Positions 1-64,000 of a stretch of 64,000 bases of DNA are shown here, piece after piece. Each line of letters begins with the position of its first letter. The stretch's first letter is position 1. The position numbers and the translations under genes are program-made. The DNA comes from Bacteroidaceae bacterium (GTDB taxonomy: Bacteria; Bacteroidota; Bacteroidia; Bacteroidales; Bacteroidaceae): assembly GCA_017615125.1 (NCBI GenBank), contig JAGAAS010000028.1, positions 52,244 through 116,243 on the forward strand, given 5' to 3'. Below the pieces are notes generated by a model. The model saw only the letters and a program-made list of their open reading frames with translations, did no database searches and was not told where the DNA came from.

Positions 1-1
1 C

Positions 2-1465
2 CGTTGTGTGAACAAGGCCAACATTTCTGGTGCCGGCACCTATGTAGGTGGTATCACAGGTTATGTTGGTGTTGCAACAGCCAAAGTAACCAATAGCTAT
101 AATACTGGTGACATTACTGGTACTACCAACTGCGGTGGTGTTGCTGGTTCTAACAACGCCACAGCTGTAATCGAGAATATATTTAATCTGGGTAATGTTT
201 TGGGTACCACTGTTGGCGCTTGCGTAGGTGGAACCACGAAGAAGGACAATGTGAAAAATGCCTTTGCTACAAAGGAGTATGGCATCACAACTAGCCAGAC
301 TACCGTTACCGACGAGCAGATGGTATCGGGTTATGTGGCTCACTTGCTGGGTGAGGCCTTCGGACAGACCATTGGAACTGACGCTTATCCTGTTCTTAAC
401 GGCGCAAAGGTTTATCAGGTGAATTATACCACCAGCCTATCTGAGGACAGCGATTCTCTTTATACCAATGGGACACTGCCTGAATTTGAGCCTATCAATG
501 GCCTCTATCCTACATGGTTATCTGCTGTAGATGGTGAGCCGGTCAGCGAGGTTACATCAGATACAACGTTGTATGTCAACTTTGCAGCTCTTGTTGTCGG
601 TCCTGCTATTGCCACCTTCGAGGATGTGACAGACATCACCGAGCCTGTGGATGGTCACATGAGCGTAGGCACTGAGGACGACGATGAACGCGAGTTCTTT
701 ACCAGCGGCGACTATGCGTTTGCCAGCGGTTGCATGAGCGACTGGGATTACTGGTACTGGTTCGGCTATGCAAGCCGCACAGAGACAAGCTATGAGTCAC
801 TCAATGATCAGTGGAATAATGTTGTAGGCGGCGGCTATGACGGTTCCGCAACATACGGCGTAGCCTTCGCTGCTGAGTTCAATGGTCCCTGCTATGTCAC
901 GTTGCTTACAGAACCCGCTGTCGTTCCTGGCTTCTACATCACCAACAGCAGCTATACATACAACTCCATGACCGGCGGCGACAGCTTTGCCAAGAAGTTC
1001 GATAAGGGCGACTGGTTCAAGCTGACCATCACAGGTTATGATGCCGACGATGAAGTGACAGGTACGAAGGAGTACTATCTGGCTGACCTTCGCGATGCAA
1101 CGAAGGCATACATCATCAACGACTGGCGCTATGTTGACCTCAGCGGCCTCGGAACTGTTGCAAAGATTGGTTTCGCACTTTCCAGCACAGACAATGGTGC
1201 CTATGGAATGAACACACCCGCCTACTTCTGCTTCGATAACTTCGGTGCCGAGGGAACTGAGGTACTGCCTGAGAAGAATGTTACCTTCCGCGGGGATGTG
1301 AACGCTGATGGTGAGGTGAACGTTACCGACGTCACCGTACTTGTAGACATCATCCTCGGCAACACGACCGATTATGACAGGACCGTGGCCGATGTGAACG
1401 GCGACAATGAAGTGAACGTTTCCGACGTCACCACACTTGTAAGCATCATTCTGGCGACAGAATAA
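2..1465 (+). CDS. Surface protein with GLUG-like repeats, DUF4465 domain and dockerin-like C terminus (5' partial)
   Basis: The frame is open from the first bases, so the gene begins before the window. About the first 95 residues are glycine-rich GLUG-like repeats (GGITGYVG, NTGDITG). From about residue 205 to 420 there is a DUF4465-like beta domain with tryptophan- and tyrosine-rich blocks (DWDYWYWFGYA, PAYFCFDNFG). The last 60 residues hold two dockerin-like calcium loops, GDVNADGEVNVTDV and ADVNGDNEVNVSDV, ending at the C terminus. The protein is probably secreted and surface-attached; its ligand cannot be read from the sequence. The same C-terminal repeat type ends the giant protein at 56114-63580. 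A strong terminator follows 25 nt after the stop. The domain names are family recognition and the surface location is inferred. Confidence 0.8.
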   Translation, partial: RCVNKANISGAGTYVGGITGYVGVATAKVTNSYNTGDITGTTNCGGVAGSNNATAVIENIFNLGNVLGTTVGACVGGTTKKDNVKNAFATKEYGITTSQTTVTDEQMVSGYVAHLLGEAFGQTIGTDAYPVLNGAKVYQVNYTTSLSEDSDSLYTNGTLPEFEPINGLYPTWLSAVDGEPVSEVTSDTTLYVNFAALVVGPAIATFEDVTDITEPVDGHMSVGTEDDDEREFFTSGDYAFASGCMSDWDYWYWFGYASRTETSYESLNDQWNNVVGGGYDGSATYGVAFAAEFNGPCYVTLLTEPAVVPGFYITNSSYTYNSMTGGDSFAKKFDKGDWFKLTITGYDADDEVTGTKEYYLADLRDATKAYIINDWRYVDLSGLGTVAKIGFALSSTDNGAYGMNTPAYFCFDNFGAEGTEVLPEKNVTFRGDVNADGEVNVTDVTVLVDIILGNTTDYDRTVADVNGDNEVNVSDVTTLVSIILATE

Positions 1466-1489
1466 TCAAAAGTTTTAAGTGTGAAAGAT

Positions 1490-1522
1490 AAAGGCACTCT
1501 CCCGATTCGGGAGGGTGCCTTT
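1490..1522 (+). terminator. Rho-independent terminator of the DUF4465 surface gene
   Basis: A 16-bp hairpin with one G-T wobble (AAAGGCACTCTCCCG paired with CGGGAGGGTGCCTTT) and almost no loop lies 25 nt after the stop codon. The A and T flanks make it usable in both directions. Confidence 0.8.
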
Positions 1523-1573
1523 GTAATACTCTTCAATACGAGTGTCCTTTCCAACACCAAGACCAGACAAGAT

Positions 1574-1602
1574 AAAAAAGGAGACATCTCGGCGATGTCT
1601 CC
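1574..1602 (-). terminator. Terminator of tRNA-Lys
   Basis: On the minus strand a perfect 9-bp hairpin (GGAGACATC, loop, GATGTCTCC) is followed by six T residues. It begins a few bases after the 3' end of the tRNA gene, so it is the canonical terminator of that transcript. Confidence 0.85.
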
Positions 1603-1606
1603 TTCG

Positions 1607-1679
1607 TGATCCGTTTGGGGCTCGAACCCAAGACCCCATCCTTAAAAGGGATGTGCTCTACCTGCTGAGCTAACGGATC
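1607..1679 (-). tRNA. tRNA-Lys (anticodon TTT)
   Basis: A 73-nt cloverleaf reads on the minus strand. The acceptor stem is GATCCGT/ACGGATC with discriminator A. The D arm contains AGCTCAGCAGGTAGAGC. The anticodon stem CATCC/GGATG encloses the 7-base loop CTTTTAA, giving anticodon TTT (Lys). The T arm has the GGTTCGAGCC core. CCA is not encoded. It stands alone between a convergent surface gene and tdk and has its own terminator. Confidence 0.96.
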
Positions 1680-1838
1680 GACCTTCAAGCGCTATGGCCT
1701 TTCGGTCAAAAGCGGGTGCAAAGTTACGGAGAAAAACGGACTGAACAAATTTTTGAGGGGATTTTTTACTAATTGCCCCATTCTTTGGCTCTTGGTCTAC
1801 GTTTTCCTGCCGTTAAAGAATCAGTATCAGGTGCCTTT

Positions 1839-2474
1839 CTATGCTTCTCCGTCCTTGATTGCCTCCTTGTGCTCTTCGAGGGCTTTTTCGTAGCAGACAC
1901 GGCAGAGGGGCTCATACTCCATCTTCTCTCCTAGGAGCACGCGCTTGTCGTTGTCAACCGTACGGTGCGACACGTAAGCCAGGCTGCCGCAACGCACACA
2001 GATAGCGTGCACCTTAGTCACCTCGTCGGCAATAGCGAGCAAGGCGGGCATAGGGCCGAAAGGAATTCCGCGGAAATCCATATCCAAGCCGGCAACAATC
2101 ACACGCACCCCTCGGCGGGCAAGCTCGTTGCAGACATCCACCAGCCCTTCATCGAAGAATTGCGCTTCATCGATGCCCACCACCTCAATGTCGGACGAGA
2201 GAAGCAGGATGCTGGCGCTGGAATCGATAGGCGTAGAAGGAATGGAATTGCTGTCGTGCGAGACAACCTCGTCTTCCGAATAGCGTGTGTCGATAGCGGG
2301 CTTGAAGATTTCCACTTTCTGTCGGGCAAACTGCGCGCGCTTCAGACGACGGATCAGTTCCTCCGTCTTGCCCGAGAACATAGACCCGCAAACTACCTCG
2401 ATACGCCCCCTGCGCAACGTCTCACCCATTCTGTCTTCCGAAAAATCCAACATAGCTTTATTCCTTTCCAGCAA
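1839..2474 (-). CDS. tdk: Thymidine kinase
   Basis: Cytosolic salvage enzyme that phosphorylates thymidine with ATP to dTMP. The 211-residue product shows a Walker A motif near residue 30 ([12 protein letters not shown]), the IDEAQFF Walker B-type segment, a lasso segment with GLDMDFRG, and two zinc-binding CxxC pairs (CVRCG and CRVC), all typical of type II thymidine kinases. The length fits a family usually near 190-210 residues. A TATTTTTG -7 box lies about 20 nt upstream of the chosen ATG. A second in-frame ATG eight codons later (MLDFSEDRM) is possible. It is divergent from rsmI. Confidence 0.95.
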
Positions 2475-2493
2475 GTAATTATCTTAATTTTTG

Positions 2494-2501
2494 CAAAAAT
2501 A
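2494..2501 (-). promoter_or_regulatory. -7 box (TATTTTTG) for tdk
   Basis: It matches the Bacteroidota TAnnTTTG -7 element on the minus strand, about 20 nt before the tdk start. No clear TTG is seen at the usual spacing upstream. Confidence 0.5.
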
Positions 2502-2543
2502 TAAAATCTATTGATAAGAGATGCTGAAAAAGCACAAAAATAA

Positions 2544-2574
2544 TTGAACAACGGAAGAAAAAATGCTACTTTTG
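2544..2574 (+). promoter_or_regulatory. Bacteroidota-type promoter of rsmI
   Basis: TTG at 2544-2546 and TACTTTTG at 2567-2574 are separated by 20 bp, the expected -33/-7 arrangement. The predicted start point leaves a leader of about 35 nt before rsmI. Confidence 0.7.
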
Positions 2575-2614
2575 CAGCGGAAGATAATTCATCGACTTAA
2601 GTCTTGAGTTCAGT

Positions 2615-3376
2615 ATGCTTTACCTTGTGCCCACCCCTGTCGGGAACCTTGAAGACATCACCTTGCGTGCTATCCGCGTGCTCAAGGAAGCAGACCTTAT
2701 CCTCTGCGAGGACACCCGCACCAGCGGCATCCTGCTCAAGCATTACGACATTCACAACGCCCTGCTGTCGCACCATAAGTTCAATGAGCACCAGACTATA
2801 GCGCCCATCGTCGAGCGACTGAGAAGCGGGCAGAATATTGCTCTCATCACTGACGCAGGCACGCCCGCCATCAGCGACCCGGGATTCCTGCTCGTCCGCG
2901 AGTGTGTACGGAACGACATCGAAGTGCAATGCCTGCCTGGAGCCACAGCCTTCGTGCCGGCACTGGTATCCTCCGGGCTGCCCGACGAACGGTTCTGCTT
3001 CGAGGGTTTCCTGCCGCAGAAGAAAGGACGGCAGACGCGCCTCCTCAGTCTTCACAACGAGGAACGCACGATGATTTTCTACGAATCGCCTTACCGCCTG
3101 GTGAAAACGCTACAGCAATTCATTGAACATTTTGGAGCGGAGCGCGAGGTGTCGGTATGCCGTGAGATTTCAAAGGTTCACGAAGAGAGTGTTCGAGGAA
3201 CGCTCTCGGAAGTACTTGCCCACTTTACCGAAGTGGAGCCCAAAGGCGAGATCGTCATCGTGCTTGCCGGCAACGACAACAAGAAACGCGATGCTGCCGA
3301 TGATAAGGAAAGAGACGAGCCTGACGCACAGTTGCCCAAGTCGTCAAGACAAGGCAAAAAACACCATAAGGAATAA
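2615..3376 (+). CDS. rsmI: 16S rRNA (cytidine(1402)-2'-O)-methyltransferase
   Basis: Uses S-adenosylmethionine to methylate the ribose of C1402 in 16S rRNA at the ribosomal P site. The N terminus has the family signature LYLVPTPVGNLEDITLRA, followed by CEDTRTSG, ALITDAGTPAISDPG (SAM-binding region), PGATAFVPALVSSGLP and FYESPYRL. The total of 253 residues is slightly shorter than many homologues and ends in a charged low-complexity tail (about residues 225-253). The ATG is 41 nt after a good -7 box. The next gene starts 24 nt downstream, so the two may be co-transcribed. Identity is near certain. Confidence 0.95.
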   Translation: MLYLVPTPVGNLEDITLRAIRVLKEADLILCEDTRTSGILLKHYDIHNALLSHHKFNEHQTIAPIVERLRSGQNIALITDAGTPAISDPGFLLVRECVRNDIEVQCLPGATAFVPALVSSGLPDERFCFEGFLPQKKGRQTRLLSLHNEERTMIFYESPYRLVKTLQQFIEHFGAEREVSVCREISKVHEESVRGTLSEVLAHFTEVEPKGEIVIVLAGNDNKKRDAADDKERDEPDAQLPKSSRQGKKHHKE

Positions 3377-3400
3377 TAGAACAACAATAGCATAGAACGT

Positions 3401-4255
3401 ATGAAAAAGTATCTGTTTCTCTTAGTAGGAGTCCTGCTGATTACCTCCTGCATGGAAGTGAAAAAAGAAAACGAAGTACTCACCAACCGCAACGACTCAC
3501 TGGTTGCCGTACTGCAAAAGAGGAATGCCGATTTGGAATCTGCGTTGGCCACCATCTCCGACATCCAGACGGGTTTCCAAAAGATTAACGACGCCGAAGG
3601 ACGCATCAACGTCAGGGGCGAAGGCGGGGAGCTGAGCCGCACGCCCCAGGCACAGCTGAAGAACGATCTGGAGTTCATTACCGAAACGATGGAGAAGAAC
3701 CGCCAGCGCATCGAAGAACTGGAGTCGCAGCTGAAAGCCAGCGGAAACAAGAATGCCAGCCTTCAGAAAATCATCAAGAACCTCAACAACGAGCTCAGCG
3801 TGAAAGTCGAGCAGATTGCCAAGCTTCAGAACGAGCTGTCAAAAAAGAACATCCGCATCAGCGAACTTGACAGCGCTGTCAACACCCTCACGCACGATGT
3901 CAACACGCTTCACGAAGCCAACGTCAGCCAAGAGAAAGTGATTGCCGAGCAAGAGGCAACGCTCAACCGCGCGTGGTATGTCTTCGGTACTTCAAAGGAA
4001 CTCAAGGAGCAGAACATCCTGAAGGACGGCAAGGTATTCTCCGAGGATGACTTCAACCGCGACTACTTCACGGCCATCGACATCCGCACCGACCTGGAAT
4101 TCCCTCTCTACGCCAAGAAAGCCGAGCTCCTCACCAACCATCCGAAAGGCAGCTACTACATGAAGACGGACGAGAGCAACAACATCACCTTTGTCATCAT
4201 CGATCCCGCACAGTTCTGGAGCGTATCCAGATATATGGTTATCCGCGTGAGGTAA
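3401..4255 (+). CDS. Coiled-coil lipoprotein, function unknown
   Basis: A 284-residue predicted lipoprotein. A hydrophobic signal peptide ends in the lipobox LITSC (Cys at about residue 17), so it is probably lipidated and envelope-anchored. Residues about 85-190 are a long heptad coiled coil (QRIEELESQLKASG, QIAKLQNELSKKNIRISELD). The last 100 residues form a small globular region (WYVFGTSKELKEQNIL, FPLYAKKAELLTNHP) of a kind seen in uncharacterised Bacteroidales lipoproteins. It follows rsmI by 24 nt. No enzymatic motif is visible; a structural envelope role is the most one can infer. Confidence 0.8.
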   Translation: MKKYLFLLVGVLLITSCMEVKKENEVLTNRNDSLVAVLQKRNADLESALATISDIQTGFQKINDAEGRINVRGEGGELSRTPQAQLKNDLEFITETMEKNRQRIEELESQLKASGNKNASLQKIIKNLNNELSVKVEQIAKLQNELSKKNIRISELDSAVNTLTHDVNTLHEANVSQEKVIAEQEATLNRAWYVFGTSKELKEQNILKDGKVFSEDDFNRDYFTAIDIRTDLEFPLYAKKAELLTNHPKGSYYMKTDESNNITFVIIDPAQFWSVSRYMVIRVR

Positions 4256-4332
4256 AGATTATTGTGGAATTGTGAAACTGTGGAAGTGCTCAGAATCGAT
4301 TTTACGATTTTACTGTTTTTCGATTAAACATT

Positions 4333-5028
4333 TTGAAGTACAAAGCCCTGTTCATAGACCTCGACAATACGCTTTACGACTTTTCCGCCAATAGTCGCGA
4401 AGCGTATCACGAGGTGTATGACCTGCTGGGCTACGAACGGTATTTCCCTTCCTTCGATGAATACTTCGCCATCTATTCTAAACGGAATGAAGAGCTGTGG
4501 CGCCTGTACGATGCCGGTAGCATCACGAAGGACGAGCTCAATACCCTCCGCTACCTGCATCCTCTGCAAGTAGCTGGTGTGAAGGACGCGGAAAGGATTT
4601 TCCGGCAGTTCTTTACGGAAGCCATGAAGATACTGCCCCATAAAGGACTGCTCCGCCCGCACGCCATCGAATGCCTCGATTATCTTCACCCCCGCTATAA
4701 GCTATACATCCTCTCCAACGGCTTCACCGAGCTACAGCGGCACAAGATGCGCTCCGCAGGCATCGAGCACTACTTCGACGGTGTCATCCTCTCCGAAGAT
4801 ATTGGCATCAACAAGCCTCAACGGGAGCTGTTCGACTACGCCCTCACCGTTGCCGGCACAACAGTAAAAGAGTCGCTGATGATTGGCGACAGCATGGAGA
4901 CAGACATTGAAGGCGCGCGAGCCGCAGGCTGGGATCAGATGTTCTACAACTACAAGCTGCTCTCCCCGCTTCCCTTCCAGCCAACCTACGAAATCCATTC
5001 CCTCGACGAAGTCTCCCGCTGGCTTTGA
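4333..5028 (+). CDS. HAD-superfamily phosphatase, YjjG-like
   Basis: A cytosolic HAD hydrolase of subfamily IA, 231 residues. Motif I is FIDLDNTLYDF (nucleophile and acid Asp near residues 9 and 11). The helical cap follows, then motif II LSNGF, motif III INKPQRELF and motif IV MIGDSMETDIEGARAAG. The N terminus and cap resemble YjjG-type nucleotidases, which dephosphorylate pyrimidine or non-canonical nucleotides; the exact substrate is not determined here. The start is TTG, because no ATG occurs in frame before the nucleophile motif. The nucleotidase role is inferred from family resemblance. Confidence 0.85.
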   Translation: MKYKALFIDLDNTLYDFSANSREAYHEVYDLLGYERYFPSFDEYFAIYSKRNEELWRLYDAGSITKDELNTLRYLHPLQVAGVKDAERIFRQFFTEAMKILPHKGLLRPHAIECLDYLHPRYKLYILSNGFTELQRHKMRSAGIEHYFDGVILSEDIGINKPQRELFDYALTVAGTTVKESLMIGDSMETDIEGARAAGWDQMFYNYKLLSPLPFQPTYEIHSLDEVSRWL

Positions 5029-5070
5029 CCAACACCTTCCCTTCGGGTGATTTCATTTAAAGTATAAATC

Positions 5071-5150
5071 CGTAGAGTTAAACTATATTTTTTTAGAGTT
5101 AAACTCCGCGGATTTATTGTTTAACTTCACGGCGTTAGCGCTTAACTCTA
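5071..5150 (+). repeat. AT-rich interspersed element with GTTAAAC arrays (copy 1)
   Basis: Non-coding DNA with repeated GTTAAAC/TTTAAC half-sites. The 27 nt at 5099-5125 (TTAAACTCCGCGGATTTATT and following) match 32394-32420 at 25 of 27 positions, and further CTTAACTCTA-like blocks are shared. Both copies sit upstream of promoters of envelope-protein genes. Confidence 0.55.
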
Positions 5151-5180
5151 TTTCGTGCCAATTGGAGTAATTCGTGTTTT

Positions 5181-5305
5181 TTATTTTGTATTCCACTCGC
5201 TAATTCGTATCTTTAACGACATCCGTTGTTTTAGATAGGGGTCGCCTCGGAAGAAAAAATATACCGTTGTTTATTTTGTTCTTCTCTCGGCTCACCTTAT
5301 CTTTG
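5181..5305 (+). promoter_or_regulatory. Tandem promoter cassette (copy E1) upstream of the TPR regulator
   Basis: Two promoters stand in tandem: TTG 5186-5188 with TATCTTTA 5208-5215, and TTG 5276-5278 with TATCTTTG 5298-5305, both with 19-bp spacing. Each spacer carries a CTCG-type block (CACTCGCTAA and CTCTCGGCTC). About 120 bp is closely similar to the reverse complement of 22870-22995, including TTTTAGATAGG, TCGCCTCGGAAGAAAAAAT and TTTATTTTGTTCTTCTCTCG. Confidence 0.7.
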
Positions 5306-5329
5306 TAGCACTCAATGTTATCAAAGGCC

Positions 5330-7114
5330 ATGATACGCATCAAATATCCCCTATTCATCGGGAAAAACAGTCGGAAGTCAGATGTTCTCCTCTGTCCTCC
5401 GTCTTCCGTCCGCTTTCTTCCGTCTTCTGTCCTCCGTCCTTTGTCCTCCATTCTCTGTCTTCTGTCTGTCGTCCTTCTCCTTTCCTGCGGCAAGTCCCCC
5501 GTGCGGGAGCAGCTGGAGCGGGCCGAGCAGGTGATGGAGACGGACAGCCGCGCGGCTTCTGCCGTGCTCGACAGCATCGACTCCTCCGCCCTTCGCGGCG
5601 AGGAGGCTGCGCTCTACGCCCTGCTCAAGACGCAGGCCGACTACAAGAGCTACAAGCCTCTCACGTCCGACTCCCTGCCGCTGGTTGCTACCCATTACTA
5701 CGGCACCAAGCGGAAAGGCTATCGTGCAGCCCTCTCACAGTACTATCTCGGCTGCGCCTATGGAGATATGCATCGCGACTTGGATGCCATCGACGCTCTG
5801 CTTCGCGCTACCACGCTCTTTCCCGACACCACGAACAAATACTTTGCCTACAGTCTGTTCGAGCTGGGAAAACTATATCTTAAGCATGAAAAAGAAAGGG
5901 AAGCTCTTGATGTGTTCCAGCGCTATCGGCTATCCTGTGTTTGCAACACAGATTCCACTAATATCGGTTACGCGGACATGTTTATGGGAAGAGCCTTTCT
6001 ATATTCAGAAAAAGGAGAGCAAGCCGAAGCCTGTTTCCGCAGAGTACGGGAAAACACATATCTGAATAATACCTTCCACGCAAATGCAACATTCCAGTTA
6101 GCAAAACTATATGCTTTTCTGGACAAGGATTATGACAAAGCGAAACCATACATAGAGGAGGCCCTCCTTAGTTATAAACAGAAAGAAGATGTCGGAGCTC
6201 TTTACTTGTTGAAGGGAAACCTGTTCTTCCACGAGAATAAGATTGACTCTGCTTTCTGGTACTACAATAGGGTATTGGAATGTAAGGAAGACATAAGAAC
6301 TTTTTGTCAAACTTACGAAAAACTGATAGAGTCGTCTCTTGCATTAGACAAGACAGATTCTCTTGGCTTATATTTCCGAAACTTCGTGGCTCTTTCTGAT
6401 TCGGTCTATGCTATTAGACAAGCCAAAGAGATTGCCGAGATTCAGGAAAGCCATGTTGTTGAGCTTCACGACAAGGAGCTGGAGGCTAGCCATCGGCGCT
6501 TTTTACTGTGGGTAGGACTGTTTGGCATCGTTGTCCTCACGGGTGCCGTTATCACGTACCTTCTTGCCGACCGCAGACGGAAAGCTGAAAGGCTGAGATA
6601 CGAGAACGCTTTAAATGCCATCCGTCAGCGACAGGTGGAGCAGTTAGCGCAAGAGGAGCAGGAAACTCCTGATGCCGAAGGATATGCAGAAGAACCTGAC
6701 GAAGAACCAGACGGTTTGGAAAAACCAGAAGGTTCTCTGTTTGTTACCATTCAGCGCGAGCGCATTGCACTCTACCGACAGCAATTTGCAAAAAGTGAGT
6801 GGCCTGCCTATTTCAATTCGCATAGAACGGATATCAAATTGGAAAAAAAGATGGATGCCAAGCACTCCGAGGAGTTGAGGCGTTATCTTAAGACTCTCTT
6901 CTCCGAAATGTTCGTCTCCATGCTTGGCAGCAATATCGAGCTGACCAAACACGATCTGGAATATTGCGCTATGGTAATGCTTGGTTTTAACACCACGCAG
7001 ATGGCATACTGCACGCAGGCTTCCGTCCATTCCTACCATTGTCGGCACGGTAAGATGAAAAGCATGCTTTCCAACGAATGGTATCAGATTGTTTATGGTA
7101 AGGTGAAGCAATAA
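5330..7114 (+). CDS. TPR-domain lipoprotein-like regulator with membrane segment and C-terminal HTH-like domain
   Basis: A 594-residue protein. A basic leader and hydrophobic stretch end in a lipobox, LLLSC (Cys about 53). Several TPR-type helical repeats follow (about 100-370; AALSQYYLGCAYGDM, YSLFELGKLYLKHEKE). A transmembrane helix lies near residues 390-411 (WVGLFGIVVLTGAVITYLL), then a cytoplasmic charged linker and a C-terminal helical domain with HDLEYCAMVMLGFNTTQMA, which resembles the LuxR-like HTH of Bacteroidota TPR regulators. It probably senses an envelope signal and acts at DNA; the target is unknown, but the adjacent secreted-protein operon is the natural candidate. The start at 5330 is preferred over ATG 5315 because 5315 lies only about 10 nt after the -7 box. 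The signal peptide is encoded by a heptamer repeat tract (5394-5477). Confidence 0.75.
   Translation: MIRIKYPLFIGKNSRKSDVLLCPPSSVRFLPSSVLRPLSSILCLLSVVLLLSCGKSPVREQLERAEQVMETDSRAASAVLDSIDSSALRGEEAALYALLKTQADYKSYKPLTSDSLPLVATHYYGTKRKGYRAALSQYYLGCAYGDMHRDLDAIDALLRATTLFPDTTNKYFAYSLFELGKLYLKHEKEREALDVFQRYRLSCVCNTDSTNIGYADMFMGRAFLYSEKGEQAEACFRRVRENTYLNNTFHANATFQLAKLYAFLDKDYDKAKPYIEEALLSYKQKEDVGALYLLKGNLFFHENKIDSAFWYYNRVLECKEDIRTFCQTYEKLIESSLALDKTDSLGLYFRNFVALSDSVYAIRQAKEIAEIQESHVVELHDKELEASHRRFLLWVGLFGIVVLTGAVITYLLADRRRKAERLRYENALNAIRQRQVEQLAQEEQETPDAEGYAEEPDEEPDGLEKPEGSLFVTIQRERIALYRQQFAKSEWPAYFNSHRTDIKLEKKMDAKHSEELRRYLKTLFSEMFVSMLGSNIELTKHDLEYCAMVMLGFNTTQMAYCTQASVHSYHCRHGKMKSMLSNEWYQIVYGKVKQ
5394..5477 (+). 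repeat. Degenerate heptamer tandem repeat (GTCYTCY, 12 units) inside a coding region
   Basis: Twelve consecutive 7-nt units can be laid out: GTCCTCC, GTCTTCC, GTCCGCT, TTCTTCC, GTCTTCT, GTCCTCC, GTCCTTT, GTCCTCC, ATTCTCT, GTCTTCT, GTCTGTC, GTCCTTC. The strand is almost pure pyrimidine. It encodes the n-region and hydrophobic core of the signal peptide. Gain or loss of one unit would shift the reading frame. Confidence 0.8.
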
Positions 7115-7186
7115 AAATTGGCTTCAGACACTGTTCTTTAAGGGCCGACGTCGACTTCTCTAAAGGAAAAGACGTCTTCAACTGTT

Positions 7187-7242
7187 AAAAAACCTCTTAA
7201 ATCACCTCTCAAAAAACGAGAGGCGTTTTAAGAGGTTTTTTT
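7187..7242 (+). terminator. Terminator after the TPR regulator gene
   Basis: A long two-part hairpin: outer stem AAAAAACCTCTTAAA with TTTAAGAGGTTTTTT, inner stem CCTCTC with GAGAGG. It ends in a T tract and separates the regulator from the next operon. The A/T symmetry suggests it can act in both directions. Confidence 0.85.
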
Positions 7243-7243
7243 C

Positions 7244-7274
7244 TTGGTCTCGCAGAACCTTGCATCTACTTTTG
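7244..7274 (+). promoter_or_regulatory. Promoter of the secreted protease operon
   Basis: TTG 7244-7246 and TACTTTTG 7267-7274 with 20-bp spacing. The TTG overlaps the edge of the preceding terminator. The start point falls near 7280, which makes ATG 7301 the first usable start of the following gene. Confidence 0.75.
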
Positions 7275-7300
7275 TTCGCGTAACGACAAAAAACAGCTGT

Positions 7301-7561
7301 ATGGACAAAGCAGATTTCACGTTTCTTATCGCATCATTCCTCTACATGATGTTTGCTCTGGCAGAGAGTATCGGCTTACTGCCAGATCCTGCCACTCTTG
7401 GCCTTGCTTTCATCCTTTTGTGGGGCATCTTCTTTATCACCACTTTAATCAAAAGTCGGTTCTACCTACAAAGAACGGGCAAGGTCTTGAACATCGCCAG
7501 TATCGTTCTTTCCTTGATGGTGTTTATCCTTTCTCTTATTATTATCATTATAACAGTTTAA
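7301..7561 (+). CDS. Small membrane protein, function unknown
   Basis: An 86-residue, very hydrophobic protein with three likely transmembrane helices: FLIASFLYMMFALAESIGLL, LGLAFILLWGIFFITTLI and IASIVLSLMVFILSLIIIII. A short loop (KSRFYLQRTGK) separates the last two. ATG 7301 is chosen because the promoter -7 box ends at 7274; an upstream in-frame GTG at 7244 would precede transcription. It is the first gene of the operon running to 15602 (13 nt to the next gene). No family is recognised; a chaperone or partner role for the exported proteins is speculation. Confidence 0.7.
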   Translation: MDKADFTFLIASFLYMMFALAESIGLLPDPATLGLAFILLWGIFFITTLIKSRFYLQRTGKVLNIASIVLSLMVFILSLIIIIITV

Positions 7562-7574
7562 TTCAATTATTCTT

Positions 7575-7943
7575 ATGAAAAAAATGTTATTAGTCATGAG
7601 TGTCTTGTTTCTTTCAATAGGAAACATTATCGCGCAAAATCAAAATCCGAAAATTGAGCTTACAGATTCAACAGGGATTATCGGTCCTCGTTCATTTTAT
7701 GAGAAACCTTCGGCATCTCTTAACAATTCTGAGATAATTATAGATTTCTCATCTGCTGTACCCTCTCAAGTAGTCCTTATCGACCAGAGTACGAATCAAA
7801 CGGTCTATTCCGACAGCTTTGCCTCCACCACGCAAGTCATCATCGATCTGGAGGATGAGGGTATTGGTGAAGGAAACTACCTGCTCCGCATCTACGCCTT
7901 CGGCAAATGGTGGTGGGGCGAGTTCGTGTTGGAAGATGAATAG
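7575..7943 (+). CDS. Secreted DUF3244-family small protein
   Basis: A 122-residue protein with a clear Sec signal peptide (MKKMLLVMSVLFLSIGNIIAQ, cut after about residue 21). The mature domain is about 100 residues of beta-rich sequence (IIIDFSSAVPSQVVLIDQ, GEGNYLLRIYAFGKWWWGEF), which fits the DUF3244 family of small Bacteroidota envelope proteins with an immunoglobulin-like fold. No catalytic motif is visible. It is second in the five-gene operon, with 13 nt before and 24 nt after. Its neighbourhood with a cysteine protease makes a protease-associated role possible, but this is inference. Confidence 0.75.
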   Translation: MKKMLLVMSVLFLSIGNIIAQNQNPKIELTDSTGIIGPRSFYEKPSASLNNSEIIIDFSSAVPSQVVLIDQSTNQTVYSDSFASTTQVIIDLEDEGIGEGNYLLRIYAFGKWWWGEFVLEDE

Positions 7944-7967
7944 TATTAACTTTAAAACTCTAAATTC

Positions 7968-9149
7968 ATGAAAAAAATTTCACTTTTTATTCTCATTGTT
8001 TTAATTGCAGGGAATGCCTATTCCCAGCTCCTTGTTGAAGAAAGTGGAAAAGCTGCTGTCGGTTACACAGGAACAAGCCCTTTGGCCTCCTCGTTCTCCA
8101 TCAATTCCTATGGTCAGTCAGCGGCTTGCACATATATAAATGCCAATAAGACCAATCAGAGCTATGGCTTGTACGTCACCCGAAACACGTCTACTCTCAG
8201 CTCCAGTTCATATAGTTACAGCGTTTATGCCTTGAATTCTCCCGTATCAGGCAAAACCAACTTTGGTGTTTATGGCAAATCCTATTCCTCCTCTTTGGGT
8301 AAGAATTGTGGTGTTTTAGGATACGGTGGAGGTTCATCATCTTATTCACATTTCGGCGTCATAGGAACCCTATACAATAGTACAAAAGGGGCAGGAGTCT
8401 TCGGATCTTCTTCTGGCGACACCTGGATTAGTCTTACGGGTAACTATGCCGGCTATTTTAAAGGAAACGTCAACGTAGCAGGGACACTCACTGCTACAGA
8501 CATCAACACCACTTCTGACTATCGGCTGAAAAAGGACATAAAGCCTCTCAGCAGCAGTGCTCTGGATGAGATAAACAAAATGAATGTAGTAGAATTCTAC
8601 TACAAGCAAAGACAAGTGGACGGTGATTCGTGCGAGGTCGATCTCTTTGACGAGAAGTCGGACATCCTCACCCATAAGCACTACGGACTCATTGCCCAAG
8701 AACTACAGGAAATCTACCCCGACTTAGTTTCGGCAGACGGCGACGGTTATCTGTCTGTAAACTATGTGGAAATCATCCCCCTGCTTATCTCGTCGATACA
8801 GGAACTGCAGGCAAGGTTGCAGCAGGCAGAGAACGGGAATGCCTACCGAGTGGAGGGAGCAACGACCGTTAGCAGCGATGAAGCCCTGCAGACCATCCTC
8901 TATCAGAACACGCCCAACCCGTTCACAGAGCAGACCGTCATAGCCTGCACCGTAGCAGAGGGGGTGAAAAAGGCCGTGCTGTATGTCTATGACATGAGCG
9001 GTAAGCAGCTCAGCGAATATCCCGTTGATGCTCGGGGCAAGACTTCTGTTACCATCGAAGGCGGAAGCCTTGATGCTGGCATGTACCTCTACTCTCTCAT
9101 TGCTGACGGCAAGGTTATCGATACGAAACGGATGATTCTGACAAAATAA
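7968..9149 (+). CDS. Exported protein with S74 intramolecular-chaperone domain and T9SS sorting domain
   Basis: A 393-residue protein. The signal peptide ends near residue 20 (AGNAYSQ). Residues 25-175 form a Ser/Tyr/Gly-rich repetitive region (NFGVYGKSYSSSLGKNCGVLG) ending in AGYFKGNVNVAGTLTATDI. From Ser183 an S74 domain follows (SDYRLKKDIKPLSSSALDEI through YLSVNYVEIIPLLISSIQEL) with the Ser-x4-Lys dyad (Ser183, Lys188) used for self-cleavage in that family. Residues about 310-393 are a typical T9SS type A C-terminal domain (YQNTPNPFTEQTVI, VYDMSGKQL, LDAGMYLYSLI). S74 domains normally drive trimerisation of the upstream fibre and then cut themselves off. Their combination with a C-terminal sorting signal is unusual. 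Confidence 0.88.
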   Translation: MKKISLFILIVLIAGNAYSQLLVEESGKAAVGYTGTSPLASSFSINSYGQSAACTYINANKTNQSYGLYVTRNTSTLSSSSYSYSVYALNSPVSGKTNFGVYGKSYSSSLGKNCGVLGYGGGSSSYSHFGVIGTLYNSTKGAGVFGSSSGDTWISLTGNYAGYFKGNVNVAGTLTATDINTTSDYRLKKDIKPLSSSALDEINKMNVVEFYYKQRQVDGDSCEVDLFDEKSDILTHKHYGLIAQELQEIYPDLVSADGDGYLSVNYVEIIPLLISSIQELQARLQQAENGNAYRVEGATTVSSDEALQTILYQNTPNPFTEQTVIACTVAEGVKKAVLYVYDMSGKQLSEYPVDARGKTSVTIEGGSLDAGMYLYSLIADGKVIDTKRMILTK

Positions 9150-9164
9150 CAAAACAGGGATACC

Positions 9165-12100
9165 ATGAGGAAGATTTTATTCGCGTTCCTTACGTGTCTG
9201 ATTCCTGTCCTGTCGGTAAAGTCTGAGATAACCGTCAGGGTGGATGCAGAGACAAGGGGAACAGAGATGACGAAAGATGTGCAGGGATACTGCCATCTGT
9301 ATGCAGAGGGGATGCGACTTGTCACTGAGGCTGGCGCCCCTGAGATTCCCTATATGCTGAAGACATTTTATGTACCATACAATGCCGTTAACGTAAAGCT
9401 GGTTATCAACGAAGGGGAGAGAATCCCTATATACAGGGATTATACCCCTTTTCCTTCGCAGGGACTTGTGAAAGTAGGTTCTGACGATGAAACGGCAGAC
9501 TTCATTCCTCTAGCAAAAGAATATCAGTCGGGTATCTATCCGAAAGTCGCAGCGGAAATAGTCTCCGAGGAAATCATCATGAAGCAGAATCTTGTCAACG
9601 TCGCCCTCTATCCTTTTTTGTATGACGCTGAAGCACATATTCTCTACAGACGCACTCTGGATGTTTCCATCACCTATCAGACAGATGCGAGAAAGGAAAC
9701 GATGAAGCCCATTCCTTCAGAGAACCGAAGGAATGCTGCTCTGAGCCTCGTGCGAAGCATGGTGGAGAATCCGGAAGACGTGGAGATGCCCACAGCTAAT
9801 CATACGGGACAGAGACGGATACAGCCATTGCAGACAGGAGGAGACGGCACGTATGTCCCTGATTATATCATCATCACCAGTCCTGACTTAGTGGGGACTT
9901 TCCAGCCCTTGGCTGAATGGAAGACGAGAACGGGCATACCCACCATCATAGAGACGACAGAGTATATCGACGAGCACTACGAAGGTGTGGACCTCTGCGA
10001 AAGAATCCGCAACTATTTGGAAGAGAAAGAAGAACAATGGGGAGTGGCTTTATACATCCTTCTGGGAGGAGACGCTTCCATTATCCCTTCAAGAGAATAT
10101 AACGGGCATGAGTTCCGCGAAGTCACGGACGCATACTATGTGAACAGATCGTCCAAGTGGTTTCCGTCTTCAGAAAGCCTGAATAATATTCCCTTTAACA
10201 TTAACAGCCACATCGGACGTTTCCCCATTAAGAATGCCCAGGAGGCAAGTCTTTTAATCGAGAAGATTATCCGTTATGAAAAAGCAAGCGAAAACATAGA
10301 TTATTCCTACGTGAATAATCACTTGGTCTCATTGGCTTATATTTATCATAGTGGCAATTATTTTGGTAATGGTTCAATGCGGAATGTTTACAATGCAACA
10401 CATACCATTCCAAAGAATTTCTGGTATCAGTTTGATTTCTTTAACAGAAGCAGCCCTGCAACTATAAACGGGAAAACATATTCTTTTAGCAATGCCATCA
10501 CTAATATTCAGTATGGTGAAGACCTTACACGTGCCAACTTCCTAAGGGCACTGTCACATGGGGCTGGAAACTGGGAACACTTCCACTTGGTTTGGCACGA
10601 AGATCATAGTGAGCGGAGCGTGATGGGAACATCTTCCGAATATCTAGAAGAAGAAATCACTAGTTATGATATCGACACTTTATCTTTTGACGATTCTTAC
10701 TATCAGGTTATCATCTCTTCCGGATGTCATCCTGCTGATTTCAGAACGACATGTATCGGAAAGAGTTTCCTCATGAAATCTAACAAAGGGGCCGTCGCTT
10801 TTATCGGGAATGTGGATGTAGGATGGAGCACGGAACACTCCTCTCCACTTGTCTATACACAGAACCTATATGACAGTCTTTCTATTTCATGCCATCGGCT
10901 AGGGAATATCTGGCTTCGGATGTTAGACGAAGGCTGTTCTCTTAAATGCCGTCTCCATCTCTTAGGTGACCCCACCATGGCTGTCTGGACAAATGAGCCT
11001 CAGAATATCACAGCAACCAAGAGCATTGAGAATAACGCCATCAAACTGCAGTTCCCTACGAACTATGCAGGAAAGGTCAGTGTCTGCGCATACAAAAAAG
11101 GAGAGCTGTACGATGTACAGAGTGTTTCCAGTAGCCTGATGTATATCCCTGTCAATACCATCAAAAAGTCTGGCTACGTATATCTGACGTACACCGGCCT
11201 GGACTACCGGCCACTGGTCGACAGTATCTATGTGGGGAGAGGAGACGGCTCACGGGTACAGATTACCGTCAATGAAATCTCCGACGACTTGAGTGGCAAC
11301 AACGATGGCATCATCAGCTCGGGAGAGTCGGTACGGGTACAGGTGACCATGCGAAACACAGGATCCACACCCGTCTACGGCTTGTGGGCTGAGCTGAAAT
11401 GCTCCGATCCGAATATAACCCTCATAGACGACCTGCAGATTCTGCCCGTCATGAACACGAACACATCGTACAACAGGACCTTTTCCTTCCGTGCCCTTCC
11501 GACCTGCCCGGACAGAAATGTTCATAACGGGAACCCCATCTACTTCTACTTTGAGTCAACGGACAATGACAGCGTCTATTACGATGATTTCGTAGCAGAT
11601 GTGTATGAGCCAAAAATCAAACCAGCAGAATTCCTTATAAAACCCAGACAAGGCTATCTAAATCAATATGAAGTAACCATCGACTTTGCCAATGTCGGGA
11701 CCGTCCCCATTGAGAATCCTTATTGCATCTTGACAACAAACAACCCATTCGTTCAGATGATAACGGATAGCATCAATCTGGCTACAATTTATCCGGGGTT
11801 CTTAGCTAACTATGGGGCGTTTGTTATTGAAACCACCGATCCAATGAATGAAACAGAGTTTGACTTATTTTTGAAGGATGAAAATGGTTGGACAGAACAA
11901 ATGCAATTCTACAATGGAGAAACTCCTCTCTTTTCTAATACTACTGGTATTAAACTAACAGCAGGTGCAACCTATGTGGATTTTGAACTGCCTGAAAGGG
12001 AAGACACCGCCTATCACATCTATAGGGATAACGGAGAGCGGCTGACGATTTATCCTGTTTCGAATCATTTCCGTGATAACAACCTCACACCCCAAACCAC

Positions 12101-13805
12101 CTACTCATACAATATAACATACGTACTTTTACATAAGAAAGAAAGTGATTTCTCCCCAACCTTTACAGCGACTACACTTTGTGAGAAATTGTCAGGATTC
12201 CCCAAACGTCTCCTCGGTTCAAAGATATATACGGGAGGAGTGATTGCCTGGGACGTGGACAGAGATGGCAAGCAGGAGATTTTCGCCAAATACCGTAACT
12301 GGATAGAAAACAAGACTTCCGTCGTTGCAATCCGTGCCAACGGAAGTGATCTATATACCGACCTGGACAACTACATTACGGAGGATATCGACCCCATGCC
12401 TGCCAACAATCAGAACGGGCCGGCTGTCGGTGAACTGATGGACGACGGCGTGCAATATTTGGTATCCTCTACATATAGAGACAGCCTTCACCATATAAAT
12501 TACATTTCCTGCTATTCTTTAGACAACTTCATCAGCGGAAACGCTCCGTCGCCCATTCTACAATGGAGCGGGGACAGCCTTATGTGTCCACGTTCACCCA
12601 TCATCGCCGATATGGACGGAGACGATGCCTATGAGACCATCATACCATCTTATTCACGTACAATAATATTCAGCTCCAATGATACAGTACTTGCAAGTAT
12701 TGCCAAAAAAGTTAGATATTGTGCCCCGGCCGTTGCCTCGGTTATACCAAACAGCGATGACAAGCAATTGATATTCCCTGCTGATGGGACCATGTATGCC
12801 TATAACAAGTATGGTACACAGCTGGCAATACTGCATACGACTTCGGGAAAGAAACTTACCTCACCCGTTGTCTGTGATATCGATGGCGATGGCATCAATG
12901 AAGTCGTCTTTGGGGAATGGAACGAAACGGACAATATAGTGAATGTTGAGTACAAATATGCAAAGTACAATGTATTGAACTCAAGTTTTGACGTTTCCTA
13001 TCTATTTTCTAATAGTTGCCGCGTCAATGGGCGAAAGGACTTTCCCATATCGGTAGGCGATGTAAATAACGACGGATTACCCGACTTGGTTTCGTATGGA
13101 TCTTCGTTTTTGAAGATTTATAACAGTGCAACGGGATATATTGCGTCAAAATATCTTCCCAGCTCTGATTTCAATAGTGAATTTACACTGATTGCTGATG
13201 TGAATGGGGATAATTATGCAGATATAATTTATGTCAACTATTCAACTAATCACACCTTAAGAATACATGCTGTTGACTATAATGGAAATAAAATTAACGA
13301 TTTCGGCTTGCTGTTGGATGAGAAAGCAGGAGAGGATATGATGGCAGCAGACATTGACGGTGACGGAAAGACCGAACTGATAGTTGGAGAACTCTGCGGA
13401 CAAATGTCCGTATGGAAGACCAAAGGGAACCCTGATAAGATAGAATGGGGTATGGTACGAGGTGATGCACAGAACACGGGCGAATATCACAAGATTGTCC
13501 ATCCACAACTGAAGAACAATGGTACTTACTCTTCTCCTACCGATATCACCCGGGACCTGTATGTGACAGGAAACAGTGTAAACGTCTCCACCACACTTGA
13601 TATAGACGACCACAAGAAGATTATCGTGTGGGAAGATGGAGTAATGAACCTGACAGGCGCCACACTCAACAATGCGAAGGTGATCGTCAAGGACGGTGGC
13701 GAGATGAACATGAGTGGTTCCTCGGCCGTGAACTTGAGAGATGCCAAGACCTTTAGCGTGGACATGGGCGGAAGGCTGTCCGTATCATCTGGAAGTATAA
13801 AATAA
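9165..13805 (+). CDS. Gingipain-like C25-family cysteine protease with FG-GAP-type repeats
   Basis: A 1546-residue secreted protease. After a signal peptide (cut near residue 20) there is a propeptide-like region (to about 210), then the C25 catalytic domain (about 220-620) beginning PDYIIITSPDLVGTFQPLAE. The catalytic His is in ALSHGAGNWEHFH (His465) and the Cys in IISSGCHPADF (Cys521), as in gingipains. Immunoglobulin-like domains follow. Residues about 1020-1440 carry calcium-loop repeats of FG-GAP/VCBS type (WDVDRDGKQEIF, CDIDGDGINEVVF, ADIDGDGKTELIV). The end (GGRLSVSSGSIK) is a beta-repeat segment without a recognisable T9SS signal. Cleavage preference cannot be deduced. It is fourth in the operon, 15 nt after the S74 gene. 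Confidence 0.88.
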   Translation: MRKILFAFLTCLIPVLSVKSEITVRVDAETRGTEMTKDVQGYCHLYAEGMRLVTEAGAPEIPYMLKTFYVPYNAVNVKLVINEGERIPIYRDYTPFPSQGLVKVGSDDETADFIPLAKEYQSGIYPKVAAEIVSEEIIMKQNLVNVALYPFLYDAEAHILYRRTLDVSITYQTDARKETMKPIPSENRRNAALSLVRSMVENPEDVEMPTANHTGQRRIQPLQTGGDGTYVPDYIIITSPDLVGTFQPLAEWKTRTGIPTIIETTEYIDEHYEGVDLCERIRNYLEEKEEQWGVALYILLGGDASIIPSREYNGHEFREVTDAYYVNRSSKWFPSSESLNNIPFNINSHIGRFPIKNAQEASLLIEKIIRYEKASENIDYSYVNNHLVSLAYIYHSGNYFGNGSMRNVYNATHTIPKNFWYQFDFFNRSSPATINGKTYSFSNAITNIQYGEDLTRANFLRALSHGAGNWEHFHLVWHEDHSERSVMGTSSEYLEEEITSYDIDTLSFDDSYYQVIISSGCHPADFRTTCIGKSFLMKSNKGAVAFIGNVDVGWSTEHSSPLVYTQNLYDSLSISCHRLGNIWLRMLDEGCSLKCRLHLLGDPTMAVWTNEPQNITATKSIENNAIKLQFPTNYAGKVSVCAYKKGELYDVQSVSSSLMYIPVNTIKKSGYVYLTYTGLDYRPLVDSIYVGRGDGSRVQITVNEISDDLSGNNDGIISSGESVRVQVTMRNTGSTPVYGLWAELKCSDPNITLIDDLQILPVMNTNTSYNRTFSFRALPTCPDRNVHNGNPIYFYFESTDNDSVYYDDFVADVYEPKIKPAEFLIKPRQGYLNQYEVTIDFANVGTVPIENPYCILTTNNPFVQMITDSINLATIYPGFLANYGAFVIETTDPMNETEFDLFLKDENGWTEQMQFYNGETPLFSNTTGIKLTAGATYVDFELPEREDTAYHIYRDNGERLTIYPVSNHFRDNNLTPQTTYSYNITYVLLHKKESDFSPTFTATTLCEKLSGFPKRLLGSKIYTGGVIAWDVDRDGKQEIFAKYRNWIENKTSVVAIRANGSDLYTDLDNYITEDIDPMPANNQNGPAVGELMDDGVQYLVSSTYRDSLHHINYISCYSLDNFISGNAPSPILQWSGDSLMCPRSPIIADMDGDDAYETIIPSYSRTIIFSSNDTVLASIAKKVRYCAPAVASVIPNSDDKQLIFPADGTMYAYNKYGTQLAILHTTSGKKLTSPVVCDIDGDGINEVVFGEWNETDNIVNVEYKYAKYNVLNSSFDVSYLFSNSCRVNGRKDFPISVGDVNNDGLPDLVSYGSSFLKIYNSATGYIASKYLPSSDFNSEFTLIADVNGDNYADIIYVNYSTNHTLRIHAVDYNGNKINDFGLLLDEKAGEDMMAADIDGDGKTELIVGELCGQMSVWKTKGNPDKIEWGMVRGDAQNTGEYHKIVHPQLKNNGTYSSPTDITRDLYVTGNSVNVSTTLDIDDHKKIIVWEDGVMNLTGATLNNAKVIVKDGGEMNMSGSSAVNLRDAKTFSVDMGGRLSVSSGSIK

Positions 13806-13835
13806 CAAAATAACGAACTTAAAACCAATATGATT

Positions 13836-15602
13836 ATGAAAAAGATTACATTATTCCTTATGTTGGCAGCGTTGTCTGCAACAGCTGTGTTGCATGCTGC
13901 AGAAGCAGGAGAAGACGACTTTACAACTCTCTCCTTCATATGTAGTACCGAGTCCACCCTTGCCGCGCAGATGAAGAGCGAGATGATAGAGCAGGTGGAG
14001 TCGCTGATAGTAGCGGGAGTCCTCCGGGAAGAGGACATTCAAACGATAGACAAATGCAGCCGCCTCAAGTGGCTGGACCTGACAAATGCAAGCAGGAACG
14101 AACGGGATGAAGAAGGCTACGCCTATATTCGAAAAGACGACTTCATCCATACGGCCATAGAGACGCTTTTCCTCCCCAGGAACACCGTTGTCTTTGCACT
14201 ACAAGGTCTCTCCTTCTTCCGCTGGGACAAGGACTGCGGGCGTCCCGCTGCCGACGAGGGAGTGGCTGACTACGACGGGCTGCCCCACTTCGACAAAACC
14301 ATCACCGTGTATGTGACCGAACGGTTCCCGGTTCTGGCAAGTGGCGAACCCATCGACGGCTACTACGGATGCCCGATGGAGTTTCATCTGGCTGAAGGCA
14401 ACGACAAGTATATAGAGGAGGACGGAGTAATCTATACCAAGGACAAGAGCACCCTTCTTAAGGTGAACCGGCTCTATGGGAAGACCGCCGAAGAGTGTAC
14501 ATTCGACGTAGAGCAGATCGACCGTCATGCCTTCACCTATGCCCTGTGGGATGCCGACAGCCAAGTCATCACGTTCTCCAAGCGTCTCAACAAGGTGCGG
14601 GCACGTGCCTTCACCTACCCGGCCGTTCCGTATGAGCCAAAGCAGGAAGGCGAAGAGACGAAGAGCACGGGAGCCATCCGCCTGCAGGGATGGATACCTC
14701 CCTTCTGCGAATTTGTCGATGTGAAACGACAGGAATATGCAGGTGTCCCAAGATACTGGGATAAAGAAATAGATGGTAAATACTTCACCCCGTGCAAGAT
14801 CATCGTTCCAAGCAAAGTACGTTATTATGCTGCAGAACCATCATCATATCTCACGTGGGAGCCTTTTATTATTGACGACTACGACTATGGGCTCCTGTGC
14901 GGAACTATGACCCCTGATGACAAGGAGGAGTTCTACAGCAAACTGGACCCCTACGCACCGCGGATAGAGGAAGTCGGCAAAAAGATAGGACAAGCGGAGG
15001 CAAACTGCGAATGGAGTGCCAGCGCAGGATGTGTTTTTAATAATGCTTATAGTCATTATGAAAATGATGAACATCCCTTTCTTGTGGTCGCAGTAACTAA
15101 AACCAAGAACTCAGTTCCACTCACATTTGTAAATCCAGAAACCGGCAAGGAAGAGAACGTTTCGTTTTATTACGAAGGGAAGGCAGGTGATCAGTTTGGG
15201 GAAAGTGATCTCGGATGGGAAGTGATTGCCTATGATACTGAAGGGAAAGAATTATTCACTGGAACTCTCGGGCGTGGTTATTATGGGGGAACTTCCTTTA
15301 GCCAACGCTGGCCCGAAATGTTGCCGGATAACTGGATTGAATGGGATGACTTTATCTCTCCTGTTCCTAACGGAAGTGTAGCCCTTCGAATAAAAGGAAT
15401 CGGCAGATTCGGCCTGACAGGAGTGCTGGGAGAAACAGAGAAAAAGAATCTCTATTTTACAGTAAACTTCGCCATTGGAATCAAGCCGACAGAACTTCAA
15501 CCGGCCAACAACACCCCCTACTATGACCTGTTGGGACGGGAGATAGCATCGCCCAACAAAGGTATCTATATCAAAGACGGCAAGAAAGTGCTGATAAAGT
15601 AA
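13836..15602 (+). CDS. Leucine-rich-repeat (BspA-like) secreted protein with GIYI-type C-terminal tail
   Basis: A 588-residue exported protein. The signal peptide MKKITLFLMLAALSATAVLH ends near residue 23 (HAAEA). The body has BspA-type leucine-rich segments (KCSRLKWLDLTNASRN, IETLFLPRNTVVFALQGLSF, VITFSKRLNKVRARAF) joined by long inserts. The last 35 residues (NNTPYYDLLGREIASPNKGI followed by YIKDGKKVLIK) are the short tail found on many Prevotellaceae secreted proteins and may be a sorting signal. ATG 13836 gives the typical MKK start; an in-frame ATG at 13830 is also possible. It is the last gene of the operon. The ligand is unknown. Confidence 0.78.
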   Translation: MKKITLFLMLAALSATAVLHAAEAGEDDFTTLSFICSTESTLAAQMKSEMIEQVESLIVAGVLREEDIQTIDKCSRLKWLDLTNASRNERDEEGYAYIRKDDFIHTAIETLFLPRNTVVFALQGLSFFRWDKDCGRPAADEGVADYDGLPHFDKTITVYVTERFPVLASGEPIDGYYGCPMEFHLAEGNDKYIEEDGVIYTKDKSTLLKVNRLYGKTAEECTFDVEQIDRHAFTYALWDADSQVITFSKRLNKVRARAFTYPAVPYEPKQEGEETKSTGAIRLQGWIPPFCEFVDVKRQEYAGVPRYWDKEIDGKYFTPCKIIVPSKVRYYAAEPSSYLTWEPFIIDDYDYGLLCGTMTPDDKEEFYSKLDPYAPRIEEVGKKIGQAEANCEWSASAGCVFNNAYSHYENDEHPFLVVAVTKTKNSVPLTFVNPETGKEENVSFYYEGKAGDQFGESDLGWEVIAYDTEGKELFTGTLGRGYYGGTSFSQRWPEMLPDNWIEWDDFISPVPNGSVALRIKGIGRFGLTGVLGETEKKNLYFTVNFAIGIKPTELQPANNTPYYDLLGREIASPNKGIYIKDGKKVLIK

Positions 15603-15713
15603 GCCCATCAAGGGCTGGAGGCAGGGCTGCAAGTCTGGATTTTCATAAACGTGACAAGATAGAGTAATCCATTTCAGACGCGAAAGCAAGCCCTGTCTCT
15701 TTCTTTCTACAGC

Positions 15714-15742
15714 GCGGAGCCGACAACAAGTGTCGGCTCCGC
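15714..15742 (+). terminator. Terminator of the protease operon
   Basis: A perfect 12-bp GC-rich hairpin (GCGGAGCCGACA, loop ACAAG, TGTCGGCTCCGC) followed by the pyrimidine-rich TTCTCTGT, 112 nt after the last stop codon. Confidence 0.7.
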
Positions 15743-15899
15743 TTCTCTGTGATAGTCACCTAAACGTTCGCATATCATGATGCATAATAATCTTTTTCAA
15801 AGAGGTGACTAAGCATCGACTGCCCGAGAGGTGACTCCTCGCTGCAAAATATGGAGAAGAGAATAACAGTAGCCCCTTTCTAAATCAAGGAAAGGGGCT
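15743..15899 (+). other. Non-coding segment with competing hairpins; possible small RNA
   Basis: AGTCACCT at 15754-15761 can pair with AGGTGACT at 15803-15810 or again at 15829-15836, so two alternative structures are possible. A 10-bp terminator-like hairpin closes the segment at 15871-15899. No ORF or recognised RNA family is seen, and no convincing promoter. Confidence 0.3.
15871..15899 (+). terminator. Terminator-like hairpin
   Basis: AGCCCCTTTC pairs with GAAAGGGGCT around a 9-nt loop, followed by TTATTGTTGT. The T tract is weak. It could end a small upstream transcript or serve the gene on the minus strand at 15954-16466. Confidence 0.5.
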
Positions 15900-15953
15900 T
15901 ATTGTTGTCTCACAGTAGAGAGACCGAATAGACTTTTGTGAAAAGGCGGTAAG

Positions 15954-16466
15954 TCAAGAACCGGCTTTAGAGATTTCTTTCAGAATCCTTTTTCGGATAG
16001 ATCTTGCGCCGGGAGACAAGGGTTCCTGCCCCATCATTTCCAGTACTGCCCTCAGTTCGGCAAGCAGCTCGGGATAGAATCGGCATTGTGCATAGGAGAG
16101 CTTGACAGCCAGCGAGCGCACGCCTACTGGAACGTTGGGGTCTCCTATCTGCACAAGGCAGAAGTCAAGGAAGTCCGTCCGAATGTCCTCCTCGCGGAAG
16201 GGCTGCTTTTCGAGCACCGTCATTATCAGCCGTCGCTTGGTAACGCTGTCCGTCTTCATCGCCTCGTCGATGAGTTCCTGCTGATAGCTACAAAGCGCCT
16301 GCATCTTCTCGGGAGGGAGATGCGTCATCACCCAAGCGGCATTGTCGGACACCCGCTTGTCGGGATGGAAAAGAAGCTGGAAAAGTTCTTCCACATCAAC
16401 CGTCAGCGCGAGGTTGTTGACTTCGCTCATGCCCAGACGAGCTCCAAGGATTTCTTCTTTGCTCAT
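15954..16466 (-). CDS. HEAT/ARM-repeat-like cytosolic protein, function unknown
   Basis: A 170-residue soluble protein with no signal peptide or membrane segment. It is almost entirely helical, with repeat-like pairs (VEELFQLLFHPDKRVSDNAA, QIGDPNVPVGVRSLAVKLSY, MGQEPLSPGARSIRKRILKE) that resemble HEAT repeats. Similar short orphan helical-repeat proteins occur in Bacteroidales, usually unannotated. The start is the first ATG (MSKEEILG); dispersed repeat copy A begins 4 nt upstream and may hold its promoter. No partner is suggested by the neighbours. Confidence 0.75.
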   Translation of the reverse strand: MSKEEILGARLGMSEVNNLALTVDVEELFQLLFHPDKRVSDNAAWVMTHLPPEKMQALCSYQQELIDEAMKTDSVTKRRLIMTVLEKQPFREEDIRTDFLDFCLVQIGDPNVPVGVRSLAVKLSYAQCRFYPELLAELRAVLEMMGQEPLSPGARSIRKRILKEISKAGS

Positions 16467-16469
16467 ATC

Positions 16470-16540
16470 ATTTTTTTTCTTTATTCATACGGCGAGATTC
16501 CTTCTCCAAAAAAAAATTTCCCTTCTTCATACGAAGAAAA
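16470..16540 (+). repeat. Dispersed intergenic repeat, copy A
   Basis: TTCATACGGCGAGAT at 16484-16498 is followed by a TCCTTCTCC block, an A-run, then TTTCCCTTCTTCATACG at 16517-16533. These are the shared building blocks of copies B, C and D. Copy A lacks the GTAGAA end of the 18-nt core. Confidence 0.6.
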
Positions 16541-16606
16541 CCGGCAAAGACACCAGAGTCCTTGCCGGATTTTATTGTCAGGTTAGGGTGAACGGGAATG
16601 GGATAA

Positions 16607-17524
16607 TTAGACCTGTTCCCACTGAGCACGAAGGAGTTCAACAGCTGCAGGAAGGGTTACGGCCCTGTCTCCCGCAGTGCCGCACTCGAAGCTGATGAAC
16701 TTATCGTATTCCATCTCCTTCAGCGCACGCATTCCCTCGAGGTAGTTGTCCTTTTCTCCATCCTCGCCCGGCATGATACGACGTCCACGCGAAGCAACAT
16801 GAACATGCTGCAAGTATTCCTTGCCTGCCGACATGAATGCCGCATAGTCGCTGGTTTCTTCCTGCATGTGCCAGAAGTCTCCCATACACTTCACGCCCTC
16901 GCTCTGCGCATCGCGGCAGATGGCAGCAGCGTCAGATACCAGACGGAGGTAGAAGCACTCTCTTCTGTTGAGGGGCTCGAGGATGATCGTCGTTCCGCAC
17001 TTCACGGCATACTCGCCCAGTTCGTGAAGCTGCTCGCACAGATAGTTGCGCGTTTGCATCGTATGCGGAAGACAAGGAACCTGTCCGTTGAAGGCAGGAA
17101 CCATGATGACTCCCGTTGACTTCAGCTCGCCTGCAGCAGCCACGATGTCGCGCATCGTAGCGTCGAACTCTGCTTTGACGGCAGGGTCTTCAGCAAGGAT
17201 GAATCCCGAGAAGCCTGCGCAGATAGCCGACACGCGGATGTTTCGCCCGCTAAGTGCCTGCGTAATCTCCTCTACGCGGTTGGCCAAGTTATGTCCTCCG
17301 GGCTCAAATCCTGTGATGCCCAGGTTTTCCATATAGTCGAACTTCTCTGCCAAGGAGCCGCCCGGAGCTGTTCCCTCCTGGAAGGAGAGGTTCAGCGTCA
17401 CGTTCTTCTTGCTGTCCTTCTTTTCCTTTGGTGCGCACGAGCTCAGCAGAGCCAGCGGAGACGAAGCGAGGGCAAGAGTAGCAGCACCCGCTACTGTAGA
17501 TTTCAAAAAGTCTCTTCTTTCCAT
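16607..17524 (-). CDS. Tat-exported lipoprotein, sugar phosphate isomerase/epimerase-like TIM barrel
   Basis: A 305-residue protein starting MERRDFLKSTVAGAATLALA: a twin-arginine motif (RRDFLK) and then a lipobox (LLSSC, Cys about 29), so probably exported folded and lipid-anchored. The rest is a xylose-isomerase-like (AP endonuclease 2) TIM barrel. Probable metal ligands are Glu in IILEPLNRRE, Asp in CMGDFWHM, His in HVHVASRGR and Glu in ISFECG. Such proteins isomerise or epimerise sugars, or act on keto-sugars; the substrate is not shown. The start at 17524 removes an upstream extension that would overlap the neighbouring gene's end. The Gfo/Idh gene lies 31 nt upstream, so the two are probably one operon. 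Confidence 0.85.
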   Translation of the reverse strand: MERRDFLKSTVAGAATLALASSPLALLSSCAPKEKKDSKKNVTLNLSFQEGTAPGGSLAEKFDYMENLGITGFEPGGHNLANRVEEITQALSGRNIRVSAICAGFSGFILAEDPAVKAEFDATMRDIVAAAGELKSTGVIMVPAFNGQVPCLPHTMQTRNYLCEQLHELGEYAVKCGTTIILEPLNRRECFYLRLVSDAAAICRDAQSEGVKCMGDFWHMQEETSDYAAFMSAGKEYLQHVHVASRGRRIMPGEDGEKDNYLEGMRALKEMEYDKFISFECGTAGDRAVTLPAAVELLRAQWEQV

Positions 17525-17555
17525 AATCGTGGTATTAGCGTTAATACAAGGGCTG

Positions 17556-18899
17556 TTAACGTCCCGTTCCCGGAACATGCACTTTATACTGCGACATATC
17601 CATCGGGCCAAGCTCTAACTTCTCAGGCAACAGGTCCATAGGAGAAGCCGACATCTCATCCCAAGTAACGGTATTGCCCGTATAGGCAGCTTCGCGTCCC
17701 ATGATACCAGCCATCGTCGATTCAGCACATCCGGTAGCTTCCTCGTGTGCCGTGCCCTTGCGGATATGGTTCACCCAGTCAACATGCTCAAGCACATAGG
17801 GATTCTGCTGCTTGAACTGAGCCTGTGCTGCTGCATCGTCGAACTTCCACAGCAGATTGCCCTTCAGGTCGCGAATCTCGTTCGTCTCACTGTTCCAAGA
17901 GCCCTTCGTACCCTGAATGAACTCGCTCACGCGGTTGGAGCATCCGTCTATCTGACGACACATGCTGTGCATGTGGATGCCGTTCTCGAAGGTGAAGTCC
18001 ACGCTGAACTGGTCGAACTGGTCTCCCGTGATGCGGCGATGGCGTGCGCCAAAGCCCGTTGCGCTAACGGGACGCAGGCCTGACATCCACATGAAGACAT
18101 CGATATTATGGACATGCTGCTCGATGATATGATCGCCCGAGAGCCACTCCCAGTTCACCCAGTCGCGAATCATCCACTCCATATCGCTCCAGCCATCCTG
18201 ACGCTCACGATACCAGAGCATACCACCGTTCCAATAGACATTACCTCCGGTAATCTCGCCTATCAGGCCTTGCTGGATTTTCTGGTTGGCCTCTACATAG
18301 GGACGCTGATGATGACGCTGTGTGCCGACAACGACACTCAAGCCCTTTGCCTGTGCCTGACGGGCTGCGGCAATCACAGCACGATAGCCCTTCGGGTCAA
18401 CACAGACGGGCTTCTCGAGGAATGAATGTACGCCCTTCTCGGTAGCATAGCGGAACATCTCGGGACGGAACACAGGAGGAGTAGTGAGGATAACCATATC
18501 GATTCCCGAATCGATGACCTTCTTGTAGGCATCAAAACCGATGAAGCAATGGTCATCGTCCACTACCTGTCCACGTTTGGCCAGGTTCTCACGAACCGAC
18601 TGCAGACGATCAACGAACACATCACCCAAAGCAGCAACCACGATGCCATCAGCAGCATCAAGCACATCGTTGATAGCGCCCGAGCCACGTCCGCCGCATC
18701 CGACAAGTCCCACTTTCAGTTCGCGTCCATCCACTGCCTTGTCGGGCAGTTCAGGGACATAATACTCACCCTCTTTACGAAGAGGAGTCAACCCTTTCTT
18801 TTCGCCGCATCCGATCAGCGACGGAGCCATCACGCTAGCCAAGCCCAACGCAGCTGACTTGGTGAGGAATGATCTTCTGTTCATTTTGTTCTCTTCCAT
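17556..18899 (-). CDS. Tat-exported Gfo/Idh/MocA-family oxidoreductase
   Basis: A 447-residue protein. The Tat signal is NRRSFLTKSAALGLASVM, with a cysteine after the hydrophobic core (SLIGCG) that could be lipidated. The NAD(P)-binding Rossmann fold begins at about residue 60 (KVGLVGCGGRGSGAINDVL). The EKPVCVDP motif is the family's catalytic-lysine loop. The C-terminal half holds the sheet domain (GGNVYWNGGMLWYRER, SGDHIIEQHVHNIDVFMWM). Family members oxidise or reduce sugars and are exported with tightly bound cofactor. Starts at 18899 (MEENKM) and 18884 (MNRRSF) are both plausible. It is 32 nt from the cytochrome gene and 31 nt from the TIM-barrel gene, which points to joint sugar chemistry. 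Confidence 0.88.
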   Translation of the reverse strand: MEENKMNRRSFLTKSAALGLASVMAPSLIGCGEKKGLTPLRKEGEYYVPELPDKAVDGRELKVGLVGCGGRGSGAINDVLDAADGIVVAALGDVFVDRLQSVRENLAKRGQVVDDDHCFIGFDAYKKVIDSGIDMVILTTPPVFRPEMFRYATEKGVHSFLEKPVCVDPKGYRAVIAAARQAQAKGLSVVVGTQRHHQRPYVEANQKIQQGLIGEITGGNVYWNGGMLWYRERQDGWSDMEWMIRDWVNWEWLSGDHIIEQHVHNIDVFMWMSGLRPVSATGFGARHRRITGDQFDQFSVDFTFENGIHMHSMCRQIDGCSNRVSEFIQGTKGSWNSETNEIRDLKGNLLWKFDDAAAQAQFKQQNPYVLEHVDWVNHIRKGTAHEEATGCAESTMAGIMGREAAYTGNTVTWDEMSASPMDLLPEKLELGPMDMSQYKVHVPGTGR

Positions 18900-18931
18900 A
18901 CAATGCAATTATTTAATATATGATTGGTTTC

Positions 18932-20467
18932 TCATTCAGTTGCGTTTATCCCTTCTGGCACGTCACAGACTATTCGGAATCCGATGCCCTTTATGTCCGA
19001 ATACCACCAGATGCTCTTCGGGTTCTGTGGGTCGGTGCGGAGCCAAGCATCGTGCTCGGTATGTGCACGGGCGGCACATCGCACGTCAGCGGCATCGTCC
19101 ATGTAGCTGCCGCCTCTCACCACGTGCTCCGTTCCGCTTGCAGGACCTTGCGGATTCACAGAGCCGTCGGCAGCCAGCGAATAGGCAGCGGCATCGTACC
19201 AGTCGGAACAGTACTCTGCTACGTTTCCTACCATATTCTTCAGTCCGAAGGGGTTAGCCTTTACTCTCGATGGTTCCTGCGTGCGGCTGCGGCTGTTATT
19301 GGCATAGATAACATAGCGGTTGATGCCTGTAGTGTCGGCGCCGAAGATTCGATTGCGCAACGATCCGTTGGTGAACTTCGACGGTTTGCCATCGAAGAAA
19401 TAGGGCGTGTCGGTACCTCCTCGCGCTGCATACTCCCATTCAGCCTCTGTCGGCAGACGGTAGTGCTTGCCCGTCTTCAACGACAGCCACTGGCAGAAGG
19501 TCTTTGCTGCATACCACGTCATGGTGATGGCGGGCCGCTCTCCCATGCCCCATCCCTGATCGGGCGTACCGAACGGAGGTGTAGGTCCCGAAACGGCATC
19601 CACATCTTCACGCGAGTTGTTGGCATATACTTTCTCGGGCGGTGTTCGTCCTTCCGACATCGTCTCGGCATAGAATGCCCAGTACTGGTCCCACGTAACC
19701 TCCACCTCGCTCATGAAGAACGGCGACACCGTCACCTGATGACGCGGATACTCATCCGCATCGCTATAGGCATCGCCCTTGTTGCTTCCCATCTGGAACG
19801 TGCCGCCAGGAATGGCTACCATTGCGATGGAGGCACCTGTCGTCGGCACCGTCTCGGTAAAGTTAGCAAACGAGGTAATCACCGTTGCCGAGTCATATTT
19901 GACTGCCGATGCCGTCTGCGAGACAGGCACGCCCACCATCTTCGAATGGCGATAGTTCGGATTGAAGTGCCCTACGTCCAAGTGGCAGCTGATGCACTGC
20001 AGGTCCAGTTTCTTCTCATTCTGCTCGTAATAGAGATGGGCGGCAACGCCATCGTCGGAGATGCCCTGCGGGAAAAGGTTCACATGACAGGCAGCACACG
20101 ACTGGTTGAACACCAGCTTCGTGGCATACTCCAGTTCCTTCTTGCTCTCCCAGTCGATGTCTTCCTTGTCTTTAGTGATGTAGCTCCACAGATCCTTCGT
20201 GCCCATGCGCGCCTTTGTCGTGAAATGTTTGAAGGAACCCTCAGGAGGCAAGTGGCAGGCAGCGCAGTCGGTCATCACTCCGCTGGGGTTGTTATAGTGC
20301 GAGGAAAGTTTCCACGAAGCCTCCGACTCGGGATGATAATGACACGACATACACGACTCGTTTGTCGACGTGGCATGCCAGGCCGACGAAGCTCCTAACG
20401 TCAGCGCAATGCCGACGACAAGCCCTGTCAGCGCTATAAGCCACCCGTTTTTCCTTTTCGAAGACAT
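18932..20467 (-). CDS. Membrane tetraheme NapC/NrfH-like cytochrome fused to a SUMF1 (formylglycine-generating-enzyme-like) domain
   Basis: A 511-residue fusion. One transmembrane helix at residues 9-29 (WLIALTGLVVGIALTLGA) anchors it with the rest outside. Four CxxCH heme sites occur at residues 39-43 (CMSCH), 68-72 (CAACH), 124-128 (CAACH) and 158-162 (CISCH), in the pattern of NapC/NirT/NrfH quinol-linked cytochromes. From about residue 215 a SUMF1/FGE-sulfatase domain begins (MVAIPGGTFQMGSNKGD) and continues through RLPTEAEWEYAARGG, NPFGLKNMVGNVAEYCSDWY and HVVRGGSYMDDAADVRCAAR to the end. NapC-type proteins pass electrons from menaquinol to periplasmic partners; whether the SUMF1 part is catalytic or structural is open. 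It is first in the gene order with the two Tat enzymes. Confidence 0.9.
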   Translation of the reverse strand: MSSKRKNGWLIALTGLVVGIALTLGASSAWHATSTNESCMSCHYHPESEASWKLSSHYNNPSGVMTDCAACHLPPEGSFKHFTTKARMGTKDLWSYITKDKEDIDWESKKELEYATKLVFNQSCAACHVNLFPQGISDDGVAAHLYYEQNEKKLDLQCISCHLDVGHFNPNYRHSKMVGVPVSQTASAVKYDSATVITSFANFTETVPTTGASIAMVAIPGGTFQMGSNKGDAYSDADEYPRHQVTVSPFFMSEVEVTWDQYWAFYAETMSEGRTPPEKVYANNSREDVDAVSGPTPPFGTPDQGWGMGERPAITMTWYAAKTFCQWLSLKTGKHYRLPTEAEWEYAARGGTDTPYFFDGKPSKFTNGSLRNRIFGADTTGINRYVIYANNSRSRTQEPSRVKANPFGLKNMVGNVAEYCSDWYDAAAYSLAADGSVNPQGPASGTEHVVRGGSYMDDAADVRCAARAHTEHDAWLRTDPQNPKSIWWYSDIKGIGFRIVCDVPEGINATE

Positions 20468-20573
20468 CCTCTAATACATCTATTATCCAAAAACTCGGCT
20501 AAATTAGTAGAAAAAAAAAGCCTTTGCAACATTTTCCCACTAAATTTCGTTAATCCGAGCCCAATCTTTTTTT

Positions 20574-21437
20574 CTACTTCCAGATTTTGGTATTGTAACT
20601 GCCTTCCACCTTATCCTCGATGTCGTCGGGCAGAGCATAGAAAAAGTCTATTCCCGTAAGGTTCTCCGCCTTGTCCACCGTCATGCTGCATTCTGTATAG
20701 TCGTAGTTTCCGCTGTCGTTGTTCATCACGAAGGCTGCTGCTTCGTAGCCCTCGCCCCTAGGAACGAGCACTACCTTGAAGAACGCGTCAGGTACTACCA
20801 CATGACGTCTTCCTATGGTTTTCGGTTCAGCCGAGGTGATGACAGGTCCTGTGACGATCCAGGCTTTCCCGTATCTGCGTGCCCACTGGCGGCACTTGAT
20901 CTCCAAGTCGTTCCAAGCCCCTTTGTTCAGGTTATGGTTCTGCGGGCAGATGTTCGTCAGATAGAAGCAGGCATCCATTGCCTCCTGGCTCCACTTCATA
21001 TCTCCTGCAGGAGCCATGTGTCCCCTGTCGTAGCCCGTATGGGAATAGTCGCTGAACTGCGCCTGTCGCCCGCTGATGGAAGGGTCTACGTCGAAGTAGT
21101 CGGTACGGTTCACGTCTCCATACGTCTCGCTCTTCGTCAGCTCGTAGGCCACCCAGTTGGGGATAAGCCTCGTGCGGTTATAGGAGATGCGGAAGCCCTC
21201 GTGCACAATCAACGTCTCCGAGGTGGGCACCTCCATGCGCGGCATTTCCAGCAACACATCCGCCGTCTGCAGCTCGGCTTTCGCCTGCTGGAGGACGGGC
21301 TGGTAGAACTCTTCGGCCTGCTTGTCATTCGTATGTGAAGGGCCGCACGACAGGAGCAACGCTACAGCTGCCGTTATCATCATTCCGTTTCGCATGTTTC
21401 TCCTGAGCATATCGTCTCTTTGGGTTTTCCGTTTCAT
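20574..21437 (-). CDS. Secreted DNA/RNA non-specific endonuclease (NUC family), predicted lipoprotein
   Basis: A 287-residue enzyme. The lipobox is ALLLSC (Cys31), after a charged N terminus. The ββα-metal nuclease motif is YDRGHMAPAGDM (Asp137-Arg-Gly-His140), with the His as general base. The metal-binding Asn is in TNICPQNHNLNKGAWNDLE. These are the hallmarks of sugar-non-specific nucleases. It probably acts outside the cytoplasm on foreign or environmental nucleic acid. The gene starts 6 nt after the outer-membrane barrel gene ends, so they form an operon. ATG 21437 is used; MLRRNM (residue 10) is an alternative start. Confidence 0.9.
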   Translation of the reverse strand: MKRKTQRDDMLRRNMRNGMMITAAVALLLSCGPSHTNDKQAEEFYQPVLQQAKAELQTADVLLEMPRMEVPTSETLIVHEGFRISYNRTRLIPNWVAYELTKSETYGDVNRTDYFDVDPSISGRQAQFSDYSHTGYDRGHMAPAGDMKWSQEAMDACFYLTNICPQNHNLNKGAWNDLEIKCRQWARRYGKAWIVTGPVITSAEPKTIGRRHVVVPDAFFKVVLVPRGEGYEAAAFVMNNDSGNYDYTECSMTVDKAENLTGIDFFYALPDDIEDKVEGSYNTKIWK

Positions 21438-21443
21438 CCTTTA

Positions 21444-22844
21444 TCAGAACAGATAGTTAAATCCGATGTTCGTCCACAGTCCGTCGCCGTCGTTCTCGCG
21501 AAGAGCCTTCGCTGCCTCGAAGGAGATGACCATATTGTGATTCATCACCAGCTTGAATCCGCAGCCTGCCGTATAGTGGAGCGCTTCCGCATTGCCGCTA
21601 TAGATGGGCTTCTTGTACATCTGCTGTTGCTCAAGGTTGTGCGGCTGAATCACCTGCCCGCAGTCGAAGAACGGGTTCAACGCCACTCCCCAGTTCTGGT
21701 TGATGAGCCTGAAATCCAGCACGCGCCAGCGGAGCTCCGTGTTGAGCAGCACGAAGCCGTCGCCTATCACGCCGTTGCGATGTATGCCTCGCACGGAAGC
21801 GTTGCCGCCCAGCCCTTCGGTGTACATTTTGCGAAAGAACATCGAGTTCATGTTGTTGCAGAAGTAGAAGGGCACGTGCCCGAACAGCGTGTACTGCGCA
21901 CCCAGGCGGTAGGCAAGTGTCAGCTTATCGCCCACGACGGGCAAGTACTGACTGCCCATGAAGAGGACGCCTCCGTTGGTGTGGTTGTAGTTCTCCGTAC
22001 GGTCCATGAAGTCGGGAGCAGCATAGAAAGTCAGCTCCACGTTGGCTCCTCGCGTAGGATCGCTGTCGCGATTGCGGCTGTCGTAGGTAAGGCCTGCCTT
22101 GAGCTGGGTGACGTGTCCTCCTTCGGCTTCTTCCGCCGGGATAAGTCCTTCGCCACAATACATATCATATAGAGTAGACTGAAAATCGTACCATTCTTTC
22201 TTTTCCTCATCATTACCCGACAGCTTGTCCACATCTATTCTTCCTGTCTTGATATCATAATATGCCAAGCCTACGGTTCCGTTAAGTGCACCGGATATTT
22301 TCTTTTGCATGCTTACGACAGCCCTGAACTGACTGCGCGACATCCAATAAAGCGCACTCTTGAAACCTTCTTGAACAGGTATCTTCATATCAACCGATCT
22401 GTCAAGATTAACAATGTAGTTCCTTGGCACATAGGCTACTCCTGGCAGATAGGGCGAAGCCTTTCCGTTCAGCCCGTAGAACTCGAACTTCGGTGCCGAG
22501 AAGTAAGTGACGTCGTAGAAGAACTTTCCTTCGGGGATGAGGTTCTTGAACTCCCCATACGAGCGTAGGACACTCGAGCCCTTGGTGTAGCGCGATGCCT
22601 CCAGATTAACCTTGAAGTCATACTGCGGATAGTGCCCAAGGCTGTAGTGGAAGATGTCGCTGCAGATTCCATACTGGAAGCCCAAGTCGCTGTCGTAGCC
22701 CACTACAGGCAGGATGCCTATGTTCCAGCCGGTCTTGATGATTTCCTCTTCGCCGAGTTCCTGCGATGTCGTCTCCTGTGCCTGTCCACAAATGCTTGTG
22801 AACAGCATCGCCATCAATATGTAACCTATTCTTTGTTTCATCAT
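21444..22844 (-). CDS. Outer-membrane beta-barrel of the BamA/Omp85 (bacterial surface antigen) type, without POTRA domains
   Basis: A 466-residue protein with a Sec signal peptide (cut near residue 22, GQAQE). The mature protein goes directly into alternating amphipathic beta strands (WNIGILPVVGYDSDLGFQYG, LKAGLTYDSRNRDSDPTRGA, GGNASVRGIHRN) and ends in aromatic-terminated WTNIGFNYLF. The DSRN..PTRG and G.NASVRG blocks match the Omp85 C-terminal barrel. There are too few residues before the barrel for POTRA repeats. It is co-transcribed with the secreted nuclease downstream, from the tandem promoter cassette E2. It may be a transport or anchoring partner; this is inferred from proximity only. 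Confidence 0.82.
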   Translation of the reverse strand: MMKQRIGYILMAMLFTSICGQAQETTSQELGEEEIIKTGWNIGILPVVGYDSDLGFQYGICSDIFHYSLGHYPQYDFKVNLEASRYTKGSSVLRSYGEFKNLIPEGKFFYDVTYFSAPKFEFYGLNGKASPYLPGVAYVPRNYIVNLDRSVDMKIPVQEGFKSALYWMSRSQFRAVVSMQKKISGALNGTVGLAYYDIKTGRIDVDKLSGNDEEKKEWYDFQSTLYDMYCGEGLIPAEEAEGGHVTQLKAGLTYDSRNRDSDPTRGANVELTFYAAPDFMDRTENYNHTNGGVLFMGSQYLPVVGDKLTLAYRLGAQYTLFGHVPFYFCNNMNSMFFRKMYTEGLGGNASVRGIHRNGVIGDGFVLLNTELRWRVLDFRLINQNWGVALNPFFDCGQVIQPHNLEQQQMYKKPIYSGNAEALHYTAGCGFKLVMNHNMVISFEAAKALRENDGDGLWTNIGFNYLF

Positions 22845-22869
22845 TGTGTGGTTTTTGTTTTTCCGGCTT

Positions 22870-22995
22870 CAAAGATAGTGCGAGCCGAGAGAAGAACAAA
22901 ATAAACCCGTTTATTTTTTCTTCCGAGGCGAAGCCTATCTAAAACCAAAGGTCAAAGATAGTGCAAGGCGAGAGATAATGCAAATCTATTTGCGT
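22870..22995 (-). promoter_or_regulatory. Tandem promoter cassette (copy E2) upstream of the barrel/nuclease operon
   Basis: On the minus strand, TTG at 22897-22899 and TATCTTTG at 22870-22877 have 19-bp spacing with CTCTCGGCTC between them. A second similar unit with a TATCTTTG box lies about 80 nt upstream, its spacer containing CTCTCGCCTT. Roughly 120 bp closely matches the cassette at 5181-5305, including the GCCTCGGAAGAAAAAAT block. Confidence 0.7.
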
Positions 22996-23045
22996 ATATC
23001 CGTTGTTGAGGAAAAGTTCTTTTCCTGCAAAACTTTTTTCTTTGT

Positions 23046-23117
23046 CCAAAAAAATTTTTCCCTTCTTCATACGGCGAGATGTAGAAAGAAAAAATCTTTT
23101 TCCCTTCTCGAAAAAAA
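23046..23117 (+). repeat. Dispersed intergenic repeat, copy B
   Basis: Order of blocks: A-run, TTTTTCCCTTCTTC, core ATACGGCGAGATGTAGAA (23069-23086), AGAAAAAATC, TTTTTCCCTTCTCG, A-run. The core is identical in copies C and D and in argG (47881-47898). It lies between the divergent promoters of the barrel and acyltransferase genes. Confidence 0.8.
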
Positions 23118-23264
23118 GCACCTGTTTTTCCCCTTCCACACTTATCTCTGAGCGGGAAAGCCCAGGAAGGAATTCATTTGTACTTTTAACTCCTTGCTTT
23201 AGGTACTCGCGTTCGGGAGAAGAAAGAAATTATCGTTTTTCTTTCCTTTTCGCTCGCTTTATAG

Positions 23265-23272
23265 TACCTTCG
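23265..23272 (+). promoter_or_regulatory. Probable -7 box (TACCTTCG) of the acyltransferase gene
   Basis: One mismatch to TAnnTTTG, located 18 nt before the ATG. Upstream is a CGCTCGCTTT block like the CTCG element of cassettes E1 and E2. No TTG is seen at the right distance. Confidence 0.4.
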
Positions 23273-23290
23273 TCCCCAAAACAAACGGAT

Positions 23291-24397
23291 ATGAAAGAAC
23301 GTATTGCCTTTATCGACTACCTCCGCATAGCGGCTTGTTTTCTGGTGATGCTGGTTCATGCCAGCGAGAATTTCTACGGTGCCGATTCGTCGGGGCTTGC
23401 AGGCAACATGTCGATGCTTGCCAACGAACAGAACCGGCTGTGGGTAGCGCTGTACGACGGAGGGCTGGGGCGCGTGTCGGTGCCTTTGTTCATGATTGTG
23501 TCGGCATTCCTGCTGGTGCCTATGCCCAAGGATATGACGATGTCGGCCTTCTACCGCAGGCGTTTCCTGCGCATCCTCCCGCCGTTCATCTGCTTCCTGC
23601 TCCTCTACTGCCTGCTGCCGCTGGCGTGGGGAGGGATGACGTGGGAACAGTCGTTGGCCGACCTGCGGATGTTGCCTTTCAACTTCCCCTCGATGGGCGG
23701 GCATCTCTGGTTCATGTATCCTCTCATCAGCCTCTACCTTATCATCCCCGTCATCTCCCCTTGGCTGCGGCATGCTTCGGCACGCGACGAGCGTCTCTTC
23801 CTCTGGGTGTTCATCCTGTCGACGTTCATCCCCTGGCTCCACCGGTTCGTCTCACCCGAGCTGTGGGGTGAGTGCTTCTGGAACCCCTTCTCCGCGCTAT
23901 GGTACTGCTCGGGCTTCATCGGCTACCTCGTGCTGGCGCACTACATCCGCACGCACCTGCACTGGACACGCAGCAAGCGCATCGCGGTAGGACTCGTCTG
24001 CTTCCTCGTAGGAGGAGCTTTCACCGCCTGGAGCTTCTGGTGGAAGGGCACGCCCGGACAGCTCATCGAGACGCCTATGCTGGAGTGGGCGTGGGAGTTC
24101 TGCACGCCTAACGTGCTGTGCGCCACCTTCGGCGTGTTTCTGCTCTTCACCTGCATCCGCAAGCAGACAGCCCCGAAGGCTGTCACTGGCTTGGCGAAGC
24201 TCACCTTCGGCATGTACCTGATGCATCTGTTCTTCCTCGCCCCTATTGCTGGCTGGATCATCGGAGGCGATGCGGCCCATCCCCTTCTTCCCGTGTGGGC
24301 AGCGATTCCTGCTATTGCCGTACTCACGTTCATCTGCTGTGCCGTAACGACAAAGCACCTCTCGCTGATTCCCGGCAGTAAGTACGTCATCGGGTAG
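23291..24397 (+). CDS. Acyltransferase family 3 membrane protein
   Basis: A 368-residue integral membrane protein with about ten hydrophobic helices. The N terminus KERIAFIDYLRIAACFLVML with a following His (VHASENFYG) is the signature of acyltransferase family 3, where that His is essential for moving acetyl or other acyl groups onto surface sugars. RRFLRILPPFICFLLLYC and a terminal MYLMHLFFLAPIAGW helix also fit. The acceptor, perhaps a capsule, LPS or exopolysaccharide sugar, is not shown. ATG 23291 is chosen because homology starts there and the upstream in-frame extension runs through repeat copy B and the promoter. It is monocistronic, ending in a terminator shared with the convergent gene. 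Confidence 0.85.
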   Translation: MKERIAFIDYLRIAACFLVMLVHASENFYGADSSGLAGNMSMLANEQNRLWVALYDGGLGRVSVPLFMIVSAFLLVPMPKDMTMSAFYRRRFLRILPPFICFLLLYCLLPLAWGGMTWEQSLADLRMLPFNFPSMGGHLWFMYPLISLYLIIPVISPWLRHASARDERLFLWVFILSTFIPWLHRFVSPELWGECFWNPFSALWYCSGFIGYLVLAHYIRTHLHWTRSKRIAVGLVCFLVGGAFTAWSFWWKGTPGQLIETPMLEWAWEFCTPNVLCATFGVFLLFTCIRKQTAPKAVTGLAKLTFGMYLMHLFFLAPIAGWIIGGDAAHPLLPVWAAIPAIAVLTFICCAVTTKHLSLIPGSKYVIG

Positions 24398-24420
24398 CCT
24401 CATCGCACGACAAAAAGAGG

Positions 24421-24480
24421 AATCCTCTTCCAGCCTCATCCCCCTGACGAAAGCAAGGAGCGGAGCGCTGGAAGAGGATT
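24421..24480 (+). terminator. Bidirectional terminator between convergent genes
   Basis: A perfect 14-bp stem (AATCCTCTTCCAGC with GCTGGAAGAGGATT) around a 32-nt loop, between the stops of the acyltransferase (24397) and the GH5-GH43 gene (24509). Confidence 0.65.
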
Positions 24481-24508
24481 TCTGTTTCTTATAGGAAAAC
24501 CGTTGCGG

Positions 24509-27500
24509 CTACTTCACCACGACCTTCTCCCTGCCGACAACATAGATGCCGGAGGGAAGTCCCTCGACAGCTCGGCGACGGTCTGCGGCACGACGGACGA
24601 GCTGCCCCGAGAGCGTATAGACATCAACGGGCGCTTCGTCGCTCAGTATCATCTCGCCGACAGCCGTCGTCTCGCGCGTATAGTCCTCGTTGTTCGTCAG
24701 GTACATATCGTCGACGACGACATCGCCTGTTCCGTTCGTCCAGAAGCAGACGATGCGTACGTTCTTGGTATCGAGGGGCTGGCCCTTCTTGCTGTCGGTG
24801 GTATACTTCGCTGTGCTGAGGTTGATTACTATCTGCTTCTTCGACCCGAATCCTGAGGAGGAATACCCTTCGCCCCAGATGCTGCCCGTGGTGAAGATAT
24901 TCAGATGTGCGTCGCAGCTCTGCGTCTTCTTAAGCTTGATGACCAGATACTTATATCCCGACATGTCGGCACCATTCTGATACTCCCACCCCATCTGGCC
25001 CCATTGTCCCGGGTGGAAGGTATGGGTGGCCTCCTTGTACGTTCCCTTTGCAAAGAGCGACGTGTTGATGTACTGCGCGCCGAAGGGGAAGAACGTGGAG
25101 CGCACTGTGAAGCTGGCGCTCAGCTCGTTGCCCATCACGTCGGTGTAGGTAGCCGTCATCTCCACGATGCCCTCGCGCATGCCGCGTAGGTTTCCGTTCT
25201 GCACCGCAACGACACTCTCATCGCTCGAGGTGAACTTAGCCTTCGCGGCTACGTCCTCGGTATGCCCGTCGCGATAGGTAGCTGTCAGCTGCAAGGACGT
25301 GCTGTTGCCCACCATGATCTCTATCTCGTCCGAGCTCAGCTCCATCTTCTCGGCAGTGAGCATGTCGGCACTATAGCCTGCGAAGGTAGCAGGATAGTAA
25401 TCTGTTTCGTCGAAATGATCCTCTGTCGAGAACCAGTCGAAGTCGGCATAGCCGGTTAGTTCCTCCCCGCCCTGTTCCTGGGCATGATAGCAGAACAGCC
25501 CGAAACGAGCCCCGACGAAGATGCTCAGGTTGAATCCCAGTGTCGTCTGCCCTCCCAGCGGCTGATAGGTCTCGTTGTCCGTTGAATAGTAGAACTGCGT
25601 CTGGCTGGTGCTGTACGTCAAAGCAGCACGCAGGAACACCACGCTGTCGATGCCGACGTCCAGCCGCTGCTCCGCGGGTGTGAAGCCGTCGTTCGTACTC
25701 AGCTGGTCCTGCCACCAGACGAGCTGGTGTTTTCCGTCTTTCACCTCTACTCCGATAGCGGCATAGGGGTCTTGCAGGATGCAGATGCCGGCACGGTCGC
25801 CTTCCTGCAGGTGCGACACATCGAGGCGGATGGTTCCCGTCGAGGGCTTGGCGGCATTGTTGTGATAAGCGAAGATACGCTGCGTCAGCATATTGCGGGC
25901 CTGTGTCAGAAGGTCTGTTGCCGACGAAGTCTTCAGGCGCAGCCATCCCGGGCGCTCGAACAACGTCCAAGCACCGTTGTCGGGATTATGATTCCACTGC
26001 CACTGCATTCCGAGGGGATAGGAGCGGAAGTTGTCGTTGGTGGGTAGCGGCACACGCGGGGTGGCTCCTCCCGTATGGGGCTTGGAGTACAAGGCATAGG
26101 GAACGCCCCTGTTGCCGATGGCAGGCCAGCCGTCGGTCCACCGCACAGGCTGCAGGTTAGGCATGCGCCCGAAGCAGCCGAGATCCTCCTGAAGGATCGT
26201 CCACCACTTGCCGGCTTCCGTCTCGATAAGGGCTCCCTGGTGCACGGTGTTGGGCTTGCCGTTGATGGTCTTCTCGATGAGCATCTTCTCCTCGTAGGGA
26301 CCGAAGATGTTCTCCGAGCGAAGGATCGTCTGACCCGAAGGCCAGCCGCCGTACGTGGCATAGATATAGTAGTAGTTGTCCTTCTTATACAGATGGCTGC
26401 CTTCCAGCATCGACTCGGCCTTGAAGACGGTCTGCTCCTTGATGAAGTTGAAGTCCTCGTCCAGCTCACACATCTTGATCTCTGTGTTTCCGCAGACCAC
26501 GTAGACCTTGCCGTTGTCGAAGAGCATGCCAGGGTCGTAGTAGCCACGCGACAGCTGTTTCTTCTCCCATTTGCCTTCGGGGTCGGTTGCCGACAGCACG
26601 AATCCGCCGGCATCGTTGCCGTTGATGAGGATGTAGAAACGCCCGTTGTGATACGTCATCGCACAGGCCCACATGCCTGCAGCGTATGCGTTCTGACCGT
26701 TCAGCAGGCTGTACCGGTCGTTTATCGAGAGCTGCTCGAGCGGCTGGGCACAATACTCCCAGTTCACCAGGTCCTTCGACTTCAAGATGGTGCACCCGGG
26801 GAAGTGATGCATCGTCGTGGAAGCCATGTAGAAGGTGTCGCCCACGCGGATGACGTCGGGGTCGGGGAAGTCGGCAAAGACGACGGGGTTCCTGTAGCGC
26901 CCGTTACCCTGGTCGCTCAGCGATGCGTTCTTGAAGTCTGCACGGGGGTAGTCCACCTGATAGTAGTCGGCATACCAGTCCATGCAGGCCTTGCCGCATG
27001 CCTCCTCGTAGCCCTCGAAGGCAGGCACCACCGAGCCCGTTGCCAACAGCGTGTCAACGTCGATGAGGCAGCTCGTTCCCGAGAGCGTCATCGAGATGTT
27101 CCCGTAGTGGTCGAGCAGAGCCTTGTAGGCACGCCCCCACTTCGAGGTTGAGCCTGTCGCCCATGTTCCCCAGTTCGACTCTACCCAGTCGCCGTGCTCG
27201 TTGTAGTGCCCTGTGCCCTCCTTCTTCGGGCTCCAGTCCACCTCGGTAATGATGACGGGGTTGGTGTCAACCACTGGCACTTGCTTGTGGAACTGAGTGA
27301 TCTTGTTCTGTGGGTCGGGCGTGTCATCGCTGCACCCGTACCAACCGCAGTAGTCATGCACGGCATAGCCGATGTTATAGCCTTCGATGGGGTACGAGAC
27401 GTAGCTCGTATAGTTGGCTTGCCAGCCGGTGCCAGGCACCCAGATGATGCCCGTGAAGCCGTTGGCACGAATCTTGTCAACGATAGGCTGGAAATAGTCG

Positions 27501-28168
27501 TGCAACGCGCGAGCGTCGTCCTGCCCATCGGCATTCTTCAGGCTCACGGGCTCGTTGGCCAGCTCGATGCTGATCTGTCCGGCATACCTCTTGATGGAGT
27601 CGTTCTGCGTGAAGAGATCCCACACCGTCAGCAGGTAGTCATTGTAGTAGTCACCTACCTTCAGCGATCCTGGGCAGACGCCTGGCGGGCGCACCACGAC
27701 GTACATGCCGTGGTTCATGGCACGCTTCGCAAGCGGGAAGTAGAGCGTGTTCAGATAGTTCTTCAGTCGCGTTGGATTGAACTTCTTGATGTTAGCCTCA
27801 CCTGTAGCATCCGACGGCTGATCCTTCGCGCCCGCATAGGTGTACGAGTCGTTAGGGTCGTTGGTCCAGGCAGGGTCGAGGTGTAGGCGGAACACATCGC
27901 ACTTCGCCTCCTCCAGTCCCTTGTAGAGCTTTTCGAAATAGTTGATACAAGGCGTCACGCTGCTGTAGCTCCAGCCCCAGCGCCCACCGTTGAACCACGC
28001 ATTGGGCGTGTCCATCACGCCGTGCAGCACGACGTGGTTCCCATGGCTGTCGACAATCCACTTACCCTCCACGTGCAAGGTAGGGAGCGGCTTCACGCCC
28101 TGCGCCCACAAAGCAGCGGAGAAGAGCACTGCCACTGCAAAAAGACCTGTTCGTTTCATTGGTATCAT
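24509..28168 (-). CDS. Two-enzyme glycoside hydrolase: GH5-like plus GH43-like, with Big_2-like and carbohydrate-binding-like modules
   Basis: A 1219-residue secreted protein with a signal peptide (LFAVAVLFSAALWAQG). Residues about 25-400 are a GH5-type (clan A) domain with acid/base Glu in SIELANEP (about 205) and nucleophile Glu in VIITEVDW (about 308). Residues about 425-950 are GH43-like: FADFPDPDVIRVGDTFYMAS supplies the base Asp and MLEGSHLYKK the acid Glu, followed by the beta-sandwich often attached to GH43 enzymes. A Big_2-like segment follows (SSDEIEIMVGNSTSLQLTAT), then a beta-sandwich module (about 1050-1170) and a GIYVVGREKVVVK tail. This suits xylan- or arabinoxylan-type substrates, but the specificity is inferred. 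Start 28168 is preferred (MKRTG at 28159 is an alternative) because a -7 box at 28250-28257 excludes the far upstream ATG. Confidence 0.88.
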   Translation of the reverse strand: MIPMKRTGLFAVAVLFSAALWAQGVKPLPTLHVEGKWIVDSHGNHVVLHGVMDTPNAWFNGGRWGWSYSSVTPCINYFEKLYKGLEEAKCDVFRLHLDPAWTNDPNDSYTYAGAKDQPSDATGEANIKKFNPTRLKNYLNTLYFPLAKRAMNHGMYVVVRPPGVCPGSLKVGDYYNDYLLTVWDLFTQNDSIKRYAGQISIELANEPVSLKNADGQDDARALHDYFQPIVDKIRANGFTGIIWVPGTGWQANYTSYVSYPIEGYNIGYAVHDYCGWYGCSDDTPDPQNKITQFHKQVPVVDTNPVIITEVDWSPKKEGTGHYNEHGDWVESNWGTWATGSTSKWGRAYKALLDHYGNISMTLSGTSCLIDVDTLLATGSVVPAFEGYEEACGKACMDWYADYYQVDYPRADFKNASLSDQGNGRYRNPVVFADFPDPDVIRVGDTFYMASTTMHHFPGCTILKSKDLVNWEYCAQPLEQLSINDRYSLLNGQNAYAAGMWACAMTYHNGRFYILINGNDAGGFVLSATDPEGKWEKKQLSRGYYDPGMLFDNGKVYVVCGNTEIKMCELDEDFNFIKEQTVFKAESMLEGSHLYKKDNYYYIYATYGGWPSGQTILRSENIFGPYEEKMLIEKTINGKPNTVHQGALIETEAGKWWTILQEDLGCFGRMPNLQPVRWTDGWPAIGNRGVPYALYSKPHTGGATPRVPLPTNDNFRSYPLGMQWQWNHNPDNGAWTLFERPGWLRLKTSSATDLLTQARNMLTQRIFAYHNNAAKPSTGTIRLDVSHLQEGDRAGICILQDPYAAIGVEVKDGKHQLVWWQDQLSTNDGFTPAEQRLDVGIDSVVFLRAALTYSTSQTQFYYSTDNETYQPLGGQTTLGFNLSIFVGARFGLFCYHAQEQGGEELTGYADFDWFSTEDHFDETDYYPATFAGYSADMLTAEKMELSSDEIEIMVGNSTSLQLTATYRDGHTEDVAAKAKFTSSDESVVAVQNGNLRGMREGIVEMTATYTDVMGNELSASFTVRSTFFPFGAQYINTSLFAKGTYKEATHTFHPGQWGQMGWEYQNGADMSGYKYLVIKLKKTQSCDAHLNIFTTGSIWGEGYSSSGFGSKKQIVINLSTAKYTTDSKKGQPLDTKNVRIVCFWTNGTGDVVVDDMYLTNNEDYTRETTAVGEMILSDEAPVDVYTLSGQLVRRAADRRRAVEGLPSGIYVVGREKVVVK

Positions 28169-28249
28169 GTAGTTAATTTGTTTTTTCACAAAGGAAAGGA
28201 TGCATCGACCCGCAGAGACATCGGATGTCATGCTGCGCCGTTTGCGGCG

Positions 28250-28257
28250 CAAAGATA
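28250..28257 (-). promoter_or_regulatory. -7 box (TATCTTTG) for the GH5-GH43 gene
   Basis: Perfect TAnnTTTG match on the minus strand, about 80 nt before the start. It is followed by a GCGCCGCAAACGGCGC palindrome in the leader, which could be an operator or an RNA hairpin. Confidence 0.55.
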
Positions 28258-28475
28258 GCAAAACTATTTCTCAAACCACGCATCAAGGCCTCACTTTTTC
28301 CACAAGTCACGCACTTGCTGATGGTTTCTTCTCTAGTCTTCAGATATTGTCTACTCTACAAAACCGATTCTAATCCTCCTCTAAACTTTTTTTTGGAAAA
28401 GAATAGTCGTTTTTCAAAAAGAGGACCCGCGAAATCTTTTTTTTTGCAAAAGTCAAGGAAAATCAAAAAAATCAC

Positions 28476-28483
28476 TATCTTTG
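28476..28483 (+). promoter_or_regulatory. -7 box (TATCTTTG) for the flavodoxin operon
   Basis: Perfect TAnnTTTG match 23 nt before the flavodoxin ATG. The upstream DNA is A/T homopolymer-rich and has no TTG at the standard spacing. Confidence 0.6.
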
Positions 28484-28506
28484 TGACATCCAAAAAGTAG
28501 AATGAC

Positions 28507-29061
28507 ATGAAAAAAGTAGCATTACTGACGGCAGCACTGCTGGTGATGAGCCTGACAGCCTGCTCACAAAGTAACAAAAAGGAGAGTAAAGAAATGAAGA
28601 AAGTATTAGTTGCCTATTTCTCCGCCTCGGGCGTGACACGAGGCGTTGCCCAGACGCTGGCCGAGGTGACTGGCGCCGACCTGCACGAGATCAAACCCGC
28701 GCAGCCCTACACCGATGCCGACCTCGACTGGAGGGACAAGAAGAGCCGCTCCACACTGGAGATGAAGGACAAGAGCTCGCGCCCCGCCATCACCGGCAAG
28801 CTGAAAAACATGGCCGACTACAAGGTGGTATATGTCGGCTTCCCCATCTGGTGGTACACGTGCCCGACGATCATCAACACCTTCATGGAGGCATACGACT
28901 TCACGGGAAAGACCGTCATCCCCTTCGCCACCTCTGGTGGCAGCAGCATCGAGAAAGCCTGTGCCGACCTGAAGGAAGCTTATCCCGACATCCAGTGGGG
29001 CGAGGGCCGTCTGCTGAACGAGTTCACCAAGGAGGAACTTCAGTCCTGGGTGAAGCCATGA
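28507..29061 (+). CDS. Flavodoxin-like lipoprotein
   Basis: 184 residues. The signal peptide ends in a lipobox (LTACS, Cys about 19), so the protein is probably on the envelope. The flavodoxin fold follows: [20 protein letters not shown] carries the FMN phosphate loop, [20 protein letters not shown] the ring-binding segment, and [16 protein letters not shown] completes it. It should carry electrons or reduce a quinone or similar acceptor. An internal in-frame ATG (28594, MKKVLVAYF) could give a cytosolic form. The DUF362 gene overlaps its stop (ATGA), so the two are translationally coupled. Confidence 0.87.
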
Positions 29062-30185
29062 TACTGTTTACCGCCAAGCGAAGCCTGCCCACCCGTCCGC
29101 AAGGCAAACGAGGCAAGCGCTTTTCAAGAATCATCCTGACAATCATTCTCTGCATCTTATTTTCTGCAAACATGACAGCACAGACCAACAAGCAGCCCAC
29201 TCCGGGCAAGGACGGCAACAAGTACGTCAGCTACGACCAGCGCACCGGCAACGAGTCGGTCGTCTACTTCACCCGCAATCTCTCTGCCGAAGGGCTCATC
29301 CAAGCGTATGAGCAGGTAAGCGCTCACATCGAAGGAAACATCGGCGTGAAGCTCCACACCGGCGAGCAGAACGGACCGAACATCATCCCGCGCCCGTGGG
29401 TAAAGGCACTCATGGATAAGGACCTCCAGAGCGCCACCATCATCGAGACGAACACCTACTACGAGGGCGACCGCTACACCACGCCCCAGCACCGCAAGAC
29501 GCTGGAGGTGAACGGCTGGACGTTCTGCCCCGTCGACATTATGGACGAGGAAGGCACCGCCCTGCTTCCTGTCGTGGGCGGCAAGTGGTTCAAGGAGATG
29601 TCCGTAGGTAGCCACCTCACCCACTACGACTCGATGGTAGCCCTCACCCACTTCAAGGGACACACGATGGGAGGCTTCGGCGGCTCGAACAAGAACATCG
29701 GCATCGGCTGTGCCGACGGGCGCATCGGCAAGGCATGGATTCACACCATCCCGGGTGACGACAACCAGTGGAGCATTGCCGAGGAGGAGTTCATGGAGCG
29801 CATGACAGAGTCGACGAAAGCCACCATCGACCACTTCGGAAAGCATGTCACCTACGTCAACGTGATGCGCAACATGTCCGTATCGTGCGACTGCGAGGGC
29901 CTTGCTGCCGAGCCCGTCGTAACCCCCGACGTGGGCATCCTCTCGTCCACCGACATCCTGGCCATCGACCAGGCCTGCATCGACATCATCTACGCGATGA
30001 CGGCCGACGAGCACCACGATATGCTTGAACGCATCGAGACGCGCCATGGCCTGCGCCAGCTCTCCTACATGAAAGAGCTCGGCATGGGCAACGACCGCTA
30101 CGTGCTCATCGACCTCGACAACGGCGGCTGCCGCATCACCGCTGCCGACGCAGCCAAGGACCTGAAGCCCTTCGTCAGCAAGTAG
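29058..30185 (+). CDS. Exported DUF362-family protein
   Basis: 375 residues. The ATG overlaps the flavodoxin TGA (ATGA). A basic N terminus and hydrophobic stretch ([18 protein letters not shown]) form a signal peptide. The body is a DUF362 domain: [46 protein letters not shown], then [20 protein letters not shown] and [15 protein letters not shown]362 proteins often sit with ferredoxin-type partners, and the Cys-rich segment near 300 may bind metal or a cluster. Coupling to a flavodoxin supports a redox role; the substrate is unknown. Just after its stop there is an in-frame remnant of an amidohydrolase. Confidence 0.85.
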
Positions 30186-30257
30186 AGCATCAAGGGCTCC
30201 CTCTCCCCTGGCAAGGATGCCGACATCATCGTCTTCGACGACGACATTCTGGCTGTG
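30186..30257 (+). pseudogene. Remnant of an amidohydrolase C terminus (NagA/dihydroorotase-like)
   Basis: Directly after the DUF362 stop, in the same frame, the sequence reads SIKGSLSPGKDADIIVFDDD, the characteristic end of N-acetylglucosamine-6-phosphate deacetylase-like and related amidohydrolases (G.L.PGKDADIV). Nothing of the catalytic domain is present. It is a decayed 3' fragment left by a deletion. Confidence 0.6.
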
Positions 30258-30592
30258 CCCAAAGCCATGAGGGCAAGCACTAGAAGAAAAGTTCTTTTGA
30301 TAAATCTCAGTTGTTTCATGCTATTATGTTTTAGAATTTTAGTTGCGCTTTGAGGAATACAGAGACTGCAATCTTCAGTTAATCATTGATATATGTTCCT
30401 TATGATTGTTATTTAGACTATCTCAGCAACAAAAATAGAAAGGTTTTTTCACATTTCAAGCGGCAAGGCTATATTTTTTTAACTATTTTCTTCGACGCCT
30501 CTTCCGCAACTCAGGTTGGTGAGTTTGGAATGTTTTAAAACACAAAAGAAGAGGGGGTAAAAAGTCAAAAAGCTAATTATCAAATATTTATC

Positions 30593-30647
30593 GGAAAGCC
30601 AAAAGCCAAAAGCCAAAAACCACTTAAAGTGTATTGTTTTTCTTACA
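30593..30647 (+). repeat. Inverted repeat, left arm (flanks the CE7 esterase gene)
   Basis: GGAAAGCC followed by AAAAGCC heptamers, then ACCACTTAAAGTGTATTG and TTTTTCTTACA. It is nearly identical to the reverse complement of 32151-32206 (one indel and one substitution). It contains the small palindrome CACTTAAAGTG. Confidence 0.85.
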
Positions 30648-30701
30648 CTTTTTTTCCATGAATTGCGTTAAAAAATCCACTGTTGTTTGCGTAATTATTC
30701 G

Positions 30702-30709
30702 CACCTTTG
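30702..30709 (+). promoter_or_regulatory. Probable -7 box (CACCTTTG) of the CE7 esterase gene
   Basis: One mismatch to TAnnTTTG, about 52 nt before the ATG. A TTG at 30683-30685 lies only 16 bp away, shorter than usual. The box lies inside the inverted-repeat-bounded segment. Confidence 0.4.
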
Positions 30710-30761
30710 CATGCGCTTCCTGATGAAGAAGCTAACAGACAACCCCGATAATCTATAAGCT

Positions 30762-32108
30762 ATGAAACGAATGTATTGCCATTGGACAACGAGGCTGACA
30801 GCCATACTCTTCACTATCCTCTTCGCTCTCCCCTCCTTTGCGGAGAACTATCCCTACCGTAGCGACTATCTGTGGCTGACGGTGCCCGACCATGCCGACT
30901 GGCTTTACAAGACGGGCGAGAAGGCCAAGGTGGAGGTGACGCTATGTCGATACGGTATCCCGCAGAACGTGGAGGTCAGCTATGAGATCGGTCAGGATAT
31001 GTTGCCGGCAACGACAAAGGGCAAGGTGATGCTGAAGAACGGAAGAGCCGTCATCGACATGGGCACGATGAAGAAGCCGGGCTTCCTGGACCTGCGGATG
31101 AAGGCCTCTATCGACGGGAAGACGTATGAGCATCATGTCAAGGTGGGCTTCTCGCCCGAGCAGCTGACACCCTATACGAAGAATCCTGCGGACTTCGATG
31201 ATTTCTGGAAGAGGAACCTCGAGGATGCCCGCAAGGAGGTGGCAAGCGACAGGATGATGGTGAAGTGCGAGAAGGTTGACAAGTACTCCACCGACGACGT
31301 CGACTGCTTCCTGCTGAAGCTGCACACCGACAAGCAACATAGCATCTATGCGTACCTCACAAAGCCCAAGAAAGCGGGCAAGTACCCCGTCGTGCTCTGT
31401 CCGCCTGGAGCCGGCATCAAGACCATCAAGGAGCCGATGCGCAACATCTACTACGCCCAGAACGGCTTCATACGCATGGAGATGGAAATACACGGACTCC
31501 ACCCCGAGATGACCGAAGAGCAGTTCAAGGAGATTTCCAGTGCCTTCTCGGGCGAGAACGGCTATCTGCAGAACGGACTCGACAACCGCGACAACTACTA
31601 CATGAAGCATGTCTATGTGGCCTGTGTGCGTGCCATCGACTATCTCTGCTCACTGCCCGACTGGGACGGCACGAACGTCTTCGTGCAGGGAGGCAGCCAG
31701 GGAGGAGCGCTCTCGCTCATCACAGCTGCGCTCGACACACGCGTCACGGCCTGCGTAGCCAACCACCCCGCCCTCAGCGATATGGCCGGCTATGCCGAGA
31801 CGGGACGCACGGGAGGCTATCCGCACCTCAACCGCATCAACCAGATGCTCACAACCGAGAAGATACAGACGCTGCAGTACTACGATGTGGTCAACTTCGC
31901 ACGGCGCATCAAGTGCCCCGTCTACATGACGTGGGGATACAACGACAACGTCTGCCCGCCGACGACAAGCTACATCGTATGGAACCTGATTACCGCACCC
32001 AAGGAGTCGCTCATCACACCCATCAACGAGCACTGGGTAACGACCGATACAAGCCTTGACCAGATGCACTGGCTTCGCAGCCACACAGAGGACGCTGGGA
32101 ATCAATAA
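30762..32108 (+). CDS. Acetyl xylan esterase-like alpha/beta hydrolase (CE7/AXE1 family)
   Basis: A 448-residue secreted esterase. The signal peptide ends near FALPSFAEN. Residues about 30-130 are an immunoglobulin-like N-terminal domain. The CE7-type alpha/beta hydrolase follows: YPVVLCPPGAGIKTIKEPMR, the nucleophile elbow GGSQGGALSL (Ser312), the acid loop near PVYMTWGYNDNVCPPTTSY (Asp) and the terminal INEHWVTTD (His). The family removes acetyl groups from xylo-oligosaccharides and similar esters. It has its own -7 box and is bounded by 55-bp inverted repeats. It fits functionally with the GH5-GH43 and GH29/GH127 genes around it. Confidence 0.88.
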   Translation: MKRMYCHWTTRLTAILFTILFALPSFAENYPYRSDYLWLTVPDHADWLYKTGEKAKVEVTLCRYGIPQNVEVSYEIGQDMLPATTKGKVMLKNGRAVIDMGTMKKPGFLDLRMKASIDGKTYEHHVKVGFSPEQLTPYTKNPADFDDFWKRNLEDARKEVASDRMMVKCEKVDKYSTDDVDCFLLKLHTDKQHSIYAYLTKPKKAGKYPVVLCPPGAGIKTIKEPMRNIYYAQNGFIRMEMEIHGLHPEMTEEQFKEISSAFSGENGYLQNGLDNRDNYYMKHVYVACVRAIDYLCSLPDWDGTNVFVQGGSQGGALSLITAALDTRVTACVANHPALSDMAGYAETGRTGGYPHLNRINQMLTTEKIQTLQYYDVVNFARRIKCPVYMTWGYNDNVCPPTTSYIVWNLITAPKESLITPINEHWVTTDTSLDQMHWLRSHTEDAGNQ

Positions 32109-32150
32109 AAGTGTCCAAATAGCACGTTCCTTTTAACAACATCTATGGGC

Positions 32151-32206
32151 TGTAAGAAAAACAATACACTTTAAGTGGTTTTTGGGTTTTTGGCTTTTGG
32201 CTTTCC
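32151..32206 (-). repeat. Inverted repeat, right arm
   Basis: Reverse-complement partner of 30593-30647, beginning 43 nt after the esterase stop. With the left arm it encloses about 1.6 kb holding one gene and its promoter. No transposase or recombinase gene lies between the arms. Confidence 0.85.
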
Positions 32207-32350
32207 AATAACTTATTATTTATCAGCAAACTACCTTCTTCAAAGCCTGTGAAAGCTGTTTTAATTCGTTTTCAGACAGCATATTTCATTTGTTAATATT
32301 CAAAAGCAATTAAGTTAATTGAACAATTTGTTTAACAATAACAATTTTTA

Positions 32351-32470
32351 GTTTAACTCGGAGCTGCTAAAGTTAAACTTCGTGGATTTTTTATTAAACT
32401 CCACGGATTTATTGTTTGACGCCAGCATGTTATCGTTAAACGCCAGTATGTTGTTCTTTAACTCTACGGA
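32351..32470 (+). repeat. AT-rich interspersed element with GTTAAAC arrays (copy 2)
   Basis: Non-coding DNA with repeated GTTAAAC/GTTTGAC/TTTAACTC half-sites. The 27 nt at 32394-32420 match 5099-5125 at 25 positions, and the CTTTAACTCTACGGA end resembles CTTAACTCTA of copy 1. It lies just upstream of the GH29 promoter. Confidence 0.55.
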
Positions 32471-32497
32471 AAAAGACACAAAAACAGGCCTCTTCCC

Positions 32498-32528
32498 TTG
32501 CTTTTTTGGAAAGAAAGCAGTATCTTTG
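32498..32528 (+). promoter_or_regulatory. Promoter of the GH29-GH127 operon
   Basis: TTG 32498-32500 and TATCTTTG 32521-32528 with 20-bp spacing, 47 nt before the GH29 ATG. Confidence 0.75.
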
Positions 32529-32575
32529 TCGTGACGTATCCATTATAAAAGCGACCTATTCACTCATTCCAGAAC

Positions 32576-34420
32576 ATGAAAAAGACTCACATTGCCTTAC
32601 TGCTCATCTGCTTGTTAGCACTCGTGCCTGCAGTTGCCCGCACGACGAAACCCGCACCCTGCGGTCCTCTCCCCACTTCCGACCAGCTGCGTCTGCAGGA
32701 CATGGAGATGTACGCATTCATCCACTACTCGCTCAACACCTACACCGACCAGGAGTGGGGCTACGGCAACGAGGCGCTGGAGCTGTTCAACCCCTCGGAC
32801 CTCGACTGCCGCCAGTGGGCGCACGTATGCAAGCAGGCGGGCATGCGAGGCATCATCTTCACCGCCAAGCACCACTGCGGCTTCTGCATGTGGCCCTCAG
32901 CCTACACCGACTACTCGGTGAAGAACACGCCGTGGAAGGACGGCAAGGGCGACGTGGTGCGCGAGCTGGCCGAGGCCTGCCGCAAGGAGGGACTGAGGTT
33001 CGCCGTCTACCTCTCGCCCTGGGACAGGAACCACCCTGAGTACGGACGGCCCGAGTACGTGACCTACTTCCGCAACCAGCTGCGTGAGCTGCTCACCGAA
33101 TACGGCGACATCTTCGAGGTATGGTTCGACGGTGCCAATGGCGGCAACGGCTGGTACGGAGGTGCTGACGAGTGGCGCCGCATCGACAAGACGTACTACG
33201 GATGGAACGAGACCTTCGACATGATACGCGATCTGCAGCCCCACACCATCATCTGGAGCGATGCCGGCGGTGAGCGCGGCGACCTGCGCTGGGTGGGCAC
33301 CGAAGCAGGATTCGTGGGCGTGACCAACTGGAGCCTGCTGCCCGCCAGCGGTGCGCTCAACTTCGACCTTCTCCATCACGGCAGCGAAACGGGCGACAAG
33401 TGGGTGCCGGGCGAGACGAACACCAGCATACGCCCGGGATGGTTCTACCACGACGCCGAGAACGGGCACGTGAAGAGCCTCTCGAAGCTGATGGACACCT
33501 ACTACAAGTCGGTAGGGCGCAACTCTACCCTGCTCCTCAACTTCCCCGTGGCACCCAACGGACGCATACATCCCAACGACAGCCTGCGCGGCATCGCCTT
33601 CAACAGCATGGTGCACGAGGTATTCAAGAAAGACCTCGCGCGCAAGGCAAAGGTGAAAGCCTCGAACGTGAGGGGCAACAAGCGGCGCTACGCAGCACGA
33701 CGTGTCCTCGACAGGAGGAAAAGCACCTACTGGGCAACCGACGATGGCATCACCAGCGCCTCGCTCACCCTCGACTTCAAGCGTCCGACAACGTTCAACC
33801 GCTTTGTTGCTGAGGAGTACATCGCCCTGGGACAGCGCGTGAAGAAGTTCGTCCTTGACGTCTGGGTGGATGGCGAATGGAAGCCTCTCCACGACATGCT
33901 CGTCGACGAGGGCGACGGGCTCACCACCATCGGGCACCGCCGCATCGTCTGCTTCCCCACGGTGACGACCACACGCCTGCGCTTCACCATCGTCGATAGC
34001 AAGGCCTGCCCCCTGATCTCGCGCATAGGCGTCTACAACGCCCCAGCCATCACAGCCGACATCCCCAACTCGGGTGAGAAGCTGTCGGCCGACCTGCACA
34101 TCTTCTTCGCCAGCCCCACGCAGATGCTGATAGACTATACGCAGGAGCAGACCATCACCTCGTTCCGCTACCTGCCGCCGCAGAGCACACGCAAAGGCCT
34201 TGTCACACACTACACGCTCAGCGCCACCACCGACTGGCAGGAGTGGCAGGAGGTGGCCTCGGGCGAGTTCTCGAACATCGTCAACAACCCCATCTGGCAG
34301 ACCGTCTCCTTCGCGCCCGTGAAAGCCAGAGCCCTCCGCTTCGAGGCCACCCACCTGGCCGAGGGCGAGCGCATGGCCTTCGACGACATAGAGGTGGTGA
34401 CGAACCCTTCCGACCAATAG
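32576..34420 (+). CDS. Alpha-L-fucosidase, GH29, with C-terminal discoidin-like domain
   Basis: A 614-residue secreted glycosidase with a signal peptide (IALLLICLLALVPAVA). The GH29 barrel shows MYAFIHYSLNTYTDQEWGYG, the substrate-binding IFTAKHHCGFCMWPSAYTDY and the nucleophile Asp in EVWFDGANGG (Asp185). RPGWFYHDAE and the TYYKSVGRNSTLLLNFPVAP block complete the catalytic domain. After about residue 345 there are discoidin/CBM32-like beta-sandwich segments (RRVLDRRKSTYWATDDGITS). It should release terminal fucose from plant or mucin-like glycans. GH127 follows after 24 nt, implying joint removal of side chains. Confidence 0.92.
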   Translation: MKKTHIALLLICLLALVPAVARTTKPAPCGPLPTSDQLRLQDMEMYAFIHYSLNTYTDQEWGYGNEALELFNPSDLDCRQWAHVCKQAGMRGIIFTAKHHCGFCMWPSAYTDYSVKNTPWKDGKGDVVRELAEACRKEGLRFAVYLSPWDRNHPEYGRPEYVTYFRNQLRELLTEYGDIFEVWFDGANGGNGWYGGADEWRRIDKTYYGWNETFDMIRDLQPHTIIWSDAGGERGDLRWVGTEAGFVGVTNWSLLPASGALNFDLLHHGSETGDKWVPGETNTSIRPGWFYHDAENGHVKSLSKLMDTYYKSVGRNSTLLLNFPVAPNGRIHPNDSLRGIAFNSMVHEVFKKDLARKAKVKASNVRGNKRRYAARRVLDRRKSTYWATDDGITSASLTLDFKRPTTFNRFVAEEYIALGQRVKKFVLDVWVDGEWKPLHDMLVDEGDGLTTIGHRRIVCFPTVTTTRLRFTIVDSKACPLISRIGVYNAPAITADIPNSGEKLSADLHIFFASPTQMLIDYTQEQTITSFRYLPPQSTRKGLVTHYTLSATTDWQEWQEVASGEFSNIVNNPIWQTVSFAPVKARALRFEATHLAEGERMAFDDIEVVTNPSDQ

Positions 34421-34444
34421 ACATCACTCACATTACGCATCCCC

Positions 34445-36865
34445 ATGAGACACATCCTTGCCATCACCCTGATAGGTGTCAGCATGCTGGCATCGTCCCT
34501 TGAGACATCGGCACAGGACCAGCTGTATGCCAACGAATTTCCCCTCGGCGACGTGACGCTGCTCGACGGGCCGCTGAAGCATGCACGCGACCTGAACATC
34601 GAGACGCTGCTGCAGTACGACTGCGACCGTCTGCTCGCTCCCTACCGCAAGGAGGCGGGCCTGGAGCCAAGGGCCGAGAACTATCCCAACTGGGACGGGC
34701 TGGACGGACACATTGCCGGGCACTACCTGACAGCGATGGCCATGAATGCTGCCACAGGCAACGACGAGTGCCGGCGACGCATGGAGTACATGATAGGCGA
34801 GCTGCAGCTCTGCGCCGACGCCAACGCCAAGAACCACCCTGAGTGGGGCAAGGGCTACGTGGGCGGCATGCCCAACAGCGAGCGCATCTGGAGCACCTTC
34901 AAGAAGGGCAACTTCAGGGTGTACTTCGGCTCATGGGCACCGTTCTACAATCTGCATAAGATGTACGCAGGCCTGCGCGATGTGTGGCTCTACTGCGGCG
35001 ACGGATTGCAGCCGTGGGGGCTGCAGGGGACAGGATTCCAGGCAAAGATGCTCTTCCTCGGCTTCTGCGACTGGGCCATAGACCTCACGGCAGGGCTCTC
35101 CGACGAGCAGATGGAGCAGATGCTGGGCAACGAACACGGAGGCATGAACGAGGTGCTGGCCGATGCCTATGCCATGACCAACGACAAGAAGTATCTCGAC
35201 GCTGCCCGCCGCTTCTCACACCGCCGGCTGCTCAACCCCATGATGCAGCGACAGGACTGCCTCGACAACATGCACGCCAATACGCAGGTGCCCAAGGTGG
35301 TAGGCTTCGAGCGCATCTCCGAGCTCACGGGCGACGAGACCTACCATGCGGCTAGCCAGTTCTTCTGGGACATCGTCACGGGCGAGCGCTCGCTGGCCTT
35401 CGGAGGCAACAGCCGGCGCGAGCACTTCCCCAGCCGGGAGGCGTGCATTGACTTCGTGAACGACATCGACGGTCCCGAGTCGTGCAACACCAACAACATG
35501 CTGAAGCTCACCGAGGACCTGCACCGACGCAACCCCGACGCTCGCTACGCCGACTTCTACGAACTGGCTACTTTCAACCACATCCTCTCCTCACAGCACC
35601 CCGCGCATGGAGGTTACGTCTATTTCACGCCTGCCCGTCCCCGGCACTATCGCAACTACTCCGTGCCCAACGAGGCCATGTGGTGCTGCGTGGGCACAGG
35701 CATGGAGAATCACGGCAAATACGGGCAGTTCATCTACACACACGTTGACGATGCGCTCTACGTGAACCTCTTCGTACCCTCCGAGCTCAATTGGCGCGAG
35801 CGAGGCTTCCGTCTGCGTCAGGAGACCGCGTTCCCCTACGCCGAGACGAGCCGCATCACCATCGTCGAGGGCAAGGGACGCTTCACGTTGCTGGTGCGCT
35901 ATCCCGGCTGGGTGAAGCCCGGGCAGTTTGAGGTACGTGTCAACGACCAGCCAGTGAAGCTCCTCAGCGGTCCGTCGAGCTACGTGGCCATCGACCGCAA
36001 GTGGAAGCGAGGCGACATCGTCGACATCGTCTTCCCCATGCACAGCAGCCTTGCCTACCTGCCCAACGTGCCCCAGTACGTTGCCCTCATGCACGGCCCT
36101 GTGCTCCTCGGCATGAAGACCGGCACCGAGGACCTGGCACACCTGCTCGCCGACGACAGCCGCTTCGGGCAGTATGCCAGCGGTGCCAAGCTGCCCGTGA
36201 ACGAGGCTCCCATCCTCATCAACGACGACATCTCCAGCATCCCCTCGCAGCTGAAGCCCGTGCCCGGCAAGCCGCTGCACTTCACACTCGACACACACAT
36301 GGAGAACGCCATACATGGCGAGCTGCAGCCCTTCTTCGAGATTCACGACGCACGCTACATGATCTACTGGCTCGCCCTCACCGAGAAGAGCTTCAAGGAC
36401 TACCTTGCACGACTGACACACGATGAGGAGGAGCGCCAGGCACTGGACGAGCGCACCGTTGACAAGGTGCAGCCCGGCGAGCAACAGCCCGAGACCGACC
36501 ACCGCATGGAGACCGACGAGTCGTTCACCGGCAACACCAATGATGTCTTCTGGCGCGATGCACGCGACGGGCACCACTTTAGCTACCTGCTGCAGACGGG
36601 CGGGCGCACCGACCTGAGCCTCATCCTCAAGTTCTGGGGCGTCGGCGAATGGAAGACGCACGAGTTTGACATCCTCGTCGATGGCACATTGCTCACCTCC
36701 GTCAACAACACGGACAAGTACCACACCTCGCAGTTCAAGTACGAGACTTTTGAGCTACCTGCCGCCCTGCTGGAGGGCAAGACGGAGATACGCATCACGT
36801 TCGTTGCCAAGCCCGGCAAGCAGGTCGGCGAGATTTACGGCATACGGTTAGTCAAGAACCTTTAG
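34445..36865 (+). CDS. Beta-L-arabinofuranosidase-like glycoside hydrolase, GH127 (DUF1680)
   Basis: An 806-residue secreted enzyme with a signal peptide ending near TSAQD. The (alpha/alpha)6 barrel shows family blocks EFPLGDVTLLDGPLKHARDL, NWDGLDGHIAGHYLTAMAMN, SWAPFYNLHKMYAGLRDVW and, at the active site, EAMWCCVGTGMEN (Cys414-Cys415), where GH127 uses a zinc-bound cysteine as nucleophile. C-terminal beta domains follow. An insertion-like Gln/Glu-rich stretch near 665-690 (EEERQALDERTVDKVQPGEQ) links to the last domain. The predicted substrate is beta-L-arabinofuranosyl groups in plant glycans. Its TAG overlaps the stop codon of the convergent GH16 gene by 3 nt. Confidence 0.92.
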   Translation: MRHILAITLIGVSMLASSLETSAQDQLYANEFPLGDVTLLDGPLKHARDLNIETLLQYDCDRLLAPYRKEAGLEPRAENYPNWDGLDGHIAGHYLTAMAMNAATGNDECRRRMEYMIGELQLCADANAKNHPEWGKGYVGGMPNSERIWSTFKKGNFRVYFGSWAPFYNLHKMYAGLRDVWLYCGDGLQPWGLQGTGFQAKMLFLGFCDWAIDLTAGLSDEQMEQMLGNEHGGMNEVLADAYAMTNDKKYLDAARRFSHRRLLNPMMQRQDCLDNMHANTQVPKVVGFERISELTGDETYHAASQFFWDIVTGERSLAFGGNSRREHFPSREACIDFVNDIDGPESCNTNNMLKLTEDLHRRNPDARYADFYELATFNHILSSQHPAHGGYVYFTPARPRHYRNYSVPNEAMWCCVGTGMENHGKYGQFIYTHVDDALYVNLFVPSELNWRERGFRLRQETAFPYAETSRITIVEGKGRFTLLVRYPGWVKPGQFEVRVNDQPVKLLSGPSSYVAIDRKWKRGDIVDIVFPMHSSLAYLPNVPQYVALMHGPVLLGMKTGTEDLAHLLADDSRFGQYASGAKLPVNEAPILINDDISSIPSQLKPVPGKPLHFTLDTHMENAIHGELQPFFEIHDARYMIYWLALTEKSFKDYLARLTHDEEERQALDERTVDKVQPGEQQPETDHRMETDESFTGNTNDVFWRDARDGHHFSYLLQTGGRTDLSLILKFWGVGEWKTHEFDILVDGTLLTSVNNTDKYHTSQFKYETFELPAALLEGKTEIRITFVAKPGKQVGEIYGIRLVKNL

Positions 36866-37659
36866 AACTTCTGATAGACACGCACCCAGTCGACACGAAG
36901 CTCGGAAGGCAGCTGGGAGGGCTCGCTCACAGCGCCCACCCACTCACCGCCGAGCTGGTTGGAGAGGATGACGTAGAAGGGATAGTCGGGCCAGGGGAAC
37001 TGGTACTCCTTCCCTGTGATGCGAGGATAGATGAACGTCTTCCTGTCGTTGACAAAGAAACAGATGCTGTCGGGATGAACCTCGGCGGCATACGTGTTCC
37101 ATTCGTTGGGCTTGATGTCGGCAGATACCGACTGAGCAGGCTTCTCCGGGTCGTCGATGTGGAGCGTGTAATGCGAGTGAACGGTCTGATGGGCTACCGT
37201 CTCAAAGTTGACATGCTCCATGATGTCAATCTCGGCATATTCGGGCTGAGGCAAGCTCACGTCGGGCATCAGCCAAAGCGCCGGCCAGAAGCCCTGCGCA
37301 TTGTTGAACTTCGCGCGCACCTCGAAGCGGGCAAGGCGGAACGCTTTCTTATGATGGCTCCACACGCCTCCGGTAACGAAGGGGGTCGTGTCGGCTAACG
37401 TATCTTCGTTGACCTTGCCGAGAAGCACCAGTTGCCCATCTTCAACGTATGCGAGGTCGGGGCGAAGCGACATCATGTTGTCCCAGTCGGACAGCCCGCG
37501 CCCAATCCGCGTCCAGGAATTCGCATCGATAGTCTTTCCCTCAAACTCTTCTTCCCAGACTAGTTTCCAGTCTGTCTGGCGCGAGGTACATGACGACAAC
37601 AACGCAGTTGCCAGCAATAGCACCTGAACCCACACAACGATAGTTTTTCTTGTTCCCAT
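36862..37659 (-). CDS. Glycoside hydrolase family 16 endo-glucanase-like lipoprotein
   Basis: 265 residues. A signal peptide with lipobox LLSSC (Cys about 24) suggests an outer-membrane lipoprotein. The jelly-roll GH16 domain begins WKLVWEEEFEGKTIDANSWT. The catalytic motif is EIDIMEHV (first Glu nucleophile, Asp helper, second Glu acid/base). WPALWLMPDV and the final RVDWVRVYQKF are also typical. GH16 enzymes cut beta-1,3 or mixed-linkage glucans, xyloglucan or galactans in the chain; the specificity is not resolved. It is convergent with GH127, with overlapping stops. A TATTTTTG -7-like box lies about 165 nt upstream (37824-37831). Confidence 0.9.
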   Translation of the reverse strand: MGTRKTIVVWVQVLLLATALLSSCTSRQTDWKLVWEEEFEGKTIDANSWTRIGRGLSDWDNMMSLRPDLAYVEDGQLVLLGKVNEDTLADTTPFVTGGVWSHHKKAFRLARFEVRAKFNNAQGFWPALWLMPDVSLPQPEYAEIDIMEHVNFETVAHQTVHSHYTLHIDDPEKPAQSVSADIKPNEWNTYAAEVHPDSICFFVNDRKTFIYPRITGKEYQFPWPDYPFYVILSNQLGGEWVGAVSEPSQLPSELRVDWVRVYQKF

Positions 37660-37823
37660 ACGAATGTTATTTGGTTGGTATTAGCAAAATGTGTCTTTTC
37701 ATTCAAGCAATCTACTGATAAACAAAAACATAAATGAATCCAAAAAGCATCACAACAGAGGGAAACACTTACCCTTTTCCTTTTAAGGAGAGGAAATAAG
37801 AGCTTTTCTGTCGTTCGCTTGTG

Positions 37824-37831
37824 CAAAAATA
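37824..37831 (-). promoter_or_regulatory. Possible -7 box (TATTTTTG) for the GH16 gene
   Basis: TAnnTTTG match on the minus strand, 165 nt upstream of the GH16 start. It has no TTG at the usual distance, so this assignment is tentative. Confidence 0.35.
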
Positions 37832-37834
37832 CGC

Positions 37835-38220
37835 AAATAAACGAGAAAGAAATACGCTTACGCTTTGTTTTTCAACCTCACCCGTTCGTTTGTCGTGGAC
37901 ACATGAAATCATCCCATTTTACGCCTGTTGCTATGCAGTTAGTATAAAGCCTATTGTGGGGCATCCTCAGGGCTATTGGGACGGTCATGATTTCAATGTT
38001 GAACTTACTGACGGAACACCTGCTCCGGGGCTCACCATCCAAGGGATGGAGAGGCTTGTTTTCCATTTACTCGTCATATTTCTTGCTGAATTCATCCGTA
38101 ACACAGATTATTTCCGTATTTTTGTCGTCGGTAATCATGGACTATTCTTTCGGGATTCACTTTCAAGACACCGATTGTCACCCGTAAAGACACAATAGTT
38201 CTCTCTGGCTACCAACTATT
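37835..38220 (+). other. Intergenic stretch with probable decayed coding sequence
   Basis: No intact gene is recognised. One frame gives short protein-like sequence (GYWDGHDFNVELTDGTPAPG) that then breaks down, and another gives FTFKTPIVTRKDTIVLSGYQ. The pieces are in different frames, which suggests an eroded gene rather than a functional one. No known family is recognised. Confidence 0.3.
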
Positions 38221-38249
38221 CATAGTTTCCTTATCCCGAACCGACGCTT

Positions 38250-38372
38250 ATGAAGAAACACGTTGTCTTTTCAATCGTACTGATGGTCTCGTTTTTATGC
38301 TCTTGCGGTTCTAAAGCTCCGAAGATCGCCATTACGGCAGAAAAAGCATACGAAGGAGTAAGTAACTATTGA
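38250..38372 (+). pseudogene. Truncated lipoprotein gene (40 residues)
   Basis: ATG 38250 to TGA 38370-38372 encodes MKKHVVFSIVLMVSFLCSCG and then SKAPKIAITAEKAYEGVSNY. It is a complete lipoprotein signal peptide with lipobox FLCSC, but only about 20 residues of mature chain. The mature start looks like the beginning of a longer Bacteroidales lipoprotein, so this is probably an N-terminal remnant. Possible translation of a mini-lipoprotein cannot be excluded. Confidence 0.5.
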
Positions 38373-38426
38373 TATTCGATTATTTAGTGAAGAAACACTA
38401 AATCATGAACCAAAAAGTTTTGTGAT

Positions 38427-39065
38427 ATGAACAGGCCAAATCCCAACGAGGCTTTCCCTAATCCGAATCTGCCGCGCCTCTGTTTTATCAAGAATGTGGT
38501 GAAGAATCCACGCATCATCATCGGTGACTACACCTATTACGACGATGTGGATGGGGCTGATCAGTTTGAGAAGCACGTGACTCACTTCTACGATTTCATA
38601 GGCGACAAGCTGATTATCGGCAAGTTCTGCGCTATTGCCAAAGGGGTGGAGTTTGTCATGAATGGTGCCAATCATAGGATGGACGGTGTGACAACCTATC
38701 CGTTCTATATCATGGGTGGTGACTGGGGCAGTGCGATTGCTCCAGTGAAAGACGAACTGCCGCTAAAGGGCGATACCGTGGTTGGCAATGACGTTTGGAT
38801 TGGCCAGAATGTGACCATCATGCCAGGTGTGCATATCGGCGATGGGGCTATTATTGGAACCAATTCTGTAGTGGCTAAGGATATTCCTCCATACTCAATA
38901 GCAGCGGGCAATCCTTGCCGCGTGGTCAGAAAGCGTTTCGACGATGAGTTCATCGACTATCTGCTTGAATTGAAATGGTGGGACTGGGACATCGAGAAAA
39001 TAGAGACCAACTTCGAGGCCCTATCCAGCGGAGACCTTTCCCTGATTAGAAAGATAGACAAGTAA
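38427..39065 (+). CDS. Vat/CatB-like (xenobiotic) O-acetyltransferase with left-handed beta-helix
   Basis: A 212-residue cytosolic hexapeptide-repeat acetyltransferase. It opens with the Vat/CatB signature (NPRIIIGDYTYYDDVDGADQ), then LIIGKFCAIAKGVEFVMNGA followed by NHRMDG with the catalytic His. Hexapeptide coils VVGNDVWIGQNVTIMPGVHI, GDGAIIGTNSVVAKDI and YSIAAGNPCRVVRKRF complete the helix. Relatives transfer acetyl from acetyl-CoA to streptogramin A or chloramphenicol, but many chromosomal members have unknown acceptors, so resistance is possible, not shown. It is the first intact gene of a four-gene unit with spacings of 15, 18 and 1 nt. Base composition is lower in GC than the flanking GH genes. 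Confidence 0.88.
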   Translation: MNRPNPNEAFPNPNLPRLCFIKNVVKNPRIIIGDYTYYDDVDGADQFEKHVTHFYDFIGDKLIIGKFCAIAKGVEFVMNGANHRMDGVTTYPFYIMGGDWGSAIAPVKDELPLKGDTVVGNDVWIGQNVTIMPGVHIGDGAIIGTNSVVAKDIPPYSIAAGNPCRVVRKRFDDEFIDYLLELKWWDWDIEKIETNFEALSSGDLSLIRKIDK

Positions 39066-39080
39066 AATCCAATCGATGGA

Positions 39081-39767
39081 ATGATGGATATCAAACCCCA
39101 TTTTATAGAGCAAGGCGAAGGATTTCCTTTGATTCTCCTCCACGGAAACGGAGAGGATGTCCGCTATTTCGTACACCAGATGGAACCTTTCTCACAGCAT
39201 TTCCGCGTAATTGCCATCGACACCCGCGGCCATGGACAGACACCACGCGGAGATGCGCCGTTCACCATCCGGCAGTTTGCCGAAGACCTGCAGGGATTCA
39301 TGGATGCGCACGAGATTGACAAGGCCCATATCCTGGGCTTCTCTGACGGCGGAAATATCGCAATGATATTCACCATGACGCACCCGGAGCGGGTAGAGAA
39401 GCTGATTCTGAACGGTGCCAACCTGAATGCCTCCGGCGTCAAGAAGGGCATACAGATTCCCATTGAAATCGGATACCGGATTGCGAAGCTGTTTGCCCGG
39501 AAAAGCCCCGAAGCCCGAAAGAATGCCGAAATGCTGGGTCTGATGGTCAATGATCCGAATATGAGGCCCGACGAGCTGAAGAAGATCCAAGCCCCCACGC
39601 TGGTCGTTGCCGGGACCAATGACATGATAAAGAAATCACATACCCGTCTCATCGCGAAGTCTATCCCTGGAGCGAAACTGGCCATCCTTCCGGGTGACCA
39701 CTTTGTCGCAAACAAGAACCCCGACGCCTTCAACGAGGCCGTCCTATCCTTTTTGTTGCGCCAATAA
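39081..39767 (+). CDS. Alpha/beta hydrolase
   Basis: A 228-residue cytosolic hydrolase. It has the oxyanion HGNGEDV near residue 20, a strand-helix IDTRGHGQTPRGD, the nucleophile elbow LGFSDGGN (Ser about 91), the acid in VAGTNDMI (Asp about 177) and the catalytic His in LPGDHFVANKNPDAF. The cap is short. This layout suits small-ester or C-C hydrolases; the substrate is unknown. It begins 15 nt after the acetyltransferase gene and is part of the accessory unit. The start codon could be either of two adjacent ATGs. Confidence 0.85.
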   Translation: MMDIKPHFIEQGEGFPLILLHGNGEDVRYFVHQMEPFSQHFRVIAIDTRGHGQTPRGDAPFTIRQFAEDLQGFMDAHEIDKAHILGFSDGGNIAMIFTMTHPERVEKLILNGANLNASGVKKGIQIPIEIGYRIAKLFARKSPEARKNAEMLGLMVNDPNMRPDELKKIQAPTLVVAGTNDMIKKSHTRLIAKSIPGAKLAILPGDHFVANKNPDAFNEAVLSFLLRQ

Positions 39768-39785
39768 AACTCACCGACCTCAACT

Positions 39786-40319
39786 ATGATTATACTGATA
39801 ACTGGTGCATCACATACAGGTAAGACTCTTCTGGCACAAAGGATGCTGGAAGAGTATAAATATCCGTATCTGTCCATCGACCATCTGAAAATGGGGTTGA
39901 TTCGTAGCGGAAAGACCGTCCTTACGCCAGAGGATGACGAGGCATTGACTGATTTTCTTTGGCCGATTGTCAGGGAGATGATAAAGACTGCTATTGAGAA
40001 TCGGCAGAACCTTATAGTGGAGGGCTGTTATATTCCTTTTGACTGGAGGAAAGATTTTGATGACCAGTATTTGAAATCCATTCGGTTTGTTTGCCTTGCA
40101 ATGACAGACAGTTTCATAGATGCTCATTTCGAAGAGATAATGAATCATAATTCCGATATTGAAACAAGGCTGCATAATGTTGACATAAAACCAGAATCTC
40201 TAAAAGAAGACAATCATTTCTATATCAATGGCTTTGATCGATATGGAGAGCAAGTAATGTTGATAGATACTGATTATGAGGATACAATAAAATCTATTTT
40301 AGAGAATAGAAACAATTGA
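39786..40319 (+). CDS. P-loop kinase-like protein
   Basis: A 177-residue soluble protein. The Walker A motif is at the N terminus (LITGASHTGKTLLAQRMLEE). A DHLKMGLIRSG segment follows in the position of a substrate-binding lid. NLIVEGCYIPFDWRKDF resembles the Walker B strand of adenylate-kinase- or zeta-toxin-like small-molecule kinases. It most likely phosphorylates a small molecule; an antibiotic, sugar or nucleotide are all possible. It starts 18 nt after the hydrolase and ends 1 nt before the next gene, so co-expression is likely. Confidence 0.75.
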   Translation: MIILITGASHTGKTLLAQRMLEEYKYPYLSIDHLKMGLIRSGKTVLTPEDDEALTDFLWPIVREMIKTAIENRQNLIVEGCYIPFDWRKDFDDQYLKSIRFVCLAMTDSFIDAHFEEIMNHNSDIETRLHNVDIKPESLKEDNHFYINGFDRYGEQVMLIDTDYEDTIKSILENRNN

Positions 40320-40320
40320 A

Positions 40321-40758
40321 ATGAGCTTCATAAAGCTTCCTAAGTTTATTATCTGTTTGGATGGTACTTTCCGTTTAGGGCAGGTGAACCAGCACAAGGA
40401 CTTGCTGAAGCCAGATGATCAATGCATCGGCGGCGGTTACTATTTCCTCGACTTTGTTTCCAACCGAATCATTCTCGACAGGGAATCCCACGACTTTGGA
40501 CGTCCCAGGTGGCATCTGTTAGACATGCTGAGAGTACCATCCATATACCGAGGCATGAGGATTGTTTACAAGTATGACGATGGCTTTCACGATGATTTCA
40601 ATGTCAGCGATGAATTGGGCATTGAGTATTACGACTGTAAACTGATCATAACAATCCATACAGAGAAGAATACTAATCCAACGTTTTTGTTAAGCCAGAC
40701 GGCGGAAGAGAAAGAGCAAAGAACTTTCGCTTCCGCGAGGCGAGAAAACGAAGAATGA
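40321..40758 (+). CDS. Uncharacterised protein of the accessory unit
   Basis: A 145-residue soluble protein of unrecognised family. It begins MSFIKLPKFIICLDGTFRLG and has GGGYYFLDFVSNRIILDRES, VYKYDDGFHDDFNVSDELGI and a charged C-terminal tail. No signal peptide or catalytic motif stands out. The ATG follows the preceding stop by 1 nt, so it is translationally linked to the kinase. It may be a partner or regulator of that protein; this is inference from spacing only. The low-GC composition agrees with the rest of the unit. Confidence 0.65.
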   Translation: MSFIKLPKFIICLDGTFRLGQVNQHKDLLKPDDQCIGGGYYFLDFVSNRIILDRESHDFGRPRWHLLDMLRVPSIYRGMRIVYKYDDGFHDDFNVSDELGIEYYDCKLIITIHTEKNTNPTFLLSQTAEEKEQRTFASARRENEE

Positions 40759-40825
40759 AATTCACTCTTCCAGACGGCTTTTCCAGAAGACGAGCAAATT
40801 TCTTGGGATGACCTAATGAGCCTGG

Positions 40826-42208
40826 TCAGTGATTTCCCAGGAGAGAACGCAACTCAGCACGTAACGAAGGTTTACGCAGCCAGCGACAATCGGAGACGAA
40901 ACGGCGGAACTGCTCCACCCAGTCGTAGACGACGGGTATGCTTGCTGCGGCAAGCAACGTAAGCGCCAGCGCCCATCCCCAATGCAGATGGCTGAACGCG
41001 ACGAGTGCCACAACGAGCACGAGCACAGGCATGAGCAGCAGGCAGACAGCAAAGCGCCACGTGTTTTTCCAAGCAGCATCGTGGGCATTGCGGGCAACGA
41101 TAGTAGTGAGAAGCCAAGCAGGCCACGAGAGGGCTCCGCAAAGGATGAAGAGAGGTAACGTAACCAGCAAACCCAGAGCACGTCCGATGACACCGCTTCC
41201 TAAACGAGAAAGCGCCGTTGAACGGATGGCGATAGCCCGCTCCTCGCGCTGACATTTGAATGCAAGAGCACGGGTACAGAGCTCTTTCCACTCCGTTGGG
41301 TTATTGCTCCGCAAATCAAGCAGATGAGACGCCTCGCGCTGGTTGAAGACAACGGATTCGCGCACGGAGAGAGGACGGCTCTGCGCTGTTCGCAGCTGCG
41401 TCAGCTCCCAGAGGGCATCATAGTCTTCATCGTCGGGCAGGCAGGTAAACAACGACTGGAGCTCCGCCGTGAGCCGCTCGCGCAAGGCATTCATCAAGCG
41501 CGCCTTGTTCACTTCACCGGGAGCCTTGTCGTCGGCTTCGTCCTGTGACGAAGTATCCTTCTTTTCATCCTGCGGCACAGTCTCCTTGCGTTCGTCCTCT
41601 TTCGACTGGCGAAGGAAATCCTCTGCAAACTGGCTGACGTTGATAGGCTCGCCCACTTGCATCTCCACATCAGCGCGGAAACGGAAATAGTCGCTGTATT
41701 CTATCCCCACAGGCACGATGTAGACAGGCCTGTGGCTGCCCTGCTGGGCATCAGCCTCGAGGGCTATATGAAAGATGCCCTTGCTGAGACGAAGGAGCGA
41801 GTGCATGGAGCGGTGCGTGCCCTCGGGATAGAGGCAGAGGGGCACACGATGCGTGACAACCTCCACAGCCTGCGCAATGGCTCGGTCGTTGCCCTTCACG
41901 GCATCGTAGCCGTCGCGGATACGATAGATGGGGAGGATGCGGAGCCAGGTGAGGACGGCACGGACAGCAGGTTTCCGGAAGATGTCGGCACGCGCCATGA
42001 AAACCACCTTCTTCCCCTCCGCAAGGAGCATGACGAGGGGGTCCATCAGTGCGCTGGTGTGGTTGGAAACGAGGATGACACTCCCGTCGCGCGGCACACG
42101 CTCCCAGCCGCTTACGTGAAAGCGCCGGTAGCAGAGCCTCGTGACAAGCTTGACGTAGCGCAAGCCGAGGCTATACCAGATGTCGTCGTCGTAGATATGT
42201 CGTCGCAT
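40826..42208 (-). CDS. PlsC-like 1-acyl-glycerophosphate acyltransferase with membrane C terminus
   Basis: A 460-residue protein. The acyltransferase motifs are VSNHTSALMDPLVML (His-x4-Asp catalytic pair), FMARADIFRKPAVRAVL and LYPEGTHRSMHSLLRLSKG, which binds glycerol phosphate. A charged, probably disordered insert follows (ETVPQDEKKDTSSQDEADDK). Near the C terminus are two or three transmembrane helices (ALGLLVTLPLFILCGALSW, WRFAVCLLLMPVLVLVVALV). It should add the second fatty acid in phospholipid synthesis or acylate a related lipid. It is longer than simple PlsC proteins (about 240 residues) because of the C-terminal half. It lies 69 nt from the symporter gene on the same strand. Confidence 0.88.
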   Translation of the reverse strand: MRRHIYDDDIWYSLGLRYVKLVTRLCYRRFHVSGWERVPRDGSVILVSNHTSALMDPLVMLLAEGKKVVFMARADIFRKPAVRAVLTWLRILPIYRIRDGYDAVKGNDRAIAQAVEVVTHRVPLCLYPEGTHRSMHSLLRLSKGIFHIALEADAQQGSHRPVYIVPVGIEYSDYFRFRADVEMQVGEPINVSQFAEDFLRQSKEDERKETVPQDEKKDTSSQDEADDKAPGEVNKARLMNALRERLTAELQSLFTCLPDDEDYDALWELTQLRTAQSRPLSVRESVVFNQREASHLLDLRSNNPTEWKELCTRALAFKCQREERAIAIRSTALSRLGSGVIGRALGLLVTLPLFILCGALSWPAWLLTTIVARNAHDAAWKNTWRFAVCLLLMPVLVLVVALVAFSHLHWGWALALTLLAAASIPVVYDWVEQFRRFVSDCRWLRKPSLRAELRSLLGNH

Positions 42209-42277
42209 AGGATAGATTCGTTTTCAACGCAAAGGAATTGTCTTCACCATAGAAACAGCCAGCTACTGCACTAGTGT

Positions 42278-43282
42278 TTAACTCTCGCCTTCGGAGAAAG
42301 CTGCCTTGGGCTCCTTATCACTTCGACGCATAAAGGTAGCCAGCGTCAATCCCGAGATGATGTGCCAGATACCCCACCATGCAGTGACGAAGAGCATTCC
42401 TCCGTAGTGAACATCTCCCGTGTTCCAGATGGCAGGGTCAAAGATGGCAGGGTTCAGCAGCAGCGTGAGCCCCAGCCCGGAGTTTTGAATGCCCACCTCG
42501 ATGGTGATGGAACGACGGTCCTTGCGCGGCAGGCGCATGAGCGACGCTCCCCCAAAGCCTGTCCCGAAAGCGCAGGCATTGTGGATGAGCACCAGGACGA
42601 AGACGAAGATAATGTAGCTGATAAACAGCTGCCAGTTGGGAATGAACATCCCGAGCACCATCAAAATGAACACGATGAGGGAGAACACTGAGAAGGGTTT
42701 CTTTATCTTCTCCGTGAACGTGGGGAAGAACCGCGCACAAAGGATGCCAAGCACGATGGGCACGCCCAGGATGATGAAGACGGTAAGGAAGATGTCCCAG
42801 AAAGGAATCACCAGCTGCGGGATGGTAAGCGTGCCGGTAAGGCTGGCGTAGCGCAGATAAAGATTTCCCCACAACAGGAAGTTAAGCGGTGTGATGAGCG
42901 GGGCAAACACCGTCGAGAGTGCCGTCATGCTTACCGAGAGCTCCACGTTTCCCTTCGCGTACGAGCTGATGAAGTTCGAGACGTTTCCGCCCGGGCAGCT
43001 GGCAACCAGCAGCATTCCCAGCGCTACCATCGGTGTAAGGAACGGATACAGGATGAGGATGAGCAGGAACGTGACAAGCGGCAGCCCGATCCACTGGAGA
43101 AACACGCCCGTGAGGACGGCTTTCGGGTGGACGAACACATTCTTCAGCATGCCCGGCTTGATGCCCAAAGCAACGCCGAACATGATGAGAGCCAGCACGA
43201 CGCTCAGCACAGGCCCCGTGCCTCCTCCGAGATGGAGGTGCACTTGGTCGAGACTTTCTAGTTGAGAATGTATCGGATTCAT
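42278..43282 (-). CDS. Bile acid:sodium symporter (SBF/BASS) family transporter
   Basis: A 334-residue inner-membrane protein with about ten helices. Two family hallmarks are the crossover motifs ASCPGGNVSNFISSYAKGN and EVGIQNSGLGLTLLL, which form the sodium and substrate site in structurally known members. It also has NACAFGTGFGGASLMRLPRK. Family members move bile acids, keto acids, pantoate or other organic anions with sodium; the substrate here is open. It is followed by plsC on the same strand and preceded by ackA at about 100 nt; an operon is possible but not certain. Confidence 0.88.
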   Translation of the reverse strand: MNPIHSQLESLDQVHLHLGGGTGPVLSVVLALIMFGVALGIKPGMLKNVFVHPKAVLTGVFLQWIGLPLVTFLLILILYPFLTPMVALGMLLVASCPGGNVSNFISSYAKGNVELSVSMTALSTVFAPLITPLNFLLWGNLYLRYASLTGTLTIPQLVIPFWDIFLTVFIILGVPIVLGILCARFFPTFTEKIKKPFSVFSLIVFILMVLGMFIPNWQLFISYIIFVFVLVLIHNACAFGTGFGGASLMRLPRKDRRSITIEVGIQNSGLGLTLLLNPAIFDPAIWNTGDVHYGGMLFVTAWWGIWHIISGLTLATFMRRSDKEPKAAFSEGES

Positions 43283-43384
43283 TTCTGAGCCAATTCAGTA
43301 ACGTTAGGCGAAAAGTCAAATCGTCGGGCAGACAGCAGAGCCGTTGCCGGAAAGCCTACCCGGCAACATGTCAGCAAGTCCTCG

Positions 43385-44581
43385 TCACTTCACCAGAGCA
43401 AGCGTGTCGCTGGCAATCATCATCTCCTCGTCGGTAGGGATGACACAGACGGTAACCTTCGAGTCGGACGTGGAGAGGATGGCCTCCTCGCTGCGCGTAA
43501 CGAGGTTCTTCTCCCTGTCGAGCTTCACGCCGAGGAACTCCAGCCCGTCGAGGGAGCCTCCGCGTATCTCGTACTGGTTCTCGCCCACTCCGCCCGTGAA
43601 GACGATGATGTCGATGCCTCCCATAGCTGCGGCGTAGGCACCAATATACTTGCGGATGCGGTAGCAATACATGTTGATGGCGAGCATACTGCGCGGATGG
43701 CCTTCGCGATTGCCAGCAAGCACCTCACGCATATCGCTCGAACGTCCGCTGATGCCTCCCAGACCGCACTTCTTATTAAGGAATGCCGAAACCTCAGCTG
43801 GGGAGAAGCCCTCCTTCTCCATGAGGAACGTGACGGCGCCTCCGTCGATGTCGCCGCAGCGGGTTCCCATCATCAAGCCCTCAAGGGGAGTTAGTCCCAT
43901 CGTGGTGTCGATGCACTTGCCGTCAACGATAGCAGCCATGCTGGCTCCGTTGCCGATGTGGCAGGTGACGATGCGCTTCCCTTCGGGAGAAACACCGAGG
44001 AAGTCGCACACGCGCTGCGAAACGTAGCGATGACTGGTGCCGTGAAATCCGTAGCGACGGATGCCGTAGCGCTCATACAGCTCGTAGGGAAGCGCATACA
44101 TGTAAGCGTAGTCGGGCATCGTCTGATGGAAAGCGGTGTCGAACACACCTACCTGCGGCACGTCGGGCAGCAGTTCGCTCACGGCTTCTATACCCTTCAG
44201 GTTGGCAGGATTATGCAGCGGAGCCAGGTCGTTGCAAGCAGCGAAGGCGTCGAGCACCTCCTTGTCAAGGAGCACCGACTCCTTGAAGCGCTCTCCGCCG
44301 TGCACCATACGGTGACCGACAGCATCGATCTCGCGCAACGAGCGCAAGGCGCCATACTCGGAGCCCGTCAGGATGTCGAACACAAACTTCACGCCTGCCG
44401 TATGCTCGGGAATCTCACGCTCAATGATTTTCTTCGTGCCGTCGGGCAACGTGAGCTTGAGGAACGAGTCGGGCATGCCTATCTTCTCGATGCCGCCCTG
44501 GGCGAGCACCGTTTTGTGAATCATGTCGAAGAGTTTGTACTTGATGGACGAACTTCCGCAGTTAAGAACAAGAATTTTCAT
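43385..44581 (-). CDS. ackA: Acetate kinase
   Basis: A 398-residue cytosolic enzyme that turns acetyl phosphate and ADP into acetate and ATP. Family motifs are MKILVLNCGSSSIKYKLFDM at the start, RMVHGGERF, GVFDTAFHQTMP, RRYGFHGTSHRYVSQRV (catalytic and phosphate-binding residues), CHIGNGASMAAI, GLTPLEGLMMGTRCGDIDGG and FTGGVGENQ. The length matches the family. ATG 44581 is used, since upstream sequence is not homologous. It is 38 nt downstream of pta, forming the usual pta-ackA operon for acetate production. Confidence 0.97.
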   Translation of the reverse strand: MKILVLNCGSSSIKYKLFDMIHKTVLAQGGIEKIGMPDSFLKLTLPDGTKKIIEREIPEHTAGVKFVFDILTGSEYGALRSLREIDAVGHRMVHGGERFKESVLLDKEVLDAFAACNDLAPLHNPANLKGIEAVSELLPDVPQVGVFDTAFHQTMPDYAYMYALPYELYERYGIRRYGFHGTSHRYVSQRVCDFLGVSPEGKRIVTCHIGNGASMAAIVDGKCIDTTMGLTPLEGLMMGTRCGDIDGGAVTFLMEKEGFSPAEVSAFLNKKCGLGGISGRSSDMREVLAGNREGHPRSMLAINMYCYRIRKYIGAYAAAMGGIDIIVFTGGVGENQYEIRGGSLDGLEFLGVKLDREKNLVTRSEEAILSTSDSKVTVCVIPTDEEMMIASDTLALVK

Positions 44582-44619
44582 GTGGTGATATATCTCTTTT
44601 TGATGTTTTGAAAACGTTT

Positions 44620-45633
44620 TTACACTCTCTTGGCTGCTATTGCCTGATTGGCGGTGATAGCTACCATCTTGTAGACGTCGTCGACGGAGCATCCGCGGCT
44701 CAGGTCGTTGACGGGGCGAGCGATTCCCTGCAGGATAGGTCCGAGGGCTTCGGCGTTGCCCAGGCGCTGCACCAGCTTGTATGCTATGTTTCCTACCTCG
44801 AGGCTGGGGAAGACAAGCACGTTGGCGTGCCCGGCAATAGCGCTTCCGGGAGCCTTGCTCTCGCCTACGCTGGGCACGAGGGCTGCGTCGGCCTGGAGCT
44901 CGCCGTCGATCTTCAGCTCGGGGCGCAGTTCTTTTGCGACAGCGAGAGCTTCGGTAACCTTGTCGACCACTTCGTGCTTGGCGGAGCCTTTCGTTGAGAA
45001 GCTGAGCATAGCAACGCGCGGGTCTTCGAAGCCAGCCACAGCGCGGGCAGTATCAGCCGTGCAAACGGCGATCTGTCCCAGCTGAGCAGCATCGGGCACA
45101 GGGGTGACGGCACAGTCGCCGCACACGAGGATACCGTTTTCGCCATACTGAGGCGTCTGCGTGAGCATGATGAAGGCACCGCTGACGCACGTGATGCCGG
45201 GAGCCGTCTTGATGATCTGCAGAGCAGGGCGCAGCACGTTGCCTGTGGTGTTGCGGGCACCGGCAAGCTGCCCGTCGGCATCGCCTGCCTTGATGATGAG
45301 ACAACCGAGATAGAGCGGGTCGAGCACCAACTGATGAGCCTGCTCAAGCGTCATACCCTTCTTCTGACGAAGTTCGAAGAGGAGCTGGGCATACGCCTCC
45401 TTCTTGGGATGATCTTCCGGATTGATGATGGTAGCCTTGCCGATATGCTTCAGCCCCCACTTATCGGCCAACGACTGTATCTCGGCAGGATTGCCAATAA
45501 TTACCAGATCGGCCACTTCGTCTGCCAGGATGCGGTCTGCTGCCTTCAACGTGCGCTCTTCCGTTCCTTCGGGAAGGACGATGCGCTGCTTGTCTGCCTT
45601 TGCACGGGCAATGATTTCTTGTACTAAGTCCAT
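44620..45633 (-). CDS. pta: Phosphate acetyltransferase
   Basis: A 337-residue short-form enzyme that converts acetyl-CoA and phosphate to acetyl phosphate. It opens MDLVQEIIARAKADKQRIVL with PEGTEERTLKAA, then GDADGQLAGARNTTGNVLRP, the ITCVSGAFIML strand, RVAMLSFSTKGSAKHE and the C-terminal FPSLEVGNIAYKLVQRLG. The short form lacks the N-terminal regulatory domains of enterobacterial Pta. Start 45633 is preferred to the ATG seven codons upstream (MIKKKNS), which lies in an A-rich run. Repeat copy C occupies the upstream region. It is co-transcribed with ackA. Confidence 0.96.
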   Translation of the reverse strand: MDLVQEIIARAKADKQRIVLPEGTEERTLKAADRILADEVADLVIIGNPAEIQSLADKWGLKHIGKATIINPEDHPKKEAYAQLLFELRQKKGMTLEQAHQLVLDPLYLGCLIIKAGDADGQLAGARNTTGNVLRPALQIIKTAPGITCVSGAFIMLTQTPQYGENGILVCGDCAVTPVPDAAQLGQIAVCTADTARAVAGFEDPRVAMLSFSTKGSAKHEVVDKVTEALAVAKELRPELKIDGELQADAALVPSVGESKAPGSAIAGHANVLVFPSLEVGNIAYKLVQRLGNAEALGPILQGIARPVNDLSRGCSVDDVYKMVAITANQAIAAKRV

Positions 45634-45670
45634 ACTGTTTTTTTTCTTTATCAATAGTTATTTTTTCTTT

Positions 45671-45776
45671 CTTCAAAAAAAATTATTCCTTCTCGAAAAA
45701 AATTTTTCCCTTCTTCATACGGCGAGATGTAGAACGGACGGAGCAGCGAAGCCAAAGAAAAAATCTTTTTCACTTG
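45671..45776 (+). repeat. Dispersed intergenic repeat, copy C (extended)
   Basis: A-runs, CTTCTCGAAAAAAA, TTTTTCCCTTCTTC, then core ATACGGCGAGATGTAGAA (45717-45734). Unlike copies B and D, the core is followed by CGGACGGAGCAGCGAAGCC before AAAGAAAAAATC. This extra piece resembles the argG sequence after the same core (GGGCTGGACGAGCGAGGATG then CCAAAG). It sits upstream of pta. Confidence 0.8.
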
Positions 45777-46025
45777 AGCATTATTTCGTGCGAAAAAACC
45801 CACATTTCCGTAATTAGCGACAAAAGTACAAAAAAGAAAGATAAGTAAAAAAATTTTGAGCCACATTCTTTCCTTATTAATAATAGACGCGGCACGAAAT
45901 CCCCTATCGGCTATGCCCGAGAAGGAAGGAATGAGGTGGAAAACAGAAAAAATCAGCATTTTTATGCAATTAAATAAGTTTTATGCTAAAAAATCGCCTC
46001 GTTTTTGCAAAAAATATACAAATAA

Positions 46026-46057
46026 TTGTTTTGTTATCCGATTTTTATGTATTTTTG
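46026..46057 (+). promoter_or_regulatory. Promoter of the arginine cluster
   Basis: TTG 46026-46028 and TATTTTTG 46050-46057 with 21-bp spacing, 36 nt before the GNAT ATG. No arginine-repressor-type operator could be identified by eye. Confidence 0.65.
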
Positions 46058-46092
46058 CCGCACATTTTTCGAAAACAACCTATCATTTTCCT

Positions 46093-46695
46093 ATGGAATC
46101 AAAAGACATTGAAGTGATTTACGCCGACGAGTCACACACCAAATACGCCGAGCACATTTGCAAGCTGATTTACGAATCGGCACAGCAGCGCGGGACAGGA
46201 ATTGCCACCCGTACGCCTGAATACATATCGAGCAAGATGACGGGAGGCAAGGCTGTGGTAGCTCTCGACGGCGACAAGCTGGTGGGATTCAGCTACATAG
46301 AGTGCTGGGATCACGGCGACTATGTGGCAACGTCGGGACTCATCGTCGATCCAGGATACCGCATGCAGGGCCTTGCCTCGCGTATCAAGGAAAAAACATT
46401 TGAGCTTGCCCGCGAGCGCTTCCCCTATGCCAAAATCTTCAGCATCACCACCTCTCCTGCCGTGATGAAGATGAACCTCAGGCTGGGCTACGTGCCTGTC
46501 ACGCTGGGCGACCTGACAAAGGACGACGAGTTCTGGCAGGGCTGCGAAGGATGCTGCAACTACGATGTGCTCTGCCGCAACGACAGACGTATCTGCCTTT
46601 GCACGGGCATGATGTATGACCCTCGCGCTACCGTCGACAAGGAAAAGAAGGAGAAGAAAAAAGGCTTTGCCCGCCTCTTCGGGAAAGGCAAGTAG
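46093..46695 (+). CDS. GNAT-family acyltransferase, first gene of the arginine cluster
   Basis: A 200-residue GNAT protein. The N-terminal helix-strand region (IEVIYADESHTKYAEHICKL) leads to the acyl-CoA-binding core TSGLIVDPGYRMQGLASRIK (the RxxGxA-type loop) and the later MKMNLRLGYVPVTLGDL. A Cys-rich stretch (FWQGCEGCCNYDVLC, ICLCTG) follows, then a Lys-rich tail. As the first gene before argG it is the natural candidate for acylating glutamate, the first step of arginine synthesis; no other argA- or argJ-like gene is in the cluster. That function is inferred from position. ATG 46093 follows the promoter; upstream in-frame sequence is not protein-like. Confidence 0.78.
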   Translation: MESKDIEVIYADESHTKYAEHICKLIYESAQQRGTGIATRTPEYISSKMTGGKAVVALDGDKLVGFSYIECWDHGDYVATSGLIVDPGYRMQGLASRIKEKTFELARERFPYAKIFSITTSPAVMKMNLRLGYVPVTLGDLTKDDEFWQGCEGCCNYDVLCRNDRRICLCTGMMYDPRATVDKEKKEKKKGFARLFGKGK

Positions 46696-46786
46696 GGTGA
46701 CAACGTGCCATAGGGCATAATCGCCTCGGGCCCAAGAGAAAAGGAACAAAAAATCATTCAGAACAACAAACAAGAAACAACCGAAT

Positions 46787-47896
46787 ATGGAACAGAAGAA
46801 AAAAGTAGTCGTGGCGTTCAGCGGAGGACTCGACACGTCGTTCACCGTCATGTACCTCACGAAGGAAAAAGGATATGAAGTGTATGCTGCCTGCGCCGAC
46901 ACGGGCGGATTTTCCGAGGAGCAGCTGAAAACCAACGAGGAGAACGCCTACCGCCTGGGCGCCGTAGCATACAAAACACTCGACGTCACACGCGAGTATT
47001 ACCAGAAGAGCCTTCGGTATATGGTCTATGGCAACGTGCTGCGCAACGGCACCTACCCTATCTCCGTCTCCTCGGAACGCATCTTCCAGGCTATGGCCAT
47101 TGCCCGCTACGCTAAGGAGATAGGCGCCGACGCCATAGCTCACGGCTCCACAGGTGCGGGAAACGATCAGGTACGCTTCGACATGACGTTCCTCGTTATG
47201 GCTCCAGGCATCGAAATCATCACCCTCACGCGCGATATGGCGCTGACAAGGAAATTCGAAACCGACTACCTGAACGAGCACGGCTTCCCTGCCGACTTCA
47301 AGAAACTGAAATACTCCTACAACGTGGGCCTTTGGGGCACCAGCATCTGCGGAGGAGAAATCCTCGATTCCACGCAGGGGCTGCCTGAGTCGGCCTACCT
47401 GAAACAGGTGGAGAAGCAGGGAACCGAGCAGATTGAGCTAACCTTCACTAACGGAGAGCTCACAGGCGTGAACGGCGAGACATTTACCGACGGCGTGAAG
47501 GCCATCCAGAAGGTGGAAAGCATTGCAGCCCCCTACGGCATAGGACGCGACATGCACGTGGGAGACACCATCATCGGCATCAAGGGGCGCGTAGGATTCG
47601 AAGCTGCTGCACCCATGCTCATCATCGCAGCACACAAGTTCCTCGAGAAGTTCACCCTCAGCAAGTGGCAGCAATACTGGAAAGACCAAGTGGCAAACTG
47701 GTACGGCATGTTCCTCCACGAGAGCCAGTACCTGGAACCCGTGATGCGTGACATCGAAGCCATGCTTGAGAGCAGTCAGCGCAACGTCACCGGCTCGGTA
47801 ACAATGGAGCTTCGTCCTTACACCTTCTCGCCCATCGGAGTATCGTCCGAGAACGATTTGGTAAAAACCAAGTTCGGTGAATACGGCGAGATGTAG
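46787..47896 (+). CDS. argG: Argininosuccinate synthase, ended early by an in-frame TAG
   Basis: Joins citrulline and aspartate using ATP to give argininosuccinate. The N terminus carries the P-loop-like KKVVVAFSGGLDTSFTVMYL, then AACADTGGFSEEQLKT, ISVSSERIFQAMAIARYAKE, AHGSTGAGNDQVRFDM, and SYNVGLWGTSICGGEILDST. The reading frame stops at TAG 47894-47896 after 369 residues (ending FGEYGEM). The next 37 codons continue in frame with ArgG-like sequence to TAA 48008-48010, giving about 407 residues, a normal family length. All catalytic regions precede the stop; the missing tail is the C-terminal helix-strand extension, which in ArgG generally takes part in tetramer contacts. Function may be kept, reduced, or restored by readthrough. 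Confidence 0.9.
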   Translation: MEQKKKVVVAFSGGLDTSFTVMYLTKEKGYEVYAACADTGGFSEEQLKTNEENAYRLGAVAYKTLDVTREYYQKSLRYMVYGNVLRNGTYPISVSSERIFQAMAIARYAKEIGADAIAHGSTGAGNDQVRFDMTFLVMAPGIEIITLTRDMALTRKFETDYLNEHGFPADFKKLKYSYNVGLWGTSICGGEILDSTQGLPESAYLKQVEKQGTEQIELTFTNGELTGVNGETFTDGVKAIQKVESIAAPYGIGRDMHVGDTIIGIKGRVGFEAAAPMLIIAAHKFLEKFTLSKWQQYWKDQVANWYGMFLHESQYLEPVMRDIEAMLESSQRNVTGSVTMELRPYTFSPIGVSSENDLVKTKFGEYGEM

Positions 47897-48010
47897 AAGG
47901 GCTGGACGAGCGAGGATGCCAAAGGATTCATCAAGGTTACTTCCACTCCCCTGCGCGTGTATTACGCCAACCACAAGGAGGAAGGCGAGAAAATCGAGAG
48001 CGAGCTGTAA
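47897..48010 (+). other. argG: In-frame continuation of argG beyond the TAG
   Basis: It reads KGWTSEDAKGFIKVTSTPLR then VYYANHKEEGEKIESEL and TAA, without frameshift or further stop, and has the codon use of argG. It is the expected C-terminal tail of a Bacteroidota ArgG. The lack of decay argues for a recent nonsense change, a sequence error, or readthrough. Confidence 0.8.
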
Positions 48011-48064
48011 GACAGACTACTCCTCCAAAAGCACCTTTCAGGAAAAAACGAACGAACCTCACAC

Positions 48065-49036
48065 ATGAAAGAACCAAAGATACGCGTAGGAATCATCGGC
48101 GGAGCGGGCTACACAGCAGGCGAGCTCCTTCGGCTGCTGGTACACCATCCTGCTGCCGAAATCGTCTTCGTGCACAGCACCAGCAACACAGGTGCTTTAG
48201 TAGCAAGTGTGCACGAAGGGCTGACGGGAGACACGAATCTATCCTTCTGCTCCGACTTCGACCTGAGCGCTGTGGATGTGCTGTTCCTCTGTCAGGGACA
48301 CGGGAAGAGCCGCGAGTTCTGGCAGACGCACACGCTTCCTTCCTCGCTGAAGGTCATCGACTTGGCGCAAGACTTCCGCGATGAATCCGACGGCTACGTC
48401 TACGGCTTGCCCGAGTGGCAGAAACAGAAGATTTGCTCCGCAACGCTCGTTGCCAATCCCGGCTGCTTTGCTACCGCCATCCAGCTGGCTCTCCTGCCGC
48501 TGGCGCAAGGGAAGCTGCTCACGGGCGACGTTCACGTCACAGCTGTCACAGGCTCCACGGGTGCCGGCGTCAAGCCCTCGCCTTCCACGCACTTCAGCTG
48601 GCGCAACGACAACATTTCGGTCTACAAGGCCTTCGAGCATCAGCACCTCATCGAGATAAGGCGCAATATCGGCATCCTTCAAGGCAGCACTCCCGACATC
48701 AACTTCATCCCCATGCGGGGAGACTTCGCGCGGGGCATCTTTGCAGCCGTCTACACCGACTGCGCCCTCAGCGAAGAGGAGGCAAACGCGCTCTACAAGA
48801 GCTACTACGCCGATGCCGCCTTCACGCACGTCACCGACAGCACCCTTGACCTCAAGCAGGTGACGAACACCAACAAGGCGCTGCTCCACGTGGAGAAGCA
48901 CGGCAACAAGCTGCTCATCTCCTCCGTCATCGACAACCTGCTGAAAGGGGCAAGCGGGCAAGCCGTGCAGAACATGAACCTCATGTTCGGCCTTGAGGAA
49001 GACACAGGGCTGCGGCTCAAGGGGAACGCCTTCTGA
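48065..49036 (+). CDS. argC: N-acyl-gamma-glutamyl-phosphate reductase
   Basis: A 323-residue NADPH-dependent reductase of the third arginine step. The Rossmann start is RVGIIGGAGYTAGELLRLLV, and the catalytic cysteine is in VANPGCFATAIQLALLPL (Cys134). GSTGAGVKPSPSTHFSWRND and FIPMRGDFARGIFAAVYTD follow, then the C-terminal LLISSVIDNLLKGASGQAVQ NADP-binding helix. The length fits the short type of ArgC. It lies 54 nt after the natural argG end and 35 nt before argD. In this organism the acyl group is probably succinyl. Confidence 0.95.
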   Translation: MKEPKIRVGIIGGAGYTAGELLRLLVHHPAAEIVFVHSTSNTGALVASVHEGLTGDTNLSFCSDFDLSAVDVLFLCQGHGKSREFWQTHTLPSSLKVIDLAQDFRDESDGYVYGLPEWQKQKICSATLVANPGCFATAIQLALLPLAQGKLLTGDVHVTAVTGSTGAGVKPSPSTHFSWRNDNISVYKAFEHQHLIEIRRNIGILQGSTPDINFIPMRGDFARGIFAAVYTDCALSEEEANALYKSYYADAAFTHVTDSTLDLKQVTNTNKALLHVEKHGNKLLISSVIDNLLKGASGQAVQNMNLMFGLEEDTGLRLKGNAF

Positions 49037-49071
49037 ACCGATAGGCTCTCATTCACATTGTTTTAGAAGAA

Positions 49072-50193
49072 ATGGAACTATTCGACGTTTACTCACTTTT
49101 CGATGTCACTCCCGTCAAGGGCAAAGGATGCCAGATATGGGACGAAAACGGGCAGCAGTACCTCGACCTCTACGGGGGGCACGCCGTTATCTCCGTCGGG
49201 CATTGTCATCCGCACTATATCGATGCTCTCACGCAGCAGCTCAACCAGATAGGCTTCTACAGCAACAGCGTAAAGAATCCCCTCCAGAAGGCGCTGGCAC
49301 ATCGGCTCGGAGCTCTCTCCGGGTACGACGACTATTCGCTCTTCCTCGACAACTCGGGTGCCGAGTCGAACGAGAATGCTATGAAGCTCGCTTCCTTCCA
49401 CACGGGAAAAGACCGCATCGTTGCCTTCCGCGGGAGCTTTCACGGGCGTACGTCGGGAGCTGTCTCCGTCACCGACAACCCTAAGATTGTCTCCCCCTTC
49501 AATGCCGGGCACAAGGTTACGTTCTGCGACTTGGAAGATGCGGAAGCTGTTGAGAAAGCCCTTCAGCAGGGTGATGTCGCAGGAGTCATCATCGAGGGCA
49601 TACAGGGATGCGGAGGCATCCATATCCCTTCGGCAGCCTTCATGCAGGCGCTGGAGCAGCTGTGCCGTACATACGGCGCTGTACTCATCCTCGATGAAGT
49701 GCAGAGCGGATACGGGCGCAGCGGAAAGTTCTTTGCCCATCAGTGGGCAGGAATCCGTCCCGACATCATCACCGTTGCCAAAGGCATCGCCAACGGATTT
49801 CCCTGCGGCGCGATGCTTGTGTCGCCCACATTTAAGGCAACGAAGGGGATGCTCGGCACAACCTTCGGCGGAAACTACCTCGCTATGTCGGCAGCCCTTG
49901 CGGTGCTCGACATCATCGAGGAGGAGCACCTCGTCGACAACGCACTCCGCGTAGGCAACCACATCCTCGAGCACCTGCCAGTCTCCCCACGCATCAAGGA
50001 GGTGCGCGGAAGAGGGCTGATGATAGGCATCGAGTTCAACGAGGATGTTGCCCCGCTCCGCAGGAAGCTGCTCTTCGAGAAGCACATCTTTACTGGTGTC
50101 GCAGGCAACAGCGTCATCCGTCTGCTGGCTCCTCTGTGCCTCAGCATCGACGAAGCAGACGTGTTCCTGAAGGCGCTTGAGGACATCCTCTGA
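49072..50193 (+). CDS. argD: N-acylornithine aminotransferase
   Basis: A 373-residue PLP-dependent class III aminotransferase. Motifs are GHCHPHYIDALTQQLNQIGF near the start, FLDNSGAESNENAMKLASFH, FRGSFHGRTSGAVSVTD, LILDEVQSGYGRSGKFFAH and the Schiff-base lysine in ITVAKGIANGFPCGAM (Lys237). It transfers the amino group from glutamate to N-acylglutamate semialdehyde to give N-acylornithine. It is 35 nt after argC and is followed by repeat copy D, after which argF' has its own -7 box. Confidence 0.95.
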   Translation: MELFDVYSLFDVTPVKGKGCQIWDENGQQYLDLYGGHAVISVGHCHPHYIDALTQQLNQIGFYSNSVKNPLQKALAHRLGALSGYDDYSLFLDNSGAESNENAMKLASFHTGKDRIVAFRGSFHGRTSGAVSVTDNPKIVSPFNAGHKVTFCDLEDAEAVEKALQQGDVAGVIIEGIQGCGGIHIPSAAFMQALEQLCRTYGAVLILDEVQSGYGRSGKFFAHQWAGIRPDIITVAKGIANGFPCGAMLVSPTFKATKGMLGTTFGGNYLAMSAALAVLDIIEEEHLVDNALRVGNHILEHLPVSPRIKEVRGRGLMIGIEFNEDVAPLRRKLLFEKHIFTGVAGNSVIRLLAPLCLSIDEADVFLKALEDIL

Positions 50194-50205
50194 CGGCATC
50201 GGATT

Positions 50206-50280
50206 TTTCTTTCTTCATAAGAAATTTTCCCTTCTTCATACGGCGAGATGTAGAAAGAAAAAAAATTTTTCCCTTCTCGA
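50206..50280 (+). repeat. Dispersed intergenic repeat, copy D
   Basis: TTTTTCTTTCTTCATAAG, AAATTTTCCCTTCTTC, core ATACGGCGAGATGTAGAA (50238-50255), AGAAAAAAAATTTTTC, CCTTCTCGA. The core is identical to copies B and C and to argG 47881-47898. It lies inside the arginine cluster, between argD and argF'. Confidence 0.8.
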
Positions 50281-50301
50281 TAATTTTTTATTTGTTCTCC
50301 A

Positions 50302-50309
50302 TAAATTTG
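50302..50309 (+). promoter_or_regulatory. -7 box (TAAATTTG), internal promoter before argF'
   Basis: Perfect TAnnTTTG match 23 nt before the argF' ATG, just downstream of repeat copy D. No TTG is present at normal spacing, so strength is uncertain. Confidence 0.5.
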
Positions 50310-50332
50310 CAAACACAATCGTTCGCTTTCCA

Positions 50333-51295
50333 ATGAAAAAGTTTCTTCACGTGCAAGACATAGGCCCGCTCTCCTCCGCGCTGCAGGAAGCGGCAGAGAT
50401 AAAGAAAGACCGCTTCGCCCACGACACGCTGGGCAAGAACAAGACGTTGCTGATGATCTTCTTCAACAACTCGCTCCGCACGCGTCTCAGCACGCAGAAG
50501 GCAGCTATGAACCTGGGCATGAACGTCATCGTGCTCGACGTGAACGCTGGCGCCTGGAAGCTGGAGACGGAGCGCGGCGTCATCATGGACGGCGACAAGA
50601 GCGAGCATCTCCTCGAAGCCATCCCCGTGATGGGCAGCTACTGCGACATCATCGGCATCCGCTCGTTTGCGGGGCTCACCGACAGGAGCTACGACTACGA
50701 AGAGACGGTTTTCAACCAGTTTGTGCAGTACAGCGGGCGTCCCGTCTTCGCGATGGAGACAGCTACCGTGCATCCCCTGCAGGCATTTGCCGACTTGATT
50801 ACCATCGAGGAGCACAAGACGAAAGCCCGTCCCAAGGTGGTGCTCACGTGGGCTCCTCACCCCAAGGCTCTGCCGCAGGCGGTGCCCAACTCCTTCGCTG
50901 AGTGGATGAATGCTGCCGACGTCGACCTTGTCATCACCCATCCCGAAGGCTACGAGCTCGACCCACAGTTCGTGGGCGACGCTCGTGTGGAATACAACCA
51001 GATGAAAGCCCTCGAGGGCGCCGACTTTGTGTATGCCAAGAACTGGAGCTGCCCAGGCGTCACGAACCCCTCCGACTACGGCAAGGTGCTGAGCAAAGAG
51101 ATGTCGTGGACCATCGATGCTGCCCACATGGCGGTAACCGACAACGGCAAGTTCATGCACTGCCTGCCCGTCAGGAGAGGAATGATTGTCACCGACGATG
51201 TCATCGAGGCACCCACGTCGCTCGTCATCCCCGAAGCTGCCAACCGCGAGATTTCGGCGCAGGTTGTCATCAAACGGATACTGGAAACACTCTGA
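50333..51295 (+). CDS. argF': N-succinylornithine carbamoyltransferase (ArgF')
   Basis: 320 residues. Carbamoyl-phosphate site MIFFNNSLRTRLSTQKAAMN, ETATVHPLQAFADLITIEEH, and the C-terminal MHCLPVRRGMIVTDDVIEAP. VLTWAPHPKALPQAVPNSFA and NREISAQVVIKRILETL match the Bacteroides-type enzyme that carbamoylates N-succinylornithine rather than ornithine. At residue 90, in MDGDKSEHLLEAIPVM, there is Ser; from memory the B. fragilis enzyme has Pro there and N-acetylornithine enzymes have Glu, and this site sets acyl specificity. A small residue agrees with succinyl use. ATG 50333 is chosen because the upstream frame runs through repeat DNA and the -7 box. Confidence 0.93.
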   Translation: MKKFLHVQDIGPLSSALQEAAEIKKDRFAHDTLGKNKTLLMIFFNNSLRTRLSTQKAAMNLGMNVIVLDVNAGAWKLETERGVIMDGDKSEHLLEAIPVMGSYCDIIGIRSFAGLTDRSYDYEETVFNQFVQYSGRPVFAMETATVHPLQAFADLITIEEHKTKARPKVVLTWAPHPKALPQAVPNSFAEWMNAADVDLVITHPEGYELDPQFVGDARVEYNQMKALEGADFVYAKNWSCPGVTNPSDYGKVLSKEMSWTIDAAHMAVTDNGKFMHCLPVRRGMIVTDDVIEAPTSLVIPEAANREISAQVVIKRILETL

Positions 51296-51326
51296 GCCCC
51301 ACTACAAACGTTTCGTTTAAATAAGT

Positions 51327-52097
51327 ATGGAAAAGACCTTCCTCAACATCATCAAAGTCGGCGGTGCCGTCGTTGAAGACAGCACCTCGCTTGACGCGCT
51401 GCTCGATGCCTTCGCCCTGCTGCCGGGACGGAAAGTCCTCGTGCACGGAGGCGGAAGGGCTGCCACGCAGATTGCCTCGCAGATGGGTATCGAAAGCACT
51501 ATGATAGAAGGACGGCGCGTTACCGACAGCGATATGCTGCGCGTGGTGACGATGGTCTATGGAGGACTGGTGAACAAGAACATCGTTGCCAGCCTGCAGG
51601 CTCGCGGCATCAACGCGCTGGGACTCACGGGAGCAGATCTCGGATATATGCTCAGCGAGAAGCGCCCCGTCGGCAAGGTCGACTACGGCTTCGTGGGAGA
51701 TGTGAAGAAGACCGACGCCAGCGCCTTAGCAAAACTTATCGACGACAACATCGTGCCTGTGCTTGCTCCGCTCACGCACGACGGGCAGGGACACTTGCTC
51801 AACACCAATGCCGACACTATCGCGGCAGAAGCAGCCAAAGCGCTGGCACAGTTGTTCGACGTCACGCTCACCTTCTGTTTCGAGAAGAAAGGTGTGCTGC
51901 TCGATGCCGATGACGAAGAGAGCGTCGTCCCCATCCTGCGCCGAAATGATTTTGAAGGATACGTTGCCCAGGGCATCATCTCGGGCGGCATGATTCCCAA
52001 AATCGACAACGCCTTCCAAGCCATCCGGAGCGGTGTAAAGAGAGTCATCATCACCCGCGCCGACAACATGCAGGGCGGAACGCAAATCATCGAATAA
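51327..52097 (+). CDS. argB: N-acylglutamate kinase
   Basis: A 256-residue amino-acid-kinase-fold enzyme that phosphorylates N-acylglutamate with ATP. Family features are FLNIIKVGGAVVEDS with the substrate/ATP lysine, KVLVHGGGRAATQIASQMGI, and the IISGGMIPKIDNAFQAIRSG nucleotide segment near the end. The glycine loops and the KTDASALAKLIDDNIVPVLA region are intact. The gene is 31 nt after argF'. The likely substrate in this pathway is N-succinylglutamate, but acetyl cannot be excluded from this gene alone. Confidence 0.94.
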   Translation: MEKTFLNIIKVGGAVVEDSTSLDALLDAFALLPGRKVLVHGGGRAATQIASQMGIESTMIEGRRVTDSDMLRVVTMVYGGLVNKNIVASLQARGINALGLTGADLGYMLSEKRPVGKVDYGFVGDVKKTDASALAKLIDDNIVPVLAPLTHDGQGHLLNTNADTIAAEAAKALAQLFDVTLTFCFEKKGVLLDADDEESVVPILRRNDFEGYVAQGIISGGMIPKIDNAFQAIRSGVKRVIITRADNMQGGTQIIE

Positions 52098-52144
52098 TCC
52101 TCACCAACGAGCCAGAAACGACCTGAAGAAATAGATTCCGTCAC

Positions 52145-53182
52145 ATGATTGAACTGCTCAAGAAACTCATCTCCACCCCCTCGTTCAGCCGCGAGGAAGG
52201 CGCCGCTGCCGACATCCTGCAGCAGTGGATGAAGCAGCGCGGGCTGGACGTGCAGCGCAAGGGACACAACCTCTGGGTGGCGCAGCCCGACGAGGGCGAC
52301 GGACGCCCCACACTGCTGCTCAATGCCCACATCGACACCGTCCGCCCCGCGTCAGGCTACTCGCGCGACCCGTTCGTTCCCTCCGTGGAAGGCGACAGGC
52401 TATACGGGCTGGGCAGCAACGACGACGGAGGCTCGGTGGTAGCCCTCCTTGACACCTACCTGCGGCTCACCCGGAAGCCCCAGCCCTACCGCCTCATCTA
52501 CTCGGCAACCGCTGAGGAGGAGATCTGCGGCAAGGGAGGCATCGAGAGCATCCTCGACGACCTCGGCCCCGTCGCCCTCGGCATCATTGGCGAGCCTACC
52601 GGCATGCAGATGGCGGTAGCCGAACGCGGGCTGCTGGTGCTCGACTGCACGGCACACGGCATCAGCGGGCATGCGGCACGCAACGAGGGCGTGAACGCGC
52701 TCTACAAGGCGATGGACGACATCCAGTGGTTCCGCAATTACCGTTTCGGGCACACATCCGATTTTCTCGGCGAGGTGAAGATGACCGTCACCATGATAGA
52801 GTGCGGCACGCAGCACAACGTGGTACCCGACACATGCAGCTTCGTCGTCGACGTACGCCCCAACGGCATGTACACCAACCAGGAGATCGTCGATACCATC
52901 CGGCAGCACGTGACGTGCGACGTCGTACCCCGCTCCCTGCGCCACAACAGCTCACACATCGCCACCACCCATCCCGTCGTGCAGCGCGCGCTGAGCCTGG
53001 GCCTCACGCCCTTCGGCTCACCCACCACCAGCAACCAGACCGTCCTCCCCCACATCCCCACCGTCAAGATAGGGCCGGGCGACTCTGCCCGCTCACACTC
53101 CGCCGACGAGTACATCTGCCTGTCTGAGATAAGCCAAGCGGTAGAGACCTATGTCGCCCTTCTCGACCAACTCATCCTTTGA
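52145..53182 (+). CDS. argE: M20-family N-acyl amino acid deacylase (ArgE type)
   Basis: A 345-residue zinc metallopeptidase-like deacylase. Metal-binding motifs are LLNAHIDTVRPASGYSRDPF (His and Asp), YGLGSNDDGGSVVALLDTYL, ATAEEEICGKGGIES (catalytic Glu pair) and the final ARSHSADEYICLSEI (His). GHAARNEGVNALYKA is the dimerisation-domain His motif. In a pathway with an N-acylornithine carbamoyltransferase the deacylase must act on N-acylcitrulline; that substrate is inferred from context. It is 47 nt after argB and 27 nt before argH. Confidence 0.92.
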   Translation: MIELLKKLISTPSFSREEGAAADILQQWMKQRGLDVQRKGHNLWVAQPDEGDGRPTLLLNAHIDTVRPASGYSRDPFVPSVEGDRLYGLGSNDDGGSVVALLDTYLRLTRKPQPYRLIYSATAEEEICGKGGIESILDDLGPVALGIIGEPTGMQMAVAERGLLVLDCTAHGISGHAARNEGVNALYKAMDDIQWFRNYRFGHTSDFLGEVKMTVTMIECGTQHNVVPDTCSFVVDVRPNGMYTNQEIVDTIRQHVTCDVVPRSLRHNSSHIATTHPVVQRALSLGLTPFGSPTTSNQTVLPHIPTVKIGPGDSARSHSADEYICLSEISQAVETYVALLDQLIL

Positions 53183-53209
53183 TACAAACAACTCCACATA
53201 CACCACATC

Positions 53210-54505
53210 ATGAAACTTTGGGATAAAGGCTACGAGCCCGACAAACTGATTGAGACCTTCACCGTAGGCAACGACCGCGAACTCGACCTCCAGCTGGCAC
53301 GCTACGATGTCGAGGGATCTATGGCTCACATACGTATGCTCGAGAGCATCGGGCTCCTCACCTCCGACGAACTGAAAGTGCTGCTCGAAGCCCTTGAGGA
53401 CATCCACGCGGCCATCCTGCGGGGTGAGTTCGTCATCGAAGAGGGCGTCGAGGATGTCCACTCCGAGGTAGAGCAGCTGCTCACGCAGCGCCTGGGCGAC
53501 ATTGGGAAGAAGATCCATTCGGGACGCTCGCGCAACGATCAGGTGCTCGTCGACCTGAAGCTCTTCTTCCGCGACAAACTCCGCCAGACGGCAGCCTCCG
53601 TGGGCACTCTCTTTGAGCGCCTGCAGGCCCTCAGCGAGCAGTACAAGGAAGTGCTCATGCCCGGCTACACCCATATGCAGATTGCTATGCCCTCCTCCTT
53701 CGGCCTGTGGTTCGGCGCCTATGCCGAGACGCTCGTCGACGACCTGCGCCTGCTGGCCTCCGCCTACGACATCGCCAACCAGAACCCCCTGGGCAGCGCT
53801 GCCGGCTACGGCTCGTCGTTTCCCCTCGACCGTACGATGACCACACGCCTGCTCCACTTCGGCAACCTTCACTACAACGTCGTGGCTGCTCAGATGAGCC
53901 GCGGCAAGACCGAGCGTGCCATCGCTGCCGCCCTCGCTGCCGTCAGCGCCACCCTCGCGCGCTTCGCTATGGACATCTGCCTGTTCAACAGCCAGAACTT
54001 TGGATTCATCTCGTTCCCCGACGAGCTCACCACCGGCTCCAGCATCATGCCACACAAGAAGAACCCCGACGTCTTCGAGATCATGCGCGCCAAGTGCAAC
54101 CGCCTGCAGAGCCTGCCTGGCGAGGTAGCCCTCGTCACCTCCAACCTGCCACTCGGCTACCAACGCGACTTCCAGCTCCTCAAAGACATCCTCTTCCCCG
54201 CCTTCGGCGTGATGGATGAGTGCATCGGGATGTGCGACTTCATGCTTCAGCACATCCGTGTCAACCGCGACATCCTCTCCGACCCGAAGTACGACTACCT
54301 GTTCACCGTCGAGGACGTCAACCGCCTGGTGCTGCAGGGCGTCCCCTTCCGCGAAGCCTACAGGCAGGTGGGCATGCAGGTGCAGAACCACACCTACCAG
54401 CCCACGCGCACCGTCAGCCACACCCACGAGGGCAGCATCGGCAACCTCTGCACCGCGCAGATCAGGGAGAAGTACGAAGCCGTCGCCAAGCACTTCCAGG
54501 AGTAA
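53210..54505 (+). CDS. argH: Argininosuccinate lyase
   Basis: A 431-residue enzyme of the fumarase/aspartase superfamily that splits argininosuccinate to arginine and fumarate. It begins MKLWDKGYEPDKLIETFTVG, with EDVHSEVEQLLTQRLGDIGK, IHSGRSRNDQVLVDLKLF, MPGYTHMQIAMPSSFGLW and the signature loop TGSSIMPHKKNPDVFEIMRA carrying the catalytic Ser. It is slightly shorter than the common 450-460 residues. It is the last gene of the cluster, followed by a terminator 34 nt later. Confidence 0.96.
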   Translation: MKLWDKGYEPDKLIETFTVGNDRELDLQLARYDVEGSMAHIRMLESIGLLTSDELKVLLEALEDIHAAILRGEFVIEEGVEDVHSEVEQLLTQRLGDIGKKIHSGRSRNDQVLVDLKLFFRDKLRQTAASVGTLFERLQALSEQYKEVLMPGYTHMQIAMPSSFGLWFGAYAETLVDDLRLLASAYDIANQNPLGSAAGYGSSFPLDRTMTTRLLHFGNLHYNVVAAQMSRGKTERAIAAALAAVSATLARFAMDICLFNSQNFGFISFPDELTTGSSIMPHKKNPDVFEIMRAKCNRLQSLPGEVALVTSNLPLGYQRDFQLLKDILFPAFGVMDECIGMCDFMLQHIRVNRDILSDPKYDYLFTVEDVNRLVLQGVPFREAYRQVGMQVQNHTYQPTRTVSHTHEGSIGNLCTAQIREKYEAVAKHFQE

Positions 54506-54538
54506 GGAGAGCCCGACACCTCCGTCCACACATAAAAG

Positions 54539-54572
54539 GAGCGCCCCGCATTCATCTGCGGAGCGCTCACTC
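54539..54572 (+). terminator. Terminator of the arginine cluster
   Basis: A 12-bp hairpin with one mismatch (GAGCGCCCCGCA with TGCGGAGCGCTC, 6-nt loop) followed by ACTCTTTT. Confidence 0.75.
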
Positions 54573-54656
54573 TTTTCGTCCAAGCTGCCGGGAAGGCAGC
54601 GCTGCCCTTCGGTGCGAGCCCTGTCCTGCGAGGGGCTGCTGCTGTCGCGAGCAGTG

Positions 54657-56045
54657 TCAGAGCTCGCGTGCCTCCCGCACCTCGTCGGCGCTCATCGGCC
54701 TGTACTTCGTGCCCAGGCGGCGCTTGCCTGTGGGCGTCACCAGGTAGTCCTCCTCGTTGCGCAGTCCACCGAAGTCGCGCCACTTGTCTATCTCGTCGAA
54801 GCACAGGTACTCCGTGTGCCGTCCCTCGGCCCTCCAACGGTCGATGAGCTCGGGGATGAAGTAGATGCCCGGCTCGATGGTGAACACGAACCCCGGCTCC
54901 AGCGGTCGTGCCAGGCGTAGCGACTTGTAGCCGAACAGCGTGCTCTTGGGCTCGCCGTCGTAGCCTACCCACACCTCGCCCAGGTCCTCCATGTCGTGCA
55001 CGTCGAGTCCCATCATGTGTCCCACGCCACAGGGAAAGAAAAGCGCATGAGCGCCTGCGCGCACCGCCTCGTCCACGTCGCCCTTCATCAGCCCCAGCGC
55101 CTTCATCCCCTCGGCAATGGTCGTGCACGCCCTCACGTGCACGTCGCGGAAGGGCACACCCGGCGCTATCGTCTCCACGGCTGCGCGGTGCGCCTGCAGG
55201 CAAAGGTCGAAGATGATGCGCTGGCGCGGCGTGAACTCTTTGCCCACGGGGCATGTCGACGACAGGTCGCCGCAGTAGTGGCTGCCCACCTCGGCACCCG
55301 CATCCAACAGGAACATGTCGCCCTCCTGCGCACGGTGGATGTAGCCGTGGTTGTGGAGCGTCTGCCCGTGCGTGGTGGCAATCACGGGGAACGCATTGTC
55401 GCCCCCTCCCTGCTGCGCTATGGCGGTAACGGCAGCGCGCACCTCCGCCTCGTGGATGCCCGGGCGCACCATCCGCATCATCGCCACGTGCATGTCGATG
55501 GAGATATCGACCGCCTTGTCAATCTCGGCCACCTCCTCCTCGCTCTTGTAGATGCGCTGGTTGACGACCGCCCGCACGAACGGCACCGACACGCCGCTGT
55601 CCTGCGCCGCAGGCGTCAGCCCCAGCCACTCCTGCAGCTTCAGGCGGTGCTCCCCCCGGTAGGGAGGAAGGAAGTGCACCGTGCGACCCTTGCGCTGAGC
55701 CTCACGCAGCACGTCGCCCACCTTGTCCGCAGGCAGCGTCTCGCTCACACCCACGCGCTCGGCCTTGCTCTGCAGCGATGGCTGTGTGCCCATCCACACG
55801 ATGTCGTCGATGGTGGGATCGTTGCCGAAGATCGTCTCCCTCCCCTCGTCGATGTCGATGACGGCTGTCAGCCCCTCGTGGTCGATGCCGAAGAAGTAGA
55901 GGAACGTCGAGTCCTGTCGGAACGCGTACGTGTTATCCACATAGTTCATGGGAGCCTGGTCGTTGCCCAGGAAGAGGAGCAGCCCGCTCCCCACGTCGTG
56001 CGCCAGCCGGCGGCGCCGAGCGATGTACGTCTCTTTTGCAAACAT
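54657..56045 (-). CDS. Xaa-Pro aminopeptidase (M24B)
   Basis: A 462-residue cytosolic metallopeptidase that removes the N-terminal residue before proline. The N-terminal creatinase-like domain (AMP_N, about 1-160: GLLLFLGNDQAPMNYVDNTY, DSTFLYFFGIDHEG) precedes the pita-bread fold. Metal ligands are the two Asp in LLDAGAEVGSHYCGDLSSTC, His in CGVGHMMGLDVHDMED, Glu in VFTIEPGIYF and Glu in GGLRNEEDYLVTPTGKR. Length and order fit PepP-type enzymes. It stands alone on the minus strand between the arginine cluster and the giant surface protein. Confidence 0.93.
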   Translation of the reverse strand: MFAKETYIARRRRLAHDVGSGLLLFLGNDQAPMNYVDNTYAFRQDSTFLYFFGIDHEGLTAVIDIDEGRETIFGNDPTIDDIVWMGTQPSLQSKAERVGVSETLPADKVGDVLREAQRKGRTVHFLPPYRGEHRLKLQEWLGLTPAAQDSGVSVPFVRAVVNQRIYKSEEEVAEIDKAVDISIDMHVAMMRMVRPGIHEAEVRAAVTAIAQQGGGDNAFPVIATTHGQTLHNHGYIHRAQEGDMFLLDAGAEVGSHYCGDLSSTCPVGKEFTPRQRIIFDLCLQAHRAAVETIAPGVPFRDVHVRACTTIAEGMKALGLMKGDVDEAVRAGAHALFFPCGVGHMMGLDVHDMEDLGEVWVGYDGEPKSTLFGYKSLRLARPLEPGFVFTIEPGIYFIPELIDRWRAEGRHTEYLCFDEIDKWRDFGGLRNEEDYLVTPTGKRRLGTKYRPMSADEVREAREL

Positions 56046-56113
56046 GATGTGATACTATCAACTAAAAATGTGAGACAAACTGATCTAAACACTCTGAAAA
56101 CGCCGTTTATCCA

Positions 56114-59100
56114 TTATTGTCCGAGGATGATGCTCACGAGGGCTGTGACATCAGCCACGTTCACATCTGTGTCGCCATTCACGTTGGCAGCAGCATTTAC
56201 TGGCATATTGCCGAGAATCATGCTTACCAGCATAGTGACGTCTGCCACATTCACGGTACCGTCGCCGTTCACATCACCCTTCAGGAAGGCAGGCTTCTCC
56301 GAGAAGTAGCCTGGATTGGCTGTACCACCGTCAATGTGGGCATAGCTTTCGTCATTGTGTTCTCCGCTATACATTGTACCTGCACCGCCCTTCAGTTTTT
56401 CATCGGCGCCGAATATCAAAGAACCAATCACCTGTTCTCCCGCGGCGTTCTGCAATGTCCATCCCTCGCTTGCATAGATGGTAGTCAGGTTGGTGCATTG
56501 GTTGAACATCTGGGTAATCCATTTGAGTTTCCCTGTGGTGAAGCTGCTGATATCGATCGTCTCCAGGCTTGAGCATCCTTCGAACATCGAAATCATATTC
56601 TCCACTTCACTCGTATTAAGGTACTCCATACCGATTATCTCGGAAAGATTGGTCATTCCGTAGAACCACATGTATGTGGTATTCGGGCGCGCATTAACAA
56701 ACGACGGGTCAAACACCACTTTCTCTACCTCTAAGTACCATATCCAGCCCGGGTTATTCATATCCTTGTTCAGTTCAAATATTGTCCCTGAGTGAGAATT
56801 GTAATTATCTAGGCCGTCGCAGTAGAAGGTAAGCGTCATGGTATCGTAGTCATAGACAGCATAGGATTTCATACTCAGGTATCCAGGATTGTCGACACCG
56901 CCGTCCACGTGAGCATAGGTATCGTTGATGTGGTTCGGATCATAAACCGTTCCTGCGCCACCCACGAGGCTGGTGCATCCAGAGAACATTCTATTGTCGA
57001 GCCACATCTGCGAGGCTGTGCTCCAGCCTGGACCTATCCAAATGGTGGTGAGGGCACTGCAGGAGGTAAACATCGTTATCATATCCGTCACGTTCTCCGT
57101 GTTCCATCCTGAGATGTTGAGTTCTTCCAGACCGGTGCACTCTTGGAACATCGAACGCATGCTCGTCACATTCTCCGTATTCCAACTGCTCAGAATGAGT
57201 CGTGTCAGGCTGGTGCATCTCATAAACGCAGAACTCATGTCGGTGACGGCAGAGGTATTGAGTATGTTTACGTTGTTGACACTTCTGAGTTGAGTCATAC
57301 CAGCAAACCAACAATACATCGTCGTGGGGCGTGCTTCAATGAACGAGTAGTCGAACGTTACATACCTGACTTGTTCACAAGTACCATCTGTTTGCCAGCC
57401 CGGATTCTCTGTTCCTTTGTTCAGTTCGTACACGATTCCCCTGCGGGTGGCCTTCATGGTGTCGTAGTAGAAGGTCAAACTGCCATCCGTGCCAAAGAAT
57501 ACGGCATACATTTGTGGCTTGATTGTCAGGTAGCCCGGGTTCTCCGTTCCGCCGTCAACGTGAGCATAGCTGCCGTCAACATGGCTGGCATCGAACGCTG
57601 TTCCTGCGCCACCTACGAGGCTGGTGCAGTCGGTGAACATATCGTTGAAGCCAGCGGTAATAGTCCACTTGTCACTCACGTAAATGGTGGTGAGGTTTGT
57701 GCAGCCCTCAAACATCCTTGCTGCAGAATTCGTGTTGGCCGTGCTCCAGTTCTCCAGGTCGATTACAGTCATCGATGAGCAGCCGTAGAACACCTGTTGC
57801 ATTTCTTCCACGTTTTCGGTATTCCATGCACTCACATCCACGGTCTCCAGCTGTGAGCAATTGTTGAACAGTCCGTACATGTCTTCCACTCTTGATACAT
57901 CAAAGCCGCTCACGTCGAGGCTTTGCAGTTGCGAGCATTCGCTGAACATATACATCATGTTTGTCACCTGACTGGTGTTGAGGTATTCAATACCCTCCAC
58001 TTCGGTAATACTCATGCCGAAGAACCAGTACGAGAGGCATGTAGGACGTGCATCGGCAAACGACGGCTCGAATACCACACGGGTGGCAACGTAATTGGCA
58101 ACACCCCACCACGTAGGAAGTTCTTCGGTACCGAGGTCGTATTTGATTCCTGGGCGCGACGAGCGTTGATCATCGTAACAGAAAGTGAGAGTGTTTGTCT
58201 CCGAGTTCAGACAGGCGTAGGCTTGTCTCAGTGTCAGGTAGCCCGGATTGGACGTTCCACCATCCACGCGGGCATAGGACTTGTCTACATGGCTTGAACT
58301 GAACGTTGTCCCAGCGCCTCCCACAAGGCTGGTGCAGCCATAGAACATATTATCATCGCTTGTGACGGAAGAGGTGATCCAGCCGTCACCGGCATAGATG
58401 GTCCTCAATGAGGTACATTGTAAGAACATTCCTTCCATATTCGTGACAAGCTGTGTGTCCCAGCCACTTAGGTCGAGAGTCGTCAGGCTGCTGCAATCGC
58501 TGAATGCCATCTGCATCGATCTAATGTTCTGCGTGTTCCAGTTGTTCAACTTGAGGCTCGTCAAACTGCTGCAGCCAAAGAACATCTGCACGATGTCCTC
58601 CACATTGTTTGTATCTAAGCCGCTCAGGTCGAGGGTCGTCAGGCTGCTGCACTGTCCGAACATTCCGCCGGTCCTTTCGAGTACCGGGGTGTTCCATTCG
58701 TTGATGCCCTTGATGGTGGTGAGGCTACTGCAGCCGAAGAACATAGAAGTTGCATTTGTCACATGACTCATATCGAAGTTCGACACGTCGATGCTGGTGA
58801 GGCTGCTGCAATATCCAAACATACCTCCTAAATTCATAGCGAAGCTGGTGTCGAAGCCGCTCACGTCGAGGCTCTCCAATTTACTGCACGAATAGAACAT
58901 ATTACTCATTGACATCACCTCGCTGGTGTTGAGGTATTTCAGTCCGCTGATGTCCTCCAGATTAACCATATCCAAGAACCAGTAATCTGTTCGTTGTGGA
59001 CGAGCCTGAGCAAACGACGGGTCGAACACTGCATGGTGGATATTGTAATACCAATCATGCCATTCAGGATAATCGCTGCCCGAGGTCTGTGAGTGAGGCA

Positions 59101-62100
59101 AGAGTGCAACGCCTGTGCGCGTAGAGCGCTGTCCGTCGAAGTAGAATGTGAGCGTGTTGTCGTTAGAAGTATAGACGGCATATATCTCGGCTCCCGTCAG
59201 GTAGCCTACGAAGCCGTCAACGCCGTCGATGAAGGCATATTCCTTGTCGGTATGACTCGCGTCATATGTCGTGCCGTTGCCGCCCACAAGACTGCTACAC
59301 GAATCGAACATGCGATCGGAGTCGGCTACGCCACTCACGTCCCAACCCTCGCCAACAAAGATGGTTCTGAGATTGTTGCTGTTGAAGAACATGCAGTTCA
59401 TGTCGGTCACATTGTGCGTGTCGAAGTGGCTCAGGTCAAGAGATGTGAGACTGCTGCAGATTCCGAACATGCAGCTCATGTTCGTCACTTCGCTGGTGTT
59501 GAGGTTCTCAATGCCGTTGATGGTGAGCAGGTTGCTGAGGGTATAGAACCAGTTGTCGGTGTTAAAGGGGCGGACCTTGGCGAACGAGGGGTCGAAGGTC
59601 ACCGTCTCTATGTATGAAGAATAGCCAATCCAGTTTGGATAATCATGTTCCTTGTTCAGGTCAAACTTAAGGCCCGAGCGCGAATCCCTCTTGTCATCTG
59701 CGTAGAAGGTGAGCATTTTGTCGCTAGAGTTAAAGACGGCATAGGGTTTGTTCGAGAAGACGCCAGGATTGCTGGTGCCGCCGTCGACATGGGCAAAGAT
59801 GTAGTCGTCAAAGAAAAAGTCCTCCTGAGTGTATGTATAGTGTGAGCCCTTTTCTCCCACCAACTTGGTGTCGTTGGTAAACATCATCATCTTGTCGTAA
59901 CAGTTGCTCAAGTCCCAGTCGTTAGCATAAATGGTGGTAAGCGAAGGGCAGTTGGCAAAGATACCCATTGCTCGCTCGAGGCTGTCGGTAGTAAAGCCAG
60001 TGACGTCAATGACAACTAGCGAAGAACAGCCGTCGAACATGCTCGACATGTCTCTTACTCTACAGGTATTGAAGTGGCTCAGATCTATACTCTTCAAGGA
60101 GGTGCATCGGGCGAACATGGAGGACATTTCCATTACGTTTTCCGTTTCAAAGCCACTCAGATCGATGCTTGTCATAGCTTTACAACTATTGAACATCCTA
60201 TCCATATCCTTCACTGAACTGGTTTTGAAATTGTCTCCAAATATAATGTTCGTGAGGTTCTCGCATTGGAAAAACATGCTCTCCATGCTGGTCACATTAG
60301 CTGTACTGAAGTAGGACAAATCAAGGGTCCTCAGCTGTTTGCAATTGCCGAACATGCTATACATATACTTTGCCTTCTGTGTGTCGAAGGTGCTCACGTC
60401 AAGGCTCTGCAGGTTCTCGCATCCATAGAACATCTGGGAAAACTCCTCCACGTTGGATGTGTTCAGATGACTTACATCAAGACTTGTCAGGCTCTTGCAC
60501 CAACTAAACATATTGGACATCTTCATCACATTGGATGTGTTGAAATTCGTTACATCAAGGCTCGTCAAGCTTTCGCAACCACGGAACAGGTCCATCATGT
60601 TGGTACAGTTGCCAGTATCCCAATTCGTCACATCAAGACTGGTCAATGAGGAGCAGTACTGAAATGTGCCGTAGAGTTCCAGCATGTTAGAGACATCGAA
60701 ACCGCTTACATCGAGCGATGTGAGCGACGAGCAACCGCTGAAAGTACAAACCAGGCTTTGCAGGCCTGAGGTGGTGAAGTGGCTCACGTCGAGGCTTGTC
60801 AGGCTGTTGCAGCCGTCAAACATGTAGTCCATCCCATTGATGCCCAGATGACTGGTGTCGAAGTGGCTCACGTCGAGGCTTGTCAGGTTAGAGCAGCCTA
60901 AAAACATGGCATTCATGCTAACTGTCTTCTGGGTGTCGAAGCCAGAGACGTCGAGTGCTGTCAGCTCTTGGCAACTGGCGAACAAGCCGTGCATGTTCGT
61001 CACATTATGGGTGTCCCATCCGCTCACGTCGAGCGACTCTACAACGTAGCAGCTGTTGAACAAATCGCCCATGTTCGTCACGCTGCTGGTATCCCAGTTA
61101 CCCACGTTGAGGTATTTCACTTTCTGGCAGTTCTGGAACATCGAGCCCATGTCTGTAACCTTTCTGGTGTCGAAGCCACTCACGTCGAGGTAGATGAGAT
61201 TATTACATCCTTCGAACATCCCGCTCATATTGGTCACCTCGCTGGTGTTAAGGTACTGTATGCCGTTGATGGCCTCTATGTTTTCCATATAGGAGAACCA
61301 ACAGTAGGTGCTTGTGGGACGTGCGTTGGCAAACGACGGGTCGAACGTCACGTTCGACGCGCCGGTAAGCCATTCAGGGCGGTTGTATCCTGTGTTCAGG
61401 TTGTAGCTGACGCCCGGGCGGGAAGAGCGCTTCGCGTCGTAGTAGAACGTGAGCGCTTCGCTGTCGTAAGCGACATAAGCTTCGCGTGCCGAGGCATTGG
61501 TGAGGTAGCCCGGATTGGATGTTCCACCGTCCACGCGGGCATAGGCCTTGTCGGTGTAGCTTGGGTTGTATGCCGTCCCGGCACCTCCCACAAGGTTGGT
61601 GCAGCCGGAGAACATTTCCGAATGTGAATTCAGGTGGCTCATATCCCAGCTGGAACCTACATAGATGGTCTCCAAAGCTCCGCAACCACGGAACATACTT
61701 GAAGTATCTACAACTTTAGGGGTATTGAAGCTGCTAAGGTCGAGGCTCGTGAGAGCGCTGCAGCCGTAAAACATATATCCTAAGGCCAACACTTTGCTGG
61801 TATCGAAGTTGCTAAGGTCGATACTGGTGAGACTCGAGCATTGGTAAAACATCATCGCCATATGGTCCACCTCGCTGGTGTTGAGATATTGGATTCCGTT
61901 GACGTCAGTCAGGTTCGTCATCCCGCGGAACCAATTGCGCATGCTTTGGGGACGATAGTCGGCAAACGACGGGTCGAATAACACGTGGGAGACAGACGCT
62001 CTGAACGACTGGTTGTACCCGAGAGGATTGGAGGCGGTTTCATCAATGAGGATTGTTTCGCCCTGCTGCAGCGATCGGTTGATATCGTAGTAGAAGGTAA

Positions 62101-63580
62101 AGCCGCCATTGCCGGAGGTGTAGACAGCATAGGCTTCGGGCCTCATTGTCAGGTATCCGGGTTGGCCGTTTCTGTCGATGCGGGCGTAGGCCTTACCGAG
62201 ATATGCGGTGTTGTACGCTGTCCCGTTGCCGCCCACGAGGTTGGTGCACCCGGAGAACATGCTGACCGAGACCGTCACGGCCGCCGTGCTCCAGTTGGTA
62301 TTGACGTAGATGGTGGTGAGTTTAGGGCAATCATTAAACATCACTCCCATTCTTGTTACCTTCGCTGTGTTCCACCCCGTCAGGTCAAGGCTGGTAAGAT
62401 TATGGCAACTCTGGAACATCCCATCCATATTGGTTACGTTCGATGTGTCCCAGCTGCTCAGGTCGAGGGTTGTTAATCCGTAGCAGTTCTGGAACATGAA
62501 GCGCATGTCGGTGACGGCAGAGGTGTTCAGGTTGCCAATGCCGTTAATGGTAGAAAGACTACTGAGGCTTCCAAACCACATGTATGCAGTCGTGGGACGC
62601 GCATTGGCAAACGATTCATCGAAAACAACTTTTTGGATGTTATTGCCTAGACCTTTCCATTCAGGATCTCTGGCGCTCGTGTTCAGATTATAGATGGTGC
62701 CTGTTTTGGCGTTTGCATTCCCGTCGTCGTAGAAGGTAAGGGTCTTGTTGGAAGAGGTGTACACGGTGTAGGGGACGCGCGTGAAATAGCCGGGATTGCT
62801 GGTACCGCCGTCCACATGGGCATAGTCGATTCCTACGTAATCTTGATTATAGGTAGTGCCTTCCCCGCCCACCAATTGTGCGCAAGAGGCAAACACCGAC
62901 CCCCCTTGTGTTACTTTTGCTGTAGACCAGCCGTGTCCGACATAGATGGTAGTGAGGTTGGTGCAACGGGCGAACATATTCGACATATTCGTCACCTCAC
63001 TTGTATTGAATGTGCGAATGTCGAGGGTCGTCAGACCAGAGCAACCGTAGAACATCGAATACATGACCGTCACCTTCTCTGTGTTGAAGTTACTCAGATC
63101 AAGACTTGTCAGGCCAGAGAGACTGTGAAACATAGCCTGCATGTTGGTAACATTGCGGGTGTCGAAGGTCGTCACGTCGAGGCTCGTCAATTTGCTGCAG
63201 TTGGAGAACATTATATACATGCTCGTCACCTGGCTGGTGTTGAGTTTGTCGAGATTCGTGATGCTGGTCAGGTTTTTCATACCGCGAAACCAACTTCTTG
63301 TACTTGTGGGACGTGCCGAAGAAAAAGAGTCGTCGAACACCACAGAGGTGACGTTGGCATTTATGCTGTTGTACCATCCAGGGTCATCGGTACCCGTGTT
63401 CAGGTCATAGACGGCTTCGTTCGGGTTGCTTTCGTGCGTGCCGCGATTACTGTCATAGTAGAACGTCAGCGTGGTGTTGCTTGACGTGTACACAGCATAG
63501 GCTTCTGCTGCCGACATCCTGGCTGCGCCTAGTAGGATGAGGGCGAGCAGGAAGAGGATTCTTTGAATAAACTTTTTCAT
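56114..63580 (-). CDS. Giant BspA-like surface protein: nine DUF285-type repeat modules and dockerin-like C terminus
   Basis: 2488 residues. The signal peptide KKFIQRILFLLALILLGAA is cut near residue 24. Nine modules each open with a strand block like YAVYTSSNTTLTFYYD, carry 24-25-residue repeats such as LNTSEVTNMSGMFEGCNNLI, and close with AHVDGGTSNPGYLT-type sequence. Approximate module starts are residues 27, 269, 480, 697, 1277, 1464, 1785, 2022 and 2237. The fourth module (697-1277) is about two and a half times longer than the others. The end (from about 2430) has two dockerin-like loops, GDVNGDGTVNVADVTMLVSM and ANVNGDTDVNVADVTALVSI. BspA-type repeats form beta-solenoids that bind host or matrix proteins; the ligand here is unknown. 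It has its own strong promoter and is monocistronic. Confidence 0.92.
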   Translation of the reverse strand: MKKFIQRILFLLALILLGAARMSAAEAYAVYTSSNTTLTFYYDSNRGTHESNPNEAVYDLNTGTDDPGWYNSINANVTSVVFDDSFSSARPTSTRSWFRGMKNLTSITNLDKLNTSQVTSMYIMFSNCSKLTSLDVTTFDTRNVTNMQAMFHSLSGLTSLDLSNFNTEKVTVMYSMFYGCSGLTTLDIRTFNTSEVTNMSNMFARCTNLTTIYVGHGWSTAKVTQGGSVFASCAQLVGGEGTTYNQDYVGIDYAHVDGGTSNPGYFTRVPYTVYTSSNKTLTFYDDGNANAKTGTIYNLNTSARDPEWKGLGNNIQKVVFDESFANARPTTAYMWFGSLSSLSTINGIGNLNTSAVTDMRFMFQNCYGLTTLDLSSWDTSNVTNMDGMFQSCHNLTSLDLTGWNTAKVTRMGVMFNDCPKLTTIYVNTNWSTAAVTVSVSMFSGCTNLVGGNGTAYNTAYLGKAYARIDRNGQPGYLTMRPEAYAVYTSGNGGFTFYYDINRSLQQGETILIDETASNPLGYNQSFRASVSHVLFDPSFADYRPQSMRNWFRGMTNLTDVNGIQYLNTSEVDHMAMMFYQCSSLTSIDLSNFDTSKVLALGYMFYGCSALTSLDLSSFNTPKVVDTSSMFRGCGALETIYVGSSWDMSHLNSHSEMFSGCTNLVGGAGTAYNPSYTDKAYARVDGGTSNPGYLTNASAREAYVAYDSEALTFYYDAKRSSRPGVSYNLNTGYNRPEWLTGASNVTFDPSFANARPTSTYCWFSYMENIEAINGIQYLNTSEVTNMSGMFEGCNNLIYLDVSGFDTRKVTDMGSMFQNCQKVKYLNVGNWDTSSVTNMGDLFNSCYVVESLDVSGWDTHNVTNMHGLFASCQELTALDVSGFDTQKTVSMNAMFLGCSNLTSLDVSHFDTSHLGINGMDYMFDGCNSLTSLDVSHFTTSGLQSLVCTFSGCSSLTSLDVSGFDVSNMLELYGTFQYCSSLTSLDVTNWDTGNCTNMMDLFRGCESLTSLDVTNFNTSNVMKMSNMFSWCKSLTSLDVSHLNTSNVEEFSQMFYGCENLQSLDVSTFDTQKAKYMYSMFGNCKQLRTLDLSYFSTANVTSMESMFFQCENLTNIIFGDNFKTSSVKDMDRMFNSCKAMTSIDLSGFETENVMEMSSMFARCTSLKSIDLSHFNTCRVRDMSSMFDGCSSLVVIDVTGFTTDSLERAMGIFANCPSLTTIYANDWDLSNCYDKMMMFTNDTKLVGEKGSHYTYTQEDFFFDDYIFAHVDGGTSNPGVFSNKPYAVFNSSDKMLTFYADDKRDSRSGLKFDLNKEHDYPNWIGYSSYIETVTFDPSFAKVRPFNTDNWFYTLSNLLTINGIENLNTSEVTNMSCMFGICSSLTSLDLSHFDTHNVTDMNCMFFNSNNLRTIFVGEGWDVSGVADSDRMFDSCSSLVGGNGTTYDASHTDKEYAFIDGVDGFVGYLTGAEIYAVYTSNDNTLTFYFDGQRSTRTGVALLPHSQTSGSDYPEWHDWYYNIHHAVFDPSFAQARPQRTDYWFLDMVNLEDISGLKYLNTSEVMSMSNMFYSCSKLESLDVSGFDTSFAMNLGGMFGYCSSLTSIDVSNFDMSHVTNATSMFFGCSSLTTIKGINEWNTPVLERTGGMFGQCSSLTTLDLSGLDTNNVEDIVQMFFGCSSLTSLKLNNWNTQNIRSMQMAFSDCSSLTTLDLSGWDTQLVTNMEGMFLQCTSLRTIYAGDGWITSSVTSDDNMFYGCTSLVGGAGTTFSSSHVDKSYARVDGGTSNPGYLTLRQAYACLNSETNTLTFCYDDQRSSRPGIKYDLGTEELPTWWGVANYVATRVVFEPSFADARPTCLSYWFFGMSITEVEGIEYLNTSQVTNMMYMFSECSQLQSLDVSGFDVSRVEDMYGLFNNCSQLETVDVSAWNTENVEEMQQVFYGCSSMTVIDLENWSTANTNSAARMFEGCTNLTTIYVSDKWTITAGFNDMFTDCTSLVGGAGTAFDASHVDGSYAHVDGGTENPGYLTIKPQMYAVFFGTDGSLTFYYDTMKATRRGIVYELNKGTENPGWQTDGTCEQVRYVTFDYSFIEARPTTMYCWFAGMTQLRSVNNVNILNTSAVTDMSSAFMRCTSLTRLILSSWNTENVTSMRSMFQECTGLEELNISGWNTENVTDMITMFTSCSALTTIWIGPGWSTASQMWLDNRMFSGCTSLVGGAGTVYDPNHINDTYAHVDGGVDNPGYLSMKSYAVYDYDTMTLTFYCDGLDNYNSHSGTIFELNKDMNNPGWIWYLEVEKVVFDPSFVNARPNTTYMWFYGMTNLSEIIGMEYLNTSEVENMISMFEGCSSLETIDISSFTTGKLKWITQMFNQCTNLTTIYASEGWTLQNAAGEQVIGSLIFGADEKLKGGAGTMYSGEHNDESYAHIDGGTANPGYFSEKPAFLKGDVNGDGTVNVADVTMLVSMILGNMPVNAAANVNGDTDVNVADVTALVSIILGQ

Positions 63581-63675
63581 GGGTGTTTTATGGTTTTTTA
63601 TGGTTTGTCATTCGCGTTCACAGGCTGTAGAGGGAAGCATTTTCGTGCACGTGCACCTATTCCCTATATTTTATA

Positions 63676-63706
63676 CAAAGGTACGAAAAGAATTTGGAAT
63701 GTGCAA
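63676..63706 (-). promoter_or_regulatory. Promoter of the giant BspA-like gene
   Basis: On the minus strand TTG (63704-63706) and TACCTTTG (63676-63683) with 20-bp spacing, giving a leader of roughly 90 nt before ATG 63580. Confidence 0.78.
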
Positions 63707-63911
63707 ATTTTCAGCCCGTTTTTTTTCGTGTCTTCATGAACTTTTTTTCGATGTTTATCGCCTTGCGGCAAACGGCCCGCTCAGCCGATGCTCGTAGACG
63801 CTCTGTTTCCTCTCGCGGGAGCAGGGGTTTTTGCCTGATTGCCCCAAGAATCTGACCCACAGCGCGATAAAAGAAAGTGGGAAAAAAGTGGGAAAAAAGT
63901 CCGTTTTTCGT

Positions 63912-63942
63912 TTGGAGATATCACGCCTTTTTCGTACCTTTG
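63912..63942 (+). promoter_or_regulatory. Promoter reading out of the window
   Basis: TTG 63912-63914 and TACCTTTG 63935-63942 with 20-bp spacing. The start codon of the controlled gene lies beyond 64000. Between this promoter and the divergent one at 63676-63706 no gene is seen, only an AGTGGGAAAA tandem pair at about 63877-63898. Confidence 0.7.
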
Positions 63943-64000
63943 CAGAAGTCCAGTGGGACTAAATTCGGCTTCATCCCTCGCGACTTGGGAAAGCAGGAAG

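Follow-up and report, generated by a model that had tools for sequence, protein, structure and literature searches.

The argG gene in the window (the whole stretch of DNA analyzed here, 64,000 nucleotides) is cut by an in-frame TAG at 47894..47896 on the forward strand, and, owing to the T at position 47894, 18-20 bp of argG coincide exactly with the core of a dispersed palindromic repeat, a match that formed no part of the original prediction. Overall, the TAG is probably a recent stop allele, repeat-linked, or an assembly error. More specifically, it seems fairly likely that this is an ordinary one-letter stop in an otherwise intact gene, and that its letter is best explained by the dispersed repeat.

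As it stands, argG (46787..47896, + strand) comprises 369 codons and the TAG, and its product matches the Pfam models PF00764 and PF20979. The frame reads FGEYGEM, then TAG, and continues through 37 intact tail codons (47897-48007) to the natural TAA (48008-48010), so that the severed segment spans 47897..48010 on the same strand; the frame, the coordinates and the tail were all confirmed as originally described. The tail is a genuine ArgG C terminus: all 109 related argG loci align across the TAG codon, and 105 of them align from residue 6 or earlier to at least residue 396, the aligned piece being free of stops. These loci are 30 from relatives, minus the one from the window's own assembly, and 80 from named genomes; some probably represent the same genome twice. 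The assembly that contains the window (G000) measures 3.03 Mb in 107 contigs and is 87.2% complete with 4.0% contamination. It holds a single full ArgG match, and a second argG copy was therefore rejected. Among named matches, the closest belong to uncultured Bacteroidales of herbivore guts, and we therefore take the organism to be a gut member of the Bacteroidales.

At the position of the TAG codon, the 109 related loci encode Gln in 85 cases (74 CAG and 11 CAA), Ala in 20, Asn in three, and Ser in one, and none has a stop. All four nearest relatives (G003, G005, G012, and G016), whose ArgG proteins are 91-93% identical, have CAG, which is a single letter step from TAG. A wider survey of 399 genomes of the family yielded an ArgG match in 348, and among the matches listed a stop was flagged in 12 genomes: G000 and 11 others. 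These 11 and two other flagged relatives were checked, and in all 13 the stop proved to be the natural end of the protein at residues 399-402; internal argG stops in relatives were thus rejected, and the TAG is unique within the sampled genomes. A scan of viral contigs for the argG site, which sought sister strains, gave no matches. ArgG went unmatched in 51 of the 399 genomes, including 28 of the 207 that reach 90% completeness with no more than 5% contamination; these absences reflect repeated loss or gaps, and part of them may be missing sequence. Within the genus, only the four relatives have an argG that is 91-93% identical, most congeners being at about 80% (e.g., G001, G007, and G013). 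The argG of G024, which belongs to another genus, is 85% identical and thus nearer than that of most congeners, which hints at argG replacement by transfer.

Decay is absent on both sides of the TAG. In comparisons of this argG with the four relatives, dN/dS is 0.032-0.075 for the upstream part and 0.015-0.045 for the tail (27 tail codons compared), and synonymous sites in the tail evolve like those elsewhere in the gene. Among the relatives themselves the upstream part gives 0-0.025, so that the window's argG is slightly higher, and amino-acid differences number 24-29 in comparisons with the window's protein versus 0-23 among relatives. The protein has two private changes at columns that are at least 95% conserved, which equals the median across 63 sequences (range 0-19). 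Judged by these substitution patterns, the upstream part and the tail both look selected, and the rest of the gene is undecayed, as in a nonsense allele. Since there is no decay around the TAG, the change is either recent or not real. The earlier suggestion of a recent nonsense change or an error is thus borne out by a stop that is unique against 109 loci, one step from CAG, and followed by an undecayed tail.

The arginine genes downstream of argG, all on the forward strand, have open frames, as the original prediction held. They are argC (48065..49036; TIGR01850 over its cut-off), an argD-type transaminase (49072..50193; best match TIGR00707, below the cut-off), an N-acetylornithine-carbamoyltransferase-type enzyme (50333..51295; NF003384 at 287.3 bits with a cut-off of 288), argB (51327..52097; TIGR00761 over its cut-off), an argE/dapE-type deacylase (52145..53182; best match TIGR01910, below the cut-off), and argH (53210..54505; TIGR00838 over its cut-off). 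We examined 23 window genes (24.5-56 kb), of which 21 had counterparts in the compared relatives; in the 20 compared besides argG, no internal stop was found in the window copy. Judged by position, the further stops in this comparison appear to belong to query ORFs that are antisense or out of frame, or to the start or end of a gene. Two side observations concern the surroundings. A 2488-codon ORF occupies 56114-63580 on the reverse strand, and for the enclosing 44-64 kb there are 141 matches in G005, many of which fall in the ORF part; from these matches we read the region as putatively repeat-rich or multi-copy. In G005, the frame of ackA (acetate kinase region; L224, C41) is interrupted, its two halves being separated by stops and a frame change.

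ArgG loses its last 38 residues to the TAG, position 370 included. Six positions within the lost tail (W373, K379, G380, F381, K383, and Y393) are invariant in all 63 aligned sequences. Without the tail, the protein still scores 125.9 bits against PF00764 and 92.7 bits against PF20979 (cut-offs 27), and the PF20979 profile is matched to position 190 of 219, as opposed to 219 of 219 if the TAG is read through. The NCBIfam model TIGR00032 (cut-off 268.2 bits) gives 246.8 bits read through and 237.1 as it stands, and the best NCBIfam ArgG model, NF001770, reaches 279 against a cut-off of 334. A structure model of the read-through protein shows the argininosuccinate synthetase fold, and the top 30 Foldseek matches are argininosuccinate synthetases or the related ArtA; its mean pLDDT is 82.2, and the tail is weak (residues 370-373 and 379-384 below 50), so that the model adds little on the C-terminal arm beyond the fold match. 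In the human enzyme, residues 372-412 are described as the C-terminal oligomerization helix, within which Arg398 is sensitive, and the loop at residues 375-377 as part of the neighbor's active site (PMC13289927). The phmmer match (2-394 to 3-405) gives an offset that places the cut near human residue 380; the loop would be kept and the arm lost. Because the tail is conserved and matches the oligomerization arm, the truncated ArgG is probably inactive or weak. It is correspondingly improbable that the 369-residue protein works without its tail. The catalytic domains are complete, and for the related nitrile synthetase ArtA the alignment to the model leaves out the last part, which is a weak counterpoint; however, the tail is present in every aligned relative, with its six invariant positions, and the human counterpart of the lost part serves in oligomerization. 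The proposal that the stop still leaves a working enzyme therefore found no support.

In this organism UAG most probably ends translation, and the TAG in argG would do so whichever origin its letter has. Of the 22 other window genes checked, five have TAG as their stop, a use of TAG that had been remarked before. The assembly contains release factor RF1 (prfA), whose gene is divided exactly by a contig break: contig C17 ends with model residues 119-357, and C85 begins with 1-121. Both pieces are open frames, the GGQ and PAT motifs are present, and the RF1 gene itself ends in TAG. As an aside, four relatives end this gene in TAA and have PVT in place of PAT. ARAGORN named all 46 tRNA genes above the Rfam cut-off, and none of the 46 has a CUA anticodon, in an assembly that is 87% complete, so that a suppressor gene could sit in the missing part. 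Both Gln tRNAs (UUG and CUG) are normal, and tRNA-Gln(CUG) is identical to that of G012 across 76 aligned bases; a mutant tRNA-Gln(CUG) was on this account rejected as the suppressor. Folding of the RNA 3' of the TAG is weaker than that of shuffled sequences (z = +1.1), the region has no Rfam match, and a stem-loop readthrough signal there was rejected on the first of these results. None of the 20 other compared window genes has an in-frame TAG.

These results bear on two alternatives in which the TAG is translated. The one in which this genome decodes TAG as an amino acid, through code 15 or a local suppressor, would fit the Gln of the relatives, and TAG is read as Gln in phages of gut Bacteroidetes (PMC9523058). 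However, neither a CUA tRNA nor an avoidance of TAG as terminator with many in-frame TAGs was found among the genes checked, and RF1 is present with its own gene terminated by TAG. Genome-wide reassignment, which the original prediction had already called unlikely, and a suppressor tRNA were thus rejected, and we regard this alternative as largely refuted. The other, in which readthrough of the TAG (as Gln, Tyr, or Lys) is frequent enough for a supply of ArgG, is very unlikely. It draws on the intact tail, on the misreading of TAG as Tyr, Gln, and Lys in E. coli (PMC11126739), and on a mutant yeast tRNA-Gln(CUG) that reads UAG (PMC3664417). However, TAG reporters in E. coli average only about 0.03% readthrough at 37 C (PMC11126739), the window's assembly offers neither a CUA tRNA among the 46 found nor an altered tRNA-Gln(CUG), the stop is not conserved (0 of 109 loci) as in programmed readthrough, no stimulating structure follows it, and synonymous evolution in the tail resembles that in the rest of argG. 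The earlier suggestion of a TAG that is read through is accordingly left without support. Some low basal readthrough occurs in any cell. Trace amounts of full-length ArgG could arise in this way, the main product being the protein without its last 38 residues.

The sequence ATACGGCGAGATGTAGAA is an 18-mer shared by argG and the repeat core. It occurs four times in the window, each time on the forward strand: in argG (47881-47898), in intergenic repeat copies at 45717..45734 (2164 bp before the argG site) and 50238..50255 (2357 bp after it), and in a third window copy at 23069..23086. Shuffled windows contain it 0.04 times on average with up to three mismatches allowed. Across the whole assembly it is found 57 times, argG included, and the reversed pattern is found nowhere. 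With any letter allowed at position 14, there are 66 places; the nine further ones have A at the argG letter, and none has C. In most copies the core reads TTCTTTCTTC-ATACGGCGAGATGTAGAA-AGAAAAAA, an imperfect palindrome. Sixty-five of the 66 places sit in the repeat (one copy being cut by a contig end), and argG alone is without its flanks. When up to two mismatches were allowed, there were 100 hits, and 99 distinct places among them were compared. In five places besides argG the usual left flank is missing and the right one is present; at no place but argG are both missing. The longest identity of argG to a T-bearing repeat copy is 20 bp (47879..47898, + strand; the copy in the C36:22856 region, L317), the last 18 bp of this stretch occurring at 56 other places in the assembly; at a length of 21, the T-bearing copies still differ from argG by one letter besides the site. 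A further 23-bp match to the repeat library lies at L303:480 (overlapping loci are counted twice in this search), and a guessed 21-letter repeat pattern gave no matches. The repeat is AT-rich and intergenic, with window copies at 45650-45740, 50195-50295, 16460-16540, and 23025-23125, and its family is shared with G005. The window also contains another dispersed element, roughly 105-135 bp long, at 22860-23010 and 5170-5318, in opposite orientations; it has many matches in G003, G005, G012, and G016, and those in G005 are partly in tandem, about 84 bp apart.

The match between argG and the repeat is unusual among the coding bases of the window. We built a repeat library from 62 copies, with 1,280 18-mers present in two or more of them; the 51,360 coding bases of the window contain one exact repeat 18-mer, which is the one in argG, and only three of the 154,080 possible single changes would create such an 18-mer, all in the same argG stretch. 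Five of the 109 related argG genes have an 18-mer one letter off the core. That of G012 has the exact core with C at the letter in question, and those of G003 and G016 have the C and one more difference. In these three genomes a search with one mismatch finds the motif nowhere except in argG, and therefore the resemblance between argG and the repeat is older than the repeat and independent of it. G005 has the repeat (39 hits), with an unchanged argG two letters away, and in G001, G007, G009, and G013 the 18-mer was not found with one mismatch allowed. A stop can arise in the G012 argG by 155 single changes, and one of these gives the repeat match; a random argG stop would thus land on the match roughly once in 155 times, and less often if any gene could be hit. 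The match was spotted post hoc, which lowers the weight of this estimate.

The repeat is the most likely source of the T. An argG stretch that is one letter off the repeat core in relatives would have become identical to it, presumably by a change from C to T, and the features of a templated change are seen: the changed letter is that of the potential donor, and it is flanked by identity (18-20 bp, with 56 other exact places). Two routes, which we rate about equal within this account, could have led there. On the one hand, a repeat copy may have served as the template for short-tract copying in the cell, with 15 bp of identity before the letter and four after it; possible donors are the two copies at distances of 2.2 and 2.4 kb, which share the orientation of the argG stretch, or others anywhere. 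On the other hand, read correction, assembly, or polishing may have pulled a thinly covered argG toward the letter of a many-copy repeat. Several copies lie less than 400 bp from contig ends (e.g., C63, C64, C68, C70, C73, and C79), and therefore the repeat disturbed the assembly. Several points stand against the account as a whole. The match is post hoc and the identity is 18-20 bp only, a C-to-T transition needs no donor, and the dN/dS of this argG is slightly above that of the relatives' pairs (0-0.025). Identity of 18-20 bp is short for homologous recombination or gene conversion. G012 differs from the motif solely at the changed letter, so a converted tract of several letters could not show. 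Titles in the literature on short-tract conversion in bacteria offered nothing on point. Taken by itself, the proposal that repeat copies donate short tracts into coding DNA at such identity, and so knocked out argG, is tentative and may well be wrong.

Two explanations compete with the repeat-linked stop or overlap with it. If the TAG were purely an artifact of assembly or read correction, the organism would have a sense codon here, and this is a possibility that we hold to be less than probable. The assembly is a draft (107 contigs, 87% complete, 4% contamination) with repeat copies near contig ends, the letter is that of the many-copy version, and the remaining arginine genes are intact. 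However, the shared stretch is at most 20 bp and the 21-mers with T differ by one further letter, so that a standard k=21 corrector would not obviously confuse them; moreover, the 20 other genes compared show no further stop or frameshift, which counts against an artifact and led us to reject overall poor sequence quality as the cause. The alternative of an independent C-to-T transition at the Gln codon, with a coincidental repeat identity and a recent loss-of-function allele in an arginine-rich gut, we consider rather doubtful. A single transition suffices, and argG appears dispensable in the family, given the genomes without a match (some of these misses may be gaps). Within hosts, 28 stops were reported among 325 nonsynonymous de novo mutations of B. 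fragilis (PMC11379459). Given such frequent within-host stops and the loss of argG in the family, a null argG in an arginine-rich gut is plausible. However, this explanation demands a costly coincidence, one stop change in 155 (counted on the G012 argG) in a stretch unlike the other coding bases of the window, and no further internal argG stop was seen among the matches listed of the 399-genome survey. A search by title for literature on argG stops, or on stops in metagenome assemblies, found nothing on point.

If the stop is real, argG would be a clear-cut natural example of how one letter matching a resident repeat can break a biosynthetic gene, and the donor hypothesis could be tested; were the donor reading true, such repeats would recurrently generate loss-of-function alleles, perhaps reversible ones, in genes that resemble them. 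If it is an artifact, it shows that assembled genes can acquire stops from dispersed repeats, a point of importance for every search for recoding or pseudogenes in metagenome assemblies. Either way, one candidate for TAG recoding is removed.

Four known systems come closest. The protein shares its fold, its domains (PF00764 and PF20979), its single copy, and its place in an arginine cluster with argininosuccinate synthetase ArgG (PDB 1kh1, 2nz2, and 1k92), whereas its tail is removed by the TAG, which precedes the C-terminal arm, and it falls below the NCBIfam ArgG cut-offs even when read through. The TAG-to-Gln recoding of crAss-like phages (code 15) likewise places TAG where relatives have Gln, but the present genome has RF1, has no suppressor tRNA among those found, and is affected at a single site. 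The repeat resembles the REP-type dispersed intergenic palindromes described in PMC3733652 in being a short imperfect palindrome with dozens of intergenic copies in a mosaic arrangement; it has been assigned to no named consensus or family, and the likeness is one of the repeat sequence itself. Like the within-host nonsense alleles of B. fragilis reported in PMC11379459, the argG allele is a single-letter stop in a long-conserved gene with undecayed surroundings; unlike them, it is known from one assembly, and its letter completes a match to a dispersed repeat.
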